Shown piece by piece: positions 1 to 64,000 of a stretch of 64,000 nucleotides of DNA (its first letter is position 1; each line of letters starts with the position of its first letter). This DNA is from Gaiellales bacterium (GTDB lineage: Bacteria; Actinomycetota; Thermoleophilia; Gaiellales; JAICJC01), in contig DASUHM010000048.1 in NCBI GenBank assembly GCA_036273515.1, positions 1 through 64,000 on the forward strand, given 5' to 3'. The notes under the pieces were generated by a model. It had not been told where the DNA came from and searched no databases. It saw nothing but the letters and a program-made list of their open reading frames with translations. Made by a program: the position numbers and the translations under genes.

Positions 1-1723
1 GCAGGAAGGCCAGCAGGCCGATGCCGATCCCGACCAGGATCTGGGCCATCTTCTGGATGCCCTCCAGATGCGGCCAGCCGGGGTGGTAGTCGGGCAGCGT
101 CCAGATCGACATGGGCGTGATGCGGTCCGCCTGATAGGCCAGCGTTCGGTCCCAGAAGAGCACGAACCCGCGCCGCTCGAAGGCCAGCATGACCAGCAGC
201 AGCCCGCTCGCCACGGCGAAGCCGAGCAGTGTCGCCCACCGGCTGCGCAGGCCCGCGAACACCGGCAGCATGGCCAGGGGGGCCAGCTTGGTGAACCCGG
301 CCACGGCCAGCAGCGCACCGCGCACGGCCGGGATCGAGAGCGCCGCCAGCGTCCAGGCCACGGCGGCGCCCACCAGGCCGTCGTTGGCGTTCATGTTGAG
401 GGTGTAGGCGGTGAACGGGTTGGCGGCCCAGGCGAATGCCATCAGCACGCCGATGCGGGCCGAACGCAGCCGCCAGCCGGCCACGAACAGCCCCACCACG
501 GCCAGGATGTCGAAGGCTGACGCCGCCACGTGCGCCGCCGGCAGCGAATCCCAGCGGCCACTCCAGCCGATCGCGGCGACGGCCGGCACGTAGGCCAGGT
601 ACACGGTCGGCCCGTAGGTGTCGCCGTTGCCGATCGGAGACTCGCAGCGGCCGTCGGGCTGCACGTACCCGACCGGGTCGCCGTTGGCATAATCGCCACC
701 GCAGGGAGTCCCCTGCGGCTGCGGGAAGTGGCCGTAGGGCACCTGCCCGTGCAGGATCCGGGAGGCGCCCACCACGCCGGCGTAGCCGACGTCGATGACG
801 TTCGAGTCCTGGTTGTTGAGGCCCAGCCGGAAGCCCATCAGCGCGAACACCAGGCCCACCAGCACCAGCATGTGCCGCTCGCCGACCTCGATCCGGCGGG
901 GTGCGCGGGAGCGGCTGATCATGATCATGCGGGCCGCCAGGTACAGCATCGGCGGGTACTGAAGCGGCGTGGAAACGAACACCTGGCCGCGGTCGAAGAA
1001 GATCAGCGAGCACACGAACGACAGCAGCATCAGCATGTCCAGCGTGCGCAGCGAGCGCAGCCGCCGCCAGTCGACCAGCCCGCCCAGAAAGATCAGGCAC
1101 ATCGCTCCCAGCACCCACGGGTCGACCACCTTGCGCCCGTAGGCGTCCTTCAGCCCGCGGGTCATCATCCAGCCCACCTGGGGGCCGGTCCACACGTCGG
1201 ACGGCCTGCCCGTGGTGTCCGGGACGTGCACCTCGGCGACCTGGTCGGTGCCGACCGTCCAGGTCACCGTCCACACCCTGTTGTCGCCCAGCGAGGTCTG
1301 CCGGACGGCATGCCTGTACTGCGCCAGCCAGTCCCGGATGCGCGGCTGGGCGGCCGCGATCGCGGCCGCCTTGCCTGCTGTCAGATGCGGCGGGCCGGGG
1401 CTGCCGGTGATCGAGCGGGTGAGCACCGTGCCCAACCCGTCCACGATCGCGAACGAGGCGAGCACCGGATGGCCCTTGGGGCCGCCCACCAGCCGCACCC
1501 GCCAGGTGCGGTCGGCCGCCACGAAGCTGGCCTCGAAGAACGACCGCGGATGGCTGGCCCGGATCGCCCCAACCGCCGGGTCGGACGACATGACGGCGAT
1601 CGCCTGGGCCGGGGTGTAGGAGGGCTTGGGCGGCTGCCCGGCCATGGCAACGGACGGCGCCACCCACAGCACCGCCACCGCGAGCACGAACGCCCTAGCG
1701 AAAGCTCCAGAACTTGTTGCCAA
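1..1723 (-). CDS. Polytopic membrane protein, GT87-like (3' end outside window)
   Basis: One reading frame stays open from a start near 1723 to the window edge, about 574 residues, so the C-terminus is missing. The TTG at 1723 gives a good signal sequence (MATSSGAFARAF, then a hydrophobic run ending PSVAMA). A GTG at 1687 is the alternative. After an extracytoplasmic domain of roughly 170 residues come many hydrophobic helices with short loops (for example GFRLGLNNQDSNVIDVGYAG and FTAYTLNMNANDG), a pattern like polyprenyl-phosphate-dependent mannosyltransferases of family GT87/DUF2029. The start overlaps the end of the GtrA gene by about 29 bases, so the two are probably translated together. 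The family call is by resemblance only; I see no single decisive motif. Confidence 0.6.
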   Translation of the reverse strand, partial: MATSSGAFARAFVLAVAVLWVAPSVAMAGQPPKPSYTPAQAIAVMSSDPAVGAIRASHPRSFFEASFVAADRTWRVRLVGGPKGHPVLASFAIVDGLGTVLTRSITGSPGPPHLTAGKAAAIAAAQPRIRDWLAQYRHAVRQTSLGDNRVWTVTWTVGTDQVAEVHVPDTTGRPSDVWTGPQVGWMMTRGLKDAYGRKVVDPWVLGAMCLIFLGGLVDWRRLRSLRTLDMLMLLSFVCSLIFFDRGQVFVSTPLQYPPMLYLAARMIMISRSRAPRRIEVGERHMLVLVGLVFALMGFRLGLNNQDSNVIDVGYAGVVGASRILHGQVPYGHFPQPQGTPCGGDYANGDPVGYVQPDGRCESPIGNGDTYGPTVYLAYVPAVAAIGWSGRWDSLPAAHVAASAFDILAVVGLFVAGWRLRSARIGVLMAFAWAANPFTAYTLNMNANDGLVGAAVAWTLAALSIPAVRGALLAVAGFTKLAPLAMLPVFAGLRSRWATLLGFAVASGLLLVMLAFERRGFVLFWDRTLAYQADRITPMSIWTLPDYHPGWPHLEGIQKMAQILVGIGIGLLAFL

Positions 1724-2144
1724 CGAAGCTCACGGGAGTGGCGATCAGGATGGCCACCGCCGCCGCCGGCACATGGCCCATGCCCGCGCCCTCGACCAGC
1801 GCGGACAGCACGCCCAGGTCGATGGCCAGGGCCAGCGCACTCACCGACAGGAAGCGGGCGTACTGAAGGTGCGGCACACCGTGATGGACGCGGAACGTCC
1901 ACAGACGGTTCCAGAAGAAGTTCGAGGTGGCCGCCACCACGAACGCGACGGTGAACCCCAGCAGGTACGGCATGCGCCTGTCCAGCAGGTAGAAGACCGC
2001 CAGGTTGACCACGTAACCCGACGCCCCAACCACGCAGAAACGGAAGGCTTCAAACCAGTTGTGGGGCCTGCGCAGACCCACGCCCAGGCGTCGGTAGTGC
2101 TCCTTCACGCCGATCGGCGCGGCGTCGGCGCGGGCATCTTCCAT
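1695..2144 (-). CDS. GtrA-family membrane protein
   Basis: This 149-residue protein has four predicted membrane helices. The typical GtrA features are a first helix after the FCVVGASGYVVNLAVFYLL segment and the aromatic NFFWNRLWTFR and VGNKFWSFR motifs after helices 2 and 4. GtrA proteins are thought to flip or present undecaprenyl-phosphate-linked sugars for cell-envelope glycosylation. The gene sits between a phosphodiesterase and a GT87-like membrane protein on the same strand, which supports a role in lipid-linked glycan transfer. The length matches the family. Confidence 0.9.
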   Translation of the reverse strand: MEDARADAAPIGVKEHYRRLGVGLRRPHNWFEAFRFCVVGASGYVVNLAVFYLLDRRMPYLLGFTVAFVVAATSNFFWNRLWTFRVHHGVPHLQYARFLSVSALALAIDLGVLSALVEGAGMGHVPAAAVAILIATPVSFVGNKFWSFR

Positions 2145-2154
2145 TGCGAAGAGC

Positions 2155-3570
2155 CTATCTCAGACCAAAGTGACGGCACGTAAGCGGGGTCAGATCGGTG
2201 ATCGACGGCTGCTCCGGAAGCTGCGGCCGGCCGCCCTCGAAACCGGCCAGGATCAGCGGCACCAGGGAGTCCTCGGCGCGCAGCGACCCGTGGCTGCCGC
2301 CGCCCGCGTGGTGCACCCCGCCCGAGTCGACGAACTCGTACCCGGGCGCCGCCGACACCACCACGTCGCCGGCCTCCGGGCAGTCCAGGATGCCCTCCAC
2401 CCGCTCCAGCGCGTTGGGGTAGAGCTCGTCGGGCAGCAGATCGCGGTCGCCCTCCACCATGAACGCATTGGCGCGCCGGTCGGTCACACCCGGCCCGCGC
2501 CGGAAGCGCAGCACACCCCCGCCGCGCAGGGCCACGTACCAGCCGTTGTCGCGGTAACAGGCCACGTCGGAAGCGTCCGACTCCAGCGCCAGCTCGGCCA
2601 CCCGGGGGACGTCCGGGCTCGACTCCGACAGCCGGTAGATCATGGCGGCCCGGTTGGAGGCGGCCACCGCCAGCTGGCAGTCGGCCGGGTTCGAGCGGCG
2701 GCTGCCGCGGAAGAGCCGGTAGCCCTCGAAAGGCGCCGAGGCGTCGGCCGGATCGGTGACCCGGCTCTGGGAGTGATCGGCCACCACGATGACGGCGTAA
2801 CGGTCGAGGAACCTCTGGCGGCCGCCTGCCGCCTCCACCAGCAACTCCAGGCCCCTGTCGGCGCCGGCCACCGCCCGCTGCGCATCGCCGCCGCGATGCT
2901 GGGCGGCGTCGGTCTCGTACAGGTAGAAGAACAGGAAGTCGAAGCCGTCCCGGGTGACCAGCCAGCGGGCCACGTGCCCGCCGTGACGGTCGATCCCGCC
3001 GCCGCCCAGGTTGAGCGGAGCGCCGGTGCGGTCGGAGAAGAAGAGATCGCCCAGGAAGTACCGTTTGGGGCCGTACACGGCGTCGACGATGCCGATCGAC
3101 CGCGCCACCCGGCGGGCCGCCGGGCGCGTGATCGGGTGCCGCGTGCGGCCGCGGATGACGTAGGTGTTGATGGCCGCCGTCTCCAGCCCGGCGTCGTCCA
3201 GGGCCTCGAACACCGTCTTCACCCGTGGCGAGAGGTGGAGCAGGTTGAGGTTGACCAGCACGTCGTCGACCATCTGCCGGGTGCCCTCGGCCAGGGTGGC
3301 GGCGATCGACGAGCCGTACTCCACGAACCGGCCCTGGCCGCGGTGATACCAGGTCATGCTGGGGATCAGCGAGCCGGCGGGATGGCGGCCGGTGACCAGG
3401 GCCGACAGGCACACCGGGGTGAGCGACGGGAAGGTGGACACGCAGCCGTCGGTGCGCGATCCCTCGCCCGCCAGCCAGTCGATGGTGGGCGCCATCCCGG
3501 CGGCGATGGTGGAGTCGAGCAGGGCAGGGCCGAGCCCATCCACCACCGCCATGATCAGCTTCTTGGGCAC
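2155..3570 (-). CDS. Alkaline phosphatase-superfamily phosphodiesterase (nucleotide pyrophosphatase type)
   Basis: I chose the GTG at 3570, giving 471 residues that begin VPKKLIMAVVDGLG; the frame is open further upstream but overlies the preceding gene. The metal-binding aspartate lies in VVDG near residue 11. The probable nucleophilic threonine is in FPSLTP around residue 45. Later metal ligands are seen in YETDAAQH, VVADHSQ and GGSHGSL near the C-terminus, the order expected for type I phosphodiesterase/nucleotide pyrophosphatases. There is no signal peptide, so it is probably cytoplasmic. It follows the DUF4126-like gene by 14 bases and precedes gtrA by 10, so it belongs to the envelope operon. 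The substrate is unknown. Confidence 0.85.
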   Translation of the reverse strand: MPKKLIMAVVDGLGPALLDSTIAAGMAPTIDWLAGEGSRTDGCVSTFPSLTPVCLSALVTGRHPAGSLIPSMTWYHRGQGRFVEYGSSIAATLAEGTRQMVDDVLVNLNLLHLSPRVKTVFEALDDAGLETAAINTYVIRGRTRHPITRPAARRVARSIGIVDAVYGPKRYFLGDLFFSDRTGAPLNLGGGGIDRHGGHVARWLVTRDGFDFLFFYLYETDAAQHRGGDAQRAVAGADRGLELLVEAAGGRQRFLDRYAVIVVADHSQSRVTDPADASAPFEGYRLFRGSRRSNPADCQLAVAASNRAAMIYRLSESSPDVPRVAELALESDASDVACYRDNGWYVALRGGGVLRFRRGPGVTDRRANAFMVEGDRDLLPDELYPNALERVEGILDCPEAGDVVVSAAPGYEFVDSGGVHHAGGGSHGSLRAEDSLVPLILAGFEGGRPQLPEQPSITDLTPLTCRHFGLR

Positions 3571-3584
3571 GGGCGGCGGGGCGG

Positions 3585-4130
3585 CTACCTGAGCACTCGC
3601 AGGCCCTCGTACTTCTGGCCTTCGCGGCGGCGCACGCGAGCCCACAGTCCGCCCGCCGCGACGGCCAGCAGGTAGCCGGCGAACGGCACCACGGCCAGTG
3701 CGGCCGCGCCCACTCCAGCCACATCCTCGACCAGCGCGGTGCCGCGCAGGTCCCCGCCGGACTTGACCGCGCCCGAGCGGATGCGGCGCATGGCCAGGCC
3801 GGCTCCAGCCGCGACCAGCGCGCCGATGGCGAGGCCGGCGTAGGGCACCTTGTGGCCTGCTCCCAGCTCGAAGGCCAGCCCGCCGGCTGCCACCCGCCGA
3901 GCCAACCGCGCCCCTGCCTGTGCGCCCGGCCAGGCGGCGTCCACGGCCAGCTCGACCACCACCGCCGCCCAGGTCACCGCCACCAGCCATGGCCGGCCGG
4001 CAAAGGACAGCGGCCCGTCCAGCCAGCCGAGGTTGGCGGCGGTGGCGGCGAGCGCCAGCGGGGCGCTGGCCAGCAGGCCGGCGGCGGCCGCCAGGCCGAG
4101 GCCCTGGCCGATGGCGATCAGGAGGTGCAT
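3585..4130 (-). CDS. Small integral membrane protein, DUF4126-like
   Basis: This 181-residue protein has about five hydrophobic stretches. The N-terminal pattern (GQGLGLAAAAGLLASAPLAL, then LSFAGRPWLVAV) and the C-terminal YEGLRVLR resemble the DUF4126 family of bacterial membrane proteins, whose function is not known. The start codon overlaps the end of the lipid-kinase-like gene by 13 bases and the next gene begins 14 bases after its stop, so it is translationally coupled within an operon. The family assignment rests on the overall pattern and the terminal motif. Confidence 0.65.
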   Translation of the reverse strand: MHLLIAIGQGLGLAAAAGLLASAPLALAATAANLGWLDGPLSFAGRPWLVAVTWAAVVVELAVDAAWPGAQAGARLARRVAAGGLAFELGAGHKVPYAGLAIGALVAAGAGLAMRRIRSGAVKSGGDLRGTALVEDVAGVGAAALAVVPFAGYLLAVAAGGLWARVRRREGQKYEGLRVLR

Positions 4131-5119
4131 GGCGGGCGAAATGATAGTGGGCGGCGGCGGCGGCGCCCGGCTCGCGCTCCTCCGTCCGCCGGCAGGAAGA
4201 CCTCGACCGCGGCCGGCTCATAGTCGATCCGGATCCGCTCCAGCTCGCCGACGTACTCGCCGTCAAGCTGCACCGCCATCGGCAGGTCGCAGTCCACCTC
4301 GAGCCGGGACAGGTCGTGCAGATAGGCGATCCGGTGAGAGGCGCCGGAGGCGTGTCGCGGCCATACCAGCGCGTACACCGCCAGCCGCCACAGATCGTGG
4401 GGCCGCAGCTCGCCGACCGCCACCGCGTCCAATCCCGTGTCGAAACTGGCCCGCGGCGTGGCCTGCACCGCCAGCCGGCCGAAGTAGGTGTACGGGTGCT
4501 GGTTGGCGATGATCAGGTAGGACACCCGCAGAGGCCGGCCGCCGTCCGCCCGCACCGTCATCCGCTCGCGCAGCCGGAACCGCTCGCCGGCCAACTCGCG
4601 GACACCGGCGGCGACCACCTTCAGGTCGCCCGGGCGGCGCTGGTCGGGCCGGTCGTGGCGGGCCCGGTCGATGTCGCGGGTGGCGGCGGCGTCGAACCCG
4701 ACCGACGCGGCGAAGGTGAACCGGCGGCCGTCCAGCCGGCCCAGCCCGACCCGGCGCGTGCTGCCGGCCGCCAGCGCCCGCGCGAGCTGGCCGGCGGCCT
4801 GCACGGTGTCGGTCGAGAAGCCCAGCTGGCGGGCGAACACCGACGATGCGCCGGCCGGCAGCACGCCCAGCCGGACGTCCTCACGGACGCCGTTTGCCAC
4901 CTCGTTGGCGGTGCCGTCGCCGCCCAGCGCGACAACCACGTCCGCCCCCGGCTCGCCCGCCAGCTGGGCGGCATGGCCGACCCCGGCGGTGCGCTGCAAC
5001 TCCAGCTGGCAGACCGCGGTCAGCCGAGCCACCACCGCGTCCAACACCTGCTCGGAGACGCCGCTTGCGAGGGGGTTGGCGATCAGCCGCACCAGCACCC
5101 GCATGACGATACCGGTCAC
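4118..5119 (-). CDS. Diacylglycerol kinase-family lipid kinase
   Basis: The 333-residue protein has the DAGK catalytic fold. The nucleotide-binding VVVALGGDGTANEVANG lies at about residues 61-77, followed by LGVLPAGASSVFARQLG. The C-terminal half carries the LDGEYVG segment typical of the YegS/BmrU lipid kinase group. The expected reaction is phosphorylation of diacylglycerol or a related lipid at the membrane face. GTG at 5119 has AGGAA about ten bases upstream; the ATG at 5104 is an alternative. It heads an operon with a DUF4126-like protein, a phosphodiesterase and GtrA. The last ~15 residues are strongly basic. Confidence 0.88.
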   Translation of the reverse strand: MTGIVMRVLVRLIANPLASGVSEQVLDAVVARLTAVCQLELQRTAGVGHAAQLAGEPGADVVVALGGDGTANEVANGVREDVRLGVLPAGASSVFARQLGFSTDTVQAAGQLARALAAGSTRRVGLGRLDGRRFTFAASVGFDAAATRDIDRARHDRPDQRRPGDLKVVAAGVRELAGERFRLRERMTVRADGGRPLRVSYLIIANQHPYTYFGRLAVQATPRASFDTGLDAVAVGELRPHDLWRLAVYALVWPRHASGASHRIAYLHDLSRLEVDCDLPMAVQLDGEYVGELERIRIDYEPAAVEVFLPADGGARAGRRRRRPLSFRPPCTS

Positions 5120-5349
5120 AGGAGGTCGTTCCTACGTGACGTCGTTGCGAGGCGCAGGATGCGGGCGCGCTGGCAAGGATGAGCGGCGAGCGGAGCGGAG
5201 GCGTGGCCGGTGGCCACATTGAGCAGCGCACGCCGCGTGGGACGCGGCCAGCGTGCCCGCAGACCGGCCGCAGCAGGGTGCATTTGGGGACGACCTCCAG
5301 GCCCAACCTGTCAACCGGCCATCAATCTGCCCGCCGTACAACTCGATCC

Positions 5350-6543
5350 GTGAAGGTATGGCTTCGGCAGGCGGCGCTGCTGGTGGCGGCCGGTGTAACC
5401 GGGGGCGTGCTGGTGGCGGCCACCGACAACGGCTCGACGACCACGCTGGTGCACGTGGTGCGCCAGGTGCAGGCTCACTCCGCGACGCTGCCGGCGTCCT
5501 CGGTCGGCACGCCGACGGCCGGCCTGACGCCGGCCAAGATCTACCGTCGCGACGCGCCCGGCGTGGTCGTTGTCAGCGCCACCTCCATCATCCACACCAC
5601 CAACATCTTCGGGCTGCCCCAGACCCGGCGCCAGCAGGCGCTCGGCTCGGGGTTCGTGATCGACCGCCAGGGCCACATCCTGACCAACGCGCACGTGGTC
5701 GTCGGCGCAGGCTCGGTGCGGGTCGGATTCGCAAGCTCGACCGGGCTGGACACCACCTACAAAGCGCGTGTGCTGGGCATCGACCGGGCCACTGACATCG
5801 CGGTGCTTGCGCCCCAGAACGTGCCCTCCCAGGCCCTCGACCCGCTGCCGCTGGGGACCGCCAAGGACGTCCACGTTGGCGACTCGGTGGTGGCCATCGG
5901 AAACCCCCTGGGCGAGGAGCGCACGATCACGTCGGGGATCATCTCCGCCGTCAACCGGACGATCAGCTCGCTCGATCCCAACCGGCCGATCAACGGCGCG
6001 CTGCAGACCGACGCCGCCATCAACCACGGCAACTCCGGCGGACCGCTGATCGACCGGTACGGCCGGGTGGTCGGCATCACGAACCAGATCCTGACGGGGA
6101 CGAACAACCCGACGAGCGGCAACATCGGCATCGGATTCGCGGTGCCAATCGACACCGCCCGGAACGTCGCCCGCCAGATCCTGAAGAGCGGCCGCGCGGT
6201 GCACACCTACCTCGGCATCGAGGGCACGCAGGTGACGGCATCGCTCGCCCATGTGCTGAACCTGCCCGTGTCGACCGGCGTCCTCGTCGGCAAGGTGCGG
6301 CCGGGGTCGCCCGCGGCACATGCCGGCCTGCGCGGCGGCTCCGCCACGGCGACGATCGACGGCCGCACGCTGACCGTCGGCGGCGACGTGATCGTGTCGA
6401 TCAACAGCCACAAGATCGTGCACTTCTCCGACCTGGCCCAGGCGGTCGCCGGCATGAAGCCCGGCGCCCACGTCAGCCTGGTGATCATCCGCAAGGGGAC
6501 GCGGATGACCGTCCCCGTCACCCTGGGGGCGCAGAGCGGATAG
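5350..6543 (+). CDS. HtrA/DegP-type serine protease with PDZ domain
   Basis: The 397-residue protein starts at GTG 5350 (MKVWLRQAALL), which puts a single N-terminal membrane anchor at residues 5-24. Longer upstream readings give low-complexity sequence without a signal. The trypsin-like domain has the catalytic triad His115 (TNAHVV), Asp149 (ATDIAVL) and Ser229 (GNSGGPL). A C-terminal PDZ domain spans roughly residues 295-390 (GVLVGKVRPGSPAAHAGL). It would act on misfolded proteins outside the cytoplasm. It stands alone, followed by a strong hairpin cluster that probably ends transcription. Confidence 0.93.
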   Translation: MKVWLRQAALLVAAGVTGGVLVAATDNGSTTTLVHVVRQVQAHSATLPASSVGTPTAGLTPAKIYRRDAPGVVVVSATSIIHTTNIFGLPQTRRQQALGSGFVIDRQGHILTNAHVVVGAGSVRVGFASSTGLDTTYKARVLGIDRATDIAVLAPQNVPSQALDPLPLGTAKDVHVGDSVVAIGNPLGEERTITSGIISAVNRTISSLDPNRPINGALQTDAAINHGNSGGPLIDRYGRVVGITNQILTGTNNPTSGNIGIGFAVPIDTARNVARQILKSGRAVHTYLGIEGTQVTASLAHVLNLPVSTGVLVGKVRPGSPAAHAGLRGGSATATIDGRTLTVGGDVIVSINSHKIVHFSDLAQAVAGMKPGAHVSLVIIRKGTRMTVPVTLGAQSG

Positions 6544-6546
6544 CAA

Positions 6547-6642
6547 GATTCGCGCCTTCGGGCGCGATTCGCCGGGGCCCCACCCCACCTGCCATGGGGC
6601 CCCGGCACCTTTGAACGTGGGGGAACTCATGGTTCCCCCACG
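6547..6642. terminator. Three tandem hairpins after the HtrA gene
   Basis: Three inverted repeats follow one another directly. The first (6547-6570) has a 10-base stem with one mismatch and a TTCG tetraloop. The second is a perfect 12-base stem GCCGGGGCCCCA (6571-6582 with 6595-6606). The third is a perfect 11-base stem CGTGGGGGAAC (6616-6626 with 6632-6642) with a 5-base loop. There is no clear T-run, as is common in high-GC actinobacteria. The first two could end transcription from both sides. The third resembles a palindrome at 40955-40981 and may be a repeat element. Confidence 0.7.
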
Positions 6643-6724
6643 GGCCCCTCCTTCAGGCCCACGGCGGATCGCTGGTGGGGCGCTCCGGCAAGACGCGGTC
6701 TCGCCTCCGCGACCGACGACCGGT

Positions 6725-8074
6725 CTACCGAACTTCGACGATCACGTCGTCGACCGCGTCGAGCTCGTCGCGCACCGCGTCCTCGACGCGGCTCGCCAGC
6801 GCGTGGCCGTCGCGCACCGTGAGGCTCGGGTCGGCCGTGAGCGACGTGACCACGAGCAGCCGCCGGCCCTGGCGGTAGACGACGACCTCGCCCGTCGTCC
6901 CGGCGACGGACGCCACCGCGACGGCGGCACGGTCACGCAGGTCGGGCTCGGTGTCGCTCACGTCGCGGGCGGGCTGCGCGTCGGGGGCCGACGGCTCGAC
7001 GTGGGCGTAGACGCGGGCGATCCCGACCTCGGCCAGGATCTCGCGCTTGAGCCGCTCGATGGCGGCGGCGGCCTGGCGCAAGGTGGCGTCCTCGGGCAGC
7101 CGTACGTGCAGCGTGACGGCGCGCCCGACGGCGTCCTCGAGCACGGTGATGTTGTGCGCCTCGACGACGCCCGGCACGCGCAGCGCCGCAGCAGCCACCC
7201 GCTCGTTGGGCCGTTCCTCGGCCAGCGCCGCCGGCTCGACGTGCACCTGCACCTGGGCGCGGCCGAGCGACTCGCGGACGGCCTGCTCGACCCGGTCGGA
7301 CGTGTCGTGCATCTGCTCGAGGCCCTCGAGCCGGGAGACGCCGATGACGACATCGGCGAAGCTCTCGCCGCCCGCCTCGCGCACCCGGACGGAGCGCACG
7401 TCGGCCACGCCGGCCACGCTGCGCACCGCCCGCTCGATGACGCCGGCCTGGCCCGACGGCGCCCGGTCCATGAGGACGTCGACATTGCCGGCCGCCAGCC
7501 GGATGGCGGCGACGAGCACGATGGCCGCCACGAATATGGCCGCGACCGAGTCGCCGCCGGGCACGCCGAGCGCCGCCAGGCCGAGGCCGGCCAGCACCGC
7601 CAGCGTGCCGATGAAATCGCTGCCGAAGTGCCACGCGTTCGCGATCAGCGCGGCGTTTCGCTCCCGCCGCCCCTGCCGCAGAGACAGCGTCGCCCGGGTG
7701 GCGTCGATGACGAGCACGAAGGCCATCACCGCGAAGACGTACGGCCGGGCGTCGACCGGCGAGGTGCCCGAGCTGAGCCGCACCACGGCCTGGACGGCGA
7801 TCCAGACGGCGGCGCCGGCGAGGAAGGCAGCCTCGGCCAGGGCGGCCAGGTGCTGGGCCTTGCCGTGGCCGTACGGGTGCTCCTGGTCGGGCGGCCGCTC
7901 GGCCACGCCGACGGCGTAGAGCGTGAGCACGGCGGCGACGGCGTCGATGCCGGAATGGGCGGCCTCGGCGAGCACCCCGAGGCTGCCGCTGGCGAACCCG
8001 ACCGCTGCCTTCACCACCACGAGGACGACGGCTGCGACGAGCGAGACCAGCGCCGTGCGCCGCGCGGTCGACAT
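6725..8074 (-). CDS. Cation diffusion facilitator (CDF) family transporter with three C-terminal dimer domains
   Basis: The start ATG at 8074 (MSTARRTALVS) gives 449 residues. Six membrane helices occupy about residues 10-205. The two metal-site motifs are HSGID in helix 2 and HFGSD in helix 5, with the HPYGHGK loop between, as in FieF/CzcD divalent metal exporters. The C-terminal part is unusually long: I can divide it into three successive ferredoxin-like (ZT_dimer) repeats of about 75 residues, where most family members have one. Zinc, iron or manganese export driven by protons is the expected role. The gene diverges from a two-component regulator across a 50-base gap holding an inverted repeat. 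Confidence 0.9.
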   Translation of the reverse strand: MSTARRTALVSLVAAVVLVVVKAAVGFASGSLGVLAEAAHSGIDAVAAVLTLYAVGVAERPPDQEHPYGHGKAQHLAALAEAAFLAGAAVWIAVQAVVRLSSGTSPVDARPYVFAVMAFVLVIDATRATLSLRQGRRERNAALIANAWHFGSDFIGTLAVLAGLGLAALGVPGGDSVAAIFVAAIVLVAAIRLAAGNVDVLMDRAPSGQAGVIERAVRSVAGVADVRSVRVREAGGESFADVVIGVSRLEGLEQMHDTSDRVEQAVRESLGRAQVQVHVEPAALAEERPNERVAAAALRVPGVVEAHNITVLEDAVGRAVTLHVRLPEDATLRQAAAAIERLKREILAEVGIARVYAHVEPSAPDAQPARDVSDTEPDLRDRAAVAVASVAGTTGEVVVYRQGRRLLVVTSLTADPSLTVRDGHALASRVEDAVRDELDAVDDVIVEVR

Positions 8075-8089
8075 GCGGCCATTGTATTG

Positions 8090-8117
8090 CCGGGCGAAGT
8101 TTCCTTTTTTCGCCCGG
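8090..8117. repeat. Inverted repeat between divergent CDF and regulator genes
   Basis: A perfect 9-base inverted repeat, CCGGGCGAA / TTCGCCCGG, with a 10-base T-rich spacer fills most of the gap between the two divergent start codons. The right arm runs into the GGAAG that serves as ribosome binding site for the plus-strand gene. It could be a regulator-binding site or an RNA hairpin at the 5' end of either transcript. No known operator is matched. Confidence 0.5.
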
Positions 8118-8124
8118 AAGTGCA

Positions 8125-8805
8125 ATGATTCCCCGGGTCATGGGCGCTAGCGACACCGGCAACGGGCCGTCCGCCGATCGCAGCCAGGTGCGCTGCCTCG
8201 TCGTGGACGACCACGCCGCCGTCCGTGAGGGGGTCAAGATGATCCTCACGCGCGACCGGGAGATCTCCGTGATCGGCGAGAGCGGCTCCGGCGACGGCGC
8301 CATCGAGATGGCGGACAAGCGCCGTCCCGATGTGATCGTCATGGATGTCCGCATGGACGGCATGGACGGCTTCGAGGCGACCCGCAAGATCATCGCCGCC
8401 CACCCCGACATCGCGGTGATCCTCTACACGGCCCACGGCGAGCGCGGGCTCCTGGCCGAGGGACTGGATTGCGGCGCCCGCGGGTACGTGCTCAAGGATG
8501 CGCCGCCAGACGACATCGTGCGCGCGGTGAAGCGGGTGGCGGAGGGCGGCGCCTACGTCGACCCGACCCTCGCCTCGGAGCTGGTGGCCCCGAAGGCGAC
8601 CGAGCGCCTGCCTGCCCTGTCGGGCCGCGAGCGCGAGATCCTTGGACTGCTGGCGAACGGCTACTCCAACCCGGAGATAGCCCAGCGGCTGTTCATCAGC
8701 CCCGAGACGGTGCGCACGCACGTCCGCAACGCGATGACCAAGCTGGAAGCCGACACGCGCACTCAGGCGGTGGCGCTCGCGCTCCGCTATGAGTTCATCG
8801 ACTGA
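8125..8805 (+). CDS. NarL/FixJ-family response regulator
   Basis: This 226-residue protein has a receiver domain (residues ~15-130) with the acidic pair in VVDDHAAVREG, the phosphorylation Asp in VIVMDVRMDG and the conserved Lys in YVLKDAPPDD. It is followed by a LuxR-type helix-turn-helix (LSGREREILGLLANGYSNPE to SPETVRTHVRNAMTKL). The ATG at 8125 is preceded by GGAAG at 4 bases; a second ATG at 8140 is possible. The regulator precedes its likely partner kinase and overlaps it by 17 bases, so they form a two-component pair. Targets are unknown. Confidence 0.93.
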   Translation: MIPRVMGASDTGNGPSADRSQVRCLVVDDHAAVREGVKMILTRDREISVIGESGSGDGAIEMADKRRPDVIVMDVRMDGMDGFEATRKIIAAHPDIAVILYTAHGERGLLAEGLDCGARGYVLKDAPPDDIVRAVKRVAEGGAYVDPTLASELVAPKATERLPALSGREREILGLLANGYSNPEIAQRLFISPETVRTHVRNAMTKLEADTRTQAVALALRYEFID

Positions 8806-9631
8806 GCGCCTCCTCACGGCGGGAGCCGCTGCCGCCGCGGCCGCGGTGGTCGTGGCCCTGGTCGTCCTCACGGCGTCCACCTGGCTGCACGGCGCCCTCA
8901 TGCTGTCGGCCGTCGCCGTGGCCTGGTTCGCGATCGACCGGGCCCTGCGCACGACGCACGCGCTGGCGGAGCGAAACCGCGAGCAGAGCGAGCTCTTCGA
9001 CACGATGCTGCGCACCCTCGACGACGAGCGGGCGGCGCTGGCGCTGCGCCTGCACGACGGGCCGCAGCAGACGATGACCGCCGTGCGGCTGATGTGCGAC
9101 GTGATCGCCGACGCGATCCGCACCGGCGACGTCGACCGGGCCACCGAGGTGCTCGCCCGCCTGGAGGACGTGGCGTCGGATGCCGCCGACGACCTCCGCC
9201 GCACGGTCGCCCGCCTGCACCCGGTGGTGATGGAGCAGCTCGGCCTGATCCAGGCGCTCGGATCGCTGGCCGAGACGGTGCACGAGGAGTACGGCGTCGA
9301 CGCCAGCTTCATCCGGCCGGCGTCCGGCTGGCAGGGCGACGTCGAGCGCGACACGGCCATCTTCCAGATCGCCCGCGAGGCGGCCATCAACGCCGCGCGG
9401 CACGGCCGCCCGCCGGTGTCGATCAGTCTCGAGCACGGCGAGGGAGTCATCTCGCTGGCCGTCCAGGACGCCGGAGGCACGCTGCCGGCGACACCGGTCG
9501 GGGGGATCGGCATCCGCATGATGCAGGAGCGGGCGACCCAGATCGGCGCGGCCATCACCCTCGACCGCAGCCCCGGCGAGTGGTCTGCCGTCCGGCTCGA
9601 GCTGCCGGTGGCGGCCGCGCCCACGCCGTGA
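8789..9631 (+). CDS. Sensor histidine kinase, HisKA_3 type
   Basis: The 280-residue kinase has two N-terminal membrane helices (about residues 9-50) with almost no external loop, then a HisKA_3 dimerisation region with the phospho-acceptor in LRLHDGPQQTMTAVRL. The C-terminal ATPase domain shows the N-box REAAINAARHG and a glycine box GGIGIRMMQERA. Its pairing with the NarL-type regulator immediately upstream is shown by the 17-base overlap. With so little extracytoplasmic sequence it probably senses a membrane or intracellular signal. Its stop overlaps the GTG of the next gene. Confidence 0.92.
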   Translation: MSSSTERLLTAGAAAAAAAVVVALVVLTASTWLHGALMLSAVAVAWFAIDRALRTTHALAERNREQSELFDTMLRTLDDERAALALRLHDGPQQTMTAVRLMCDVIADAIRTGDVDRATEVLARLEDVASDAADDLRRTVARLHPVVMEQLGLIQALGSLAETVHEEYGVDASFIRPASGWQGDVERDTAIFQIAREAAINAARHGRPPVSISLEHGEGVISLAVQDAGGTLPATPVGGIGIRMMQERATQIGAAITLDRSPGEWSAVRLELPVAAAPTP

Positions 9632-10401
9632 GGATCGGTCTCGTTGGCCATACGGTGATCGACACGGTGGTCGGCGCCGACGGCGGCGAGAGCCGGCGGC
9701 TCGGCGGCTCGCCGCTCTACGCCCGGCGCGCGCTCGAGGCCGCCGGGGCGGAGTACGTGGTCGTCACGCGCGGGGCCGACCCGGGCGGCGCCGTCGTCAT
9801 CCCGGGCGGGCCGGCCTACGACTCGCGCCTCGACCACCGCGACGGCACCCGCCAGGTGCTGGCGCGGTTCGGGCTGCCGTTCTCGGCCGGCGATGTGCAG
9901 GCCTACGTGCTGCCGGCGGTGGCGGGCTGCGCGTGGCTCCACCTGGGCTCGCAGGGCGGCTCGGACTTCCCGCCCGAGACGATCGCCGCGCTCGCCGCCG
10001 CCGGGCACCGGCTGTGCCTCGACGGCCAGGGGCCGGCACGGGGCGCGGAGCCGGGGCCGGTGCGGTTGGGCCCGTTCCCACCCGAGTCGATCGCCGGGGT
10101 CGCGATCCTGAAGCTGAACCAGCGCGAAGCGGTCGCCGCGGCCGGCGAGCGGCTCGACGCCGACGCCCTGCTCGGCCTCGGCGCGCCCGAGGTGTGCGTG
10201 ACGATGGGCGGCGACGGCGTCGTCACGGTGACGGCCGCCGGGCTCGTGCGGGTGGCCGGCACCGGCGCGGGGACGTACGCCGATCCGACGGGCGCGGGCG
10301 ACTCGTTCGCCGCGGCCTACGTGCTCGCCCGAGCGCAGGGGGCCGAACCGGCCGAGGCCGCCGCCCGAGCAGAGGCCGCGACCGATTCGCTCTACCTCTA
10401 G
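9628..10401 (+). CDS. PfkB-family carbohydrate kinase
   Basis: The start is GTG 9628, overlapping the kinase stop in GTGA, and gives 257 residues, somewhat shorter than most family members. The C-terminal PfkB signature DPTGAGDSFAAAYV is intact and includes the catalytic Asp. The N-terminal GGSPLYARRAL segment corresponds to the substrate-binding part of the sugar kinase fold. The substrate could be a sugar or a nucleoside. Coupling to a two-component pair is unusual and does not by itself suggest a pathway. Confidence 0.88.
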   Translation: MRIGLVGHTVIDTVVGADGGESRRLGGSPLYARRALEAAGAEYVVVTRGADPGGAVVIPGGPAYDSRLDHRDGTRQVLARFGLPFSAGDVQAYVLPAVAGCAWLHLGSQGGSDFPPETIAALAAAGHRLCLDGQGPARGAEPGPVRLGPFPPESIAGVAILKLNQREAVAAAGERLDADALLGLGAPEVCVTMGGDGVVTVTAAGLVRVAGTGAGTYADPTGAGDSFAAAYVLARAQGAEPAEAAARAEAATDSLYL

Positions 10402-10446
10402 ACCGGACGCACACAAGTTGACCCGGGGCGGGTACTCTTCGGCGGA

Positions 10447-10821
10447 ATGGAGGCGAACGGCATCCGCATCCTGATCGCCGAGGACAACGCCCTCCTGCGC
10501 GGGGTGCTCCGCGACGCGCTCGAGGAGGCCGGGATGACCGTCGTCGGCGAGGCCTCGGACGGCGCCGAGGCGGTCTCCGTGGCCGAGAAGATGCTGCCGG
10601 ACGTCGTCGTCATGGACATGCGGATGCCGAACGTCGACGGGATCGAGGCGACCGAGCAGATCGCCGCCGCCGACTGGGCGATGCCGGTGGTCGTCCTCTC
10701 CGCCTACGACGAGCCGCAGATGATCGACGCCGCCCTGAACGCCGGCGCGGCCAACTGCCTCAAGAAGGGCGTCGGGCTCGACGAGCTGATCGACGCGATC
10801 CGCTCCGCCACCGTCGCCTGA
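10447..10821 (+). CDS. Single-domain response regulator (CheY-like receiver)
   Basis: This 124-residue protein is a lone receiver domain with no output domain. It has the acidic pocket in IAEDNALLRG, the phosphorylation site in VVVMDMRMPNVDG, the switch residue in VVLSAYD and Lys in NCLKKGVG. It lies 45 bases after the sugar kinase gene and 37 bases before a GGDEF-like protein. It may relay phosphate between the kinase encoded upstream and another partner, or act by protein binding. Confidence 0.92.
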   Translation: MEANGIRILIAEDNALLRGVLRDALEEAGMTVVGEASDGAEAVSVAEKMLPDVVVMDMRMPNVDGIEATEQIAAADWAMPVVVLSAYDEPQMIDAALNAGAANCLKKGVGLDELIDAIRSATVA

Positions 10822-10858
10822 TCTACAGCCCCCGTCGCCTGCTGTCGATACACCAGGT

Positions 10859-11875
10859 ATGTACGCATGGACGCCGCGCGGGTTCGACGCGTTCGACCGC
10901 GAGCTCGACTACCAGCGCCAGGCCGCACATGCATCGTTCCGGATCCTCCGGATCAAGGAAGTCGACGCACTGTGGACCCAGATCGCCGACGACGTCGCCG
11001 GGTGGCTCGACGCGAGCGCCGTGCGCGCGTTCGACGTCTCCGGTGATGACGTGGTGCTGCGTTCGGCCGCCGGGCGCGATCCCGTCCCGTCGCACGCGCT
11101 CCGGATGGAGCGTGTGCTCACCCGCCGGTCGCTGGCCTCCGAACGATCGTTGATCTCGAACCATCCGAGGCTCGATCCCGACCTCGCGCCGCTGTCCATC
11201 GCGCTTGCCGCGACCAACTCGGTCGTACACGTCCTGCATCTGCGGGCAAACGCCGAGACGCACGGGCTCATCGCCGTCCATTGGCTCGCCAAACCGCGGC
11301 CAGGCTTCGAGCGCCGCGCCGGGTTCTACTCCTACTGGGACAACGCCGGACTCGCTGTTGCGCTCATCCAGGAGCGGGCCGCGCTCGAGCGCACCGCATT
11401 CGTCGATGCCCTCACCGGCCTGCCGAACCAGCGCGCCCTCGACGCCGCCGTCGAGCGTCACGCCGGAACCCACCCGTTCGGCGTGCTGGTGCTCGACTTC
11501 GACGGCATGCGCGCTGCCAACGCCGCGTTCGAGAACGACTACGCCCGCGGTGGCGACGTTCTGATCCTGGCCGTCGCGAACGCCCTGAAGGAGTTCGCAG
11601 GAGAGGGCGAGCTGGCGGGCCGGATGCACACCCGCGGCGATGAGTTCTGCCTGCTCCTGCCGGGCAGCGACGAGGAGATGACAGGCCTGCGGTGCGAGCG
11701 GCTGCAGGAGCTGCTCACCGACCTGGAGGTCCCCGAGACCCACCGGCGCGTCTACCGCGGAGCCTCGGTCGGCGCTGCTGCGCGCATGCCGGGCGAACCG
11801 GTCGCGGAGACGCTCGCTCGGGCCTCGCGGGCGATGCACGAGCGCAAGCGGGCGCGGGCTACTCGGTCGAGATGA
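10859..11875 (+). CDS. GAF-like plus degenerate GGDEF domain protein
   Basis: The 338-residue protein has an N-terminal region (about 1-170) with GAF-like character and no membrane helix, and a C-terminal diguanylate-cyclase-type domain beginning DALTGLPNQRAL. The signature is RGDEF at residues 259-263 rather than GGDEF; the first glycine is replaced by arginine while the catalytic acid positions remain, and DFDGMR carries the usual metal Asp. Activity is therefore uncertain: it may be a weak cyclase or a GTP/c-di-GMP sensor. It follows a lone receiver gene. Its 3' end overlaps the convergent aldehyde dehydrogenase gene by 17 bases. Confidence 0.85.
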   Translation: MYAWTPRGFDAFDRELDYQRQAAHASFRILRIKEVDALWTQIADDVAGWLDASAVRAFDVSGDDVVLRSAAGRDPVPSHALRMERVLTRRSLASERSLISNHPRLDPDLAPLSIALAATNSVVHVLHLRANAETHGLIAVHWLAKPRPGFERRAGFYSYWDNAGLAVALIQERAALERTAFVDALTGLPNQRALDAAVERHAGTHPFGVLVLDFDGMRAANAAFENDYARGGDVLILAVANALKEFAGEGELAGRMHTRGDEFCLLLPGSDEEMTGLRCERLQELLTDLEVPETHRRVYRGASVGAAARMPGEPVAETLARASRAMHERKRARATRSR

Positions 11876-13301
11876 AGACGCTCTTCAGCTCGGTGTTGTG
11901 AGCGAGCGCCTCCATGCCGAGCTCCTTGCCGATGCCGGACTGCTTGTAGCCGCCGAACGGCGTCTGCACGAACACCGACGAGTTCGTGTTCACGCCCAGC
12001 ACGCCCGTGCGCAGCGCCCGGGCGACGCGCAGCTGGCGGGCGCCGTCGCGTGTCCACAGCGACCCGGACAGGCCGTACGGGGTGTCGTTCGCGATCTGCA
12101 CGGCGTCGGCCTCGTCGCGGAAGGTGATCACCGACACGACCGGGCCGAAGATCTCCTCGCGCGCCACCGTCATGTCGTTGCGCACGCCTGCGAGCACCGT
12201 CGGCCGGTAGAAGAACCCCTCGGAAAGGGCGCCGTCGGGGCGCTCGCCGCCGGTCACCACCCGGGCGCCCTCATCGATGCCGATGGCCACGTAGCGCTCG
12301 ACGGTCTCGCGCTGGCCGGCCGAGATCAGCGGGCCGACCTCGGTCTCGGGGCTCTCGGGCATCCCCACGCGCAGGTTGCGGGCGGTCTCGGAGTAGCGCT
12401 CGACCAGCTCGTCGGCGACCGACTCCTGGACGATCAGGCGCGAGCGGGCGCAGCAGTCCTGGCCGCAGTTCTCGAACACGCCGTACGGCGCCATGCGGCC
12501 GACCTTCTCGAGGTCGGCGTCCTCGAAGACGACGCAGGCCGACTTGCCGCCCAGCTCGAGCGTGACCCGCTTGATGCCGTTCGCGGCGCGGCGGGCGATG
12601 CCGGCGCCGACCTCGGTCGAGCCGGTGAAGCCGATCTTGCCGACACCGGGGTGCTCGACGAGCGCGCTCCCGACGGCGCTCCCGGGCCCGGGGACGACGT
12701 TCAGGGCGCCCGCCGGGATCCCCGCCTCGATCGCGAGCTCGGCGTAGCGGAGCACCGAGAGCGGGGTCAGCGACGCCGGCTTCAGCACCACCGTGTTGCC
12801 GGCCGCGAGCGCGGGCGCGATCTTCCAGTTGGCGATGTTGAGCGGGAAGTTCCAGGGCGTGATGAGGCCGACGACTCCGATCGGCTCGCGGAAGGTCAGC
12901 GCGACGCCGTCGCGCTCGACCGGGACGGTGTGACCGAAGAACTTGTCGACGGCGCCCGCGTAGTAGCGGATCACGTCGACGATCATCCCGAGCTGACCAC
13001 GGGCGTCGCCGATGGGCATGCCGACGTTGCGGCACTCGAGCAGCGCCAGCTCCTCGGCGTGCTCCTCGACGAGCGCCGCGAACCGGTGCATGTGCCGCCC
13101 GCGGGTGACCGGGGAGAGCGCTCCCCACGTCTCGTAGGCCGCCGTCGCCGCCAGGACGGCGCGGTCGACGTCCTCGACGCCCGCCGACGCGACGCTGGCG
13201 AGCCGGCTTCCCGTGGCCGGGTTGGTGACGTCGAACGACTCCCCCTCGGCGGCGGCCACCCGGTCGCCCCCGATGACGAGCCCCTCGACCGTCGCGCTCA
13301 C
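11859..13301 (-). CDS. puuC: Aldehyde dehydrogenase, probable gamma-glutamyl-gamma-aminobutyraldehyde dehydrogenase
   Basis: The 480-residue NAD(P)-dependent aldehyde dehydrogenase starts at GTG 13301, overlapping the stop of the PuuD-like gene. Visible motifs are [17 protein letters not shown], the general-base Glu in LELGGKSA, the catalytic Cys in the ENCGQDCCA segment, and EEIFGPV. Sequence alone shows an aldehyde dehydrogenase; the specific role comes from context, since a gamma-glutamyl-GABA hydrolase precedes it and a gamma-glutamylpolyamine synthetase diverges from it. It would oxidise the aldehyde made from gamma-glutamylputrescine. The oxidase PuuB is not in the window. Confidence 0.85.
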
Positions 13302-14011
13302 GCCGCCGCCAGCCGGTAGGTGGTCGCCTGCGCGACCAGCTCGCGGAAGAGCGGCGCGCCGCGCACCTCGTCCTCCTCGGGATGCCACAGCACGCCGAGG
13401 ACGAAGCGCGCACCCGGGAGCTCGATCCCCTCGACCGTGCCGTCGTCGGCCCGGGCGCTCGGCCGCAGGCCCTCGCCCAGCCGGTCGGGCGCCTGGTGGT
13501 GGCACGAGTGGGTGCGCGTGCCGGCGCCGAGCACATCTGCCAGGCGTGTCCCCGCCGTCACCTCGACGTCGTGGAAGGTGTACGTCCCCGGCGGCCCCTT
13601 GTGGGTGTCGCTGCCGAGGTGCTGCACGAGATCGCCGCCGAGGGCCACGTTCAGAAGCTGCATGCCGCGGCAGATGCCGAGCACCGGCATGTCGCGGCGG
13701 ATCGCCTCGCGGATCAGCGCGAGCTCGGCGCGGTCACGGCCGTCGTGGAAGCCGGCGCTCTCGGGATGCGGCTCCTGGCCGTACAGGGCCGGGTTGAGAT
13801 CGGACCCGCCTGTGAAGACGACGCCGTCGAGCAGGTCGAGCAGCTCGGTCGAGCCGTCGACCGGTGGGATCACGACCGGGAGCCCTCCCGCCGCCGTCAC
13901 CGAGCGCGGATATCCGGCGGGCGCGAGCACGCTCTGGAAGTCGCGCCACTGGCCGAACGTGACCGGCACGTCGTAGGCGCTGATCCCGATCACCGGCCGC
14001 TTGCGATCCAT
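13298..14011 (-). CDS. puuD: Class I glutamine amidotransferase-like hydrolase (PuuD type)
   Basis: This 237-residue protein begins MDRKRPVIGIS, chosen as the ATG just upstream of the conserved domain. It has the catalytic cysteine in LGICRGMQLLNVALGG, the YTFHDVEV segment, and His-Glu in LWHPEED, as in the C26 peptidase group that splits gamma-glutamyl-GABA to glutamate and GABA. It overlaps puuC by 4 bases and diverges from a glutamine-synthetase-like gene only 25 bases away, so the two transcripts probably share regulatory DNA. Confidence 0.88.
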   Translation of the reverse strand: MDRKRPVIGISAYDVPVTFGQWRDFQSVLAPAGYPRSVTAAGGLPVVIPPVDGSTELLDLLDGVVFTGGSDLNPALYGQEPHPESAGFHDGRDRAELALIREAIRRDMPVLGICRGMQLLNVALGGDLVQHLGSDTHKGPPGTYTFHDVEVTAGTRLADVLGAGTRTHSCHHQAPDRLGEGLRPSARADDGTVEGIELPGARFVLGVLWHPEEDEVRGAPLFRELVAQATTYRLAAA

Positions 14012-14036
14012 CCCGGCTGGAGTATATGAATAGCCA

Positions 14037-15386
14037 ATGCCGCTTTCGCTGGACGAGCTGCGGGCGGACGTCGAGTCCGGCGCGGTGGACACGGTGCTCC
14101 TGGTGATGACCGACATGCAGGGGCGGCTGGCGGGAAAGCGGCTGCACGCGCCCTTCTTCGTCGACGAGGTGGCCGGCCACGGCGCCGAGGGCTGCAACTA
14201 CCTGCTCGCCGTCGACGTGGAGATGGACACGGTGCAGGGCTTCGCCATGTCGTCCTGGGAGACCGGCTACGGCGACTTCGTGTTCCGGCCTGACCTCGAC
14301 ACTCTGCGGCGGGTGCCGTGGCTGGAGCGGACGGCGCTCTGCGTCGCCGACCTCGAATGGGAAGACGGATCGCCGGTCGCCGCCTCGCCGCGCCAGATCC
14401 TGCGCCGCCAGCTCGACCGTCTGGCCGAGCGCGGCTGGCACGCGAACGTCGGCTCCGAGCTCGAGTTCATGCTCTTCCGCGACAGCTACGACCAGGCCCG
14501 GGAGAAGCGCTACCACGACCTCGTCACCGCGAACGCCTACAACGTCGACTACTCGATCCTGGGCACGACGATGGTCGAGGACGTGATCCGGCCGATCCGC
14601 CTCGGCATGGCCGGCGCGGGCATCCGCGTCGAGGACTCGAAGGGCGAGTGCAACTTCGGCCAGCACGAGGTGAACTTCCGCTACTCCGACGCGCTGGCGA
14701 TGGCCGACAACCACTCGATCTACAAGAACGGCGCCAAGGAGATCGCCTACCTGCACGGCTGCGCGCTCTCCTTCATGGCCAAGTACGACGAGCGCGAGGG
14801 CAACTCGTGCCACATCCACATGAGCCTGTGGGACGCCAACGGCAGCCTGTCGACCGGCGAGGACGGGCACGGCTACAGCAAGGTCTTCGAGCACTTCATC
14901 GCGGGCCAGCTGGCCGCGACCCGCGAGCTGGCCTACTTCTTCGCCCCGAACGTCAACTCGTACAAGCGCTACGCCTGGGGCTCGTTCGCGCCCACGACGC
15001 TCGTGTGGGGCGTCGACAACCGCACCTGCGGGTTCCGGGTGGTCGGCCACGGCCAGGGGCTGCGCCTGGAAAGCCGCATCGCCGGCGCCGACGTGAACCC
15101 CTATCTGGCGTTCTCGGCGATGATCGCCGCCGGGCTGCACGGCATCGACGACGAGCTCGCGCTGGAGCCCGCCTACCCGGGGAACGCGTACGACGCGGAC
15201 GGCAAGCCGCGGCTGCCGACGAGCCTGCACGAGTCGATCGCGCTGCTCGAGGGCTCGCGGATCGCGCGGACGGCGCTCGGCGACGACGTCGTCGACCACT
15301 ACCTGCACTACGCGCGCACGGAGCAGCGCTCGTTCGAGGCCGCCGTCACCGACTGGGAGCGGTTCCGCAGCTTCGAGCGGATGTGA
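14037..15386 (+). CDS. puuA: Glutamine synthetase-like gamma-glutamylpolyamine synthetase
   Basis: The 449-residue protein has the glutamine synthetase catalytic fold: GSELEFMLF for metal binding, NSCHIHMSLW for the ammonia/ATP site, and RLESRIAGADVNPYLAFSAM near the C-terminus. It lacks the tyrosine adenylylation loop of GlnA type I, and its divergent pairing with PuuD and PuuC homologues indicates gamma-glutamylation of putrescine or a similar amine rather than ammonia assimilation. A hairpin lies just after the stop. The substrate range (putrescine, spermidine, monoamines) cannot be decided from sequence. Confidence 0.85.
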   Translation: MPLSLDELRADVESGAVDTVLLVMTDMQGRLAGKRLHAPFFVDEVAGHGAEGCNYLLAVDVEMDTVQGFAMSSWETGYGDFVFRPDLDTLRRVPWLERTALCVADLEWEDGSPVAASPRQILRRQLDRLAERGWHANVGSELEFMLFRDSYDQAREKRYHDLVTANAYNVDYSILGTTMVEDVIRPIRLGMAGAGIRVEDSKGECNFGQHEVNFRYSDALAMADNHSIYKNGAKEIAYLHGCALSFMAKYDEREGNSCHIHMSLWDANGSLSTGEDGHGYSKVFEHFIAGQLAATRELAYFFAPNVNSYKRYAWGSFAPTTLVWGVDNRTCGFRVVGHGQGLRLESRIAGADVNPYLAFSAMIAAGLHGIDDELALEPAYPGNAYDADGKPRLPTSLHESIALLEGSRIARTALGDDVVDHYLHYARTEQRSFEAAVTDWERFRSFERM

Positions 15387-15390
15387 GCGG

Positions 15391-15417
15391 GTCGCCCCCG
15401 GCAGGGCCGGGGGCGAT
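15391..15417. terminator. Hairpin terminator after puuA
   Basis: A stem of 10 perfect base pairs, CGCCCCCGGC with GCCGGGGGCG, extends by one A-T and one G-T pair and closes on a 3-base AGG loop, four bases after the puuA stop. No T-tract follows. Because the next gene converges from the minus strand, it may serve both. Confidence 0.7.
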
Positions 15418-15425
15418 CGCCGCTC

Positions 15426-15599
15426 TTACAGCGACTTGCCGTGCGGGCGGCGCATGATCCGGTTGATCACGCGCTCACGCCGCTCGCGGCGGCGCTCGTC
15501 GCGCAGGTTCCGGGCGGCCCGCATGAAGTACTCGTGCTCGGTCTCGGGACGAGAGCGCGAGAACTGGCGCTCTGAATAGATCGGAAACATGTTGGTCAT
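15426..15599 (-). CDS. Small basic hypothetical protein (57 residues)
   Basis: The ATG at 15599 starts a 57-residue protein that opens MTNMFPIYSERQFSRSRPE. Its second half is very rich in arginine and glutamate (RNLRDERRRERRERVINR), suggesting a charged amphipathic helix that may bind RNA or DNA. I do not recognise a family. A good promoter ends only six bases before the ATG, so the mRNA is probably leaderless. A longer start 39 bases upstream would lie inside that promoter. It sits between the aldolase gene and the convergent puuA. Confidence 0.6.
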   Translation of the reverse strand: MTNMFPIYSERQFSRSRPETEHEYFMRAARNLRDERRRERRERVINRIMRRPHGKSL

Positions 15600-15605
15600 A
15601 CCCCT

Positions 15606-15633
15606 ATTGTAGCGTGTGTGTATGACCTGTCGA
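15606..15633 (-). promoter_or_regulatory. Sigma-70-type promoter for the small basic protein
   Basis: Read on the minus strand, TCGACA (15628-15633) and TACAAT (15606-15611) are separated by 16 bases and match the consensus at 5 of 6 positions each. Transcription should begin about seven bases after the -10 box, at or next to the ATG at 15599, which predicts a leaderless transcript. Confidence 0.6.
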
Positions 15634-15698
15634 CCCACTATTCGTTCGCCAAATACCCCTTATGGGTGAGGAATTGTTGAGTTCCGGAGTAGGACCGG

Positions 15699-16781
15699 TT
15701 ACGCGATGGTGATCTCGTCCGAGAGGTACACGTCCTGGATCGCGTGGAGCAGCTCGATCCCCTCGGCCATCGGCCGCTGGAAGGCCTTGCGGCCGCTGAT
15801 CATGCCCATGCCGCCGGCGCGCTTGTTGACGACGGCCGTGTAGACGGCGTCGCGCAGGTCGCTCTCGCCCGACGCGCCGCCCGAGTTGATCAGGCCGGCC
15901 CGGCCCATGTAGCAGCCGGCCACCTGGTAGCGGGTCATGTCGATCGGGTGGTCGGTCAGGAGCTCGGAGTAGACGCGCTTGTCGGTCTTTCCGAACTTCA
16001 GGTCGACGAAGCCCGGCGCCGCCGTCTCGGGGGCCTTCTGCTTGATGATGTCGGCCTCGATCGTGACGCCCAGATGGTTGGCCTGGGTGGTGAGGTCGGC
16101 CGCCATGTGGTAGTCGGGGCCGCCGTCCTTGGCCGCGAACGCCGAGTTGCGCAGGTAGCACCAGAGCACGGTCGCCATGCCCAGCTCGTGGGCCGCGGCG
16201 AACGCCGTCGACACCTCCTGGATCTGGCGCTTCGACTCGGGCGAGCCGAAGTAGATCGTGGCGCCGACGGCGACGCAGCCCTGCTCGCGGGCCTGGCGCA
16301 CCGAGCCGAACATGATCTGGTCGTAGGCGTTCGGGTACGACAGGAACTCGTTGTGGTTCAGCTTGAGCATGAACGGGATCCGGTGCGCGAAGCGGCGGGC
16401 GGTGGCGCCGAGCGCGCCGAGCGTGGTGGCGACGGCGTTGCAGCCGCCCTCGATCGCCAGCTCGACGATGCGGGCCGGGTCGAAGTAGTCCGGGTTCTTC
16501 GCGAACGACGCCCCGGCGGAGTGCTCGACGCCCTGGTCGACCGGCAGGATCGACAGGTAGCCGGTGCCGGCCAGGCGGCCGTTCGAGTAGAGCGTCTGCA
16601 TCGACCGCAGCACCGGCGTCGGCCGGTCGGACATGGCGACCACGCGGTCGACGAAATCCGGGCCCGGCAGGTACAGGCGCTCGCTCGAGATCGTGCTGCA
16701 GGTGTGCCCGAGGAGCGACTCTGCGTCGTCGCCCAGGATGGATTCGAGCTGGGCGATGTCCGATGCGGGTGCGATGGCCAT
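15699..16781 (-). CDS. fbaB: Class I fructose-bisphosphate aldolase (FbaB/DhnA type)
   Basis: The 360-residue enzyme begins MAIAPASD after a strong ribosome site (GAGAGGAG seven bases upstream). It matches the FbaB/DhnA aldolase group: [29 protein letters not shown], the probable Schiff-base lysine region [11 protein letters not shown], and [10 protein letters not shown] with [14 protein letters not shown] at the phosphate site. It cleaves fructose-1,6-bisphosphate in glycolysis or joins the trioses in gluconeogenesis. It lies 56 bases after the 6-phosphogluconate dehydrogenase start codon on the same strand, linking two central-carbon genes. Confidence 0.93.
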
Positions 16782-16837
16782 GGGGCTCCTCTCTCCTCGC
16801 CCGTGCAGGCGAGTCGGTGTAGTTCGTCACATGTAGC

Positions 16838-17866
16838 TTAGGTGGCCTGGTCGCCCGCCGACACCTCGACGTGCCCGCCGAACTGCTTGCGCATGGCCGA
16901 GAGCACCTTGTTCGCGTACGTGCCCTCGCCCCGCGAGCTGAAGCGCTCGTAGACGGCCGCGGTGAGCACGTAGGCCGGGATGCCCTCCTCGATCGCCGCG
17001 ATCGACGTCCACCGGCCCTCGCCCGAGTCGGACACGCGGCCCGAGTACGCCTCGAGGTCGCCGGACTCGTGCAGCGCGGCGGCGGTCAGGTCGAGCAGCC
17101 AGGAGCCGACGACGCTGCCGCGCCGCCACACCTCGGCCACCTCGGCCGTGTCGATCGTGTACCGGTAGAACTCGGGATGGTCGAGCGGGGCGGTCTCGGC
17201 GTCGTGCACCTGGTCGCGGGTGCCGATGTCCGCGTTCTGCAGGATGTCGAGGCCCTCGGCGTAGGCGGCCATGATGCCGTACTCGATCCCGTTGTGGACC
17301 ATCTTCACGAAGTGGCCGGCGCCGTTGGGGCCGCAATGCAGGTAGCCCTTCTCGGCCTGGGACGGCTCGCCGCTTCGGCCCGGCGTGCGCTCGGCCGCCC
17401 CCACCCCCGGGGCGATGGTGGCGAAGATCGGCTCCAGCCGCTGCACGACCTCGTCCTCGCCCCCGATCATGAGGCAGTAGCCGCGCTCGAGGCCGAAGAC
17501 GCCGCCCGACGTGCCGACGTCGACGTAGTGGATCCCCTTCGGCCCGAGCTGCTCGGCCCGGGCGATGTCGTCGCGGTAGTAGGAGTTGCCGCCGTCGATG
17601 ATCGTGTCGCCCTCGTCGAGCAGCTCGGCGACGTCGCTCACGACCTTGCCGGTCACACCTGCGGGCACCATGATCCAGACGGCCCGCGGCCGCTCGAGCC
17701 TGGCGACCAGGTCGGCGGCCGACTCGGCTCCGACGGCGCCCTCGCCGGCGAGCGTCGCGATCGGTGCGGGATCCCGGTTCCACACCACCATCTGATGCCC
17801 GTCGCGCATCAGCCGGCGGGTGAGGTTGGCACCCATCCGGCCCAGTCCGATCATTCCGAGTTGCAT
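16838..17866 (-). CDS. gnd: 6-phosphogluconate dehydrogenase, short decarboxylating type
   Basis: The 342-residue enzyme has the NAD(P)-binding [13 protein letters not shown] at the N-terminus, then [11 protein letters not shown], the glycine-rich [13 protein letters not shown], and the catalytic lysine in [18 protein letters not shown]. It is about 130 residues shorter than the E. coli-type Gnd and fits the short Gnd-related subfamily found in many actinobacteria. It would convert 6-phosphogluconate to ribulose-5-phosphate and CO2. Start is ATG 17866; upstream in-frame sequence is not conserved-looking. It diverges from a GNAT gene. Confidence 0.92.
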
Positions 17867-17933
17867 CGCGCTCTCCGATCCTGAAAAAGCCGACAGGGTC
17901 TCCGGCCGAGGCACCATAGCTACGATCGGGGCG

Positions 17934-18380
17934 ATGCCGGAGATGGTCCAGGCCGCCCGCCGCGACGCCCGGGCGGTCGCCGAGTGCGTCCGCGCCGCCT
18001 ACGCGCACTACGTCGAGCGCATCGGCCGCGAGCCGGCCCCGATGACCGCCGACTACGGGGCGCTGATCGACGCCGGCGAGGTATGGGTGGCCCGGGCCGG
18101 GGAGGGCGTCGCCGGCGTGCTCGTGCTGCGGCCGCAGCCGCCCGCGCTCCTGCTCGAGAACGTCGCCGTCGCGCCCGACCGCCAGGGCGAGGGGCTGGGG
18201 CGGGCACTCGTGACGTTCGCGGAGGATCGCGCACGCGCCGAGGGGCTGGCCGAAGTCGTCCTCTACACCAACGAGCGGATGACCGAGAACCTGCGCTTCT
18301 ACCCCGCGCTCGGCTACGTCGAGACCGGCCGCGCCACGCAGGACGGGTTCGCGCGCGTGTACTTCCGCAAGGCGGTTTGA
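17934..18380 (+). CDS. GNAT-family N-acetyltransferase
   Basis: This 148-residue protein is a single GNAT domain. The acetyl-CoA-binding motif A is [19 protein letters not shown] (residues ~78-96), and [14 protein letters not shown] is the usual C-terminal motif. The start ATG 17934 is 67 bases from the divergent gnd start. The acyl acceptor is unknown. Confidence 0.87.
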
Positions 18381-18408
18381 CGGAGGACGTAAGACGGATG
18401 ACCGGCCC

Positions 18409-18437
18409 CTGTCAACAGCGGTTGCATCCGCTACCAT
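18409..18437 (+). promoter_or_regulatory. Promoter for a candidate small RNA
   Basis: CTGTCA (18409-18414) and TACCAT (18432-18437) are separated by 17 bases, each matching the sigma-70 consensus at 4 of 6 positions. It lies in a gene-free interval 29 bases after the GNAT stop, and points into a structured stretch ending in a terminator. Confidence 0.45.
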
Positions 18438-18442
18438 TTGCA

Positions 18443-18574
18443 CGCCGATGCCACCTCCCTCCGTTGCATCGGCGCGACCGATTGTGCGTTCGCCGGCAGG
18501 CTGAAGGAGCCCACCCTCACAGGGCCGGCGGATGGGGTCGGTCGAGGGGGCCGCGACAACCTCGCGGCCCCCTC
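18443..18574 (+). ncRNA. Candidate structured small RNA (about 130 nt)
   Basis: Starting six bases after the -10 box, the interval can fold into three hairpins. The first is a perfect 9-base stem CGCCGATGC/GCATCGGCG (18443-18451 with 18466-18474). The second is a 7-base stem CGCCGGC/GCCGGCG (18491-18497 with 18524-18530) enclosing a smaller GGCT-GAAGG-AGCC hairpin. The third is the strong terminator. There is no credible ORF except an 18-codon reading from ATG 18448. It does not match SRP RNA, 6S RNA, tmRNA or a riboswitch that I know. The next gene runs toward it, so it is not a leader. Confidence 0.4.
18544..18574. terminator. Strong bidirectional hairpin terminator
   Basis: A perfect 13-base stem, GAGGGGGCCGCGA / TCGCGGCCCCCTC, closes on the 5-base loop CAACC. 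It lies between the candidate small RNA and the 3' end of the convergent cytochrome oxidase operon, and could end both. Confidence 0.8.
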
Positions 18575-18588
18575 GCGTTCCCTGCGGC

Positions 18589-18711
18589 CTACGGAACCCT
18601 GTGGCGCATCGTCCACGCGCAGACGAGGACGAGCGCCAGGAAGCCGACCGGGATCACGAGGGTCATCCACGCGCCGGCGTTGTTGTCGTTGGCCAGTGCG
18701 ATCAGATGCAT
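18589..18711 (-). CDS. Small single-helix protein after coxC (40 residues)
   Basis: An ATG at 18711, preceded by GGGAG six bases upstream, begins a 40-residue protein: MHLIALANDNNAGAW followed by one hydrophobic helix (about residues 15-33) and a basic tail TMRHRVP. It starts 12 bases after the end of the subunit III gene and is the last gene of the operon. Position and shape suggest a small accessory subunit of the oxidase, comparable to subunit IV polypeptides, though I see no defining motif. Confidence 0.6.
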   Translation of the reverse strand: MHLIALANDNNAGAWMTLVIPVGFLALVLVCAWTMRHRVP

Positions 18712-18723
18712 GGTCGCTCCCGT

Positions 18724-19299
18724 CTAGACGAGGTAGAACAGGACGGAGAAGATCGCGAGCACGACGGCCAGGAACCACCAGTAGAGCAGGCACGGCGGCA
18801 CGCTCGCGCGCAGCCGCGCGCTCGGCTCCTCCACGGCCTGCGTCTCGAGCCAGTAGAGGCCGCCGAGCAGGTGCATGAGGTAGACGGCGATGAACCCGAT
18901 GAAGACGCTCCCGATCCCGCCCGCATGGCTCGGCGAGAACCCGGGCCGGAACACCTGCGAGGCGGCCAGCACCGCCGCGGCGAGACCGACCCCGAGCGCG
19001 GCCAGCGCCGGGGCGCGGAACGCCGCGGGCCCGCTTGCCGCCAGGCGGCTCGCCGCGACGTGCACGAGCGCCGCGGTCACGACCACGAGCACGAGGACGA
19101 CGAGGCCCATGGTGCCCGACGGGTTCTGCCCGTGCGGGTTCCACATGTGGTTGTTGTTCAGCGCGCGCAGGTACAGGTAGGCGAAGACGAAGGCCAGGAA
19201 GAGGAACGCGTCGGCCGCCACGAAGAGCCGGCCGGCGGTGGACTGGTCGCGGATGTCCAGATCTTCCGCGTCGCCGACGATCGGGTTGAGCTCGGCCAT
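18724..19299 (-). CDS. ctaE: Cytochrome c oxidase subunit III
   Basis: The 191-residue protein has five hydrophobic helices in the pattern of bacterial CoxIII: FVAADAFLFLAFVFAYLYLR for the first, and IGFIAVYLMHLLGGLYWLE for the fourth, with the conserved His-Gly pairing. Subunit III stabilises the proton-pumping core. It follows subunit I by three bases and belongs to the operon coxB-coxA-coxC with a small accessory gene. Confidence 0.88.
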   Translation of the reverse strand: MAELNPIVGDAEDLDIRDQSTAGRLFVAADAFLFLAFVFAYLYLRALNNNHMWNPHGQNPSGTMGLVVLVLVVVTAALVHVAASRLAASGPAAFRAPALAALGVGLAAAVLAASQVFRPGFSPSHAGGIGSVFIGFIAVYLMHLLGGLYWLETQAVEEPSARLRASVPPCLLYWWFLAVVLAIFSVLFYLV

Positions 19300-19302
19300 C
19301 CC

Positions 19303-21210
19303 TCAGTCCCCCGCCGACGGGACGACTGCGGGGCCGAGCTCCATCACCGGCGGCGCCGTGGGATCGCCGTACTCGTACGGCCCGGCCAGGATGCGCACCG
19401 GCCCGTCGAAGTTGCCGACCGGCACCGGAGTGGGCAGCTGCCACTCGAGCGAGCGGGCCATCCACGGGTTGGCCGGCGCCGGCACCCGAGAGACGACGAG
19501 CGACCACACGAAGTTCCCCAGGAACACGAGCATCGACCCGCCCAGCAGGAACGCCGAGATCGACACCCAGTCGTTCAGGAACTGCAGGTGCGGCGCGTAC
19601 GTCGCGGTGCGCCGGGGCATGCCCATCATGCCGACGGCGAAGAGCGGCAGGAACGTCGAGTTGAAGAAGATGAACGCCGTCCAGAAGTGGATCTTGCCGA
19701 GCGTCTCGTTCAGCTCGACCCCGGCCATCTTCGGCAGCCAGTAGTAGATGCCGGCGAAGAACGCGAACACCAGCCCGCCCATGATCGTGTAGTGGAAGTG
19801 GGCCATCACGAAGAAGCTGCCGTGCAGGGTGACGTCGCTCGGGACGTCCGAGAGATACACGCCCGAGAGGCCGCCGATCAGGAAGTTCACGAAGAACGCG
19901 AGCGCGAACAGCATCGGCACCGTGTACCTGATCCGGGCCCGCCAGAGCGTCGCGATCCCGACGAGGAAGATGAAGCCGGTCGGCACCGAGATCAGCTCCG
20001 TCGTCAGCATGTAGAAGGGCCGCAGGCTGGCGTTGATGCCGCTCACGAACAGGTGGTGCTGCCACACCATGAACGAGAGCAGCGTGACGCCGAGCATGCC
20101 CGACACCGCCAGCCGGTAGCCCCACAGCGGCTTGCGGGCGAACACGGGCAGGATCTCGAGCACGATCCCGAAGCCCGGCAGCGCCAGGATGTAGACCTCC
20201 GGGTGGCCGAAGAACCAGAACAGGTTCTCCCACAGGAACGGGCTGCCGCCCGTGGAGGACGAGAAGAAGGCCGTCCCCGACGTCCGGTCGAGCACCTCCA
20301 TGAAGGCCGCCGCGAGCAGCATCGGCGGGCCGAGCAGCATCAGCACGGACGTCGTCAGCATGCTCCACACGAAGATCGGCAGCCGCGCCCAGGTCATGCC
20401 CGGGGCGCGGTGGTTGAAGACCGTCACGAGCATGTTGAGCGCGTTCAGGATCATTCCCAGCCCGACCAGGGCGAACGAGAACAGGTAGCCGTCCATGCCG
20501 ATGTCGGCCTGGCTCGCGAGCGTCGGGTAGCCGGTCCAGCCGGTGGGGAAGCCGCCGTAGGCGATCGTGGTCGTCAGGATCAGGCCGGACAGCGGCAGGA
20601 TCCAGAACGAGAGCGCCTCGAGCCGCGGGAACGCCATCCGCTTGCTGCCGATCATGAGCGGCACGAAGTAGTGCCCGAACGGCCCCAGGATGATGCTCGA
20701 GACCATCATGATCATCATCGACCCGTGCAGGCCGACGATCGTCAGGTACTGCCCCGGCGAGAACGTCGGCGTGGTCGGGTGCAGCAGCTCGGTGCGGATC
20801 AGCATGGCGTTCAGGCCGCCGATGAAGAAGAACACGCCGATCCCGATCAGGTACTGGTTCCCGATCACCTTGTGGTCGGTGCTGGCCTGTGCGTACCGGG
20901 CCCAGCCGGTGCGCGGGGCGATGTCGCGGGCGGAGCGGCCGAAGAGGCGCGCGATGGGGTGGTTGAGGATGCCCAGCCCGCCGAGATAGCCGAGCGTGCC
21001 GAGCGAGTAGCCCAGGAGCACCGCGATGTCGTTGTAGTCGATGTCGGCGGTCCAGTCGAAGCGTGAGCCCATGCGGTGGCCGATCCACAGGCCGATCGCA
21101 TAGCCGACGACGAGCCCGACCAGCCCCCACAGAAGGTTGAACGTCAGCAGGCCGCTGCGGCCGGTGCCTGCGGGCGCCGGCGCGGTCGCCGGTGTCTCCA
21201 TCGCGCTCAT
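19303..21210 (-). CDS. ctaD: Cytochrome c oxidase subunit I, A1 type
   Basis: The 635-residue protein starts at MSAMETPATAP (ATG 21210, GAGAGGGG upstream), overlapping the subunit II stop. It has two extra helices before the canonical core. Key ligands are seen: His in VGLHGSMMIMM, the FFGHPEVYILALPGFG helix VI motif with the proton-channel glutamate and cross-linked Tyr, WQHHLFVSG for CuB, and MAHFHYTIMG for the hemes. HPEVY marks the A1 subtype, unlike the two other subunit I genes in this window. It would reduce O2 and pump protons. Confidence 0.95.
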   Translation of the reverse strand: MSAMETPATAPAPAGTGRSGLLTFNLLWGLVGLVVGYAIGLWIGHRMGSRFDWTADIDYNDIAVLLGYSLGTLGYLGGLGILNHPIARLFGRSARDIAPRTGWARYAQASTDHKVIGNQYLIGIGVFFFIGGLNAMLIRTELLHPTTPTFSPGQYLTIVGLHGSMMIMMVSSIILGPFGHYFVPLMIGSKRMAFPRLEALSFWILPLSGLILTTTIAYGGFPTGWTGYPTLASQADIGMDGYLFSFALVGLGMILNALNMLVTVFNHRAPGMTWARLPIFVWSMLTTSVLMLLGPPMLLAAAFMEVLDRTSGTAFFSSSTGGSPFLWENLFWFFGHPEVYILALPGFGIVLEILPVFARKPLWGYRLAVSGMLGVTLLSFMVWQHHLFVSGINASLRPFYMLTTELISVPTGFIFLVGIATLWRARIRYTVPMLFALAFFVNFLIGGLSGVYLSDVPSDVTLHGSFFVMAHFHYTIMGGLVFAFFAGIYYWLPKMAGVELNETLGKIHFWTAFIFFNSTFLPLFAVGMMGMPRRTATYAPHLQFLNDWVSISAFLLGGSMLVFLGNFVWSLVVSRVPAPANPWMARSLEWQLPTPVPVGNFDGPVRILAGPYEYGDPTAPPVMELGPAVVPSAGD

Positions 21211-22055
21211 CCGCCCCTCTCCAGTGGTGCCGGGTAATAGACCTTGGCGTACGGCGGCAGGTAGTGCGTCGACGGCGCGTTCGCGACCCGCGCGTGCGCG
21301 ATCCAGTGCGTCCAGCCCGCCCTCGAGAGCACGTGCCCCTTGGCCGCCATCCAGCCGTGCCAGAGGCCGCACAGCTCCGCGCAGCGGATCTGGAACAGGC
21401 CGACCTTCTTCGGCGTCGTGTACGCGACGTTGTTGGCGCCCGGCACGGCGTCAGCCTTGACGCCCAGCTGGTAAGCCCAGAACGAGTGGATCACGTCGAT
21501 GGAGGTGACGTTGAACTCGACCGTGCGGCCGACCGGGAGCGCCAGCGAGAACGTCTCGACGCCGCCGTACTGCGGGAAGCGGTACGTGAACTGCCACTGC
21601 TGGGCGATCACCTGCACCACGAGCGGGTTCCCGCTCGGGCGCGAGATCGGGCTCGGCCCCTGGCCGCCGCCCGCGCCGGCGCCGGCGCTCGAGTCGGGGG
21701 CCTGGACGAGCTCGATCGTGCCGAGGATGGCGAGCACGATCACGATCGACGCCGTCACCCCGACCCAGCCGGCCTGGAGGCGGCGGTGGCCGCGCACCGG
21801 CGGCCCGTCCTGCAGCGGGCCGGGCGGCTGGCGGAACCGCACCAGCGCGTAGACGAGGAACGTGATCACGCCGACGCCGATGGGCGTCATGATCAGCGCG
21901 AGCACGTTGTTGATATGCGTCTGGTCGGACGCGGTGTTCGAGAAGTTGCCGGGCGGCATGTGCGGCGCCACCAGGAAGCCGACGATCAGGTCGGCGACGA
22001 TCGCGAGGGCGATCCAGATGGCGCCGGCTCGGATCAGATGCGCGCGATCGTCCAT
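21207..22055 (-). CDS. ctaC: Cytochrome c oxidase subunit II
   Basis: This 282-residue protein has three predicted membrane helices (residues ~9-30, 48-72, 95-115), one more than usual, then an extracytoplasmic cupredoxin domain. The CuA ligands are complete: His in DVIHSFW and the loop CAELCGLWHGWM. A glycine/alanine-rich linker (SSAGAGAGGG) joins the membrane and copper parts. It accepts electrons from cytochrome c and passes them to subunit I. No fused cytochrome c domain is present. Confidence 0.93.
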   Translation of the reverse strand: MDDRAHLIRAGAIWIALAIVADLIVGFLVAPHMPPGNFSNTASDQTHINNVLALIMTPIGVGVITFLVYALVRFRQPPGPLQDGPPVRGHRRLQAGWVGVTASIVIVLAILGTIELVQAPDSSAGAGAGGGQGPSPISRPSGNPLVVQVIAQQWQFTYRFPQYGGVETFSLALPVGRTVEFNVTSIDVIHSFWAYQLGVKADAVPGANNVAYTTPKKVGLFQIRCAELCGLWHGWMAAKGHVLSRAGWTHWIAHARVANAPSTHYLPPYAKVYYPAPLERGG

Positions 22056-22059
22056 CGGG

Positions 22060-22674
22060 TCAGACGACCTTGAGGAACCCGTCCATCCAGCCGACGGTCT
22101 GCATCGGCCCGCCGAACCCGTAGAGCCAGCCCGCCGCGCACGGCACGAAGCACTGCCAGCGGTGCAGGCCGGGCTTGCCCGTCCTGAACTGGAAGACGAT
22201 CGTGTTGTGCGCCTGCGCGAGCGTGCACGGCGTCACCGCGCACTGGTTGGGGGCGTCGTCGGCGACCCCCTTGAGCGGCACGCTCACCCCGAGGTCGGGG
22301 ATCGTGAACGTGTGGGAGGCGTCGTCCGGGTTGAGCACGACGTAGGGCTTCCCGTTCACCGTCATCGTCCCGCCGATGATGCCGCGGGGCTGACCCAGGA
22401 ACGGGTTACGCAGGCCGCTGTCGCCGTCGTACTGCAGGACGGTGACGCGCACGATCGAGTTGGCCGGCACCTTCCAGATCGTGCTGTGCACCCACTGGCC
22501 CTGCTCGTTCTTCACGAGATAGGACACCCAGTCCGGGTGCGGCTGGTGGCCGTACGAGGCGACGGTCTGGACGGTGATGTTCGTGATGCCGGCGGCGCTT
22601 GCCTGGGGCACCGTGGGCGGGAGAGAGATCGCGTAGCCGACCACGTACCACACGACCAGTGCGGTCACCACCAC
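22060..22674 (-). CDS. Membrane-anchored cupredoxin-like protein of the oxidase operon
   Basis: The first gene of the operon encodes an N-terminal helix (TALVVWYVVGYAISL) and a cupredoxin-like domain with a His in ASHTFTIPDLG and the motif HRWQCFVPCAAGW near the C-terminus. The Cys-x3-Cys spacing recalls a CuA site, but the position of the usual His after the second Cys is Trp. I gave the GTG at 22674 (204 residues). The reading frame is open upstream, and an ATC at 22716 lies four bases after a strong GAGGGAGGG, which would add a basic SRSAR start to the helix. Likely role: copper delivery or electron transfer to the oxidase. Confidence 0.7.
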   Translation of the reverse strand: MVVTALVVWYVVGYAISLPPTVPQASAAGITNITVQTVASYGHQPHPDWVSYLVKNEQGQWVHSTIWKVPANSIVRVTVLQYDGDSGLRNPFLGQPRGIIGGTMTVNGKPYVVLNPDDASHTFTIPDLGVSVPLKGVADDAPNQCAVTPCTLAQAHNTIVFQFRTGKPGLHRWQCFVPCAAGWLYGFGGPMQTVGWMDGFLKVV

Positions 22675-22779
22675 GGTGCCGCCGAGCGTGCACAGGATCC
22701 TCGCGGACCGACTGATCGAACCCTCCCTCGGATTTGGCGGCTGCCATGCTCGATCCGGGCACGTGTTCCGTCAAGCGCA

Positions 22780-22796
22780 TGTCATCTCCCTGTCAT
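22780..22796. promoter_or_regulatory. Direct-repeat operator candidate, OmpR-type spacing
   Basis: TGTCAT occurs twice with start positions exactly 11 bases apart (22780 and 22791), one DNA turn, as in binding sites of OmpR/PhoB-class regulators. It lies between the divergent oxidase operon and the regulator gene, 24 bases before the latter's start. It is probably a site for autoregulation or for control of the oxidase operon. Confidence 0.5.
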
Positions 22797-22819
22797 GTCC
22801 AGGCGGCGAGGGCAGGCGT

Positions 22820-23500
22820 ATGCTTTTGGACGTCGTGCGGATTCTGCTGGTCGAAGACGAACCTCTGATCGCGAGCTTCGTCAGCCGCGGGCTCCGGGCA
22901 GAGGGCTACATGACCGCCGTCGCGGCGAGCGGCGACGAGGCCGTGGCCGAGCTTCACGAACGCGAGTGGGACCTGGTCGTGCTCGACCTCAAGCTGCCCG
23001 GCGTCGACGGGTTCGGCGTCCTCGCCCGCGCGATCGCGGCCGACCCGCCCGTGCCGGTGCTCGTGCTCTCGGCGCAGAACGGGGTCGCCACGAAGGTCGC
23101 GGCGCTCGACGCGGGCGCGAGCGACTACCTGGCGAAGCCGTTCTCGTTCGACGAGCTGCTCGCGCGCGTGCGCGTCTGCCTACGCCGGCGTGCGCCGTCC
23201 GGCCCGCCCGGCCAGAGCGCGCAGGTGATCCAGCTCGACGCGCGCAACCGCCGCATCACCCGCCGCGACGGCGGCCGCGTGCAGCTCTCCGAGCGCGAGT
23301 GCGCGCTGCTCGAGTACCTGCTGCGCACGCCCGAGGAGGTCGTGTCGCGGGAGCGGATCCTGAACGCGGTCTGGGACTACCAGTTCGACCCGCGGTCGAA
23401 CGTGGTCGACGTCTGCGTCGCCCGGCTACGGCGCAAGCTCGAAGCCGAGGCCGTGATCGAGACCGTCCGCGGGGGCGGCTACCGGCTCGTCCCCTGCTGA
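22820..23500 (+). CDS. OmpR-family response regulator
   Basis: The 226-residue regulator has a receiver domain (VEDEPLIASF, LVVLDLKLPGVDG with the phosphorylated Asp, and YLAKPFSFDELL) and a winged-helix output domain (LSERECALLEYLLR, then VVDVCVARLRRKL and VRGGGYRLV). ATG 22820 has GAGG upstream; GTG 22835 is possible. It diverges from the A1-type oxidase operon and converges with a histidine kinase gene that overlaps its last 75 bases. Control of the neighbouring oxidase is likely but inferred. Confidence 0.93.
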   Translation: MLLDVVRILLVEDEPLIASFVSRGLRAEGYMTAVAASGDEAVAELHEREWDLVVLDLKLPGVDGFGVLARAIAADPPVPVLVLSAQNGVATKVAALDAGASDYLAKPFSFDELLARVRVCLRRRAPSGPPGQSAQVIQLDARNRRITRRDGGRVQLSERECALLEYLLRTPEEVVSRERILNAVWDYQFDPRSNVVDVCVARLRRKLEAEAVIETVRGGGYRLVPC

Positions 23501-24574
23501 GCGCAGGCCCGGCAGGCGCACCTCGAACATGCTGCCGGCGCCGGGCCGGCTGTGGACGGAAACGCTTCCGCCGCGCGCCTCGGCGATGGCCTTGACGATC
23601 GCGAGGCCCAGGCCGACGCCGCCGTGGCGGCGGCTGCGCCCTCCGTCCACCCGGTAGAAGCGGTCGAACACCCGCCGCCGCGCCTCCTCGGGGATGCCGT
23701 CGCCGCTGTCCCCGACGCGAATCCGCAGCGCGCCGCCCTCGGCGACCGCGCCGATCACGATCATCCCGCCGTCATCGGTGTGCTGGACGGCGTTCTCGAT
23801 CAGCGCGTCGAGCGCCAGCGTGAGCTGGTCCGAGTCGATCGAGATGGTGCCCGGCGGCAGGTCGCCCAGCCGCCAGTCGCGGTCGGCCGTGCTGCGCCAG
23901 CGCTGGAACGTGCGGGTGAGGAGCGCCGCCGCGTCGACCCGCTCGCGCGAGCCGGGGGCGGCCGCCCCGCCGGCCGACTCGAGCAGGAGCAGGCGGTTGA
24001 TGACCCGCTCCATGCGGCCGAGCTCGCCGAGCACGATCTCGGTCGTCTCCGCCAGCTCCGCCGGCTGGGGGTGCGGGCTCCGGCCGAGCAGCTCGAGGTG
24101 GCCGCGGCCGATCGTGATCGGGGTGAGGAGCTCGTGCGAGGCGTCCGACAGGAACGCCGACTTGCGCTCGACGTCACGCTCGCGCTCGGCGGCGAGCGCC
24201 TCGGCCACCGCCTGGGCCTGCTGGCGGCGATGGACGTGGTAGACCATCGCGAGGAACATCAGCGTCATGAGCGGCACCTCGGTGAGCTCCGGCGGCTCCT
24301 CCCAGTTGCGGTGGATGCCGTAGGCGGTGACGACGCCCGTCGAGATCGTCACGAAGAGGATGCCGAGCAGCGTGGCCCGTCCCCGCCACGCACGGAATCC
24401 GTAGAGGATCGTGAACGACACGTAGATGAAGTGGAACGGGACGGTCTCCCAGCCCTGGCCGTACCGGATCTCGATGATCGCGAGCATCGCGGCCAGGTTC
24501 AGCACCGCGAACGCCACCCATACGTACTCGAGGCGGGAACCCGACTCGATCCAGGCGAGCCTCGGCCGGGTCAC
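23426..24574 (-). CDS. Sensor histidine kinase
   Basis: This 382-residue kinase has about four membrane helices in residues 17-115 with short loops. The HisKA box follows (SDASHELLTPITIGRGHLEL), then the ATPase domain with LDALIENAVQHT, VGDSGDGIPEE, RVFDRFYRVDG and GGVGLGLAIVKAIAEA. It starts at GTG 24574. It is encoded opposite the OmpR-type regulator and their 3' ends overlap by 75 bases, so the C-terminal ~25 residues are antisense to the regulator's winged helix. The pair is very probably functional despite the convergent arrangement. Confidence 0.92.
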   Translation of the reverse strand: MTRPRLAWIESGSRLEYVWVAFAVLNLAAMLAIIEIRYGQGWETVPFHFIYVSFTILYGFRAWRGRATLLGILFVTISTGVVTAYGIHRNWEEPPELTEVPLMTLMFLAMVYHVHRRQQAQAVAEALAAERERDVERKSAFLSDASHELLTPITIGRGHLELLGRSPHPQPAELAETTEIVLGELGRMERVINRLLLLESAGGAAAPGSRERVDAAALLTRTFQRWRSTADRDWRLGDLPPGTISIDSDQLTLALDALIENAVQHTDDGGMIVIGAVAEGGALRIRVGDSGDGIPEEARRRVFDRFYRVDGGRSRRHGGVGLGLAIVKAIAEARGGSVSVHSRPGAGSMFEVRLPGLRSAGDEPVAAPADGLDHGLGFELAP

Positions 24575-24590
24575 AGCACGACCATAACAC

Positions 24591-24971
24591 TCAGCTCGGG
24601 GCGGCGATACCGAGCACGACGGTCAGGATCAGGAAGATCCCGAGCACGGTGCCCATGATGCCGGTCGCCAGGCCCCAGCCGGCGGCGTCGCTGCCGTGCA
24701 GGCCGGGCGTGCGAGCGATCTCGCGGCGGGCCCGCAGCGCCAGCACGATCGCCGGGATCGAGAAGATGATGGGCAGCACCGCAAGGCCGAGCAGGCCCAG
24801 GAGCAGCGAGCCGCGGGCGGCCTGGGAGCGGGTGCCGCCGCGCACGTCGGTGTTGCATTTCGGGCAGACGTCCGTCCCGGCGGCAAGCGGCTCGCCGCAG
24901 CAGGTGCAGAGCTCGACCGGGGCGCTCTTGCCGGGCGGCCAGGGCAGGCTGGCGGCGGCCCGCTCAGGCAT
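24591..24971 (-). CDS. Zinc-ribbon membrane protein, DUF4190-like
   Basis: The 126-residue protein carries an N-terminal zinc ribbon (CTCCGEPLAAGTDVCPKC, residues ~22-39) and two hydrophobic helices joined by a polar loop (ALRARREIARTPGLHGSD), the layout of DUF4190 proteins. Its start overlaps the end of a TetR regulator gene by 8 bases, so it is likely controlled with it. The function is unknown. Confidence 0.75.
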   Translation of the reverse strand: MPERAAASLPWPPGKSAPVELCTCCGEPLAAGTDVCPKCNTDVRGGTRSQAARGSLLLGLLGLAVLPIIFSIPAIVLALRARREIARTPGLHGSDAAGWGLATGIMGTVLGIFLILTVVLGIAAPS

Positions 24972-25551
24972 GCCGCGCCCCCGCCCCCTCGAGGTAGGCC
25001 GAGACGACGGCCCGGGCCGTCGCCTCGAGGTCGGCGCCGCGGCGCACGATCTGCTGGAGGCCGGCCTGCACGAGGCCGACGAACATGTCCTCGAGCCACT
25101 CCAGCGAGCACTCGCTGCGGAGAAGCCCTTCCGCCCGGCCCCGGCCGAGCAGCTCCCGGATCGGGTCGCGCACGAGCCGGTCGGCCACGTCGCGCGGCAC
25201 CGGCACCTGCTCGTGGATCACGACCGCATACTCGTGGCCGACCGAGAGCACCACCCGCACGGCGCGGTCGAGTGCGTCCGGGCAGGTCAGCGCGCCGAGG
25301 TCGGCGGCGCGCAGACGCTCGCCGACGCTCTCGACGGCCACCCGCTGCAGCTCCTCGAGCAGGATCTCCCGGGTGGGGAAGTGGCGGTAGAGCGTGGCCC
25401 GGCCGACACCCGAGCGCGCGGCGATCTCGGTCATGCTCACGGCGGAGCCGCGATCCGCGAAGGTGCGCGCGGCCGACGTCAGAATTCCACGGGCCGTCGG
25501 GGCGAGGTCGCCGCCCGGGCCGTCCCTCTCGGCACGCGTCGGCATTGCCAT
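24964..25551 (-). CDS. TetR-family transcriptional regulator
   Basis: The 195-residue protein has a typical TetR N-terminal helix-turn-helix (ILTSAARTFADRGSAVSMTE to ARSGVGRATLYRHFPTRE), with a divergent all-helical ligand domain. It is the first gene of a short unit with the zinc-ribbon protein. The ligand is unknown; TetR repressors often act on adjacent genes, here the membrane protein downstream. Confidence 0.92.
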   Translation of the reverse strand: MAMPTRAERDGPGGDLAPTARGILTSAARTFADRGSAVSMTEIAARSGVGRATLYRHFPTREILLEELQRVAVESVGERLRAADLGALTCPDALDRAVRVVLSVGHEYAVVIHEQVPVPRDVADRLVRDPIRELLGRGRAEGLLRSECSLEWLEDMFVGLVQAGLQQIVRRGADLEATARAVVSAYLEGAGARHA

Positions 25552-25614
25552 GACCCACGGGAGTCTACTCCCCGAGAACCGGTCGGCCCGGGCGCACCGC
25601 GAGCCCGGAGCGGA

Positions 25615-25687
25615 TGCCCTCGGCAGGATTCGAACCTGCGACGCCGGCCTTAGGAGAGCCGCGCTCTATCCCCTGAGCTACGAGGGC
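25615..25687 (-). tRNA. tRNA-Arg (anticodon CCT)
   Basis: Read on the minus strand, the sequence folds as a complete cloverleaf. The acceptor GCCCTCG pairs with CGAGGGC, the D-loop contains AGCTCAGGGGATAGAGC, the anticodon arm CGGCT-CTCCTAA-GGCCG shows anticodon CCT, and the T arm contains GCAGGTTCGAATCCTGC. The 3' CCA is not encoded. It reads the rare AGG codon. Confidence 0.95.
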
Positions 25688-25762
25688 CCTGCGGGGTCTT
25701 TCGAGCCCCCGGCCATGGTACCCGGCGTTCGGTACAATCGCAGGCCGAATGCGGGCGGCCAC

Positions 25763-27586
25763 GTGATCGCGTCTGCGCTTCTGACGCTGGCCGTGACAGT
25801 TGCGGCCGTGTGGGTGTGCGGCTCGGCGATCGCCCCCCAGGCCCCCGCATCGGAGCGGCTGGCCTACGGCATCCTGGCGGCGCTCGGCCTGGCCTGGCTG
25901 ACGATGCTGCAGGGCCCGGCCGGCGTCGGCCTGCTCGGCCATCCGTGGGCGCTGCGGGCGATCGCGCTCGTGCTGGTGGCCGCGCTCCTCGTCTGGCGGC
26001 GGCCGTCGCTTCGGCCCGGGCGGCTCTCGCCGTGGCCGATCGCCGTCGCCCTGTGCACGACCGCCGTCGTCACCTATCCCGGCTTCCTCGCGGCGACGCC
26101 GCGGCTGTGGCCGTCCCAGGAGGACATGCTCTGGCACCAGGGCTGGATCCGCCAGCTTGCCGCCGGCATCCCGGCGCCCGGCGGCGTGTACGCGGGCGAG
26201 CCGAACTCCTACCCCTGGCTCTACCACTCGATCGGCGCCTGGCTGCTGGGGGCGCTGCCCGGCGACCTGAACGCCGCGATCCTGGCCCTCGACGTCGCCG
26301 GCGTGCTGGCCGGGTGGCTGGCGATGTGGCTGCTCGCGCGGGAGCTGGGAGCGCCCCGCGCCGCGGCGGCCTGGGCGGCCGCGCTCTTCACCGCGGCCGC
26401 CGGCTTCGGCTGGGTCTGGCAGCACAGCCCGGCCGCGGCGCTCCACCCCAACGGCGTCAACCTGGGCCTCTACCGCGGCGACCTGGTGCTCTGGAACGCG
26501 CTCGTGCCGTCGCTCGGAAACGTGCCGCCGCTGATCCCCCGCGAGCTCGGCACCTGCCTGGCGCCGCTCTCGGTGTGGCTCGTGCTGCGCGGGCTCGCGA
26601 AGGGCAATACGGCCGCGCTCTGGGCAGCCGGGGCGGCGATCGGCTTCACATTCCTGATCGCACCCCTCGCGGGCGGCTTCTGCGTCGCCTGGGCAGTCGT
26701 CCTGGCAGTCGCCTCCCGCGAACCGGCGGTCTGGCGCACAGCCGTCGCCGGCGTCGCCGTCGCGGCGGTCTGGCTCGTGCCGCTCGCGATCGACTACCAC
26801 CGCTACGGCGGGTTCGTGTCGATCACCCACCTCGCCCCCGTGCTGCCATCCCCGGGACAGACGATCGTCGCCCTCGGGATCGTCCTGCCGCTGGGCGTGG
26901 GCGGGCTGATCGCAATCGTGCGCCGGGCCGAGGGGATCTCGGCCCTCGCGGTGGCGCTGATCGTGGCCGTGCCGGCCGTCGCCTGCGGGGCCGGCGCCCT
27001 CCTCGGCCACGACGCCGAGGTGCTGGGCACGCCGGCGCTGCTTCGCTGGTCGCGCTACCTGCCCTACCTGGTGCTGGCGCTCGCGGTGCCCGCGGGAGTG
27101 GCGGCGCAGCGGCTGGTGGAGCTGGCCGGCGGGCCGGCCAGGGCGGGCGGGATCGCGGTCGCGGCAATCGTCGTCGCGGTGGCCGTGCCCTCGACGGTGC
27201 TCGCCACGGCCGCGGCCGTCCATCACGCCTATCCGCGCCCGTTCTCGTGCACGCAGCTCCCGCCGGCGAAGACGCTCACGGCCGTCGCGGCGCGCGAGCC
27301 GATCGCCGACGCGATCGCCCTGAACCTCTTCTCCCACAGCGCCGCGTCGTCCGTGTTCCTGAAGATCGTCCACGCCAAGGTGCGGTTCCGGACGTGGCTC
27401 CAGAAGACGCCGACGCAGCGGGAACGGCATGCCCGCTACCTGGCGCTGCTGGGCAAGGGCACGCTGCCGCCGGGTGTCACCTGGGTGGTGGCGCGGCCGA
27501 ACGCCGACCTGCGCGGCGCCGGCCTGGTGCCGGCCGGGAGCTGCCGGCTGGGCGCGCGCACGTTCCGCCTGCTGCGAACGCCGTGA
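25763..27586 (+). CDS. Large polytopic membrane protein of unknown function
   Basis: The GTG at 25763 gives 607 residues with about 12-14 hydrophobic helices and a short C-terminal polar domain (~100 residues) containing FSCTQLPPAKTL and a second cysteine near the end. Aspartate- and tyrosine-bearing external loops (for example SQEDMLWHQGW and EPNSYPWLYHSIG) recall the GT-C glycosyltransferase fold, but I see no defining motif. A TACAAT box lies at 25732, about 26 bases before the start. It stands alone between a tRNA gene and a convergent amidase. Confidence 0.7.
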   Translation: MIASALLTLAVTVAAVWVCGSAIAPQAPASERLAYGILAALGLAWLTMLQGPAGVGLLGHPWALRAIALVLVAALLVWRRPSLRPGRLSPWPIAVALCTTAVVTYPGFLAATPRLWPSQEDMLWHQGWIRQLAAGIPAPGGVYAGEPNSYPWLYHSIGAWLLGALPGDLNAAILALDVAGVLAGWLAMWLLARELGAPRAAAAWAAALFTAAAGFGWVWQHSPAAALHPNGVNLGLYRGDLVLWNALVPSLGNVPPLIPRELGTCLAPLSVWLVLRGLAKGNTAALWAAGAAIGFTFLIAPLAGGFCVAWAVVLAVASREPAVWRTAVAGVAVAAVWLVPLAIDYHRYGGFVSITHLAPVLPSPGQTIVALGIVLPLGVGGLIAIVRRAEGISALAVALIVAVPAVACGAGALLGHDAEVLGTPALLRWSRYLPYLVLALAVPAGVAAQRLVELAGGPARAGGIAVAAIVVAVAVPSTVLATAAAVHHAYPRPFSCTQLPPAKTLTAVAAREPIADAIALNLFSHSAASSVFLKIVHAKVRFRTWLQKTPTQRERHARYLALLGKGTLPPGVTWVVARPNADLRGAGLVPAGSCRLGARTFRLLRTP

Positions 27587-27626
27587 CGCCTGACGTCCAG
27601 GCGCGCGGGGACGCGGGGTCAATCGC

Positions 27627-29282
27627 CTAGCAGGCGAGCGTGGTGGCGTCGACCGCCGCGGGGGCGGAGACGCTGCCGGACGCGTCGACGCTCTCGACCT
27701 GGAACGTGCGCGTGACGGCGCAGTGGAGCGAGCCGACGGCCGACGTCGTCCCGCTGACGGTGCGGATGAGCCGGCCGTTCACGAGCACGCGGTAGCCCAG
27801 GCCGGCGGCCGGGGCCGTCCACCGGAGCGCCACCGCGTTGCGCGACGGCGTCGCGGCCAGGCCGGTCGGCGCGGGCGGGCACGGCCCGGTGCGCACCCGG
27901 ACCGGCGCCTTGGCCGAGAGGTTCGAGACCATGTCGAGCGCGCGCACCGAGACGGTGTGGACGGTGTCGCAGGCGAGGCCGGTGACGGCGAACGTGCGGC
28001 TCGTGCCCTGATAGCGCAGCCGCGCATCGACGACGACCCGGTAGCCGCCGACGGCGATGTTGTCGCCCGCCCTCGTCCACCGGAGGCCGATCGAGGTCTC
28101 GGCCGGGTTCGGGCTGACGGACGGCGCGGCCGGCGGCGTCGGATCGGACTGCTCCACCAGCTTGAAGGCGTCCGCGACGATCGTCCCGCGGCCCGTCGAC
28201 GCCGAGCTCACCTGTAGCCGCCAGCCCGGCCCGGCGGCCAGGTTGTAGCTGCCGACGTACTGGAACTCGCCGCAGCCGCGGGCCTCGTCGACGGTCGCGG
28301 TGCGCAGGCCGTTCACGGTGTGGATCCCCACGCCGGCCCGCGTGGAGTCGGCCCCGCACGGCCAGCGCATGAGCAGGTCGTAGCGGTCGGTCGTGGGCAC
28401 TGACACCCGGAACTGCACCGGGCTCGAAGGCGAGTGCGGGGCCGCCGCCAGGTAGCTCGCCCCGTAGCGGCCGGGCTGGATCGTCGCGACGTGCCAGACG
28501 GAGGCGTCGTAGCGCACACCCGAGGGATCCGCATCGTCGACGACCTGCTGATAGGTGTCCTGCGCGTCGGCGCGCAGGTAGGCCATGTAGCGCGGCCAGT
28601 CCCACGTGCGGCCCGGATCGGTGTGGTGGTCGACGCCGCCCCACTCGCCGCGATGGTTCGGGTCGGGCACCTGGTAGTGGCCGATCACGTGCGTGCGATC
28701 GGGGGTGATCAGGTAGGTGTCGGCCAGCCAGGCGGCCAGCCTGGCGGAGCCGCGGTACTGGGCGTCCGGGAAGCGGGTGAGGTTCGTGAAACCGGCGTGC
28801 TCGATGCCGATCGAGCTCTCGTTGTAGGCCCAGTTGCCGGCGTGCCAGGCGATGTCCCGGTCGGGCACCATCTGGGCGACGCGGCCGGTCGACGAGACGA
28901 CGTAGTGGGCCGACGCCTCGGCGCGCGGGTTGCGGAACCAGGTGTACGTCGAGGCCCAGCTGCCCTCGGCCACGTGGATGACGAGCCGGCTGATCGGGTT
29001 GGTCAGCGGCCGGTCGGCGACGGTGTAATTGAGCGGGCTGGCGGGCTCCCACAGGGCGCCGGCGTAGTCCGGTCCCGACGTGGTCGAGGGGCGCAGCGCG
29101 TGGGAGAGCAGCGACCGCGGCGGCGACGCCAGGCCGGCCGAGTCGAGCGCGGAGCCCGACCGGACGTCGGCCTGCGTCGGAGCCGGGCCGGCGATGCAGA
29201 TGCCGGCGACGGCGATGCTGACCAGGGCCCAGACCCGGGACTGATGAAGCCTGCTCCGGGGCACGAGGAGCATGATCGGCAC
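27627..29282 (-). CDS. Secreted N-acetylmuramoyl-L-alanine amidase with golvesin-like and FN3 domains
   Basis: This 551-residue protein has a signal peptide (VWALVSIAVAGICIAGPAPTQA). An Amidase_2 domain spans about 85-235, with zinc ligands in VIHVAEG, SSIGIEHAG and VDHHTDPG. A golvesin/Xly-type carbohydrate-binding domain follows (about 260-375; from YDASVWHV to IVADAFKLVE). Two fibronectin type III repeats end the protein. It should cut the amide bond between muramic acid and the peptide in peptidoglycan outside the cell. It diverges from a TolB-like gene. Confidence 0.9.
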   Translation of the reverse strand: MPIMLLVPRSRLHQSRVWALVSIAVAGICIAGPAPTQADVRSGSALDSAGLASPPRSLLSHALRPSTTSGPDYAGALWEPASPLNYTVADRPLTNPISRLVIHVAEGSWASTYTWFRNPRAEASAHYVVSSTGRVAQMVPDRDIAWHAGNWAYNESSIGIEHAGFTNLTRFPDAQYRGSARLAAWLADTYLITPDRTHVIGHYQVPDPNHRGEWGGVDHHTDPGRTWDWPRYMAYLRADAQDTYQQVVDDADPSGVRYDASVWHVATIQPGRYGASYLAAAPHSPSSPVQFRVSVPTTDRYDLLMRWPCGADSTRAGVGIHTVNGLRTATVDEARGCGEFQYVGSYNLAAGPGWRLQVSSASTGRGTIVADAFKLVEQSDPTPPAAPSVSPNPAETSIGLRWTRAGDNIAVGGYRVVVDARLRYQGTSRTFAVTGLACDTVHTVSVRALDMVSNLSAKAPVRVRTGPCPPAPTGLAATPSRNAVALRWTAPAAGLGYRVLVNGRLIRTVSGTTSAVGSLHCAVTRTFQVESVDASGSVSAPAAVDATTLAC

Positions 29283-29368
29283 CGGGACGGCCGGGGCTTA
29301 GCCCGGCGGGAAATGTTTACGATTGGCTCACCAGGAAGCGCGACGCGGGCGGGCAAGGTGAGGACGCG

Positions 29369-30514
29369 ATGATGCGAGCGACGATCCGGGGTGTGGCGGC
29401 AGGGCTTCTCGTCGGCGTGCTCGTCGCCGTCCCGGCCGCCGGGGCGATGCTGCACGGGAACGGCAAGATCGCGTTCGACCGCAACGTCAATCACAACTGG
29501 GACATCTACGTCAAGCAGCCGGCCAAGGGCAGCCCGGCGGTGCGGCTGACGACCAGCGCGGCCGACGACTTCGCCCCGTCGTTCGCGCCGGACGGCGGCC
29601 GCATCGCGTTCACCAGCGACCGCCACGGCAACTACGACGTCTACACGATGAACTCCGCCGGCCGCGACCTGCGCCGGATCACGACGAACCCGGGCAAGGA
29701 CGCCTTTCCCAGCTGGTCGCCGGACGGCCGCACTTTGGCGTTCGCCAGCAACCGCACCGGCGACTGGGAGATCTACACGACGAATGCGAACGGCTCCGGC
29801 AACCTGGTGCAGGTGACCCACCGGGCCGGCGTCGACAGCTTGCCGGTGTGGTCGCCGGACGGCACCCGCCTCGCCTTCGACGCCCCGCGCAACGGCCACT
29901 ACCAGCTCTGCGTCGTCCCGGCGGGCGGCGGCACGATCACGGTCCTCACGAGCGGCACCTCCCGAAGCGTGCAGCCGGCCTGGTCTCCGGACGGGTCGAA
30001 GATCGCGTTCGCAACCAACCGGTCGGGCTCGTTCGACATCTGGACGATCGCCGTCGGGTCGGGGACGCTCCACCGGGTGACGACGGACTCGGCGGCGGAG
30101 TTCCAGCCGGCGTGGTCGCCGGACGGCACGAAGCTCCTGTTCGCGCGGGCCACCGCGGCCGGCCAGACGATCGACGTCATGCCCGCCGGCGGTGGAGCTG
30201 CGACGGTCCTGACCGGGCTGCGCGGGAACGAGATCCCCCACTGGCAGCCGGTCACGGCGACGGCCGTCACGGCCGTCTCCCCGGGCCAGGGGCCCTCCGC
30301 CGGGGGCACGGCCGTCATGATCACCGGGCATGGGTTCGTGGCCGGCGCCCGGGTGCGGTTCGGCTCCGCCGCGGCGATCCACCTGGTCGTCCACTCGCCG
30401 ACGTCGATCACCGCGACGAGCCCGGCCGGCAATCCCGGCACCGTCGACGTCGTCGTCACCACGTCACGGGGCACGTCCGCCACTTCGCCCGCCGACCGGT
30501 TCACCTACCAGTGA
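29369..30514 (+). CDS. Secreted TolB-like beta-propeller with IPT/TIG domain
   Basis: The 381-residue protein has a signal peptide (GVAAGLLVGVLVAVPAAGA) and five or six PD40/TolB repeats, each recognisable by SPDG plus IAF or similar (FAPDGGRIAFTSDRHGNYD, WSPDGRTLAFASNRTGDWE, WSPDGSKIAFATNRSGSFD). A C-terminal IPT/TIG Ig-like domain covers about 295-381 (VSPGQGPSAGGTAVMITGHG). It is probably exported and binds surface or periplasmic partners; no catalytic residue is evident. Its stop TGA abuts the convergent gene's stop within TGATCA. Confidence 0.88.
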   Translation: MMRATIRGVAAGLLVGVLVAVPAAGAMLHGNGKIAFDRNVNHNWDIYVKQPAKGSPAVRLTTSAADDFAPSFAPDGGRIAFTSDRHGNYDVYTMNSAGRDLRRITTNPGKDAFPSWSPDGRTLAFASNRTGDWEIYTTNANGSGNLVQVTHRAGVDSLPVWSPDGTRLAFDAPRNGHYQLCVVPAGGGTITVLTSGTSRSVQPAWSPDGSKIAFATNRSGSFDIWTIAVGSGTLHRVTTDSAAEFQPAWSPDGTKLLFARATAAGQTIDVMPAGGGAATVLTGLRGNEIPHWQPVTATAVTAVSPGQGPSAGGTAVMITGHGFVAGARVRFGSAAAIHLVVHSPTSITATSPAGNPGTVDVVVTTSRGTSATSPADRFTYQ

Positions 30515-30955
30515 TCAGCCTGACGATGCCCGGACGTCCAGAGTCCCGAGCACCCGGCTGACTCCGGCCGCAAGGTCGGGGGCGTGCGCCGCCGAGCCGA
30601 CCACGACGTACAGGCACATCGCCCGCCCGGCGGTCGTGAAGAACCGCTGCAGGCCGCGCTGGCCGGGGCGGCGCTGCAGCAGGGTGGACGGCGAGAGCTC
30701 GGCCGGGTCGACCCGGTCGGGCGCGGGGTTCGCGAAGAGCGCGGCACCGGCCTCCTCGGGCCCGTAGTCGACCAGCACGACCACCACGCCGTCCGCCGGC
30801 AGCGTCCCGGTGGCGCGGGTGGCGAAGTCTCCGTCGGTCTCCGGCAGCGCCACGTTGGCGGCATGCAGCACCGGGCCGCCGCCCGCGCGCGTCCAGATGC
30901 GCCCGTCCCACCCGGTCGGGAGCTCGAGCGCGATGCCGTGGGCGGCCAGCCTCAT
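30515..30955 (-). CDS. Hypothetical protein, last gene of the MauA-like operon
   Basis: The 146-residue protein begins MRLAAHGIALELPTGWDG and has no signal peptide, membrane helix or known catalytic motif. It looks like a mixed alpha/beta domain with conserved-looking LPADGVVVVLVDYGPEEAG and QRFFTTAGRAMCLYVVVGS segments; there is a single cysteine. Its ATG overlaps the previous gene's stop by 4 bases, so it is translated with the membrane protein upstream. I do not recognise a family. Its place in the operon suggests it works with the redox proteins there. Confidence 0.65.
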   Translation of the reverse strand: MRLAAHGIALELPTGWDGRIWTRAGGGPVLHAANVALPETDGDFATRATGTLPADGVVVVLVDYGPEEAGAALFANPAPDRVDPAELSPSTLLQRRPGQRGLQRFFTTAGRAMCLYVVVGSAAHAPDLAAGVSRVLGTLDVRASSG

Positions 30956-31530
30956 GCGACCGCCAGCGCGAGCGCGATCAGCGCCGTCTCGGCGACGAGG
31001 GCGGCGACCCGGGCGGGCCGCTCCCACGCCACAAGTCGCCTGTCGAGGATCGCGAGCGCGCCCGGCTCGTGGACGCCTCCGGCGGCCAGGAGCGTCGCCG
31101 CCCGGGCCAGCCCGAACGCCCCGCCGACGATCGCACCGGCGGCCGCCGACCCCGCCAGGAACGCCGCCGCGCCGGTCGCATAGACCGCCGCGGTCGAGAC
31201 GATCGTGGTGACGCCCAGGCCGAGCTGGAGGCCGAACCCCGCGCCGTAGACCCAGCCGCGGTAGCGGTGCAGCCAGGCCTCGTTCACCTGCCGGCGCGGG
31301 CCCGGCGCGCGCAGGCCGGGAACGAGGTCGACGGCCACGGCGACCGCGACCGCCACGGCCAGCAGCCCGGTGCGGGCCGTCGCCGAGAGGTCGACGAGGC
31401 CGCCGGCCGCCCCAAGGGCGGCACCCAGGCCCGCGCCGGCGGCGGTCGCGGCCAGCGCGAAGGCCGTCACCGTGACCCCCCATCGCCTTCCCCGGCTCCG
31501 CTCGCCGAGCGGAGTGATGCTCCCGAGCAT
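30952..31530 (-). CDS. Polytopic membrane protein in the MauA-like operon
   Basis: The 192-residue protein has about five hydrophobic helices and a cytoplasmic-type linker RAPGPRRQVNEAWLHRYRGW. The following RGWVYGAGFGLQLGLGVTTI segment is the most distinctive. By position it could take the place of the MauF or CcdA-like membrane protein in methylamine dehydrogenase clusters, but it has no cysteine pair, so electron transfer across the membrane is not supported. It begins 70 bases after the thioredoxin-like gene. Confidence 0.6.
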   Translation of the reverse strand: MLGSITPLGERSRGRRWGVTVTAFALAATAAGAGLGAALGAAGGLVDLSATARTGLLAVAVAVAVAVDLVPGLRAPGPRRQVNEAWLHRYRGWVYGAGFGLQLGLGVTTIVSTAAVYATGAAAFLAGSAAAGAIVGGAFGLARAATLLAAGGVHEPGALAILDRRLVAWERPARVAALVAETALIALALAVA

Positions 31531-31600
31531 CGACTCTCCTCAGGGCGACCACAACGACCGCAGCCCGGCGACGATCGCGAGCGGCACCGCCACCACGACC

Positions 31601-32278
31601 TCAGCCGGCGCCGTCACCGTTCCCCTGGCCGTCCGGCCGGAGGCTGGGGTGGTCGGGGCCGATGCCGGCCGCCGCCAGCTCGCGCTCGACCCGCAGAGCG
31701 CGCTCGGCCGAGCCCTCGCCGCCGGCGATGTCGTCCTCGGCGTCGGACAGCAGCGAAAGCACCTGGTCGAAACGCTGTGCCGTGCCTTCGCCGGAGAGCT
31801 GACCGCGGCCGTCGACGTGTACGAAGTACGGGCTGGCGGGGACGTCGTAGTCGGCCCAGGCCCGGCTCGACATGACGACGCGCAGGCCCGACGGCGCCAG
31901 CTCCCGCAGCCGCACCGCGCTCTCGTGGCTCGGGTCCTTGGTGACCACGACCAGGCCGACGCCTTCGGGCAGGCGCGTGCGCGGATCGGCGAACGCCTCC
32001 CAGAAGCCGGCGCAGGTGCCGCACCCGGATGTGAGGAACGCGAGCAGGGTGGCCGAGCCGGGGCGGGTGACGCCGACGTGCATCGCGTCGCCGGCCAGCG
32101 TCACGCCGGAGACGTCGTGGGCGGCGGTCGAGGCGCGGGTCGGGGCGGCCGTCGCCGTGCCGCCGGGCTGGAGCTCGTCCAGCCGGCGCAGGATCTCGGC
32201 GTGGCTACGCAGCAGGCCGCCCACGAGGAGCACGAGCAGCACGAGCAGCAGCGTCTCGACGGTGACGACGGCGGTCAC
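31601..32278 (-). CDS. Membrane-anchored thioredoxin-like protein (MauD-like)
   Basis: GTG 32278 overlaps the stop of the cysteine-rich protein. The 225-residue protein has an N-terminal helix (VETLLLVLLVLLVGGLL), a linker, and a thioredoxin fold with the CxxC pair Cys86-Cys89 in LTSGCGTCAGFWEAF, plus the cis-proline loop VPASPYFVHVDG. In mau clusters MauD is a disulfide-handling protein needed for the light chain, and the direct coupling here to a cysteine-rich Tat protein suggests the same job. Confidence 0.8.
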   Translation of the reverse strand: MTAVVTVETLLLVLLVLLVGGLLRSHAEILRRLDELQPGGTATAAPTRASTAAHDVSGVTLAGDAMHVGVTRPGSATLLAFLTSGCGTCAGFWEAFADPRTRLPEGVGLVVVTKDPSHESAVRLRELAPSGLRVVMSSRAWADYDVPASPYFVHVDGRGQLSGEGTAQRFDQVLSLLSDAEDDIAGGEGSAERALRVERELAAAGIGPDHPSLRPDGQGNGDGAG

Positions 32279-32910
32279 AGCGCGCCTCCGCCGGCGCGGA
32301 GGCCGGTGTAGGGCGGCGCCGCCGCGCCCTTGACCAGGCAGGCCGCCTCGTGGCCGCAGGTGCGGTCGTCGACGAGGATGTGCCGCGAGCACTGGCCGGG
32401 GAACAGGCGGCCGGGGTTCTGGCAGGTGATCATGCGGCAGACGACCTCGGTCACCTTGCCGATGTGGGTGTTGCACTGGCCGTAGCGGAAGACGTTGCAA
32501 CAGGTCGAGCGGTGCCGGCAGAGGCCCTCGGCGCACGAGCAGCCGTGCGGGCAGCGCTGGCTCGGCAAGCGGTTGCAGTCGATGTAGTAGCGGACGCCCT
32601 CGGAGTGGCACAGCTTCGTGCCGCGGTAGTTGGTGCACTTCCACCAGCCGCCCATGAACGTGTACGGCGGGCAGGTGTTCGACCCGCCGGTGATCGTGCA
32701 GCAGAACTCGGTCCAGCCGTCGCAGCAAAGCGCGCCCGGGCGGCAGTCGCGGCAGGTGATGACCGCCTCGGCGCTCCCGGGCCGAAGCAGGTAGCGCAGC
32801 GGCGCGACGGCGAGCGCCGAGCCGCCGATGGCCACGCGGACGAGGATGCCGCGCCGCGACGTGCGCCGCTCGAGCAGCCGGGACGCGGTTGCGACGAGCC
32901 GGTCGCTCAT
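32275..32910 (-). CDS. Cysteine-rich Tat-exported protein, methylamine dehydrogenase light-chain-like
   Basis: The 211-residue protein starts with a twin-arginine-like signal (TSRRGILVRVAIGGSALAVA). The mature part has 22 cysteines, including CDGWTEFCC, NTCPPYTFMGGWWKC and QRCPHGCSC. The CPP...W...C and YIDC...RCPxxCxC pattern matches the MauA light chain, whose tryptophans 57 and 108 form the TTQ cofactor. A tryptophan is present at the first site (89 or 90), but the second, which precedes a Cys in MauA, is Val157 before Cys158. TTQ therefore cannot form by the known route. No heavy chain is nearby. Its start and stop overlap both neighbours. Confidence 0.75.
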   Translation of the reverse strand: MSDRLVATASRLLERRTSRRGILVRVAIGGSALAVAPLRYLLRPGSAEAVITCRDCRPGALCCDGWTEFCCTITGGSNTCPPYTFMGGWWKCTNYRGTKLCHSEGVRYYIDCNRLPSQRCPHGCSCAEGLCRHRSTCCNVFRYGQCNTHIGKVTEVVCRMITCQNPGRLFPGQCSRHILVDDRTCGHEAACLVKGAAAPPYTGLRAGGGAL

Positions 32911-33446
32911 GCGGCGCTCCGGCGCGGTCGGTAGGCGGCGAGCGCCTCGGGCAGGCGGCCGAGCACGAGCGTCACGGCATAGGCGGCCGCGAGGCAGCCG
33001 GCCACCAGGGCGACGCCGGCAAGCGGGGCGCGCGCGGCCAGCTCCGGCAGGCCGGGGGGCGGATCGAACGCGGCGCCCAGGGCGACGAGGGCCGCGCCGG
33101 CGTCGAAGCCGGAGTGCAGCGGCGACGGCGGCGCGTCGGCGCCGAAGCAGCCGCACGAGGCCGCCGGCTCGGCGGCCAGCAGCAGCCGAAGGGCGAACGC
33201 GGCGAGCACGGCGTACAGCGCGGCCATGAGCAGGAGAGCCGGCCGCGCCGGCGCGACGAGCACGAGGAGGCCGATCGCGACCTCCGCCGTGCCGACGAGG
33301 CGAGCCGGGAGCGCGCCCGAGGGCAGCCCGGCCGAGCGCAGCGCATCGGCCGCGGCGGCCGGCGAGCGCAGCTTGCCACCTCCCGCCACCACCAACACGA
33401 CCGCCAGCACGGAGACCAGCGGCCCCGCTACCGACGCGCCGACCAC
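32907..33446 (-). CDS. MauE/DoxX-like membrane protein
   Basis: The 179-residue protein has four or five helices in the MauE pattern: LAVVLVVAGGGKLRSP, then LPARLVGTAEVAIGLLVLVAP and a short loop with CGCFGAD, the cysteine motif often present in MauE-type proteins. MauE is needed for maturation of the methylamine dehydrogenase light chain and probably carries or shuttles thiols at the membrane. It starts at GTG 33446 and overlaps the cysteine-rich gene by 4 bases, so it opens the operon. Confidence 0.82.
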   Translation of the reverse strand: MVGASVAGPLVSVLAVVLVVAGGGKLRSPAAAADALRSAGLPSGALPARLVGTAEVAIGLLVLVAPARPALLLMAALYAVLAAFALRLLLAAEPAASCGCFGADAPPSPLHSGFDAGAALVALGAAFDPPPGLPELAARAPLAGVALVAGCLAAAYAVTLVLGRLPEALAAYRPRRSAA

Positions 33447-33521
33447 TGCCGGATAGGGTAGCGACGTCCCCCGCGGGCACGCCCGCCGGGCGGAAAGGTT
33501 TACGCCCTCTTCACTCGAAAT

Positions 33522-33586
33522 CGGGGTCAGACCCCGAACGCCGGCCGTGACAGTTCCGTTGCAGATCCGTTCGGGGTCTGACCCCG
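33522..33586. repeat. REP-like inverted repeat (18-base arms)
   Basis: CGGGGTCAGACCCCGAAC (33522-33539) and its exact reverse complement (33569-33586) are separated by 29 bases. Each arm contains the near-palindrome GGGGTCAGACCCC. It lies in the gap between the MauE-like and RNase D genes, ending one base before the RNase D stop codon. The form is that of a repetitive extragenic palindrome; it could also end transcription of the RNase D gene. Confidence 0.75.
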
Positions 33587-33587
33587 G

Positions 33588-34754
33588 TTAGCGGGCCTGC
33601 TCGGCCACGTGGGGGGCGCGCGGCAGGACGCGCAGCGCGACCTCGCCCCGCAGCAGCCGCAGGAGCGACTCCCCGGCCAGCTCGCGCCGCCACCCGGAGA
33701 GCAGGGGATGGTCGCCGTCGTTGTCCATGGCCTGGCCCGCGATCAGGGCCTCGAGCTCGGCCCGGGTGGCCACCAGCTCGGACGCCACGCCCGCCTCGGC
33801 ACACCTGGCCTGGAGGACGGCGCTTGCGAGCGGCAGCACCACCCGCACGCGCCGGCGCACCTCGCCGGGCAGGTCGCCGTCAGATGAGCCGGCGGGCGGC
33901 GGCCCGGCCGCCGCCACGGCGGCGAGCAGGCCGTCGAGCTGCGCGCCCTTGCGCAGCTGGAGGCCGCGGATCGACTCGGCGTCGCGCGCCGTCCTCGGCC
34001 TCCGGCGGGCGATCTCGATCAGCGTCGCGTCCTTGATCAGCCACGACGCGGGCAGGTCGCGGCGGCGCGCCTCGCGCTCGCGCCACGCCGCGGCGGCGGC
34101 CAGCGCGGACACCTGCTCGCCGCGCAGGCGGCCGCGGCCGCTGACGCGGCGCCAGGCCAGCTCGGGATCCTGCACGAGCGTGGCGCCGCCGCCGTAGCGC
34201 TGTTCCATCTCCTCGTCGACCCACGCCTGCCGTCCCTGGTCACCCAGCCGCCTCCGCAGTGCCTCGGCCGCGCCCAGCAGGTGGCGGACGTCGTCGGCCG
34301 CGTACTCGATCTGGACCGGCGTCAGCGGCCGCTTCGACCAGTCGGTGAAGCCCTCGTCGTGGCGCAGCCGCACGCCGACGGCCTGCTCCAGCAGCCGTTC
34401 GAGCGACGGCGAGCCGCCGTAGCCGGCGAAGCCCGCCGCCACCTGCGTGTCGAAGACGTTGCGCGGGCGCACGTCGTGGTGGAGGACGAACGCGGCCAGG
34501 TCGCCGGAGGGCGCGTGCATGACCTTCTCGACGCCCGGGTCGGCCATGAGCTCGGCGACCGGATCGAGCGGCGCGCCCGCCAGCGGGTCGACGACCGCCA
34601 GCCGCTGCGCCGTTGCCAGTTGCACCAGGCACAGGGCGGGCGCGTAGGTGCGCTCCCAGACGAACTCCGTGTCGACCGCGCAGCGGCCCTCTGCCCGCGC
34701 CTGGTCGAGCAGCGGCCCAAGCGCCGCAGCCGTCGTGATCTGCTCGAGCTCCAT
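33588..34754 (-). CDS. rnd: Ribonuclease D
   Basis: This 388-residue enzyme has the DEDD exonuclease domain (CAVDTEFVWERTY for Exo I, VMHAPSGDLAAF for Exo II, IEYAADDVRHLL for Exo III with the catalytic Tyr). An HRDC domain follows around residues 208-285 and a further C-terminal helical region. It trims 3' ends of structured RNAs such as tRNA precursors. It diverges from nfeD by 35 bases. Confidence 0.93.
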   Translation of the reverse strand: MELEQITTAAALGPLLDQARAEGRCAVDTEFVWERTYAPALCLVQLATAQRLAVVDPLAGAPLDPVAELMADPGVEKVMHAPSGDLAAFVLHHDVRPRNVFDTQVAAGFAGYGGSPSLERLLEQAVGVRLRHDEGFTDWSKRPLTPVQIEYAADDVRHLLGAAEALRRRLGDQGRQAWVDEEMEQRYGGGATLVQDPELAWRRVSGRGRLRGEQVSALAAAAAWREREARRRDLPASWLIKDATLIEIARRRPRTARDAESIRGLQLRKGAQLDGLLAAVAAAGPPPAGSSDGDLPGEVRRRVRVVLPLASAVLQARCAEAGVASELVATRAELEALIAGQAMDNDGDHPLLSGWRRELAGESLLRLLRGEVALRVLPRAPHVAEQAR

Positions 34755-34789
34755 GGACGAGCGCAGTATTGCGCACTACTGTTGACCGT

Positions 34790-35261
34790 ATGGAAGCTTG
34801 GGTGGTTTGGGTGGTCATTGCGGTCGTGCTGCTTGTCGCCGAAGCCACCACATCGGCGTTCGTCGCCGTCTACTTCGGCCTCGCCGCCGTGGCCACCGCC
34901 GCGCTCGCCGCAGCCGGCCTGGGCCTTCCCGTCCAGCTGGCCGCGTTCGCGATCCTCTCGGTCGGAAGCCTGCTCCTCACCCGGCCCGCGCTGCAGCGGG
35001 CCGCGGGCAAGGCGGCGGGCATCCGCACCGGCGTCGACGCGATGCAGGGGCGCATCGGCGTCGTCACCCGCCCGATCGCCGAGCTCGAGCCCGGCCAGGT
35101 CAAGGTGGGCGGCGAGACGTGGACGGCCCGCTGCTACTACGACGAGGAGGCGATCCCGCTCGGAAGCAGGGTCGAGGTCGTCAAGGTGGAGGGGGTCACG
35201 GCGCTCGTGATCCCGGCACCGTCGCCGCGCGGCGACTCCGCGCTCGAGCAGGGAGAATCGG

Positions 35262-35272
<11 letters not shown>
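34790..35272 (+). CDS. NfeD-like membrane protein
   Basis: The 160-residue protein has three or four N-terminal helices (MEAWVVWVVIAVVLLVAEAT onward) and a C-terminal OB-fold domain (about 80-150; MQGRIGVVTRPIAELEPGQV, YYDEEAIPLGSRVEVVKVEG), the short NfeD type without the protease domain. NfeD proteins work with SPFH proteins in membrane organisation. The next gene, an SPFH protein, overlaps by 11 bases, the usual pairing. Confidence 0.9.
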
Positions 35273-36233
<961 letters not shown>

Positions 36234-36294
36234 GCCGCTCCTCGCGGTCGTCCGGCCGGGCGGACCGGGATCGCTTGTAGAATGCGCGCGTCCC

Positions 36295-37044
36295 GTGAAG
36301 GTGCCCACGCCCCGACAGCGCTCGCTCGTCCTGGCCGCGTTCACGGCGGTGACGGTGCTGGCGTTCACTGCGGCGCCCGCGGCGGCCGACACGGCGACGT
36401 TCCAGCACCCGGCCGGGCCGGCCTCGCACGCCATGGACCAGATCTACCGGGCCGTCCTCGGCGTGACCGTGACGATCTTCGTGCTGGTGGGCGGGTGGCT
36501 GCTCTACTCCGCGCTGCGCTTCCGGGTCAAGCCGGGCGATCCCGACACCGAGCCGCCCCAGGTGCACGGCTCGACCCGGCTCGAGATCGGCTGGACACTC
36601 GCACCGGTGCTCGTCCTGGGGGCGCTGGTCGGATACACGCTCGACAACGTCCACACCGTCAAGAACGCGCCGGCGAACGCGATGGTCGTGAACGTGAAGG
36701 CCCAGCAGTTCTCGTTCACGTACCTCTACGGCGCCGATTCAGGCGCCTCGGGCAAGGCCCCGAGCACGCCATCGACGCTGGTGGTACCCGTGGACACGCC
36801 CGTGAAGCTGCTCGTGCGCTCGATCGACGTCGACCACGACTGGTGGGTGCCGGCGCTCGGCCCGAAGATCGACGCGATCCCCGGCCAGACCAACTCGACC
36901 TGGTTCCAGGCAGACCACACCGGGACGTACACCGGCCAGTGCGCGGAGTTCTGCGGCCTTGGCCACGCCACGATGATCATCACCGTGAAGGTGCTCTCTC
37001 GAGACGACTGGAACGCCTACACCGCGAAGCTCCAGAGGACATGA
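36295..37044 (+). CDS. ctaC: Cytochrome c oxidase subunit II (second locus)
   Basis: The GTG at 36295 gives 249 residues with a cleavable signal peptide (SLVLAAFTAVTVLAFTAAPAAA), two membrane helices and a cupredoxin domain with complete CuA ligands: His in DVDHDWW and CAEFCGLGHATM. TAGAAT lies 12-17 bases before the start, so the mRNA leader is very short. It precedes an A2-type subunit I by four bases. No fused cytochrome c. Confidence 0.93.
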   Translation: MKVPTPRQRSLVLAAFTAVTVLAFTAAPAAADTATFQHPAGPASHAMDQIYRAVLGVTVTIFVLVGGWLLYSALRFRVKPGDPDTEPPQVHGSTRLEIGWTLAPVLVLGALVGYTLDNVHTVKNAPANAMVVNVKAQQFSFTYLYGADSGASGKAPSTPSTLVVPVDTPVKLLVRSIDVDHDWWVPALGPKIDAIPGQTNSTWFQADHTGTYTGQCAEFCGLGHATMIITVKVLSRDDWNAYTAKLQRT

Positions 37045-37048
37045 CCCG

Positions 37049-38686
37049 ATGGTGACCGAAGCCTCCACCGCCCCGCCCGCCACCGACCGGCCCGCCACCG
37101 GCATGTGGTCGTGGGTGACCACGGTCGACCACAAGCGGATCGGGATCATGTACCTGTACACCACGTTCTTCTTCTTCGCGGTGGGCGGGCTGATGGCGCT
37201 CGCCATCCGGCTCCAGCTCGAGCACGCGAACAACCAGGTCGTGTCCGCGGAGGCCTACGACCGCCTGTTCACGATGCACGGAACCACGATGATCTTCCTG
37301 TTCGTCATTCCGGTGATGGCGGCGTTCGGGAACTACCTCGTGCCGCTCCAGATCGGCGCCCGCGACATGGCGTTCCCGAGGCTCAATGCCGCCTCCTACT
37401 GGCTGGTGCTGTTCGGCGGCCTCGTCATGTACTCGAGCTTCGCCTGGGGCGGAGGCGCGGCCGATGCCGGCTGGACGTCCTACCCACCGCTCTCGGTGAT
37501 CTCACCCGGACACGGCCTTGACCTGTGGATCGTCGGCCTGCACATCCTCGGCCTCGCGTCAATCCTGGGCGCGATCAACTTCATCTGCACGATCCACAAC
37601 ATGCGCGCGCCCGGAATGCGGCTTTCGCGCATGCCGCTCTTCACGTGGTCGATCGACGTCTACTCGATCATGCTGGTCGTGTCCGGCCCGGTGTTCGCGG
37701 GGGCGCTGACGCTGCTGCTCATGGACCGCAACTACGGCACGAGCTTCTACCAGCCGGCGACCCACGGGCCGATCCTCTACCAGCACCTGTTCTGGTTCTA
37801 CTCCCACCCGGTCGTCTACGTGATGGCGCTGCCCGGGTTCGGGATGATCTCGGAGATCGTCCCGGTGTTCTCGCGCAAGCCGCTCTTCGGCTACAAGGCG
37901 CTCGTCTACTCGCTGGTCGCGATCGCCTTCCTGGGGTTCCTGGTGTGGGGCCATCACATGTTCGCGGTCGGGTTCTCGACCCCGCTCCAGGTCTGGTTCA
38001 TGATCGCGTCGATGGCGATCGGCGTGCCGACCGGCGTCAAGATCTTCAACTGGATCGGGACGATGTGGATGGGGCGGATCAGGTTCGAGCCGCCGATGCT
38101 CTACGCCGTGGCGTTCGTCGGCCTGTTCATGATCGGGGGGCTCTCGGGGATCTTCGTGGCGGCGTTCCCGATCGACCTGTACGTGACCGACAGCTACTTC
38201 GTCGTCGCCCACTTCCACTACGTGCTCGGCACCGTCCCGGTGTTCGCCGTGCTCGGCGGCCTGCACTTCTGGTATCCGAAGATGAGCGGGCGGATGCTCG
38301 ACCGAGCGCTCGCCGTGCGCGCCTTCTGGATCGTCTTCATCGGGTTCAACATGACGTTCTTCCCGATGCACGACCTCGGCCTCTCCGGCATGCCCCGCCG
38401 CGTCAGCACGTACACGAACCACGCGTGGGACACGGCCAACCTGATCTCGACCATCGGCGCCTTCGTACTCGCCACCGGCGTCCTGATGGTGCTCTGGAAC
38501 TGCCTGCACTCGCTGCGAGTGGGCCGGATCGCGCCGGCCGACCCGTGGGGCGCCAACAGCCTCGAGTGGTACACGACCTCGCCGCCGCCGCCGCACAACT
38601 TCGACGAGCTGCCGGCGATCCGCAGCGAGCGGCCGCTCTACGATCTGCGCCGCGAGAGGGCCGCGACCCCCGCCACCGGAGACTGA
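37049..38686 (+). CDS. ctaD: Cytochrome c oxidase subunit I, A2 type
   Basis: This 545-residue protein has twelve helices and all heme and copper ligands: TMHGTTMIFLF, WFYSHPVVYVMALPGFG, WGHHMFAVG and VAHFHYVLG. In helix VI the proton-channel glutamate of A1 enzymes is absent and the motif is YSHPVV, the mark of the A2 subfamily in which Tyr-Ser takes over the proton path. It is followed by two small subunit genes. With CoxII upstream it makes the second complete core oxidase of the window. Confidence 0.95.
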   Translation: MVTEASTAPPATDRPATGMWSWVTTVDHKRIGIMYLYTTFFFFAVGGLMALAIRLQLEHANNQVVSAEAYDRLFTMHGTTMIFLFVIPVMAAFGNYLVPLQIGARDMAFPRLNAASYWLVLFGGLVMYSSFAWGGGAADAGWTSYPPLSVISPGHGLDLWIVGLHILGLASILGAINFICTIHNMRAPGMRLSRMPLFTWSIDVYSIMLVVSGPVFAGALTLLLMDRNYGTSFYQPATHGPILYQHLFWFYSHPVVYVMALPGFGMISEIVPVFSRKPLFGYKALVYSLVAIAFLGFLVWGHHMFAVGFSTPLQVWFMIASMAIGVPTGVKIFNWIGTMWMGRIRFEPPMLYAVAFVGLFMIGGLSGIFVAAFPIDLYVTDSYFVVAHFHYVLGTVPVFAVLGGLHFWYPKMSGRMLDRALAVRAFWIVFIGFNMTFFPMHDLGLSGMPRRVSTYTNHAWDTANLISTIGAFVLATGVLMVLWNCLHSLRVGRIAPADPWGANSLEWYTTSPPPPHNFDELPAIRSERPLYDLRRERAATPATGD

Positions 38687-38690
38687 CGCC

Positions 38691-38807
38691 ATGCTCGACA
38701 AGCCCACCGCACAACGAAACCTGGCCCTGGCCCTCAAGCTGGCGATCTTCGCCGCGCTGATGTTCGCCGGGACCCTGGTCGTCGGAATCCTGGTGCGCTA
38801 TGGCTGA
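38691..38807 (+). CDS. Small single-helix oxidase-associated protein (38 residues)
   Basis: Four bases after the subunit I stop, an ATG opens a 38-residue protein: MLDKPTAQRNLALALKL, one hydrophobic helix to residue ~36, and an RYG end. It overlaps the start of the next small gene by 8 bases. Position, size and coupling suggest a small accessory subunit; the protein is too short for family assignment. Confidence 0.6.
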   Translation: MLDKPTAQRNLALALKLAIFAALMFAGTLVVGILVRYG

Positions 38808-39021
38808 TCGGGACCACACCGGCGGCGACTTCCACCTCCCGTCGCCGTCGGCACTGCCCTTCGCCACGTCCGTCGGCGTCGCGCTCGTGTTGTTCGGGCT
38901 CGTGCCGGACGCCCGCATCTGGCGGCTCGCGCTCGTCTCGATCGGCTTCATCGTGATCGTGATCTTCGGCGCGCAGTGGCTCCGCGACGCGGTCGACGAG
39001 TACCGCGACCTGCCCGAGTAG
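38800..39021 (+). CDS. Small oxidase subunit IV-like membrane protein
   Basis: The 73-residue protein has a short polar N-terminus (DRDHTGGDFHLPSPS), two hydrophobic helices (FATSVGVALVLFGLV and LALVSIGFIVIVIFGAQWL) and an acidic tail. This resembles the actinobacterial cytochrome c oxidase subunit IV (CtaF-like) in layout. It is the last gene of the second oxidase operon; its stop TAG is directly followed by the convergent gene's stop in TAGCTA. Confidence 0.7.
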   Translation: MADRDHTGGDFHLPSPSALPFATSVGVALVLFGLVPDARIWRLALVSIGFIVIVIFGAQWLRDAVDEYRDLPE

Positions 39022-40254
39022 CTACGCGGCCGCGACGGCCATGGCGACGAACAGCACGGCCAGGTAGATCATCGAGTAGTGGAAGAGCGCGCCCGCGCGC
39101 CGGGGCACCGGGTCGCGCTCGAGCCGCCAGGCCAGCCAGACGAACCAGGCGCCGGCTGCCGCTGCAACGGCCAGGTACAGGAGCCCGGCGATGCCGGCGA
39201 TCGTCGGCAGTGCCGTCACGGCGACGAGGCCGATCGAGTAGACCAGGATCTGGCGCGCCGCCGCCCGGTCGCCGCGGACGACGGGCAGCATCGGCACGCC
39301 CGCCGCGGCGTAGTCGCGCTTGATCAGCATGGCGAGCGCCCAGAAGTGCGGCGGCGTCCACACGAACACGATCACGAAGAGCACGAGCGCGCCGATCGAG
39401 AGCCGCCCGGTCGCCGCCGCCCAGCCGACCAGCGGGGGCACCGCGCCGGCGGCGCCGCCGATCACGATGTTCTGGACGGTGGAGCGCTTCAGCCAGCGGG
39501 TGTAGACGATCACGTAGAACAGGTTTCCCGCCAGGGCGACGGCCGCGGTCAGCGGGTTCACGAGGGCGGACAGGAGCACGAACGACCCGGCCGAGAGCGC
39601 CAGACCGAACTCGAGCGCGCGCGGCGCGGCCACGCGGCCGGACGCCACCGGCCGGCTCGCCGTGCGCTTCATCTCCTGGTCGATGTCACGGTCGATCAGG
39701 TGGTTGAGGGCGCTCGCGCCGCCGCACGCGAGCGCGAGTCCGATCATGGCCGCCGCGAACTTCCCGGCCGGCGGGACGCCCTGCTCGCCGACGAACATCC
39801 CGCACGCCCCCGTCCAGAGAAGCAGCGACATCACCCGCGGCTTCGTGAGCGTGAGGTAGTCGCGCCACGGCGCCGCGGGCACCGGCTCGCCGCGCAGGGT
39901 CGCGGCCGTGCCGGCGACCGCCGCCGCCAGCGCCAGCGACGCCACGGCGACGTGCAGCCAGTGCAGGGCAGGGCTCGGCGAGGCCAGCGCGACCGCGCCG
40001 CCGAGGGCGATCTCGGCCAGGAGCAGCGCGAGCGCGGCGAACCACAGCCGGCGTAGGTGGGGGTGGGCGAACCAGGCCGCGAGCGCCATCGCGAGGATGG
40101 GCGCCAGGGCGACGAGCGCGAGCGCGCGGTGGGCACCGCCGAGGTGGAGGGCGCCGCTGGCCACGACGAGGGCTGTGGCCGCGGAGGCGCCGGCCCCGGT
40201 GAGCCGAAGCCACGGCCCGGGACGCACGCCGGAGTCCTGGAGGGGGCGACGCAC
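39022..40254 (-). CDS. ctaB: Fused half-size CtaA-like domain and CtaB heme O synthase
   Basis: The 410-residue protein begins at GTG 40254, two bases after the coxC stop. Residues ~1-125 form four helices with histidines in GALHLGGAH and ALHWLHVAV, like one half of heme A synthase CtaA. Residues ~130-410 are a full protoheme IX farnesyltransferase, with the prenyl-diphosphate motif NHLIDRDIDQEMKRT, VYTRWLKRSTVQNIVIGGAA, and TPPHFWALAM. It would make heme O and perhaps heme A for the oxidases. Full CtaA-CtaB fusions are known; a four-helix half is rarer. Confidence 0.85.
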   Translation of the reverse strand: MRRPLQDSGVRPGPWLRLTGAGASAATALVVASGALHLGGAHRALALVALAPILAMALAAWFAHPHLRRLWFAALALLLAEIALGGAVALASPSPALHWLHVAVASLALAAAVAGTAATLRGEPVPAAPWRDYLTLTKPRVMSLLLWTGACGMFVGEQGVPPAGKFAAAMIGLALACGGASALNHLIDRDIDQEMKRTASRPVASGRVAAPRALEFGLALSAGSFVLLSALVNPLTAAVALAGNLFYVIVYTRWLKRSTVQNIVIGGAAGAVPPLVGWAAATGRLSIGALVLFVIVFVWTPPHFWALAMLIKRDYAAAGVPMLPVVRGDRAAARQILVYSIGLVAVTALPTIAGIAGLLYLAVAAAAGAWFVWLAWRLERDPVPRRAGALFHYSMIYLAVLFVAMAVAAA

Positions 40255-40256
40255 GG

Positions 40257-40874
40257 CTAGAGAAGATATACGACGGTGTAGAGCACGATCCAGACGACGT
40301 CGACGAAGTGCCAGTAGAGGCCGGTCACCTCGAGACCCATGTGCTGGCCGGCGGAGTAGTGGCCGCGGATCGACCGGATGAACGCGATGGTGAGCAGCGT
40401 CGCGCCCACGAAGACGTGGAACCCGTGCAGGCCGGTCAGCGAGAAGAACCCCGACGTGAACGCGTCGGTGCCCGGCGTGAAGCCCAGGTGCAGGTACTCG
40501 TGCACCTGCAGGGCCAGGAACGTCAGGCCCATGAGCAGCGTCAGGCCGAGCCCGCAGATCAGGCCGAAGCGGCGGTTGCGCTTGATCGAGACGAGCGCCC
40601 AGTGCATCGTGAACGACGAGGAGACCAGGATCGCCGTGTTGACCCCGGTCGGCCCCTTCGGCACCTCGATCCCGGCCGGCGGCCACGGGCTGTGCGTGAA
40701 CCGCAGGTAGAAGAAGACCGTGAAGAACGAGCCGAAGAGCATGATCTCCGACCCCAGGAACATGATCATCCCCAGGAAGATCGGCGATCGCAGCAGGCTG
40801 TCGTGGTACGCCGAGACCGGCGCGGCCTCGTGCCCGTTGCCGTGCCCGTCGATCGTGGCCGCGGTTGCGCTCAC
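40257..40874 (-). CDS. ctaE: Cytochrome c oxidase subunit III
   Basis: The 205-residue protein has five hydrophobic helices and the family motifs FLGSEIMLFGSFFTVFFYLR, LQVHEYLHLGF and LHGFHVFVGATLL, ending GLYWHFVDVVWIVLYTVVYL. It belongs with the third oxidase locus, since it lies between the CoxI-Usp fusion and the heme O synthase fusion on the same strand. A 133-base stretch of palindromes separates it from the CoxI gene upstream. Confidence 0.93.
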   Translation of the reverse strand: MSATAATIDGHGNGHEAAPVSAYHDSLLRSPIFLGMIMFLGSEIMLFGSFFTVFFYLRFTHSPWPPAGIEVPKGPTGVNTAILVSSSFTMHWALVSIKRNRRFGLICGLGLTLLMGLTFLALQVHEYLHLGFTPGTDAFTSGFFSLTGLHGFHVFVGATLLTIAFIRSIRGHYSAGQHMGLEVTGLYWHFVDVVWIVLYTVVYLL

Positions 40875-40913
40875 GCGGCGACTCCAGTCTCCGCATGGGC
40901 GGGGAGGGGTGCG

Positions 40914-40981
40914 GGGAACCGGGAGGTTCCCGGCGCTTCCAGAAGAAGGGGGCCCGCGGGGGAAACCTGGTTTTCCCCGCG
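40914..40981. repeat. Palindromic repeats between coxA and coxC
   Basis: Two inverted repeats lie in the gap upstream of coxC: GGGAACC/GGTTCCC (40914-40920 with 40925-40931) and a near-perfect 13-base stem CGCGGGGGAAACC/GGTTTTCCCCGCG (40955-40967 with 40969-40981). The second resembles the hairpin at 6616-6642, sharing GGGGGAA and the complementary TTCCCC. They may stabilise or attenuate the transcript between the oxidase genes, or be copies of a dispersed element. Confidence 0.6.
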
Positions 40982-41007
40982 AACGCGAGCCGGACGGCGA
41001 GCGTTGC

Positions 41008-43428
41008 TCACGAAGTGGTGGTCTCCGACGGCTCGTCGACGACCACGTGCTCGACCGGGAGCTGCGTGCGATCGCGCAGGCGCTCGATCAGGTCACGCCG
41101 CATCCAGCCCGAGCGGGTGCGCGGGAGGGTCGAGACGATGATCTCGGCGGGCGGGTCGGACTCGACCACGTCGAGCACCGCCGTGTACGGGTCGCGGTCG
41201 ACCACGTAGCCGTTGGCCTCGATCCCCGCAGCCCGCAGCGCGGCCAGCGTCGCCTCGAGCCGGGCCCGCGTGGCGGCGGCGACGGCGGCCTCGTCGACCA
41301 CCCAGGTGTCGGTCGGGTCGTTCTGCGGGCAGATGACGGTCACGCGGACCGGGTCGGTGGCCGCACGGCTGCGCACCGCGGCGATCAGCCGCTCGCCGGC
41401 AACCGTCTGGTTGGCGACCACCAGGATGTGCTTCAGGGCGCTCATGATCGCCTCTCTCTGGACGGGGGTCGCCTGGGCCAGCGCGACGGGCACCGGGATC
41501 TCCTCCGGGGCCGGCGGCACGTGCACCGTCACGATCGCGTGACGGGCGCCGGGCACGCCGTAGGCGTACGGGCTGCCGACGATCTGGGGCGGCTCGTCGA
41601 AGTTGAAGATCGGCGGGGGCGACGTGACCTGCCACTCGAGCGTGAGCGCGCGCCACGGGTTCGCCGGCGCCGGCGCGCCCTTCCACCAGCTGTGCGCCAT
41701 GTTGTAGAGGAACACGAGGGTCGAGGCCCCGAGCGCGAACGCGCAGATCGAGATGATGAAGTTCATGTCGGCCCACTTGGACGGGTAGTCCGCGATCCGC
41801 CGCATCATCCCCTCCATCCCCAGCCAGTGCATGGGCATGAAGGTGGCGTTGAAGAAGATGAACGTGAGCCAGAAGTGCAGCTTGCCGAGGCTCTCGTCGT
41901 ACATCCGCCCGGTCATCTTCGGATACCAGTGGTAGATGCCGGCGTAGATCGTGAACACCGAGCCGCCGAAGAGCACGTAGTGGATGTGGGCGACGACGAA
42001 GTAGGTGTCGGTCACGTTGATGTCCACCGGGATGACGGCCAGGAAGACGCCGGACAGGCCGCCGATCACGAACGTGAACAGGAACCCGCAGGCGAACAGC
42101 ATGGGCGTCGTCAGGTGGACCACCCCCCGCCACAGCGTCGCGACCCACGAGAAGATCTTGATCCCGGTCGGCACCGCGATCGCCATCGTCGTGAACATCA
42201 TCGGGACGCGCAGCCACGGCGCCATGCCCGACACGAACATGTGGTGCGCCCAGACGGTGAAGCCGAGCACGCCGATGGCGACGGTCGAGATCGCGATCAG
42301 CTTGTAGCCGAAGATCGGCTTGCGCGAATGGATCGCGAGCACCTCGGAGATGATCCCGAACCCGGGCAGCATCATGATGTACACGGCCGGATGCGAGTAG
42401 AACCAGAACACGTGCTGGTACACGATGATGTTGCCGCCGTGCGTGGGGTCGAAGAAGTGCATCCCCATGATCCGGTCGAACAGCACCTGGAACTGGGCGC
42501 CCGCGATGAACGGCGTGCCCAGCACGACCAGCGTCGAGGTGGCCAGGTTGGCCCACACGAGCAGCGGCATGCGCCAGAAGCTCATACCCGGCGCCCGCAT
42601 GGTCACGATGGTGACGAGGAAGTTCACGGCCGTCGCGATCGACGATGCGCCGGCGAACTGGACGCCCATCACCCAGAAGGTCTGGCCCGGGGGCCCGTGC
42701 ACCGAGAGGCTGGCGTAGTTCGTCCAGCCGGCGTCGAACGGCCCCACGAGGAACGACGAGACCATGCACATGCCGGCCACCGGCAGCATCCAGAACGAGA
42801 GCGCGTTCAGGCGCGGGAAGGCCATGTCCTGCGCGCCGATCATGATCGGGATGACGAAGTTCCCGAGCCCGGCGAACGCGGGGATGACGAACAGGAAGAT
42901 CATCAGCGCGGCGTGCACCGAGAAGAGCGCGTTGTACGTGGCCGGCGAGAAGTACTGCAGGCCCGGCGTCGCCAGCTCGGCGCGCACGCCCTCGGCGAGC
43001 ATGCCGCCGATGATGAAGAAGATGAACGTCGTCACGAGGTACTGGACGCCGATCACCTTGTGGTCGGTATTGACCTTGAAGTAGTCGCGCCACGAGTGGG
43101 CGCCGTGATTGGAGTGGTCCTCGTGCGCCGGCGTGGCGTTGCCGATGATGTAGCCCCACCAGTAGTCCCAGCAGCCGATGCCGATGGTGAAGCCGAAGCC
43201 GGCGAAGGCGAGCATGAACGTGTCGACGACGCCCTCGTCGTACGCCGGGCTGAAGCCGGCCCAGCGGCGGATGACCATCACCAGCAGGGCGGCGCCGAGG
43301 CCCATGACGGTGGAGAGCCAGATCGCCCGCACCCAGCTGCCGCGTAGCCACACGCTCCGTTTCGGCCCGCCTCCGTGACCTTCTGTGTGGAGTTCGTGGC
43401 CGTGTAGCTCGGAGGCCTGTGCAACCAT
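41008..43428 (-). CDS. ctaD: Cytochrome c oxidase subunit I (A2 type) fused to a universal-stress-like domain
   Basis: One uninterrupted 806-residue frame encodes an extended N-terminus with two extra helices, a complete subunit I core (FSVHAALMIFLF, WFYSHPAVYIMMLPGFG, WAHHMFVSG, VAHIHYVLFGG) and, from residue 662, a UspA-like alpha/beta domain (MSALKHILVVANQTVAGERL to AEIIVSTLPRTRSGWMRRDL). The YSHPAV motif places the oxidase in the A2 group. The usual glycine-rich ATP loop of UspA is not visible. The internal ATG at 41445 is preceded by GAGAGAGG, so a separate Usp protein could also be made. It overlaps the coxB stop by one base. Confidence 0.9.
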   Translation of the reverse strand: MVAQASELHGHELHTEGHGGGPKRSVWLRGSWVRAIWLSTVMGLGAALLVMVIRRWAGFSPAYDEGVVDTFMLAFAGFGFTIGIGCWDYWWGYIIGNATPAHEDHSNHGAHSWRDYFKVNTDHKVIGVQYLVTTFIFFIIGGMLAEGVRAELATPGLQYFSPATYNALFSVHAALMIFLFVIPAFAGLGNFVIPIMIGAQDMAFPRLNALSFWMLPVAGMCMVSSFLVGPFDAGWTNYASLSVHGPPGQTFWVMGVQFAGASSIATAVNFLVTIVTMRAPGMSFWRMPLLVWANLATSTLVVLGTPFIAGAQFQVLFDRIMGMHFFDPTHGGNIIVYQHVFWFYSHPAVYIMMLPGFGIISEVLAIHSRKPIFGYKLIAISTVAIGVLGFTVWAHHMFVSGMAPWLRVPMMFTTMAIAVPTGIKIFSWVATLWRGVVHLTTPMLFACGFLFTFVIGGLSGVFLAVIPVDINVTDTYFVVAHIHYVLFGGSVFTIYAGIYHWYPKMTGRMYDESLGKLHFWLTFIFFNATFMPMHWLGMEGMMRRIADYPSKWADMNFIISICAFALGASTLVFLYNMAHSWWKGAPAPANPWRALTLEWQVTSPPPIFNFDEPPQIVGSPYAYGVPGARHAIVTVHVPPAPEEIPVPVALAQATPVQREAIMSALKHILVVANQTVAGERLIAAVRSRAATDPVRVTVICPQNDPTDTWVVDEAAVAAATRARLEATLAALRAAGIEANGYVVDRDPYTAVLDVVESDPPAEIIVSTLPRTRSGWMRRDLIERLRDRTQLPVEHVVVDEPSETTTS

Positions 43429-44477
43429 CAGCCGCCGCCTTTCAGGAGATAGGACACGAGCGCGGTGATCTGCGCGGATGTCAGGGAGGTGCCGAACGTG
43501 GAGGGCATGATGCCGTTCTGGTACCCGCTGACGACCACCTTACCGGGGTCGACGATCGACTCGCGGACGTACTGGGCGGGCGTCTCGCCCTTCCCGTACT
43601 TGGCGGCCGAGGCCGTCAGGTCGTCGAGGTCGGGGCCGACGGTTCCGGTGGAGCCGGCGGGCTTGAAGGTGTGGCAGCCGCTGCAGCCGGCCGACGTGAA
43701 CGTGGCGGCCGCATCGGTCGTCCCGCCGGACTGGCTCGGCGGCGGCGCCTTGGCGAGCTGCTTCTGCTTGGCGATCCACCGGTTCCAGTCGGCGGGCTTC
43801 ATGACGACGAGGATGTTGCGCATCTGGCTGTGGCCGATGCCGCACAGCTCGGCGCAGACGATGATGTAGGTGCCAAGGCGGGTCGGGGTGGCGACGAGGG
43901 TCGTCGGCGTGCCCGGGACGACGTCTTCGCCGACGCGCAGCGCCGGGATCTTGAAGCTGTGGATCACGTCCGTCGGCGGCGCGTGCAGCCGGAACTCGAC
44001 CTGGCGGCCGAGCGGCAGCGCGAGGATGTTCGTGTGCAGGTGGCCGCGCTTCGGGAAGGTGAAGGCCCAGTCGAACTGCTTGCCGGTCACGTTGACGACC
44101 ATGTGGCCGCGCTTCAGCGATTCGTTGCGGTTGAGCACGATCGTGGCCGCGACCGCGAACCCCAGCACGATGATGATCGGGATGACGGTCCAGATGATCT
44201 CGAGGCCGGTGTGGCCGTGGATCGGCGCGCCGTCGGACATGTCGCCGGGCCTGGCCCGGAACTTCCACATCGAGTAGCCGAGAAAGCCGACGACGATGAA
44301 GAAGATGATGGAGCTGACCGCCAGCAGCCACAGGTAGAGGGTGTCCTGGCGATGCGCCTCGACACCGGCCGCGGGGGGGAGCCAGTCGGGAAGCCACCAT
44401 GCTGCGAGGACAGCGCCGATCGCGCCCGCGACCAGCGTGCAGATCCCGACTTTTGCAAACGCCGACACCGAGCGCAT
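43428..44477 (-). CDS. ctaC: Cytochrome c oxidase subunit II with fused cytochrome c domain
   Basis: The 349-residue protein has an N-terminal membrane segment (CTLVAGAIGAVLAAWWL), two further helices, a cupredoxin domain with complete CuA ligands (DVIHSF, CAELCGIGHSQM) and a C-terminal class I cytochrome c domain with the heme site AGCSGCHTF and axial Met in NGIMPS. This is the caa3 arrangement, in which the fused cytochrome c feeds CuA directly. ATG 44477 was chosen as the Met before the basic residue and helix. It overlaps the CoxI-Usp gene. Confidence 0.94.
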   Translation of the reverse strand: MRSVSAFAKVGICTLVAGAIGAVLAAWWLPDWLPPAAGVEAHRQDTLYLWLLAVSSIIFFIVVGFLGYSMWKFRARPGDMSDGAPIHGHTGLEIIWTVIPIIIVLGFAVAATIVLNRNESLKRGHMVVNVTGKQFDWAFTFPKRGHLHTNILALPLGRQVEFRLHAPPTDVIHSFKIPALRVGEDVVPGTPTTLVATPTRLGTYIIVCAELCGIGHSQMRNILVVMKPADWNRWIAKQKQLAKAPPPSQSGGTTDAAATFTSAGCSGCHTFKPAGSTGTVGPDLDDLTASAAKYGKGETPAQYVRESIVDPGKVVVSGYQNGIMPSTFGTSLTSAQITALVSYLLKGGG

Positions 44478-44522
44478 CTTATGGGAGCCGCGGGACGGGG
44501 GCAAAGGGAACCACCGTCCCGA

Positions 44523-44894
44523 TCACTCCCACTCCGGCGGGCCGGCGCGCAGCCGTAGCGGCGTGCCCAGGCCGCGGCTGCGCGCGCCGGCGAGCACCTG
44601 CCAGGCGGCGGGCAGCGGCCCGGGTGGGTCGACTCGTGCTCCCAGTCGTCGGCGACCAGCAGGTCGGTGACCGCCTGCAGGTCGAGCGGGCCGTCGAGGC
44701 TCGAGACGAGCACGGCGGTCGCGCCGGGCCCGATCCAGTCCGTGGCGAAGCTCGGCTCGACGGCCATAGTGGGCCGTCGCCCGGTCGGTCAGGAGCACGA
44801 GCGCCTTCGCCCGCGGCAGGCCGTTCCGGGACGGGTTGCCGGGGACGCTCGGGATCCACTTGAGGCCGGCCACGTCGAACTCGCCGCCGAATGC
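44523..44894 (-). pseudogene. Remnant of an ornithine cyclodeaminase-like gene
   Basis: Directly after the lutC stop, and in the same frame, comes EFDVAGLKWIPSVPGNPSRN followed by GLPRAKALVLLTDRATA, matching the N-terminal third of the ornithine cyclodeaminase/mu-crystallin family. It then jumps, in another frame (from 44767), to EPSFATDWIGPGATAVLVSS and VADDWEHESTHP, which match the C-terminal third. The intervening ~100 residues that bind NAD are missing, there is no start region, and reading returns to the first frame before a stop at 44523. I take it as a deleted, frameshifted relic. Confidence 0.6.
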
Positions 44895-45278
44895 TCATCC
44901 GACGAACACCACGTGGACGTCCTTCGGGCCGTGCACGCCGCGGATCAGGGTCTGCTCGATGTCGGCCGTGCGGCTGGGGCCGGTGACGAGCGTGACGGCC
45001 GATGCCCGGGCCAGCTCGGGGCCGATCCGCTCGAGGGCGGCGGCCAGATCGGGCACGAGCTGATCCTCGCGCGCCTCGATCACGTGCACGGGGTCGACGA
45101 GGCCGGGCCGGCGGCCGCCGGAAAGGCGCGCCGAGACGACGGCCGTGCCGGTGTCGGCGATCAGGGCCAGGCACGGGGTCACCGAGACGCCCTCGCCGCG
45201 CAGGCCCTCGAGCGCGTCGCGGCCGTGGTGGACGTGCCCGCCGAGCGCCTCGAGCTCCTCCGTGAACCGCGCGATCAC
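44895..45278 (-). CDS. lutC: LutC-like LUD-domain protein, short form
   Basis: The GTG at 45278 overlaps the LutB stop and gives 127 residues, shorter than the ~210-240 of most LutC proteins; the N-terminal part of the LUD domain is reduced. The conserved ending (ASAVTLVTGPSRTADIEQTL, then GVHGPKDVHVVFVG) is intact. LutC is the third component of the LutABC iron-sulfur L-lactate oxidase. It is the last intact gene of the operon. Confidence 0.85.
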   Translation of the reverse strand: MIARFTEELEALGGHVHHGRDALEGLRGEGVSVTPCLALIADTGTAVVSARLSGGRRPGLVDPVHVIEAREDQLVPDLAAALERIGPELARASAVTLVTGPSRTADIEQTLIRGVHGPKDVHVVFVG

Positions 45279-46615
45279 CGCTTCACCACCACGTCGCGGG
45301 TGCGCAGCCAGCGCCCCACCACCGGCAGGTGAATGAACGCGGTCTGACCCCGTTTATGCAGGGGGAGGCGGCGGGCGGTGCGGGTCGAGAGGCGGTAGAG
45401 CCAGGGCCGGCTCCAGGCCAGGCTCCAGAGCCGGAAGGCCACCGTCTCCATCGCCCCGGCCGAGGTCTGAGCCCGGTCGCGGCGCAGCCCGATCAGGAGG
45501 TCGTGGAGCGGGATCCGCACCGGGCACACGTCGTCGCAGGCGGCGCACAGCGACGAGGCCTGGGAGAGCTCGTCGAGCCCGCCCTGCGGGTGCAGGAGCG
45601 GCGAGAGCACGGCGCCGATCGGGCCGCCGTACACCCAGCCGTACGCCGTGCCGCCGATGTGCCGGTAGACCGGGCAGACGTTCTGGCAGGCGCCGCAGCG
45701 GATGCACCGCAGCACGCTCGCGTACTCCGTCTCGCGCACGCGCGCGCGGCCGTTGTCCAGGATCACGACGTGCAGCTCGTCGGGTCCGTCTGCCTCCTCG
45801 CCGCGGCGGGGGCCGCCGATCATGGAGACGTACGAGGTGATCTTCTGGCCGGTGCCGGAGCGGATCAGGAGCGGCAGCAGCGTCCCCAGGTCGGCCAGCG
45901 TCGGCACGACCCGCTCCATCCCCATCACCGCGATGTGCACCTTCGGCACGCCCGAGCACATGCGGCCGTTGCCCTCGTTCTCGACGATCACGACCGTCCC
46001 CGTCTCCGCGACGCCGAAGTTGACGCCGGTGATGCCGACCGGCGCGCGCAGGAACCGCTCGCGCAGGTGGGCGCGGGCGAAGTCGGTCAGGTCGGCCGGC
46101 TCGTCGCCGATCGGATGCCCGGCCAGCGGCTCGAACAGCTCGCGCACATCGGCGCGGCTCTTGTGGATCGCCGGGATGATGATGTGCTCGGGCGGCTCGC
46201 CCGCGGTCTGCACGATGAACTCGCCCAGGTCGGTCTCGACGACGTCCACGCCGTCCGCGGCCAGCCGCTCGTTCAGGCCGATCTCCTCGGCCGCCATCGA
46301 CTTGCCCTTCACGACCTCGCTGCCGTGACGGGCGACGACGCCGGCGATGTACGCGGCCGCGTCCGCGCCGGTCGGGGCCCGGTGGACGATCGCCCCGGCC
46401 CGCTCCAGGTTGGCCTGGAACTCATCGATGAGCGTGGGCATCTCGGCCACCGACCGGGAGCGGATGCGCTCGCCCGCGTCCCGCAGCGCCTCGAAGTCGA
46501 CCCTGGCCACCGACTCGGTGCGGTGGTCATGCGCCCGCTCGGAGAAGCGGCGGACGTTCTCGTGCCTGGCCGGATCGGCCAGCGCCGCCGCCGACCGCCG
46601 CCCGAACCCGCTCAC
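45275..46615 (-). CDS. lutB: LutB-like iron-sulfur lactate utilisation protein
   Basis: The 446-residue protein starts at GTG 46615 (overlap with lutA). It has a LUD domain (VVKGKSMAAEEIGLNERL, GITGVNFGVAETGTVVIVEN, GMERVVPTLADLG) and two iron-sulfur motifs, CIRCGACQNVCP and CAACDDVCP. It catalyses L-lactate to pyruvate together with LutA and LutC, feeding electrons to the respiratory chain whose terminal oxidase genes lie next door. Near the C-terminus the DNA contains CGGGGTCAGACC, 12 bases of the REP-like repeat at 33522. Confidence 0.93.
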   Translation of the reverse strand: MSGFGRRSAAALADPARHENVRRFSERAHDHRTESVARVDFEALRDAGERIRSRSVAEMPTLIDEFQANLERAGAIVHRAPTGADAAAYIAGVVARHGSEVVKGKSMAAEEIGLNERLAADGVDVVETDLGEFIVQTAGEPPEHIIIPAIHKSRADVRELFEPLAGHPIGDEPADLTDFARAHLRERFLRAPVGITGVNFGVAETGTVVIVENEGNGRMCSGVPKVHIAVMGMERVVPTLADLGTLLPLLIRSGTGQKITSYVSMIGGPRRGEEADGPDELHVVILDNGRARVRETEYASVLRCIRCGACQNVCPVYRHIGGTAYGWVYGGPIGAVLSPLLHPQGGLDELSQASSLCAACDDVCPVRIPLHDLLIGLRRDRAQTSAGAMETVAFRLWSLAWSRPWLYRLSTRTARRLPLHKRGQTAFIHLPVVGRWLRTRDVVVKR

Positions 46616-47331
46616 AGGGCGTCCGCCAGCACGCTCGCCAGGTGGACGACCCTGACGGGCGCGCCGGTGCGCGAGGCGCGGCCCTCGATGTGCATGATGC
46701 AGCCGGGATCGGCGCTCACCACGGTCTCGGCGCCGGCCGCCTGCGCGGTTGCGAGCTTGTCGTCGGCCATCGCGGTCGACACGTCGGGGTAGCGCACCGC
46801 AAACGCGCCCCCGAAGCCGCAGCAGCGGTCGCTGCGGGGCAGCTCGTGCAGGTCGGCGACGGCCGCGAGCAGGCGCCGGGGCGGATCGTGCAGGCGCAGC
46901 TCGCGCAGCATGTGGCAGGAGTCGTGGTAGGCGACCGACCGGCCGGTGTGCGACCCGATCGGCGGCGCGCCGAGCTCCTCCACCAGGTACTGCGAGAGCT
47001 CGAAGACGCGCGGGGCGACCCGGGCCGCCAGGGCGGCGTCGCGGTCGCCCGCGAAGAGCTGCGGCCAGTGCAGCCGCATCATCGCGGCGCACGATCCCGA
47101 CGGCACCACGACCGCGTCGAGGTCGGCCACCGCCCGCAGCGTGCGCCGGGCGACCCGGCGCGCGTCGGCCACGAAGCCGCCGTTCCAGGCCGGCTGGCCG
47201 CAGCACGTCGCCCCCGCGATCGGGGCCGGCGAGACCCCCGCCGCCGCGAGCACCCGGCCCGCGTCCCGCACCACCCGGGGATGCACGGCATCGCCCAGGC
47301 AGGTGGAGAAGAGCCCGATCATCGCGGTCAT
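46612..47331 (-). CDS. lutA: LutA-like CCG-domain protein
   Basis: This 239-residue protein carries the two cysteine-rich CCG domains typical of LutA/GlpC: CCGQPAWNGG near residue 45 with STCLGD at the start, and HDSCHMLREL with CCGFGG in the second half. They bind an iron-sulfur cluster in the lactate oxidase complex. Two ATGs (47331, 47322) can start it. The divergent ABC-F gene begins only ten bases away, so promoters of the two genes must overlap each other's coding starts or the transcripts are leaderless. Confidence 0.92.
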   Translation of the reverse strand: MTAMIGLFSTCLGDAVHPRVVRDAGRVLAAAGVSPAPIAGATCCGQPAWNGGFVADARRVARRTLRAVADLDAVVVPSGSCAAMMRLHWPQLFAGDRDAALAARVAPRVFELSQYLVEELGAPPIGSHTGRSVAYHDSCHMLRELRLHDPPRRLLAAVADLHELPRSDRCCGFGGAFAVRYPDVSTAMADDKLATAQAAGAETVVSADPGCIMHIEGRASRTGAPVRVVHLASVLADAL

Positions 47332-47340
47332 GATACGGGA

Positions 47341-49254
47341 GTGACCCTGCACGTCTCGAGCGTCGCGCTGTCCTTCGGAGCGGACGAGATCCTCTCCGAC
47401 GTGTCCGCCATCGTCCGCCCCCGCGACCGGGTCGCGCTGGTGGGGCGAAACGGCGCCGGGAAGACCACGCTCCTGCGCATCCTGGCCGGCGAGCTCGAGC
47501 CCGACAAAGGCGAGATCTCGCTTCCGGCGGGCACACGGGTGGCCCTGCACGACCAGCGCCCGCCGCTCGCGGGCGACGTGACCCTGGGCGAGTACGTCGG
47601 CGCCGGCGCAGCCGATGCCCGCCGCCTCGAGGCGGAGCTGGCCGAGCTCGAGAAGCGGATGGCCACCGGGGAGACCGGCGGCGCCGTCATGGGCCGCTAC
47701 GACGCCGCCCAGCTCGCGTTCGAGCGGGCCGGCGGCTACGCCTGGCGGGCCCGGCTCGAGGCCGTCTCGCGCGGGCTCGGGTTCACCCCCGCCGACCTCG
47801 ACCGGCAGCTGCGCACGTTCTCCGGCGGCGAGCTCACGCGCGCGTCGCTCACCCGGGCGCTCGCGGCCGAGCCGCAGCTGCTCCTGCTCGACGAGCCCAC
47901 GAACCACCTCGACACCGACGCGATCGAGTGGCTCGAGGAGCACCTCGACGGCCTCGACGCCGGCGTCGTCTTCGTCTCGCACGACCGCTGGTTCCTGGAG
48001 GCCGTCGCGACCGGCGTGCTCGAGATCGACCGGGGCAAGGGCCGCTTCGACAAGGGCGGCTACTCGCACTGGCGCCGGCTCAAGGCCGAGCGGCTGGCGG
48101 CCAAGGCCGACGCCTTCGAGCGCCAGCAGGAGGAGCTGGCCCACCTGCAGCGCTTCGTCGACCGCTTCCGGTACGGGACGAAGTCGCGCCAGGCCCAGAG
48201 CAAGCTGAAGGCGATGGCCCGGATCGAGCGCATCGACCGGCCGACGACCCAGCGCACGCTCGGCTTCCGCTTTCCCCCGCCGCAGCGCAGCGGCCGGATC
48301 GTGGTCGAGGCGGAGGGGCTCGACGTCGCCGTCGCCGGCCGCACGCTCGTCAAGGGCGCGGACTTCGCCATCGAGCGCGGGCAGCGGGTCGCCCTGATCG
48401 GGCCGAACGGCGCGGGTAAGACGACCCTGCTCGAGACGCTCCTCGACCGCCGCGCCCCCGCCGCCGGCAAGATCCGGCTCGGCCACGGCACCGAGCCCGG
48501 CTACTACTCCCAGCAGTCGCTCGAGCTGCCCGACGCCTACCGCGCCCTCGACGCGATCACGTCGGGCACCGGCCTGACCGGCCCCGCCGCGCGCGACCTC
48601 CTCGGCCTCTTCCTCTTCTCCGGCGAGGACGTCGAGAAGCCCGTGTCGGCGCTCTCCGGCGGCGAGCGGCGGCGGCTGGCGCTCGCGCGCACCGTCGTCT
48701 CCGGCGCGAACTTCCTCGTCCTGGACGAGCCGACGAACCACCTGGACATCGAGAGCCGGGAGGCGCTCGAGGACGCGCTGCTGGGCTTCCAGGGCACGCT
48801 CCTCCTGGTCTCGCACGACCGCGCGCTGATCGAGGCCCTGGCGACGCGCACGCTCGCCATCGAGGACGGCCGGCTCGTCGCCCGCGAGGGCGCGTTCGGC
48901 GACTACGCGCGCGCCACCGAGGCCGCCAGGCCGCGCGAGGCGGCCGCACCGAAGCCGGCGAAGGCCGCGAAGCCGAAGGCCGCGGCCGCACCGGCGAAGG
49001 AGCGGAAGGCGGTCCCGGCGAACCGGCCGGCCCGGCGGCCGTCGCAGCGGGCCGCCCGCGAGGCCCGCCGCCTCGAGAGCGAGATCGCGGCGGCCGAGGA
49101 GCGGCTCGGCGCCATCGAGGCCCGGCTCTCCCAGCCGGACGGCTACGCCGACGACGCCGCGCTCGTCGAGGACGGCCGCGAGCACCAGCGGCTCCAGGAG
49201 GAGATCGCCTACCTCTACCGCGAGTGGGAGCGCTACGCGGCGGAGGCCAGCTAG
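47341..49254 (+). CDS. ABC-F family ATPase
   Basis: The GTG at 47341 gives 637 residues with two ABC domains and no membrane segment. Domain 1 has Walker A GRNGAGKTTLLR, signature FSGGELTRASL, and Walker B LLLLDEPTNHLD. A helical ABC-F linker (~residues 240-310) with KSRQAQSKLKAMAR follows. Domain 2 has GPNGAGKTTLLE, LSGGERRRLAL, and FLVLDEPTNHLD. An alanine/lysine-rich stretch and a coiled coil end the protein. ABC-F proteins act on the ribosome, in translation rescue or antibiotic protection. A PadR regulator converges, sharing the CTAG stop. Confidence 0.93.
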   Translation: MTLHVSSVALSFGADEILSDVSAIVRPRDRVALVGRNGAGKTTLLRILAGELEPDKGEISLPAGTRVALHDQRPPLAGDVTLGEYVGAGAADARRLEAELAELEKRMATGETGGAVMGRYDAAQLAFERAGGYAWRARLEAVSRGLGFTPADLDRQLRTFSGGELTRASLTRALAAEPQLLLLDEPTNHLDTDAIEWLEEHLDGLDAGVVFVSHDRWFLEAVATGVLEIDRGKGRFDKGGYSHWRRLKAERLAAKADAFERQQEELAHLQRFVDRFRYGTKSRQAQSKLKAMARIERIDRPTTQRTLGFRFPPPQRSGRIVVEAEGLDVAVAGRTLVKGADFAIERGQRVALIGPNGAGKTTLLETLLDRRAPAAGKIRLGHGTEPGYYSQQSLELPDAYRALDAITSGTGLTGPAARDLLGLFLFSGEDVEKPVSALSGGERRRLALARTVVSGANFLVLDEPTNHLDIESREALEDALLGFQGTLLLVSHDRALIEALATRTLAIEDGRLVAREGAFGDYARATEAARPREAAAPKPAKAAKPKAAAAPAKERKAVPANRPARRPSQRAAREARRLESEIAAAEERLGAIEARLSQPDGYADDAALVEDGREHQRLQEEIAYLYREWERYAAEAS

Positions 49255-49859
49255 CCGGCCTCGGCGTCGGCAGCCGCCAGGCTCGCCAGCTCCTCCGCGC
49301 TCCAGGTGAGCTCGCCGGAGCGCAGGTCGGAGACCACCGCGTCGACCCAGGCCAGCTCGGCGGCGACGACGGCGCGCTGGTACTCCGACTCGATCAGGGT
49401 GACGCGCGGCAGGTGGCCGTAGTCGGCCAGCTCGCGGTCGAGCGCCGCCGCCCGCTCGCGCAGCGCCTCGGCGCGGCGCTCGAGCAGCGTCAGCAGGTCG
49501 CCGGGGCCGAGCAGCATCGCGAAGGAGAGCGCGGCCGGGAACCGGGGGAACTCGTTGCGCGGCGTCGACACCATCTCCTCGAGCCATTCCCGGCCCTGGC
49601 GGCGGCCGTCGTCGGTGAGCTCGTACACCGTTCGCTCGGGGAAGCGCTGGTCGCGCTCCGTGTGCCGCACCGCGACCAGCCCCGCCTTCTGGAGGCGCGC
49701 GATCGTCTTGTACAGGCTGGCCCGCTGGCCCACGTTGACGACCGTGTCCTTGCCCCACAGCCGGATCAGGCGCTGGAGGCCGTACGGGTGGAGGGGGCCG
49801 ACCTCGAGCAGGCTGAGCACCGCCAGGGCGAGCGGGGATGCGGGAGTGCGGACGGGCAT
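49251..49859 (-). CDS. PadR-family transcriptional regulator
   Basis: The 202-residue protein has a PadR winged helix (LALAVLSLLEVGPLHPYGLQ, then ASLYKTIARLQKAGLVAV and TVYELTDDGRRQGREWL) and the longer helical C-terminal part of subfamily-2 PadR proteins. It diverges from a 142-residue gene whose promoter carries an inverted repeat over the -35 box, probably its operator. Its stop is interlocked with that of the ABC-F gene. Confidence 0.92.
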   Translation of the reverse strand: MPVRTPASPLALAVLSLLEVGPLHPYGLQRLIRLWGKDTVVNVGQRASLYKTIARLQKAGLVAVRHTERDQRFPERTVYELTDDGRRQGREWLEEMVSTPRNEFPRFPAALSFAMLLGPGDLLTLLERRAEALRERAAALDRELADYGHLPRVTLIESEYQRAVVAAELAWVDAVVSDLRSGELTWSAEELASLAAADAEAG

Positions 49860-49889
49860 GAGAGCCGGATCATAGTGGTCGGATCGGAT

Positions 49890-49923
49890 CTAGTTTGACA
49901 CCAACTAGTCTCTTAGATACTAT
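49890..49923 (+). promoter_or_regulatory. Promoter with overlapping operator for the 142-residue gene
   Basis: TTGACA (49895-49900), a 17-base spacer and TACTAT (49918-49923) form a near-consensus sigma-70 promoter. An inverted repeat CTAGTT-7-AACTAG (49890-49895 with 49903-49908) covers the -35 box, so a bound repressor would block the polymerase. The divergent gene encodes a PadR repressor, the likely ligand-controlled binder. Confidence 0.7.
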
Positions 49924-49949
49924 GCGATCTCACCGAAGGGAGCACCCCC

Positions 49950-50378
49950 ATGACCACCGAGAACATCCGCGCGCACAACGACTCGATCCGCCGCACCGGC
50001 CCGTGGACGACCGCCCGCCGGTTCGACGTCCGTGCATCCAGCTCGAGCGTCGTCCTCGACCTGCTCCTGCCCGAGATCCCCAACGGCGAGATCGAGATCG
50101 CGGTCGACCTGAACCGCTCGACCCTCAAGCTGCTCGTCCCCGACGGCTCGCGCATCGACGCGGACGACCTGCGCCGGGTCGGCCGCGGCCGGGTGAAGGA
50201 CTGGACCGGCACGGCCGCGCCCGACGGGCGCCGGATCCGGATCGTCGGCGAGCTGCGCGACTCCGAGGTGCGGATCAACCGCGGCGGGGTTGCGATCCTG
50301 CAGTCCATGCTCTCGCGGGAAGGGCGCAAGCACGTCCGCGAGGCGCACGACCAGGGCCGGCTGGGAACCCCGGCCTAG
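49950..50378 (+). CDS. Hypothetical protein under PadR-type control
   Basis: The 142-residue protein starts at ATG 49950 after GAAGGGAG at a good distance. It has no membrane helix or signal. The central part (SSSSVVLDLLLPEIPNGEIE to RIRIVGELRDSEVRI) looks like a beta-rich domain with repeated short strands, and a helical basic end follows. I do not recognise a family. The strong promoter and operator suggest high expression on induction. Its stop is interlocked with the convergent GNAT gene. Confidence 0.6.
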   Translation: MTTENIRAHNDSIRRTGPWTTARRFDVRASSSSVVLDLLLPEIPNGEIEIAVDLNRSTLKLLVPDGSRIDADDLRRVGRGRVKDWTGTAAPDGRRIRIVGELRDSEVRINRGGVAILQSMLSREGRKHVREAHDQGRLGTPA

Positions 50379-50839
50379 GCGGCGGGGAGGGCGCGCTCCA
50401 TCCAGACCGACGCGAGCGGATTGCCGTTGTAGTCGGCGATCGGCTCGTAGCCGGCGCTGCGATAGAGCGCGCCCGCCTCGGCCATCTGCGCCATCGTGTC
50501 GAGGCGGACGGTGCGGCAGCCGAGCTCGACGGCGGCCCGCTCGAGCTCGCCGAGCAGCGTCCGGCCCAGGCCGTGCCCACGGGCGCGCGGGGCGACGTAC
50601 ATGCGCTTGACCTCGGCCACGCCGACGCCGATCACCCGCACCGCCCCGCAGGCCACCGGTTCGTCCCCGTCGAACGCGACCAGCAGGAGCCCGCGCGGCG
50701 GCTCGAGCTCGGCCGGCGCCGGGTCGGGGTAGCGGGCGCGGTCGAACGGGCCGCCCAGGCGCCGCTCGATCTCGTCCATGTACTCGGCCATCAGCAGGCT
50801 GGCCGCACCGGCGTCGGCCGGCACCCGGCGCACGTCCAT
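50375..50839 (-). CDS. GNAT-family N-acetyltransferase
   Basis: The 154-residue protein has acetyl-CoA motif A VKRMYVAPRARGHGLGRTLL (~78-97) and the end motif ALYRSAGYEPIADYNGNP common to one GNAT subgroup. The start is ATG 50839 (MDVRRVPADAG). It follows the GAF/HD-GYP gene by 20 bases on the same strand. The acceptor is unknown. Confidence 0.88.
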   Translation of the reverse strand: MDVRRVPADAGAASLLMAEYMDEIERRLGGPFDRARYPDPAPAELEPPRGLLLVAFDGDEPVACGAVRVIGVGVAEVKRMYVAPRARGHGLGRTLLGELERAAVELGCRTVRLDTMAQMAEAGALYRSAGYEPIADYNGNPLASVWMERALPAA

Positions 50840-50859
50840 GGGCCGATCCTCGATCCCGC

Positions 50860-52905
50860 TCAGGCGGGGTCGGAGACCGCGTCGATCAGCGCGGCCGCGA
50901 CCTCGGGGTCGAAGTGCGTGCCGGCGCAGCGGCGCAGCTCGGCGACGGCGTCGGCGACGGGCATCGCGGCCCGGTAGACGCGGTCGGACGTCATCGCGTG
51001 GAAGGCGTCGCAGGCGAGGATGATGCGGGCGCCGATCGGGATCTCGTCGCCCTCGAGGCCGTGCGGGTAGCCGCTGCCGTCCCAGTGCTCGTGGCAGGCG
51101 ACCACGAGCCTGCGCGCGCCGTCGAGCGCCGGCACCGGCTCCATGATCTTCGCGCCCAGCTCCGGGTGGCGGCGCATGACCGCCCACTCCTCGACGGTGA
51201 GCGGGCCCGGCTTCGTCAGGATGGCCGCCGGCACGCCGATCTTGCCGACGTCGTGCAGCGCCGCGGCGACGGTGATGTCACGCAGCTCCGAGCCGGCGAC
51301 GGCCAGCCGCCGGGCGACGCCGGTGGTGAGGCCGACGAGCGCCTGGGCGTGGTCGCTCGTGTACTCGTCCTTGGTGCCGAGCGCCGTCCCGAGGGCCGCG
51401 ACGGTGGCCAGGAACGACTCCTCGAGCTCGGCGTAGAGGGCGCGGTTCACCATCGCCAGCAGCGCCTGGTCGGCGATGCCGAGCAGCATCGTCTCGTCGC
51501 GGCGATCGGGCGCGCCGCGGCGGCTGCCGCGCTGCACCACGATGGCGGCCCGGTTCGCGGCCCGCTCGCCGACCGGGACGACCGCGAAGGTCGTCCCCGG
51601 CGCCACGGCGTCCAGGTGGGTCGCGAGGGCGCCCGCGCGCTCCGGCGTGCAGACGGTGAGGGCGCGGGAGTCGAGATTCCCGGCGAAGAGCTCGTCGGCG
51701 ACGGTCACCTCGGCCGCGGTCAGCCGGCGCACCTCGGCCGGCGTGTAGCCGGTGTGGGCGGCCAGGGTCATCTCGGAGCCGGAACGCATCCACACCGAGA
51801 TCGCGGCCGACTCCACCAGCCGGTCGACCGCCCGCGTCAGCATCTCGGCGACGGCGTCCACGCTGCCCTGGAGCGCCAGCGCCGCGCCGAGGTCGAGCAG
51901 CGCCTCGGACACCTCGGCGGCCTCGCGCATGCCGGCGTACAGCCGCACGTTCTCGCAGGCTGCAGCGGCCTTGCCCGCCACGACCTCGAGCACGTGCAGG
52001 TCGGTGTCGTCGAACTGGTCGAGGCCGAGCTTGGAGAGCACGATCGCCCCGATCGGCTCGCCGTCGGAGAGCATCGGGGCCACGATCATCGACTCGTCGA
52101 TCGGGTCGCTGCCGGGCACGTCGACGGCGTAGTCGTCGATCGCCGCATCCGGGATGCGGCGGGCGCGGGCGTCCACGACCGCCCGGCCGGCCACACCCTC
52201 CCCGACCCGGCAGACCAGGTCGGCGGTGCGGTCGTCCTCGTACTCGGCGATCACGCCCTCGTGCGCGACCGGAACGACCACGTCGCCGGTGTCCGAGATG
52301 AGGTAGAAGCGGCAGGCGTGGTGGTCGATCAGCGTCGTCAGCTCGGTGACGACGGCCTCGCCGACCTCGCGCTCGCTGTGGGCCCGGGCCAGCCGGAGGG
52401 AGAGCGAGTGCAGCATCTCGAGGTGCTCCAGCGGGCGCATCGCGGCGCCGTTCGGGCGCGCGGGGGGCGGGGTGACGGGCCCGGCCAGGCCCGCCGCTGC
52501 GCCGGCGGCGATCAGGTCGGCGGCGGCCAGCTCGGCGGCGGAGAACTCGTGTGCGGAGCGCACCGACCCGACCAGGGTGCCGACGCGCTCGCCGCCCGCC
52601 TCGATCGGGGCGACGATGACGGCGTAGCGGCCGTCGCGACGGCCGGTGCAGCCGCCGGGGCACTCGGACAGGATCGACGCGATCCGGGCCGCCCCGAGCC
52701 GGTGCGGCCGCAGGCCCTGCCGCTCCCACCGGGCGAGGACGACGGCGGGCGGTCCGCCGGCGTCGAGGATCCAGGCCGCGTCGAGGCCGAGGAGCTCGCC
52801 GAGCACGCGGCACGCGGTCGCATCGCCCTCGGTCGTCTCCCCTTCGATTGCCTCATGTCGCGCAGCGGCCAGCGCAACAGTCAAGGAGGTGCCCACATCG
52901 CCCAT
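50860..52905 (-). CDS. Multi-GAF protein with HD-GYP c-di-GMP phosphodiesterase domain
   Basis: The 681-residue soluble protein starts at MGDVGTSLTVAL (an upstream start adds 13 residues). It has about three GAF-type regions (roughly 40-140, 160-330, 335-495) and a C-terminal HD-GYP domain with AALHDVGKIGVP, MRRHPELGAKIM and VACHEHWDGSGYPHGL. The HD dyad and GYP motif are complete, so it should hydrolyse c-di-GMP in response to small ligands sensed by the GAF domains. Together with the RGDEF protein it suggests cyclic-dinucleotide signalling. Confidence 0.9.
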   Translation of the reverse strand: MGDVGTSLTVALAAARHEAIEGETTEGDATACRVLGELLGLDAAWILDAGGPPAVVLARWERQGLRPHRLGAARIASILSECPGGCTGRRDGRYAVIVAPIEAGGERVGTLVGSVRSAHEFSAAELAAADLIAAGAAAGLAGPVTPPPARPNGAAMRPLEHLEMLHSLSLRLARAHSEREVGEAVVTELTTLIDHHACRFYLISDTGDVVVPVAHEGVIAEYEDDRTADLVCRVGEGVAGRAVVDARARRIPDAAIDDYAVDVPGSDPIDESMIVAPMLSDGEPIGAIVLSKLGLDQFDDTDLHVLEVVAGKAAAACENVRLYAGMREAAEVSEALLDLGAALALQGSVDAVAEMLTRAVDRLVESAAISVWMRSGSEMTLAAHTGYTPAEVRRLTAAEVTVADELFAGNLDSRALTVCTPERAGALATHLDAVAPGTTFAVVPVGERAANRAAIVVQRGSRRGAPDRRDETMLLGIADQALLAMVNRALYAELEESFLATVAALGTALGTKDEYTSDHAQALVGLTTGVARRLAVAGSELRDITVAAALHDVGKIGVPAAILTKPGPLTVEEWAVMRRHPELGAKIMEPVPALDGARRLVVACHEHWDGSGYPHGLEGDEIPIGARIILACDAFHAMTSDRVYRAAMPVADAVAELRRCAGTHFDPEVAAALIDAVSDPA

Positions 52906-52993
52906 GAGCCGAGAGCCTAACCCGTGCGTGCGGTCCGGCACCATCCCCGCAACGGGGTATTCCGTTCTCCCACTTTCTGGAGGTCCCGGCGCG

Positions 52994-53995
52994 TTAGAAC
53001 ACGAGGCTGAGCAGGCCGTACAGCGCGGCCGCGACGATCGCCGCGGCCGGGATCGTGAGCAGCCAGGCGACGACGATGTCCGCCGCCACGCCCCAGCGCA
53101 CCGCGGAGAACTTGGTGGTCGCCCCGGCGCCCATCACCGAACCCGAGATGACGTGCGTCGTCGAGACCGGGAACCCGTACTTCGTGGCGACCGTGTAGAG
53201 CACCGAGCTCGCCGTCGCCTGCGCGGCGAAGCCCTGCGGCGGCCGCAGCTTGAAGATGCGCGTCCCCATCGTGCGCATGATCCGCCAGCCGCCGATGTAG
53301 GTGCCGAGCGCCATCGACGCTGCCGCCGACGCGATCACCCAGTCGGGGATGTTCGCCGGCGAGCTCGAGTGGCCGGCGGCATAGAGGGCGAGCGCGATCA
53401 CGCCCATCGTCTTCTGCGCGTCGTTCGTGCCGTGCGCGAAGGCGAGGAAGCTCCCCGACGCGATCTGGAGGATGCGGAACCCGCGGTTGAGCGGGGCCGG
53501 ACGCACCCGCACGAAGACCCACAGGATCACGACCATCACGAGCCCTGCGAGCAGGAAGCCGATGAACGGGCTCGCGATGCCGGGAAGGATCGTCTTGTGC
53601 CACAGGTTCGACCAGTCGACCGGGTTCTGGCCGCCGCGGGCCAGCGCCGCGCCGAGCAGGCCGCCGATCAGCGCGTGCGTCGACGACGACGGCAGCCCCA
53701 GCCGCCAGGTGATCAGGTTCCAGACGATCGCGCCCGCCAGCGCGGCGAAGAGCACGTGGGCGGTCACGAACCCGGGCGAGGTGTTGATCAGGCCGCCGCC
53801 GACCGTCTTCGCCACCTTCGTGGAGCTGAACGCGCCCACGAAGTTCATGATGGCCGCGATCAGCACGGCGATCCGGGGCGAGAGCGCCCGGGTCGACACC
53901 GAGGTCGCCACCGCGTTGGCCGTGTCGTGGAAGCCGTTCGTGAAATCGAAGGCGAGGGCGATCGCCACGATCACGACCAGGGCGGCGTCGCTCAA
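52994..53995 (-). CDS. pit: Inorganic phosphate transporter, Pit family
   Basis: The 333-residue transporter starts at TTG 53995, overlapping the stop of its DUF47 partner. It has about ten helices and the duplicated Pit signatures DFTNGFHDTANAVAT near the N-terminus and AFAHGTNDAQKTMGV in the second half, with SSTHALIGG and STTHVISGS. It moves phosphate as a metal-phosphate complex driven by protons or sodium. Confidence 0.95.
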   Translation of the reverse strand: MSDAALVVIVAIALAFDFTNGFHDTANAVATSVSTRALSPRIAVLIAAIMNFVGAFSSTKVAKTVGGGLINTSPGFVTAHVLFAALAGAIVWNLITWRLGLPSSSTHALIGGLLGAALARGGQNPVDWSNLWHKTILPGIASPFIGFLLAGLVMVVILWVFVRVRPAPLNRGFRILQIASGSFLAFAHGTNDAQKTMGVIALALYAAGHSSSPANIPDWVIASAAASMALGTYIGGWRIMRTMGTRIFKLRPPQGFAAQATASSVLYTVATKYGFPVSTTHVISGSVMGAGATTKFSAVRWGVAADIVVAWLLTIPAAAIVAAALYGLLSLVF

Positions 53996-54612
53996 CGGTT
54001 CTTCAGGTAGATGCTCTCGAGCACGTGGGCGGAGCGCTCACAGCTGTCGACGGCCTGCTCCAGGTCCTCGTGGATGTCCTTCCACTTGATCACGACCAGC
54101 GGGTCATGGCCGTCGCGGAACAGGCGCGCCGTCGCGCCGCGGACGATGCGGTCGCCCTCGTCCTCGAGCGTGTGGATGTCGACGAGCGTGCTGCTCACGT
54201 CCTTCAGGCCGTCCAGGCAGCCGATCGCGTCGGCGAGCTTGGCGACGGCCTTGACGATGACGCCGGCCTGCTCGATCGCCTCCGGCGGCACCTCGTCGAC
54301 GCCGTACAGGTTGAGCTCGTCGGCCACCTGGTCCATGAAGTCGCAGACGTCGTCGAGCGCCGTCGCGAGGTCGTAGATGTCCTCGCCGTCGATCGGCGTC
54401 ACGAACGTCTTGTTGACGAGCTGGACGATCTCGTGGGTGACGGCGTCGCCCTCGTGCTCGTGCTCCTTGATCTCGTCGACCAGGTCGCGCCGGTCGGGGT
54501 AGTGCTCGAGCAGGTCGAGCAGCAGCTGCGCCGTCACGACGAGGTTCAGGGCGGCGCGGTCGAAGAGCGTGTAGAACTCGCGCGTCTGCGGGATCAGTCG
54601 GATCTTGGCCAT
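53992..54612 (-). CDS. DUF47 (PhoU-like) protein, partner of Pit
   Basis: This 206-residue all-helical protein has the DUF47 pattern (REFYTLFDRAALNLVVTAQL, EIKEHEHEGDAVTHEIV, FVTPIDGEDIYDLATALDDV and KWKDIHEDLEQAVDSCE). Acidic E/D-x3-D motifs bind metal as in PhoU. It is the first gene of the pit operon, and the family regulates or supports Pit transport. Confidence 0.92.
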   Translation of the reverse strand: MAKIRLIPQTREFYTLFDRAALNLVVTAQLLLDLLEHYPDRRDLVDEIKEHEHEGDAVTHEIVQLVNKTFVTPIDGEDIYDLATALDDVCDFMDQVADELNLYGVDEVPPEAIEQAGVIVKAVAKLADAIGCLDGLKDVSSTLVDIHTLEDEGDRIVRGATARLFRDGHDPLVVIKWKDIHEDLEQAVDSCERSAHVLESIYLKNR

Positions 54613-54636
54613 GGCGGTGGACGGTACAGGATCGGC

Positions 54637-55041
54637 TTACACGTGCGGTAAGTCGCGTTCGACCCCGTCGTCACACGCCGCATACCCGCGGCGGGCGTAG
54701 AAGTCCCGCGCCGCCCGGTTCTCGCGCTCCACCGCGATGCGCACGCGCTCGAGGCCGCGGCTGACGCCGTAGCCCTCGAGCCAGTCGAGCAGGCGGTGGC
54801 CGACGTGCCGGCCGCGGTCGGCCGGGGCCACCATCACCCGGTCGACGACGAGCACCGCGCCGTCGACCCTGGCCGCCGCGTACCCGGCCGGGTGGCCGCC
54901 GAGCTCGGCGACGAAGACGACGTCTCCCGGGTCGTCGGGCCCGATCGCGTCCGTGTCGGGCTCGCCCATGGCTTCGGCCAGCAGCCGCCGCAGCGCCGGG
55001 CCGTCGCCGGCGCGGCCCTCCCGCACGACGACATCGGTCAT
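54637..55041 (-). CDS. GNAT-family N-acetyltransferase
   Basis: The 134-residue protein is a compact GNAT domain: VDRVMVAPADRGRHVGHRLL is motif A and AARDFYARRGYAACDDGVER the C-terminal motif. It lies nine bases after the start codon of nothing else on this strand but downstream of DUF4446, and 24 bases upstream of the DUF47 gene, so it may be cotranscribed with either. Substrate unknown. Confidence 0.85.
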   Translation of the reverse strand: MTDVVVREGRAGDGPALRRLLAEAMGEPDTDAIGPDDPGDVVFVAELGGHPAGYAAARVDGAVLVVDRVMVAPADRGRHVGHRLLDWLEGYGVSRGLERVRIAVERENRAARDFYARRGYAACDDGVERDLPHV

Positions 55042-55050
55042 CTCGAGCCC

Positions 55051-55533
55051 TCAGGCTGCTGCGGTGGCCTGCTCGAGCGCCCGCATCTCCTCCGGCGAGA
55101 GCTCGACGTCGCTGAGGCCGTCGCGGATCTCCTTGACGTAGATGCGGGCATAGTCACGCCCCTGGATCGCCGACAGTATCAGGCCCGACCGGGAGGCGTC
55201 CATCAGCGCGATGGTGACCGACTGCCTGCCGCCCGCGCCCTCGATCGCATCGTATCGCAGCATGGAACGGCGCTCGAGGCAGCGGTCGACCCGCTTGCCG
55301 ATGGCCGCGGCGGCCGCCTCCATGGCTTCTGCGCGGCCTTCCACGTGCTCGACCCGCGCGAGCAGCGACATCGCGTACTCGACCAGGTCGTGGCTGTCGG
55401 TGCCGACGATCAGCCGCTGCGAGCGGCGCATCCGCCGCAGGGTCACGAACAGGTAGACGACGCACAGCAGCAGCACCGCCGAGACGGCGGCCGCGCCGAT
55501 GGCGATGTCGCGTGCCTCGGCTGCCGTCGTCAC
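55051..55533 (-). CDS. DUF4446 family protein
   Basis: The GTG at 55533 overlaps the stop of the upstream gene and gives 160 residues. A single N-terminal helix (VSAVLLLCVVYLFVTLRRMR) is followed by a coiled coil and a small domain beginning RYDAIEGAGGRQSVTIALMD and containing GLILSAIQGRDYARIYVKEI, the DUF4446 hallmark. The function is unknown. It is coupled to a membrane protein gene next to the cell-wall kinase cluster. Confidence 0.88.
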   Translation of the reverse strand: MTTAAEARDIAIGAAAVSAVLLLCVVYLFVTLRRMRRSQRLIVGTDSHDLVEYAMSLLARVEHVEGRAEAMEAAAAAIGKRVDRCLERRSMLRYDAIEGAGGRQSVTIALMDASRSGLILSAIQGRDYARIYVKEIRDGLSDVELSPEEMRALEQATAAA

Positions 55534-56819
55534 GACAGTGTGAAGAACACCTGGAAGCTCTGGGTGTTGTTGCTCGTGTTGTGCTCGCCCGGCACCTTCT
55601 CGGAGGTCACGGTGAGCGTGTAGTTCGTCGAGTAGTTGGGCGCGCTCTGCGTCGAGGCGAACAGGCCCTCGAAGTTGACGGGCTCCGTCGCCCCTGGGGC
55701 GATCCGCTGGATCGTCTGCTTCTTCACGATCGTCTTGCCCTTGCCGGCCGGCGGCTTGAGCTTCAGCTGGACGACCACGCCGACCTCGGCGAAGTGGCCG
55801 CTGTTCTTGATCCTCACGACGAACGCGAGCTGGCTGTCGCCCTTGATCCGGTTCAGCGGGCCCGGCTCGAGCGTCTTCCCGGACGGCGTGGCGACCACCG
55901 ACAAGAGCTGGGTACCGTGCAGGCCCTTGACGGCGCCCGGATGCAGCGCCTGGATCGCCTGTCCGATGCCCTTGGGGGTCATCAGCCCGAGGTCCGACGT
56001 GCGCAGGAACTGCGACGTTGGCACGCCGGCCGCGCCGAGCTTCTTGAGCTCGCTGTTCGCCCCGTCGGCGAAGAAGTCGGCGTAGACGTAGTCCGACGAC
56101 AGGAGCTGCCCCATGCACTGGTAGAGCTGCGCGCCGGCCGCCTCCGCCGTCTTCGTGTTCCACGCCGTGGAGAGGTTCTGCGAGAAGCAGTCGAGGCCGG
56201 TGACGCGCAGCTGCAGCGTCTGCAGCAGGGCGGGCTGGTAGAGCTCGAGCTGCTTGGTGGGCTTGAGCGCCGCCGCCTGCGAGCGGATCGCGCGCATCTG
56301 CGAGAGGTCGGTCTCGATGCTCTTCTGCAGCTGGGTGAGGCTCGCGGCGCGCAGGTCGAGCGTCGAGTGGAAGCTTTGCGCGACGGCGTCGGACGGCTTC
56401 AGCACCTTCGTGGTCAGGTCACCGACGTAGTTCTCGTTCGAGCTCTTGGCCGACGATCCCGAGCAGCTGCGCGCCAGCAGCACGAGCACGACGATGACGG
56501 CGATGATGCCGATGGCGAGGCCGGCCAGGCGGCGGTACTCGAGGTCGGGCAGCGAGACCGCACCGCCACCACCGCCACCCCCGCCGCCGAGGCCCGGCAG
56601 CTTCGGCATCTTGGGCATCTGCGGGGCGCGCCGGCCGCCGCCCCGGGCAGGCCGCTTGCGCTGGGGTGGCCGCGGCTGGCGCGGGGGCACGCCCTGGTCG
56701 GGTTCCTGCGCACCGCCACGCGTCCGCTCCTCGCCGTCGCCGGAGGGGCGGGTGATGGCGGTGTCCTGGGTTCTGCTCGGCTCCTCCCAGTCCTCGTCGA
56801 AGAAGTCGTCAGGAGGCAC
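55530..56819 (-). CDS. Single-pass membrane protein with proline/glycine-rich N-terminus
   Basis: The 429-residue protein has an acidic, then proline/arginine-rich cytoplasmic part, a run of nine glycines near residue 80, one membrane helix (GLAIGIIAVIVVLVLLARSC, ~100-118) and a ~310-residue exterior domain. The exterior part has a helical stretch (~130-225) and a C-terminal Ig-like fold (AFVVRIKNSGHFAEVGVVVQ) similar to CARDB domains. It diverges from a Ser/Thr kinase gene. A role in envelope assembly is plausible but unproven. Confidence 0.7.
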   Translation of the reverse strand: MPPDDFFDEDWEEPSRTQDTAITRPSGDGEERTRGGAQEPDQGVPPRQPRPPQRKRPARGGGRRAPQMPKMPKLPGLGGGGGGGGGAVSLPDLEYRRLAGLAIGIIAVIVVLVLLARSCSGSSAKSSNENYVGDLTTKVLKPSDAVAQSFHSTLDLRAASLTQLQKSIETDLSQMRAIRSQAAALKPTKQLELYQPALLQTLQLRVTGLDCFSQNLSTAWNTKTAEAAGAQLYQCMGQLLSSDYVYADFFADGANSELKKLGAAGVPTSQFLRTSDLGLMTPKGIGQAIQALHPGAVKGLHGTQLLSVVATPSGKTLEPGPLNRIKGDSQLAFVVRIKNSGHFAEVGVVVQLKLKPPAGKGKTIVKKQTIQRIAPGATEPVNFEGLFASTQSAPNYSTNYTLTVTSEKVPGEHNTSNNTQSFQVFFTLS

Positions 56820-56890
56820 GTGCGGACCCTACCACCGCCCTCGGATGCGGAATTGGAGGAATCCAGGCAGTTCCGGCCAATCAGTGCCCC

Positions 56891-58534
56891 GTGGCGCACC
56901 CGGCTCCCGCAACCGACCCCGCGAACCTCGAAGGCCGAGTCGTGGCCGGCCGCTACCGGCTCACCGACGTCCTCGGCAAGGGCGGGTTCGGGTCGGTGTA
57001 CACGGGTCGCGACGCCGCGTCGGGCGAGTCGGTGGCCGTCAAGGTGTTCAGCCGCGAGGAGGGCCTCGCCCCCCGCGCCGACCGCGAGGCCCGCACCGCA
57101 CAGAAGCTCGACCACCCGAACATCCACGAGGTGGTCGGGGTCGCGCACGACGACGACCACGCCTACCTGATCTCCCAGCTCGTCGTGGGCGAGCGGTTCG
57201 ACAAGAGCGGGCTCTCCGACGAGCAGGCCGTCCGCGCGATCGCCGCCGTCTGCGACGCGCTTGCGCACGCGCACGAGCGCGGGGTCGTGCACCGCGACGT
57301 GAAGCCTGCCAACATCCTGGTCTCGAACGACGGGTCGGTGCACCTGACCGACTTCGGCATCGCCCGCGACGAGGACGCCCGCGAGCCGACCGTCGACGAG
57401 CGGCTGCTGGGCACGCTGTCCTACATGGCGCCGGAGCAGGCGGCCGGCCGCCGCGCGACCGGGGCGACCGACGTGTGGTCGGCCGGGCTGACCCTGTACG
57501 CCACGCTGACCGGGCGCAACCCCTACCGCGCCCGCAGCCTGTCCGAGCTGCTGGACAACCAGAGCGAGCGGGCGGTGCCGCTGCACCGGCTGCGGCCCGA
57601 CCTGCCACGCGATCTCTCCCGCGCGCTCGAGCGCGCCATGCATCCCGATCCCGGCCGCCGCCCCGACGCCGCCGGCCTGCGCGACCAGCTGCTCGCCGCG
57701 GTCGCCGTGCCGTCGGTGACCGAGGCGCCCGGCTTCGCGCCCGAGGCGGCCCCCGTCCGCCGCCGCCTCACCCTCCCGTTCGAGGGCTTCCGCGAGCGGG
57801 CCGCCCCGGCGGCCTCGGCGCTCCTGGCCGGCGGCGCGCTGGCCTTCGCGCTCACCGCGTTCCCGATGTACCCGCCGGCGTGGACGATCCCGCTGGCGGT
57901 GCTGCTGGGGGCGCTCGCGTGGCGGCGCCCGCTGGCGGCGCTCGCCGCCGGCGCGGTGGTGGCGGTGCCCGCGTTCTGGAACTTCGCCGAGGCGGCCGGA
58001 CTCCTGTGGATCGCACTCGCCGCCGTCTGGATCTGGTTCTCACGTCGTAACCCGGGCCGCCGCTGCCTGGCGCCGCTCGCCGCAATCCCGCTGGCGTTCG
58101 TGGGGATGGGGACGGCAATCGTCCTCGTCGCCGCAACCGCGCCGACGCGAGGGCGGCGAGCGGCGGAGGCTGCAGCGGGGGCGATCGTCGCTGCCGTCTG
58201 CGCGGGGTGGGCGACCGACCGGCTCGCGGCCGGGCTGGCCGGCGCCAACAGCCCGTTCGCCTATCTGCACGTGATCGACCGCGGCCCCGCGCTGGCGGCG
58301 ACGTGCGCCGCCATCGTCGCCTTCGCCGTGCTCCTGCCGTTCGCGTGGTGGGCCGAGCGGCGGACGCAGGCATGCGCGCTCTGGGGGCTCGGTTTCGCCC
58401 TCGCCGTCATCGGCATCCCGCAGCTGATCGCGAGCGGTTCGATCGGCCTGGGTACGGAGATCGCGGCAGTCCTCACAGCTATAATCCCCGCCGTCTGGGC
58501 AGTCGCCGGACCAGATCCCAAGCGCGGCGGCTGA
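56891..58534 (+). CDS. Ser/Thr protein kinase with C-terminal polytopic membrane domain
   Basis: The GTG at 56891 gives 547 residues. The kinase domain (residues ~20-275) is complete: GKGGFGSVY loop, AVKVF lysine, GVVHRDVKPANIL, LTDFGIARD and LSYMAPEQ. Instead of the PASTA repeats of PknB, the C-terminal half consists of about nine to ten closely packed hydrophobic helices. It begins the plus-strand cluster, 30 bases before the FhaA-like gene, and probably phosphorylates the FHA proteins or wall enzymes encoded downstream. Confidence 0.92.
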   Translation: MAHPAPATDPANLEGRVVAGRYRLTDVLGKGGFGSVYTGRDAASGESVAVKVFSREEGLAPRADREARTAQKLDHPNIHEVVGVAHDDDHAYLISQLVVGERFDKSGLSDEQAVRAIAAVCDALAHAHERGVVHRDVKPANILVSNDGSVHLTDFGIARDEDAREPTVDERLLGTLSYMAPEQAAGRRATGATDVWSAGLTLYATLTGRNPYRARSLSELLDNQSERAVPLHRLRPDLPRDLSRALERAMHPDPGRRPDAAGLRDQLLAAVAVPSVTEAPGFAPEAAPVRRRLTLPFEGFRERAAPAASALLAGGALAFALTAFPMYPPAWTIPLAVLLGALAWRRPLAALAAGAVVAVPAFWNFAEAAGLLWIALAAVWIWFSRRNPGRRCLAPLAAIPLAFVGMGTAIVLVAATAPTRGRRAAEAAAGAIVAAVCAGWATDRLAAGLAGANSPFAYLHVIDRGPALAATCAAIVAFAVLLPFAWWAERRTQACALWGLGFALAVIGIPQLIASGSIGLGTEIAAVLTAIIPAVWAVAGPDPKRGG

Positions 58535-58564
58535 CCCGAGAACACCCCGCGTCGGCAGCCCACC

Positions 58565-59425
58565 GTGAGCGTTTTCCGCGACATCGAACGGAGGATCGGG
58601 GGCCTTGTCGAAGGCCTCTTCGGTCGCACGTTCCGATCGTCGGTGCAACCCGTCGAGCTGGCCCGCAAGCTGGCCAAGGAGATGGACGACCACCGCACGA
58701 TCTCGATCCACCGCGTCTACGTGCCGAACTCGTACACGGTCTACCTGAACCCGGCCGACCGCGACCAGTTCGCGGCGTACGAGTCGCAGATGTGCAACGA
58801 GCTCGCGGAGTACCTGGTCGAGCACGCCCGCCGCGAGGGCTACAGCACCGCCACCCGCCCCGTCGTCTCGCTCGAGTCCGAGCCCGACCTGACCGTCGGG
58901 ATGTTCGGGATCGCGGTCGGCGCCGAGGAGGGCGAGGGGGAGGAGCGTCCCGGCCCCTCCGCCACGGTCGCTGCGCCCGTGCCGCCGGCGCCCCCCATCC
59001 CGCCGCCGGCCGCCCCGCTCGACGTCCCGCCTGTGATGCCGCCGATTCCCGACGCGCCGCTGACCGGCGCAACGATGGTGTACGCGCCCGAGCCGACGCC
59101 CGAGCCCGAACCGGAGCCGGAGCCCACGCCGCCGCCCCGGCGCGAGCAGGCGGTGCTCCTGTGGGACGGCCGCGACATGACGCTCGACCAGGGCGTCACC
59201 GTCATCGGCCGCTCCAGCGGGTGTGACATCGTCGTCGACGACCCCAACGTGTCGCGCCGCCATGCCGAGATCCGGCGCCTGGGCGAGGGCTTCTCGCTGG
59301 TCGACCTGGGGTCGACCAACGGCACCGAGGTGAACGGCCAGCGAGTGGGCGAGACGTCGCTCATGAACGGAGACGTGATCGGCGTGGGCACGACCAGGCT
59401 CACGTTCGAGCGTCGCCTTGGTTAA
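58565..59425 (+). CDS. fhaA: FhaA-like protein (DUF3662 plus FHA domain)
   Basis: The 286-residue protein has the N-terminal DUF3662 domain (FRDIERRIGGLVEGLFGRTF, then QPVELARKLAKEMDD), a proline- and glutamate-rich linker (~125-190), and a C-terminal FHA domain with VIGRSSGCDIVVDDPNVSRR and STNGTEVNGQ. The FHA domain binds phosphothreonine, so it would receive signals from the kinases of this cluster. In mycobacteria FhaA regulates peptidoglycan synthesis via MviN. Confidence 0.93.
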   Translation: MSVFRDIERRIGGLVEGLFGRTFRSSVQPVELARKLAKEMDDHRTISIHRVYVPNSYTVYLNPADRDQFAAYESQMCNELAEYLVEHARREGYSTATRPVVSLESEPDLTVGMFGIAVGAEEGEGEERPGPSATVAAPVPPAPPIPPPAAPLDVPPVMPPIPDAPLTGATMVYAPEPTPEPEPEPEPTPPPRREQAVLLWDGRDMTLDQGVTVIGRSSGCDIVVDDPNVSRRHAEIRRLGEGFSLVDLGSTNGTEVNGQRVGETSLMNGDVIGVGTTRLTFERRLG

Positions 59426-59882
59426 ACAGCTCCTGCTGCTCCTCCAGGTGGGCTTCGTCGTCCTCCTGTACCTCTTCATCTGGCGCGTGATCCGGGTCGC
59501 ATCGCGCGACATGACCGTCGGCCAGGAGAGCATGGTGCTGCGGCCCGTGAAGCCGGTCCAGAAGGCCGAGCCGGCCCGGGGCGCCGGCCACCTCGTGGTC
59601 GTGCAGAGCCCCGAGCTCGAGGCGGGCACGAGCATCGAGATCGGCCGCGACCTGGTCGCCGGCCGCGACGCCGACCTGGACATCCCGCTCGGCGCCGACG
59701 GGTACGCCTCGGGCCGGCATGCCCGCTTCGGGCGCGCCCAGGAGGGCGACGTCGTCGAGGACCTGCGCTCGACGAACGGCACCTACGTGAACGGCGACCG
59801 GCTGGTCGGCGTCCGCCGCCTCGTCGCCGGCGACGTCGTCACGATCGGGCAGACCCAGCTCACCTACCGGGCGGGCACGTGA
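59418..59882 (+). CDS. fhaB: FhaB-like membrane-anchored FHA protein
   Basis: The TTG at 59418 overlaps the fhaA end by 8 bases. The 154-residue protein has an N-terminal helix (LLLLLQVGFVVLLYLFIWRV) and a C-terminal FHA domain (IEIGRDLVAGRDADLDIPLG, SGRHARF, LRSTNGTYVNGDRLVG). This is the layout of FhaB/FipA, which acts in cell division under kinase control. Its stop overlaps the phosphatase start. Confidence 0.93.
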   Translation: MVKQLLLLLQVGFVVLLYLFIWRVIRVASRDMTVGQESMVLRPVKPVQKAEPARGAGHLVVVQSPELEAGTSIEIGRDLVAGRDADLDIPLGADGYASGRHARFGRAQEGDVVEDLRSTNGTYVNGDRLVGVRRLVAGDVVTIGQTQLTYRAGT

Positions 59883-61021
59883 GCCTCGGCATCGTCGACT
59901 CCGCCGGCGTCACCCAGACCGGGAACGTTCGCCGCTCCAACGAGGACTCATATCTGATGCGCGCGCCGCTCTTCATGGTCGCCGACGGCATGGGCGGCGC
60001 CCAGGCGGGCGAGATCGCGTCGCGCATGTGCGCCGAGGCGTTCGCCCAGGCCGACCTGATCGGCCCCGCGCCGACGGATGTGCTGCGCGCCACGATCCGC
60101 CTGGCCAACAGCCGCATTCTCGAGCGGTCGCGCTCCGATCCCGACGCCGCCGGGATGGGGACGACCGTCACCGCGGCCTTCATGGACGAGGACGGCAGGA
60201 TCGCCTTCGCCCACGTCGGCGACAGCCGCGCCTACCTGCTGCGCGACGGCAGCCTGCAGCGACTCTCCGACGACCACTCGCTGGTGGGCGAACTGGTGCG
60301 CAAGGGCGAGCTGTCGGAGACCGACGCCGAGCGCCACCCGCAGCGCAGCGTGATCACCCGGGCGCTGGGGACGGACGAGTCGGTCGAGGTCGACACCTTC
60401 GAGGTGCGCGCCGTGGACGGCGACGTCTTCCTGCTCTGCAGCGACGGCCTGAACACCATGGTGCCGGAGCCGAAGATCGCCGACATCCTGGCGGGCGACG
60501 GAGCCGCGGCGGCGCTCGCGCGCGACCTCGTGCGGGCGGCGCTGGCCGGTGGCGGAGAGGACAACGTGACCGCCATCGTCTTCCGGATCGGCGAGACGAC
60601 GGGGGAGGCGGAGGCCGACGGGGAGGCCGCCGCGGCGGCGGACGGGCGTACCCACATCCTGCCCCCGGGGCTCGAGGACGACGAGCACCGCGACGACGGC
60701 GGCGGCGGCCCGCGGGCGCGCACGGTCGTGGCCCTGCTCGGCGCCGGCGTGCTCGCGGTCGCGCTGGCCGCCGCGGCCGTCGTCGGCGTGCGCGAGAGCC
60801 ACTTCATCGGCGCCGATACGTCCACCGGCCGGGTGGCCGTCTACCAGGGCGTGCCGGTCGACCTGCCCTTCGGCGTCCACCTCTACCACGTCGTCTACGA
60901 GTCGACCGTCAGCTACGCGACGCTGACGCCGCGGCAGCGAAAGACGCTCTTCGATCACACGCTGCGCAGCGACTCCGGCGCGATGTCGACGCTGCGCCCG
61001 TACGAGGTGGCAAGCCCGTGA
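59879..61021 (+). CDS. pstP: PP2C-type Ser/Thr phosphatase (PstP-like)
   Basis: The GTG at 59879 gives 380 residues. The PP2C domain (~1-240) has the metal motifs RRSNEDSYLM, VADGMGGAQAGEIAS, AHVGDSRAYLLRDG, VFLLCSDGLNTMV and GGGEDNVTAIVFR. An acidic linker, one membrane helix (~285-305) and an exterior domain of ~75 residues follow. It reverses phosphorylation by the cluster's kinases. Confidence 0.95.
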   Translation: MSLGIVDSAGVTQTGNVRRSNEDSYLMRAPLFMVADGMGGAQAGEIASRMCAEAFAQADLIGPAPTDVLRATIRLANSRILERSRSDPDAAGMGTTVTAAFMDEDGRIAFAHVGDSRAYLLRDGSLQRLSDDHSLVGELVRKGELSETDAERHPQRSVITRALGTDESVEVDTFEVRAVDGDVFLLCSDGLNTMVPEPKIADILAGDGAAAALARDLVRAALAGGGEDNVTAIVFRIGETTGEAEADGEAAAAADGRTHILPPGLEDDEHRDDGGGGPRARTVVALLGAGVLAVALAAAAVVGVRESHFIGADTSTGRVAVYQGVPVDLPFGVHLYHVVYESTVSYATLTPRQRKTLFDHTLRSDSGAMSTLRPYEVASP

Positions 61022-62310
61022 GGTCGTCCCTGCGCCTGCGCGAGCTCCTGAACCTGGTCTTCGTGGGGATGCTGACCGCGATCGGCTTCGCCTCGGTCTA
61101 CACCGCCCGCCAGAACCAGATCTCGAGCACGTCGCTGATCTACGCCGGCTTCTTCCTGGCGCTCTTCGCCGTCGCCCACATCGGCGTGCGCGCCGGCCTG
61201 CCGAACGCCGACCCGTGGCTGCTGCCGCTGGCGGCGCTCCTCTCCGGCCTGGGGTTGACCGAGATCTACCGCCTGCAGCCGACCCTCGCCCGCGACCAGT
61301 CGGTCTGGATCGTGATCGGCCTGATCGGCTTCCTCGGGCTGATCTTCATCCTCGGGGACGTCCGCCGCCTGGAGCCCTACAAATACTCGCTGGCGACGGC
61401 CGCGGTGGGGCTCCTGCTGCTCACGATGGTGGCGGGCACGACCGTCAACGGCGCCCGGCTGTGGATCCGGATCGGCGGCGTCCAGGTGCAGCCGGGCGAG
61501 TTCGTGAAGCTCCTGCTCGTGATCGCCCTGGCCGGGTACCTGCGCGAGAACCGCGAGGTGCTGACGCACGGCCGCCGCCGCGTCCTGGGGCTCGACATCC
61601 CCGCGGCCCGCCATCTCGGGCCGCTGGCGCTGATGGCCGGCATCTCGCTCGGCGTGCTGGCCGTGATGAACGATCTCGGCTCGGCGCTGCTCCTGTTCGG
61701 GATCTTCCTTGCCATGATCTACGTCGCCACCGGCCGCCACCTCTACACGGTGCTCGGCCTGGGCACGTTCGCGGCCGGATCGCTCTTCATCTACAAGGCG
61801 ATCCCGCACGTGCGCGAGCGCTTCTCGATCTGGGTCGACCCCTGGACGCACGCCCACAGCACCGGCTACCAGGTCGTCCAGTCGGTCGAGTCGATCGCCG
61901 ACGGCGGCATCTTCGGCACGGGCCTCGGCCGCAGCCTGCAGGTGATCGGCCACGGCCAGACGATCATCCCGGCAGTCCAGACCGACGGCATCTACGCCGC
62001 CTGGTCGGACGAGACCGGCCTGGCCGGAGCGGCGGGGCTGCTCCTGATCTACCTGCTCTTCGCCTACCGCGGCTTCAAGATCGCCACGCTGGCCGACGAC
62101 AGCTTCTCGAAGCTGCTCGCCTGCGGGCTCACGTTCTCGCTCATGCTCCAGGCCTTCCTGATCGTCGGCGGCATCACCCGGCTGATCCCGCTGACCGGCG
62201 TGACCCTCCCGTTCGTGAGCTACGGCGGCTCGTCGATCGTGTCGAACTTCCTCCTCCTCGGGCTGCTGCTCATGATCTCCGACCGGGCCGCGTCGCGGAG
62301 GCAGACGTGA
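61018..62310 (+). CDS. rodA: FtsW/RodA-family peptidoglycan polymerase
   Basis: The GTG at 61018 overlaps the phosphatase stop and gives 430 residues with about ten to twelve helices. SEDS motifs are visible: GARLWIRIGGVQVQPGEFVK, the catalytic-region Asp in AVMNDLGSALLLF, STGYQVVQS, and GVTLPFVSYGGSSIVSNF. It polymerises lipid II with the penicillin-binding protein encoded next, the standard SEDS-PBP pair; the position in this cluster suits RodA. Confidence 0.95.
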   Translation: MRSSLRLRELLNLVFVGMLTAIGFASVYTARQNQISSTSLIYAGFFLALFAVAHIGVRAGLPNADPWLLPLAALLSGLGLTEIYRLQPTLARDQSVWIVIGLIGFLGLIFILGDVRRLEPYKYSLATAAVGLLLLTMVAGTTVNGARLWIRIGGVQVQPGEFVKLLLVIALAGYLRENREVLTHGRRRVLGLDIPAARHLGPLALMAGISLGVLAVMNDLGSALLLFGIFLAMIYVATGRHLYTVLGLGTFAAGSLFIYKAIPHVRERFSIWVDPWTHAHSTGYQVVQSVESIADGGIFGTGLGRSLQVIGHGQTIIPAVQTDGIYAAWSDETGLAGAAGLLLIYLLFAYRGFKIATLADDSFSKLLACGLTFSLMLQAFLIVGGITRLIPLTGVTLPFVSYGGSSIVSNFLLLGLLLMISDRAASRRQT

Positions 62311-63770
62311 ACCGCCAGATCACCACGCTGTTCCGTCTCTCCGCCGTCGGCATCGCGCTCCTGATCACGATGACCGCCTACTGGCAGATCTGGGCGGCCT
62401 CGTCGCTGGCCGACCGGCGCGACAACGCCCGCCTGGTCTACCGCCAGCTGCAGATCAAGCGCGGCCTGATCCTTGCGTCCAACGGGACGACCGTCCTGGC
62501 CCACAACAAGGCGGAGCGGCGAAACGGGCTCACGCTTTACACGCGCCGCTACCCGTACGGCCCGCTCTTCGCGCATGCCGTCGGGTACAACACCGTCGGC
62601 GACGGCCGCACGGCCCTCGAGCTGGCCGAGAACCCGTACCTGACGGCGTCGAACTCCGACCTCGCCACGGTGATCTCGAACATCGGCTCGACCCTGCGGG
62701 GCGAGACCGTGACCGGCGACAACGTCATCACCAGCCTGTCCAAGCCGGCCCAGAAGGCTGCCCAGCAGGGCCTCGAGGGCCAGGGTCTGACGGGCGCCGT
62801 GGTCGCGATCGAGCCGAGCACCGGCCGCGTCGTCGCCATGTACTCCTCGCCCAGCTTTGATCCGAACAAGGTCGACCAGAACTTCTCCAGGCTCTCGGCC
62901 AAGGGGGGCGCGCCGCTCTTGAATCGGGCCACGCAGGGCCTGTACGCGCCGGGCTCGACGTTCAAGATCGTCACCGCCACGAGCGCGTTGAACGCCGGCT
63001 ACGGGCCCAAGCAGCTGAACATCGACGCCGGCGGACACTGCATCGTCGTCGAGGGCCACTCGCTGTGCAACGCCGGCACGGAGAGCTTCGGCACGATCGA
63101 TCTGAAGACCGCGCTCACGAACTCCGTCAACACCTACTTCGCCCAGCTCGGCGAGAAGCTCGGCCAGACACGGCTCGAGAACACGATGCAGAAGTTCGGC
63201 TTCTTCCAGCTGCCGCCGTTCACCTACCCCACCGACGAGATGAACCCGAGCGGGATCTATCAGAACGGCCATATGCTGGGCACACGGGCGCCAGTCGACG
63301 TCGGCCGCGTCGCAATTGGCCAGGAGCGACTGGGTGTGACCCCGCTGCAGATGGCCACCGTCGCGGCGACCGTCGCCAACAACGGCGTGCGCATGGCGCC
63401 GCGGCTCGTGGACAAGGTCGTGACCCCGGGCGGGCACACCGTCTACACCGGCAAGCCGCAGCAGGTCGAGCGGGTGATGTCGCCGCAGTCGGCCGCCCAG
63501 CTGACCGACGACATGCGAAACGTGGTCGACGAGGGCACCGGCACGGCGGCCAACGTGCTCGGCCTGAACGTGGCCGGAAAGACCGGAACGGCCGAGACCG
63601 GCGTGAACGGCCTGAACACCGCCTGGTTCATCGCGTTCGCGCCCGCCGACGACCCCAAGATCGCCGTCGCGGTCGTCGTCGAGAAGACTCCCGAGTTCGG
63701 CGGCCAGATCTCGGCGCCCATCGCCGCGAAGGTGATCGAGGCGTACCTCCACCGCAACGTGGCAAAGTAG
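62307..63770 (+). CDS. pbpA: Class B penicillin-binding protein (PbpA-like)
   Basis: The 487-residue transpeptidase starts at GTG 62307. It has one N-terminal helix, a short dimerisation domain, and a transpeptidase domain with SxxK in YAPGSTFKIVTA, SxN in NSVNTYFAQ and KTGT in AGKTGTAETG. The length is close to that of mycobacterial PbpA (~490). It cross-links glycan strands made by the RodA-type polymerase and is coupled to that gene by GTGA. Confidence 0.95.
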   Translation: MNRQITTLFRLSAVGIALLITMTAYWQIWAASSLADRRDNARLVYRQLQIKRGLILASNGTTVLAHNKAERRNGLTLYTRRYPYGPLFAHAVGYNTVGDGRTALELAENPYLTASNSDLATVISNIGSTLRGETVTGDNVITSLSKPAQKAAQQGLEGQGLTGAVVAIEPSTGRVVAMYSSPSFDPNKVDQNFSRLSAKGGAPLLNRATQGLYAPGSTFKIVTATSALNAGYGPKQLNIDAGGHCIVVEGHSLCNAGTESFGTIDLKTALTNSVNTYFAQLGEKLGQTRLENTMQKFGFFQLPPFTYPTDEMNPSGIYQNGHMLGTRAPVDVGRVAIGQERLGVTPLQMATVAATVANNGVRMAPRLVDKVVTPGGHTVYTGKPQQVERVMSPQSAAQLTDDMRNVVDEGTGTAANVLGLNVAGKTGTAETGVNGLNTAWFIAFAPADDPKIAVAVVVEKTPEFGGQISAPIAAKVIEAYLHRNVAK

Positions 63771-63777
63771 CGGCTTC

Positions 63778-64000
63778 GTGAGCGCCTTCTCCCTCATCGG
63801 GCAGCTGTTCGACGGGCGGTACGTGATCGAGCGCCAGATCGGCTCGGGCGGCATGGCGGACGTCTACCTGGCGACCGATCAGTCGCTCGGGCGCAAGGTC
63901 GCCATCAAGATCCTGTCCGACCGCTACGCCCGCGACGCCGCCTTCGTCGAGCGGTTCCGGCGCGAGGCGGCGGCGGCCGCCAGCCTGCGCCACCCGAACA
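63778..64000 (+). CDS. pknB: Ser/Thr protein kinase, PknB-like (5' end only)
   Basis: Only the first 74 codons lie in the window, from GTG 63778. The glycine loop IGSGGMADVYLATDQ and the VAIKIL lysine are visible, along with FRREAAAAASLRHPN, typical of PknB/PknA kinases. Its position at the end of the kinase/FHA/PP2C/RodA/PBP cluster is that of pknA/pknB in other actinobacteria. Whether it ends in PASTA repeats cannot be seen. Confidence 0.9.
   Translation, partial: MSAFSLIGQLFDGRYVIERQIGSGGMADVYLATDQSLGRKVAIKILSDRYARDAAFVERFRREAAAAASLRHPN

Follow-up and report, generated by a model that had tools for sequence, protein, structure and literature searches.

The operon at positions 30515-33446 of the window, by which is meant the whole stretch of 64,000 nucleotides that was analysed, is on balance best explained as a Mau-type export and oxidative-folding module, dedicated to a cysteine-rich MauA-like head that is free of TTQ and shown at the cell envelope. 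It consists of five genes on the minus strand, overlapping or tightly spaced, that encode MauE-, MauA-, MauD- and MauF-like proteins and one unnamed protein. To judge from the sequence, what it makes is most likely a stable protein of the cell surface that binds or acts as a scaffold, and not a quinone dehydrogenase. The operon defines a surface-protein family whose product has no name in any protein database searched, yet it recurs across Actinomycetota. The features of the region are as follows.

32907-33446, minus strand: MauE-like membrane protein, 179 residues, GTG start, CxC motif (PF07291, E 1.2e-14)
32275-32910, minus strand: MauA-like Tat-exported protein (P0001), 211 residues, 22 cysteines, without a C-terminal extension (TIGR01409)
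32770-32910, minus strand: approximate Tat signal peptide of the MauA-like protein, residues 1-47, SRR motif (TIGR01409 at residues 17-49)
31601-32278, minus strand: MauD-like membrane-anchored thioredoxin-fold protein, 225 residues, GTG start, CGTC active site (TIGR02661, E 7e-4, a weak match below the cut-off)
30952-31530, minus strand: MauF-like polytopic membrane protein, 192 residues, no cysteines (hhalign to MauF; weak DsbD_2 match)
30515-30955, minus strand: small conserved protein, 146 residues, a constant member of the module found at about 100 loci
29369-30514, plus strand: secreted PD40 (TolB-like) beta-propeller with a C-terminal TIG domain (PD40 E 7e-54, TIG E 8e-13; TolB structures E 1e-27)

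The gene set and its kinship with Mau proteins

Overlaps of four bases occur at three junctions (MauE-like/MauA-like, MauA-like/MauD-like and MauF-like/small). An earlier note on this DNA had described five coupled genes here, for a MauE-like membrane protein, a Tat-exported protein with 22 cysteines, a MauD-like thioredoxin, a polytopic membrane protein and a small protein, and this description stands with one correction, in that the polytopic protein is by profile comparison a homologue of MauF, which had been overlooked and is new here. Profile-profile comparison (hhalign) against reference mau genes (from L044, L045 and L185-L190) gave 98.0% for the MauE-like protein against MauE (E 1.6e-13; reversed control 1.4%), 98.6% for the MauD-like protein against MauD (E 1.4e-15) and 98.1% over 137 columns for the polytopic protein against MauF (E 1.2e-13; reversed control 0.2%), with all reversed and mismatched controls for these helpers at or below 1.4%. 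The three homologues of the Mau-type maturation set are therefore present together, each at about 98%, and the MauE-like gene is the sole MauE in the genome of the window. The small protein has conserved W16, Q103, F105 (QxF), R111 and mostly C114, and has no family match in Pfam, NCBIfam, PHROG, PADLOC or PDB. Between the operon and an RNase D-like gene lie the perfect palindromes CGGGGTCAGACCCCG and CGGGGTCTGACCCCG, at 33522-33536 and 33572-33586, with three matches in the window at no more than one mismatch when 0.04 would be expected.

A first scan of genome contigs found 11 relatives of the MauA-like protein, and a profile search found the family in 32 of 397 genomes of the phylum, 28 of 66 of one class and 75 of 345 of another, that is in about one fifth to two fifths of the sampled genomes of two actinobacterial classes. 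None of the 40 genomes nearest to that of the window carries it, thus the distribution is patchy, and no relatives of P0001 were found in the viral contigs or plasmids searched. The same five-gene set recurs across Actinomycetota at nearly all of the approximately 100 relative loci that have enough flanking DNA, in a few orders, with E-A-D-F-small (29) and E-D-F-small-A (25) accompanied by other rearrangements that include split divergent units; at some loci the MauF-like gene was missed by the local profile. As the five genes are kept together despite rearrangement, this is strong evidence for a single functional module, and the association seen in the window is not due to chance. In one acidimicrobial lineage (L007:4559-6151, also L009 and L010) an opposite-strand ORF that looks LytR-CpsA-Psr-like by eye splits the E-A pair from D-F-small.

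The comparison of the MauA-like protein with MauA reached 95.7% with the signal peptide included, the mature domain on its own giving a weak score of 19-23 against 10-14 in reversed controls, and because of this weak score descent from MauA is probable and not proven. The relation to MauA that had been proposed leans on the signal peptide and gene context, the mature domain being probably homologous. The TSRR-type n-region of the Tat signal is common to the MauA-like protein and the MauA of Paracoccus and Novosphingobium, as is the ordered pattern N.CPPGT...W...C...DC to the family and MauA. The light-chain profile PF02975 matched none of 95 members, with the positive controls W01, W02 and W03 found, and none of 299 genomes of the class to which the window belongs. 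Single-sequence searches of Pfam, NCBIfam, PHROGs, PADLOC and PDB gave no match beyond the Tat signal, a profile search of PDB with the family gave no credible match, and no publication on the family was found in the open-access literature. The surface-protein family to which it belongs is uncharacterised. AlphaFold2 models from alignments of 10 and 12 sequences were unusable (pLDDT 35 and 46), and Foldseek returned no match.

It could be that the head is a disulfide-rich adhesion or lectin-like domain with no descent from MauA, and that it acquired the Mau helpers separately, as a general route for oxidative folding. The lack of any PF02975 match among the members and the weak mature-domain score are in keeping with this, as are the Streptomyces clusters in which mauE and mauD homologues are paired with cysteine-rich precursors (PMC7794033). 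However, the shared Tat n-region and the ordered cysteine and tryptophan pattern speak for common descent, as do the three co-inherited Mau helpers and the Thermomicrobium light chains that do match PF02975 and occur beside the same helpers, and an independent origin is considered unlikely.

TTQ residues and the partners of methylamine dehydrogenase

TTQ in the light chain of Paracoccus methylamine dehydrogenase is made from Trp57 and Trp108. The position of the first is occupied by W89/W90 in all 112 aligned members, with some uncertainty as to which of the two aligns exactly, and the equivalent of the second is V157 in the window protein, directly before C158, which aligns with Cys109 of MauA. 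The earlier note had placed Val157 at the second site, and this is borne out. Across the family the residue preceding C158 is mostly V, A, I, M, T or L and is never Trp, and a search for another tryptophan that might take the place of Trp108 found none within the 8 residues before C158 in any of the 112. Twelve members have no tryptophan beyond the WW pair, and the mature window protein has W66, W89 and W90 only.

The heavy-chain gene mauB (PF06433) was found in none of 40 carrier genomes, with three of three positive controls recovered, nor in the genome of the window. MauG (PF03150) is absent from the genome of the window and from 38 of the 40 carriers, being present in two. Beside the module of the relatives there is no conserved cytochrome, cupredoxin, oxygenase or other redox neighbour, nor among its conserved neighbours a radical SAM gene of the QhpD type (QhpC Cys-to-Asp/Glu thioethers). 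A divergent but true TTQ or CTQ amine dehydrogenase, with its second residue and heavy chain missed by alignment, would account for the MauE, MauD and MauF homologues and for the first tryptophan, yet it would have to do so with no second tryptophan in any member, with only the WW pair in twelve of them, with three tryptophans in the mature window protein, and in the face of the PF02975 and mauB results, and is highly improbable. MauE and MauD matches alone are no proof of methylamine use. The earlier suggestion that the maturation machinery now serves a product without TTQ, perhaps a disulfide-rich one, is supported by the missing second tryptophan, the missing mauB and the cysteine numbers and pairing described below.

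The residues that are invariant in all 112 members are G88-W89-W90, R107-Y108, D111-C112, F141-R142-Y143-G144 and C158-R159, and D111, the equivalent of Asp76 of MauA, is among them; D64, the equivalent of Asp32, is found in 57 of 112, both assignments coming from the weak mature-domain alignment. A structural or binding role of the head is plausible, although strict conservation of polar residues could instead be a sign of catalysis. One possibility is that oxidation of Trp89 and/or Trp90, or a cross-link from them to a further residue, takes place with the assistance of Asp111, giving a redox enzyme with another protein-derived cofactor for which the propeller or fused repeat is the analogue of the heavy chain. 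This would fit the invariance of W89, W90, R107, Y108, D111, the FRYG stretch and C158-R159, the alignment of D111 with the DC of MauA, and a maturation set and propeller linkage that mirror methylamine dehydrogenase. It is quite unlikely, as the genes have no oxygenase, MauG, cytochrome or cupredoxin as a conserved neighbour, the Asp32 equivalent is present in just 57 of 112, and most of the fused modules bind cell wall or carbohydrate instead of being propellers of one type. That the vicinal Trp89-Trp90 pair holds a new cofactor or cross-link, self-processed or made by the helpers, and so marks a widespread family of surface redox enzymes derived from or ancestral to the TTQ dehydrogenases, is likewise quite unlikely.

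Cysteines, surface modules and the beta-propeller

Members of the family have 16-28 cysteines, and the number is even in 107 of 112, which persists after clustering at 70% identity (53 of 55, p 4e-14) and at 60% (29 of 30, p 3e-8). The optional cysteines strictly co-occur, with C92-C185, C102-C196 and C167-C176 found together in 7, 8 and 5 cases and never singly, and C92 and C185 are both present in the window protein, whose 22 cysteines all lie within the mature part. This parity and pairing argue for disulfides and against a metal site, so that the head-domain cysteines would form disulfides; a cysteine-based metal site was rejected on the even counts and pairwise co-occurrence, and the metal-binding product that had been offered as one option is disfavoured. 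Of the helpers in the relatives, the MauD-like CxxC is kept in 98 of 105 and the MauE-like CxC in 97 of 98. MauE has been tied to disulfide formation in the methylamine dehydrogenase light chain (van der Palen 1997, as related in PMC7794033), and the mauE and mauD homologues that adjoin cysteine-rich precursors in Streptomyces clusters provide a precedent for another client (PMC7794033).

Most MauA-like relatives consist of the head followed by fused repeats of cell-wall, lectin or beta-propeller kinds. By Pfam, 95 members include 23 with LGFP, 8 with CWB2, 5 with SLH and 4 with FG-GAP extensions, the last rising to about 21 by motif, and lectin-like, Ig-like and other extensions also occur. 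The C-terminal extension of one member (L057) is homologous to Corynebacterium PS1/MytA (E 8e-25), in which the LGFP repeats are stalk-like and bind the cell wall (PMC11299179). On the strength of that description the view of LGFP repeats as a beta-propeller was dropped, and so was the wider assumption that all extensions are propellers. At 22 loci, for example L050:7263-8000, the gene immediately beside the MauA-like gene encodes a short exported protein of SLH-like type.

The window protein is one of those with no fused repeat, and the PD40 propeller gene, convergent to the operon and ending at 30514, directly abuts the operon end. Thus the earlier statement that there is no heavy chain is right as regards mauB, and it had overlooked this propeller as well as the way in which propellers or fused repeats accompany the head across the family. 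Such a propeller adjoins the operon at 10 of 15 unfused loci (the window, L002, L003, L047, L071, L145, L150 and L191-L193), a count that includes L191-L193, which were fetched after the propeller idea arose, and leaves outside it L065 and L074, which are cut at the contig end. Near fused members it is found in 0 of 81 within 500 bases and 1 of 81 within 2 kb, and the unfused loci L004, L147 and L153 have no propeller within reach. The propellers of several unfused loci bear TIG, DUF11 or SLH domains and are convergent, divergent or a coupled sixth gene. The Fisher p of 1e-6 for the association is discounted, as the tree shows about three changes of the unfused state, and hence few independent events lie behind it; PD40 genes may in addition be common in such genomes. 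The propeller at 29369-30514 is a candidate partner in trans of the MauA-like protein, and a partnership of head and propeller is what these loci suggest. Beside the propeller, the gene at 27627-29282 on the minus strand resembles by eye an N-acetylmuramoyl-L-alanine amidase that is secreted and has repeat domains at its C-terminus.

For the folding module favoured here, the Tat signal suggests that the head protein is exported by the Tat route, after which the MauD-like (CxxC), MauE-like (CxC) and cysteine-free MauF-like proteins would insert and proofread 8-14 disulfides outside the membrane, roles suggested by family homology and conserved active-site cysteines, with the small fifth protein as a constant accessory. 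The mature head would then act together with repeats, which are either fused to it (LGFP, CWB2, SLH, FG-GAP or lectin repeats) or, as in the window, supplied by an adjacent secreted beta-propeller, and the invariant GWW, RY..DC, FRYG and CR residues may form a functional site, possibly one for binding. With MauE, MauD and MauF homologues maintained apart from quinone cofactors, their part in folding could be told from their part in TTQ biogenesis and would become open to test.

Comparison with known systems

The mauFBEDACJG cluster of Paracoccus denitrificans (L044) shares with the module of the window its MauE, MauD and MauF homologues and a small Tat-exported cysteine-rich subunit, and MauA shares the first TTQ tryptophan position and, by the weak mature-domain alignment, what is probably the equivalent of Asp76. 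In contrast, the window module is without the second TTQ tryptophan, mauB, mauG and amicyanin, adds the small protein and, in the family, the fused surface modules, and the chains of the family have 16-28 cysteines where the mature chain of MauA has 12. The aralkylamine dehydrogenase cluster aauB-mauE-mauD-aauA of Pseudomonas (L187) has the same E-D-A core, whereas its aauB heavy chain and adjacent cytochromes are absent here.

The plasmid array TRD_RS11465-11410 of Thermomicrobium roseum (L116) has MauA-like chains without the second tryptophan, a propeller-like-MauE fusion and MauD-like and MauF-like genes, and differs in having several light chains, which are PF02975 members and are each paired with a MauB-like protein, and in that no small protein was seen. 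Within it (L116:13697-28133, NC_011961) MauB-like proteins of about 400 residues alternate with MauA-like cysteine-rich Tat proteins, of which several lack an annotation, and after them come the propeller-MauE fusion and the MauD-like and MauF-like genes. The proteins of about 400 residues match MauB (93%, E 3e-7) and precede most of the PF02975 light chains there, and the array is possibly an evolutionary bridge between methylamine dehydrogenase and the family of the window.

In the Streptomyces mauE/mauD clusters that are candidate RiPP clusters (decRiPPter, PMC7794033), Mau helpers likewise accompany a cysteine-rich product, and there is no methylamine dehydrogenase. Their precursors are short peptides, as the definition of a RiPP asks, whereas the window family has a Tat-exported protein of 190-800 residues (211 in the window, with relatives up to about 800), to which are added a MauF-like protein and a fifth gene that is constant. 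Finally, the LGFP domain of Corynebacterium MytA/PS1 has a homologue in the C-terminal extension that L057 and similar members carry, the head of MytA being a mycoloyltransferase and that of the L057-type members the cysteine-rich domain (PMC11299179).
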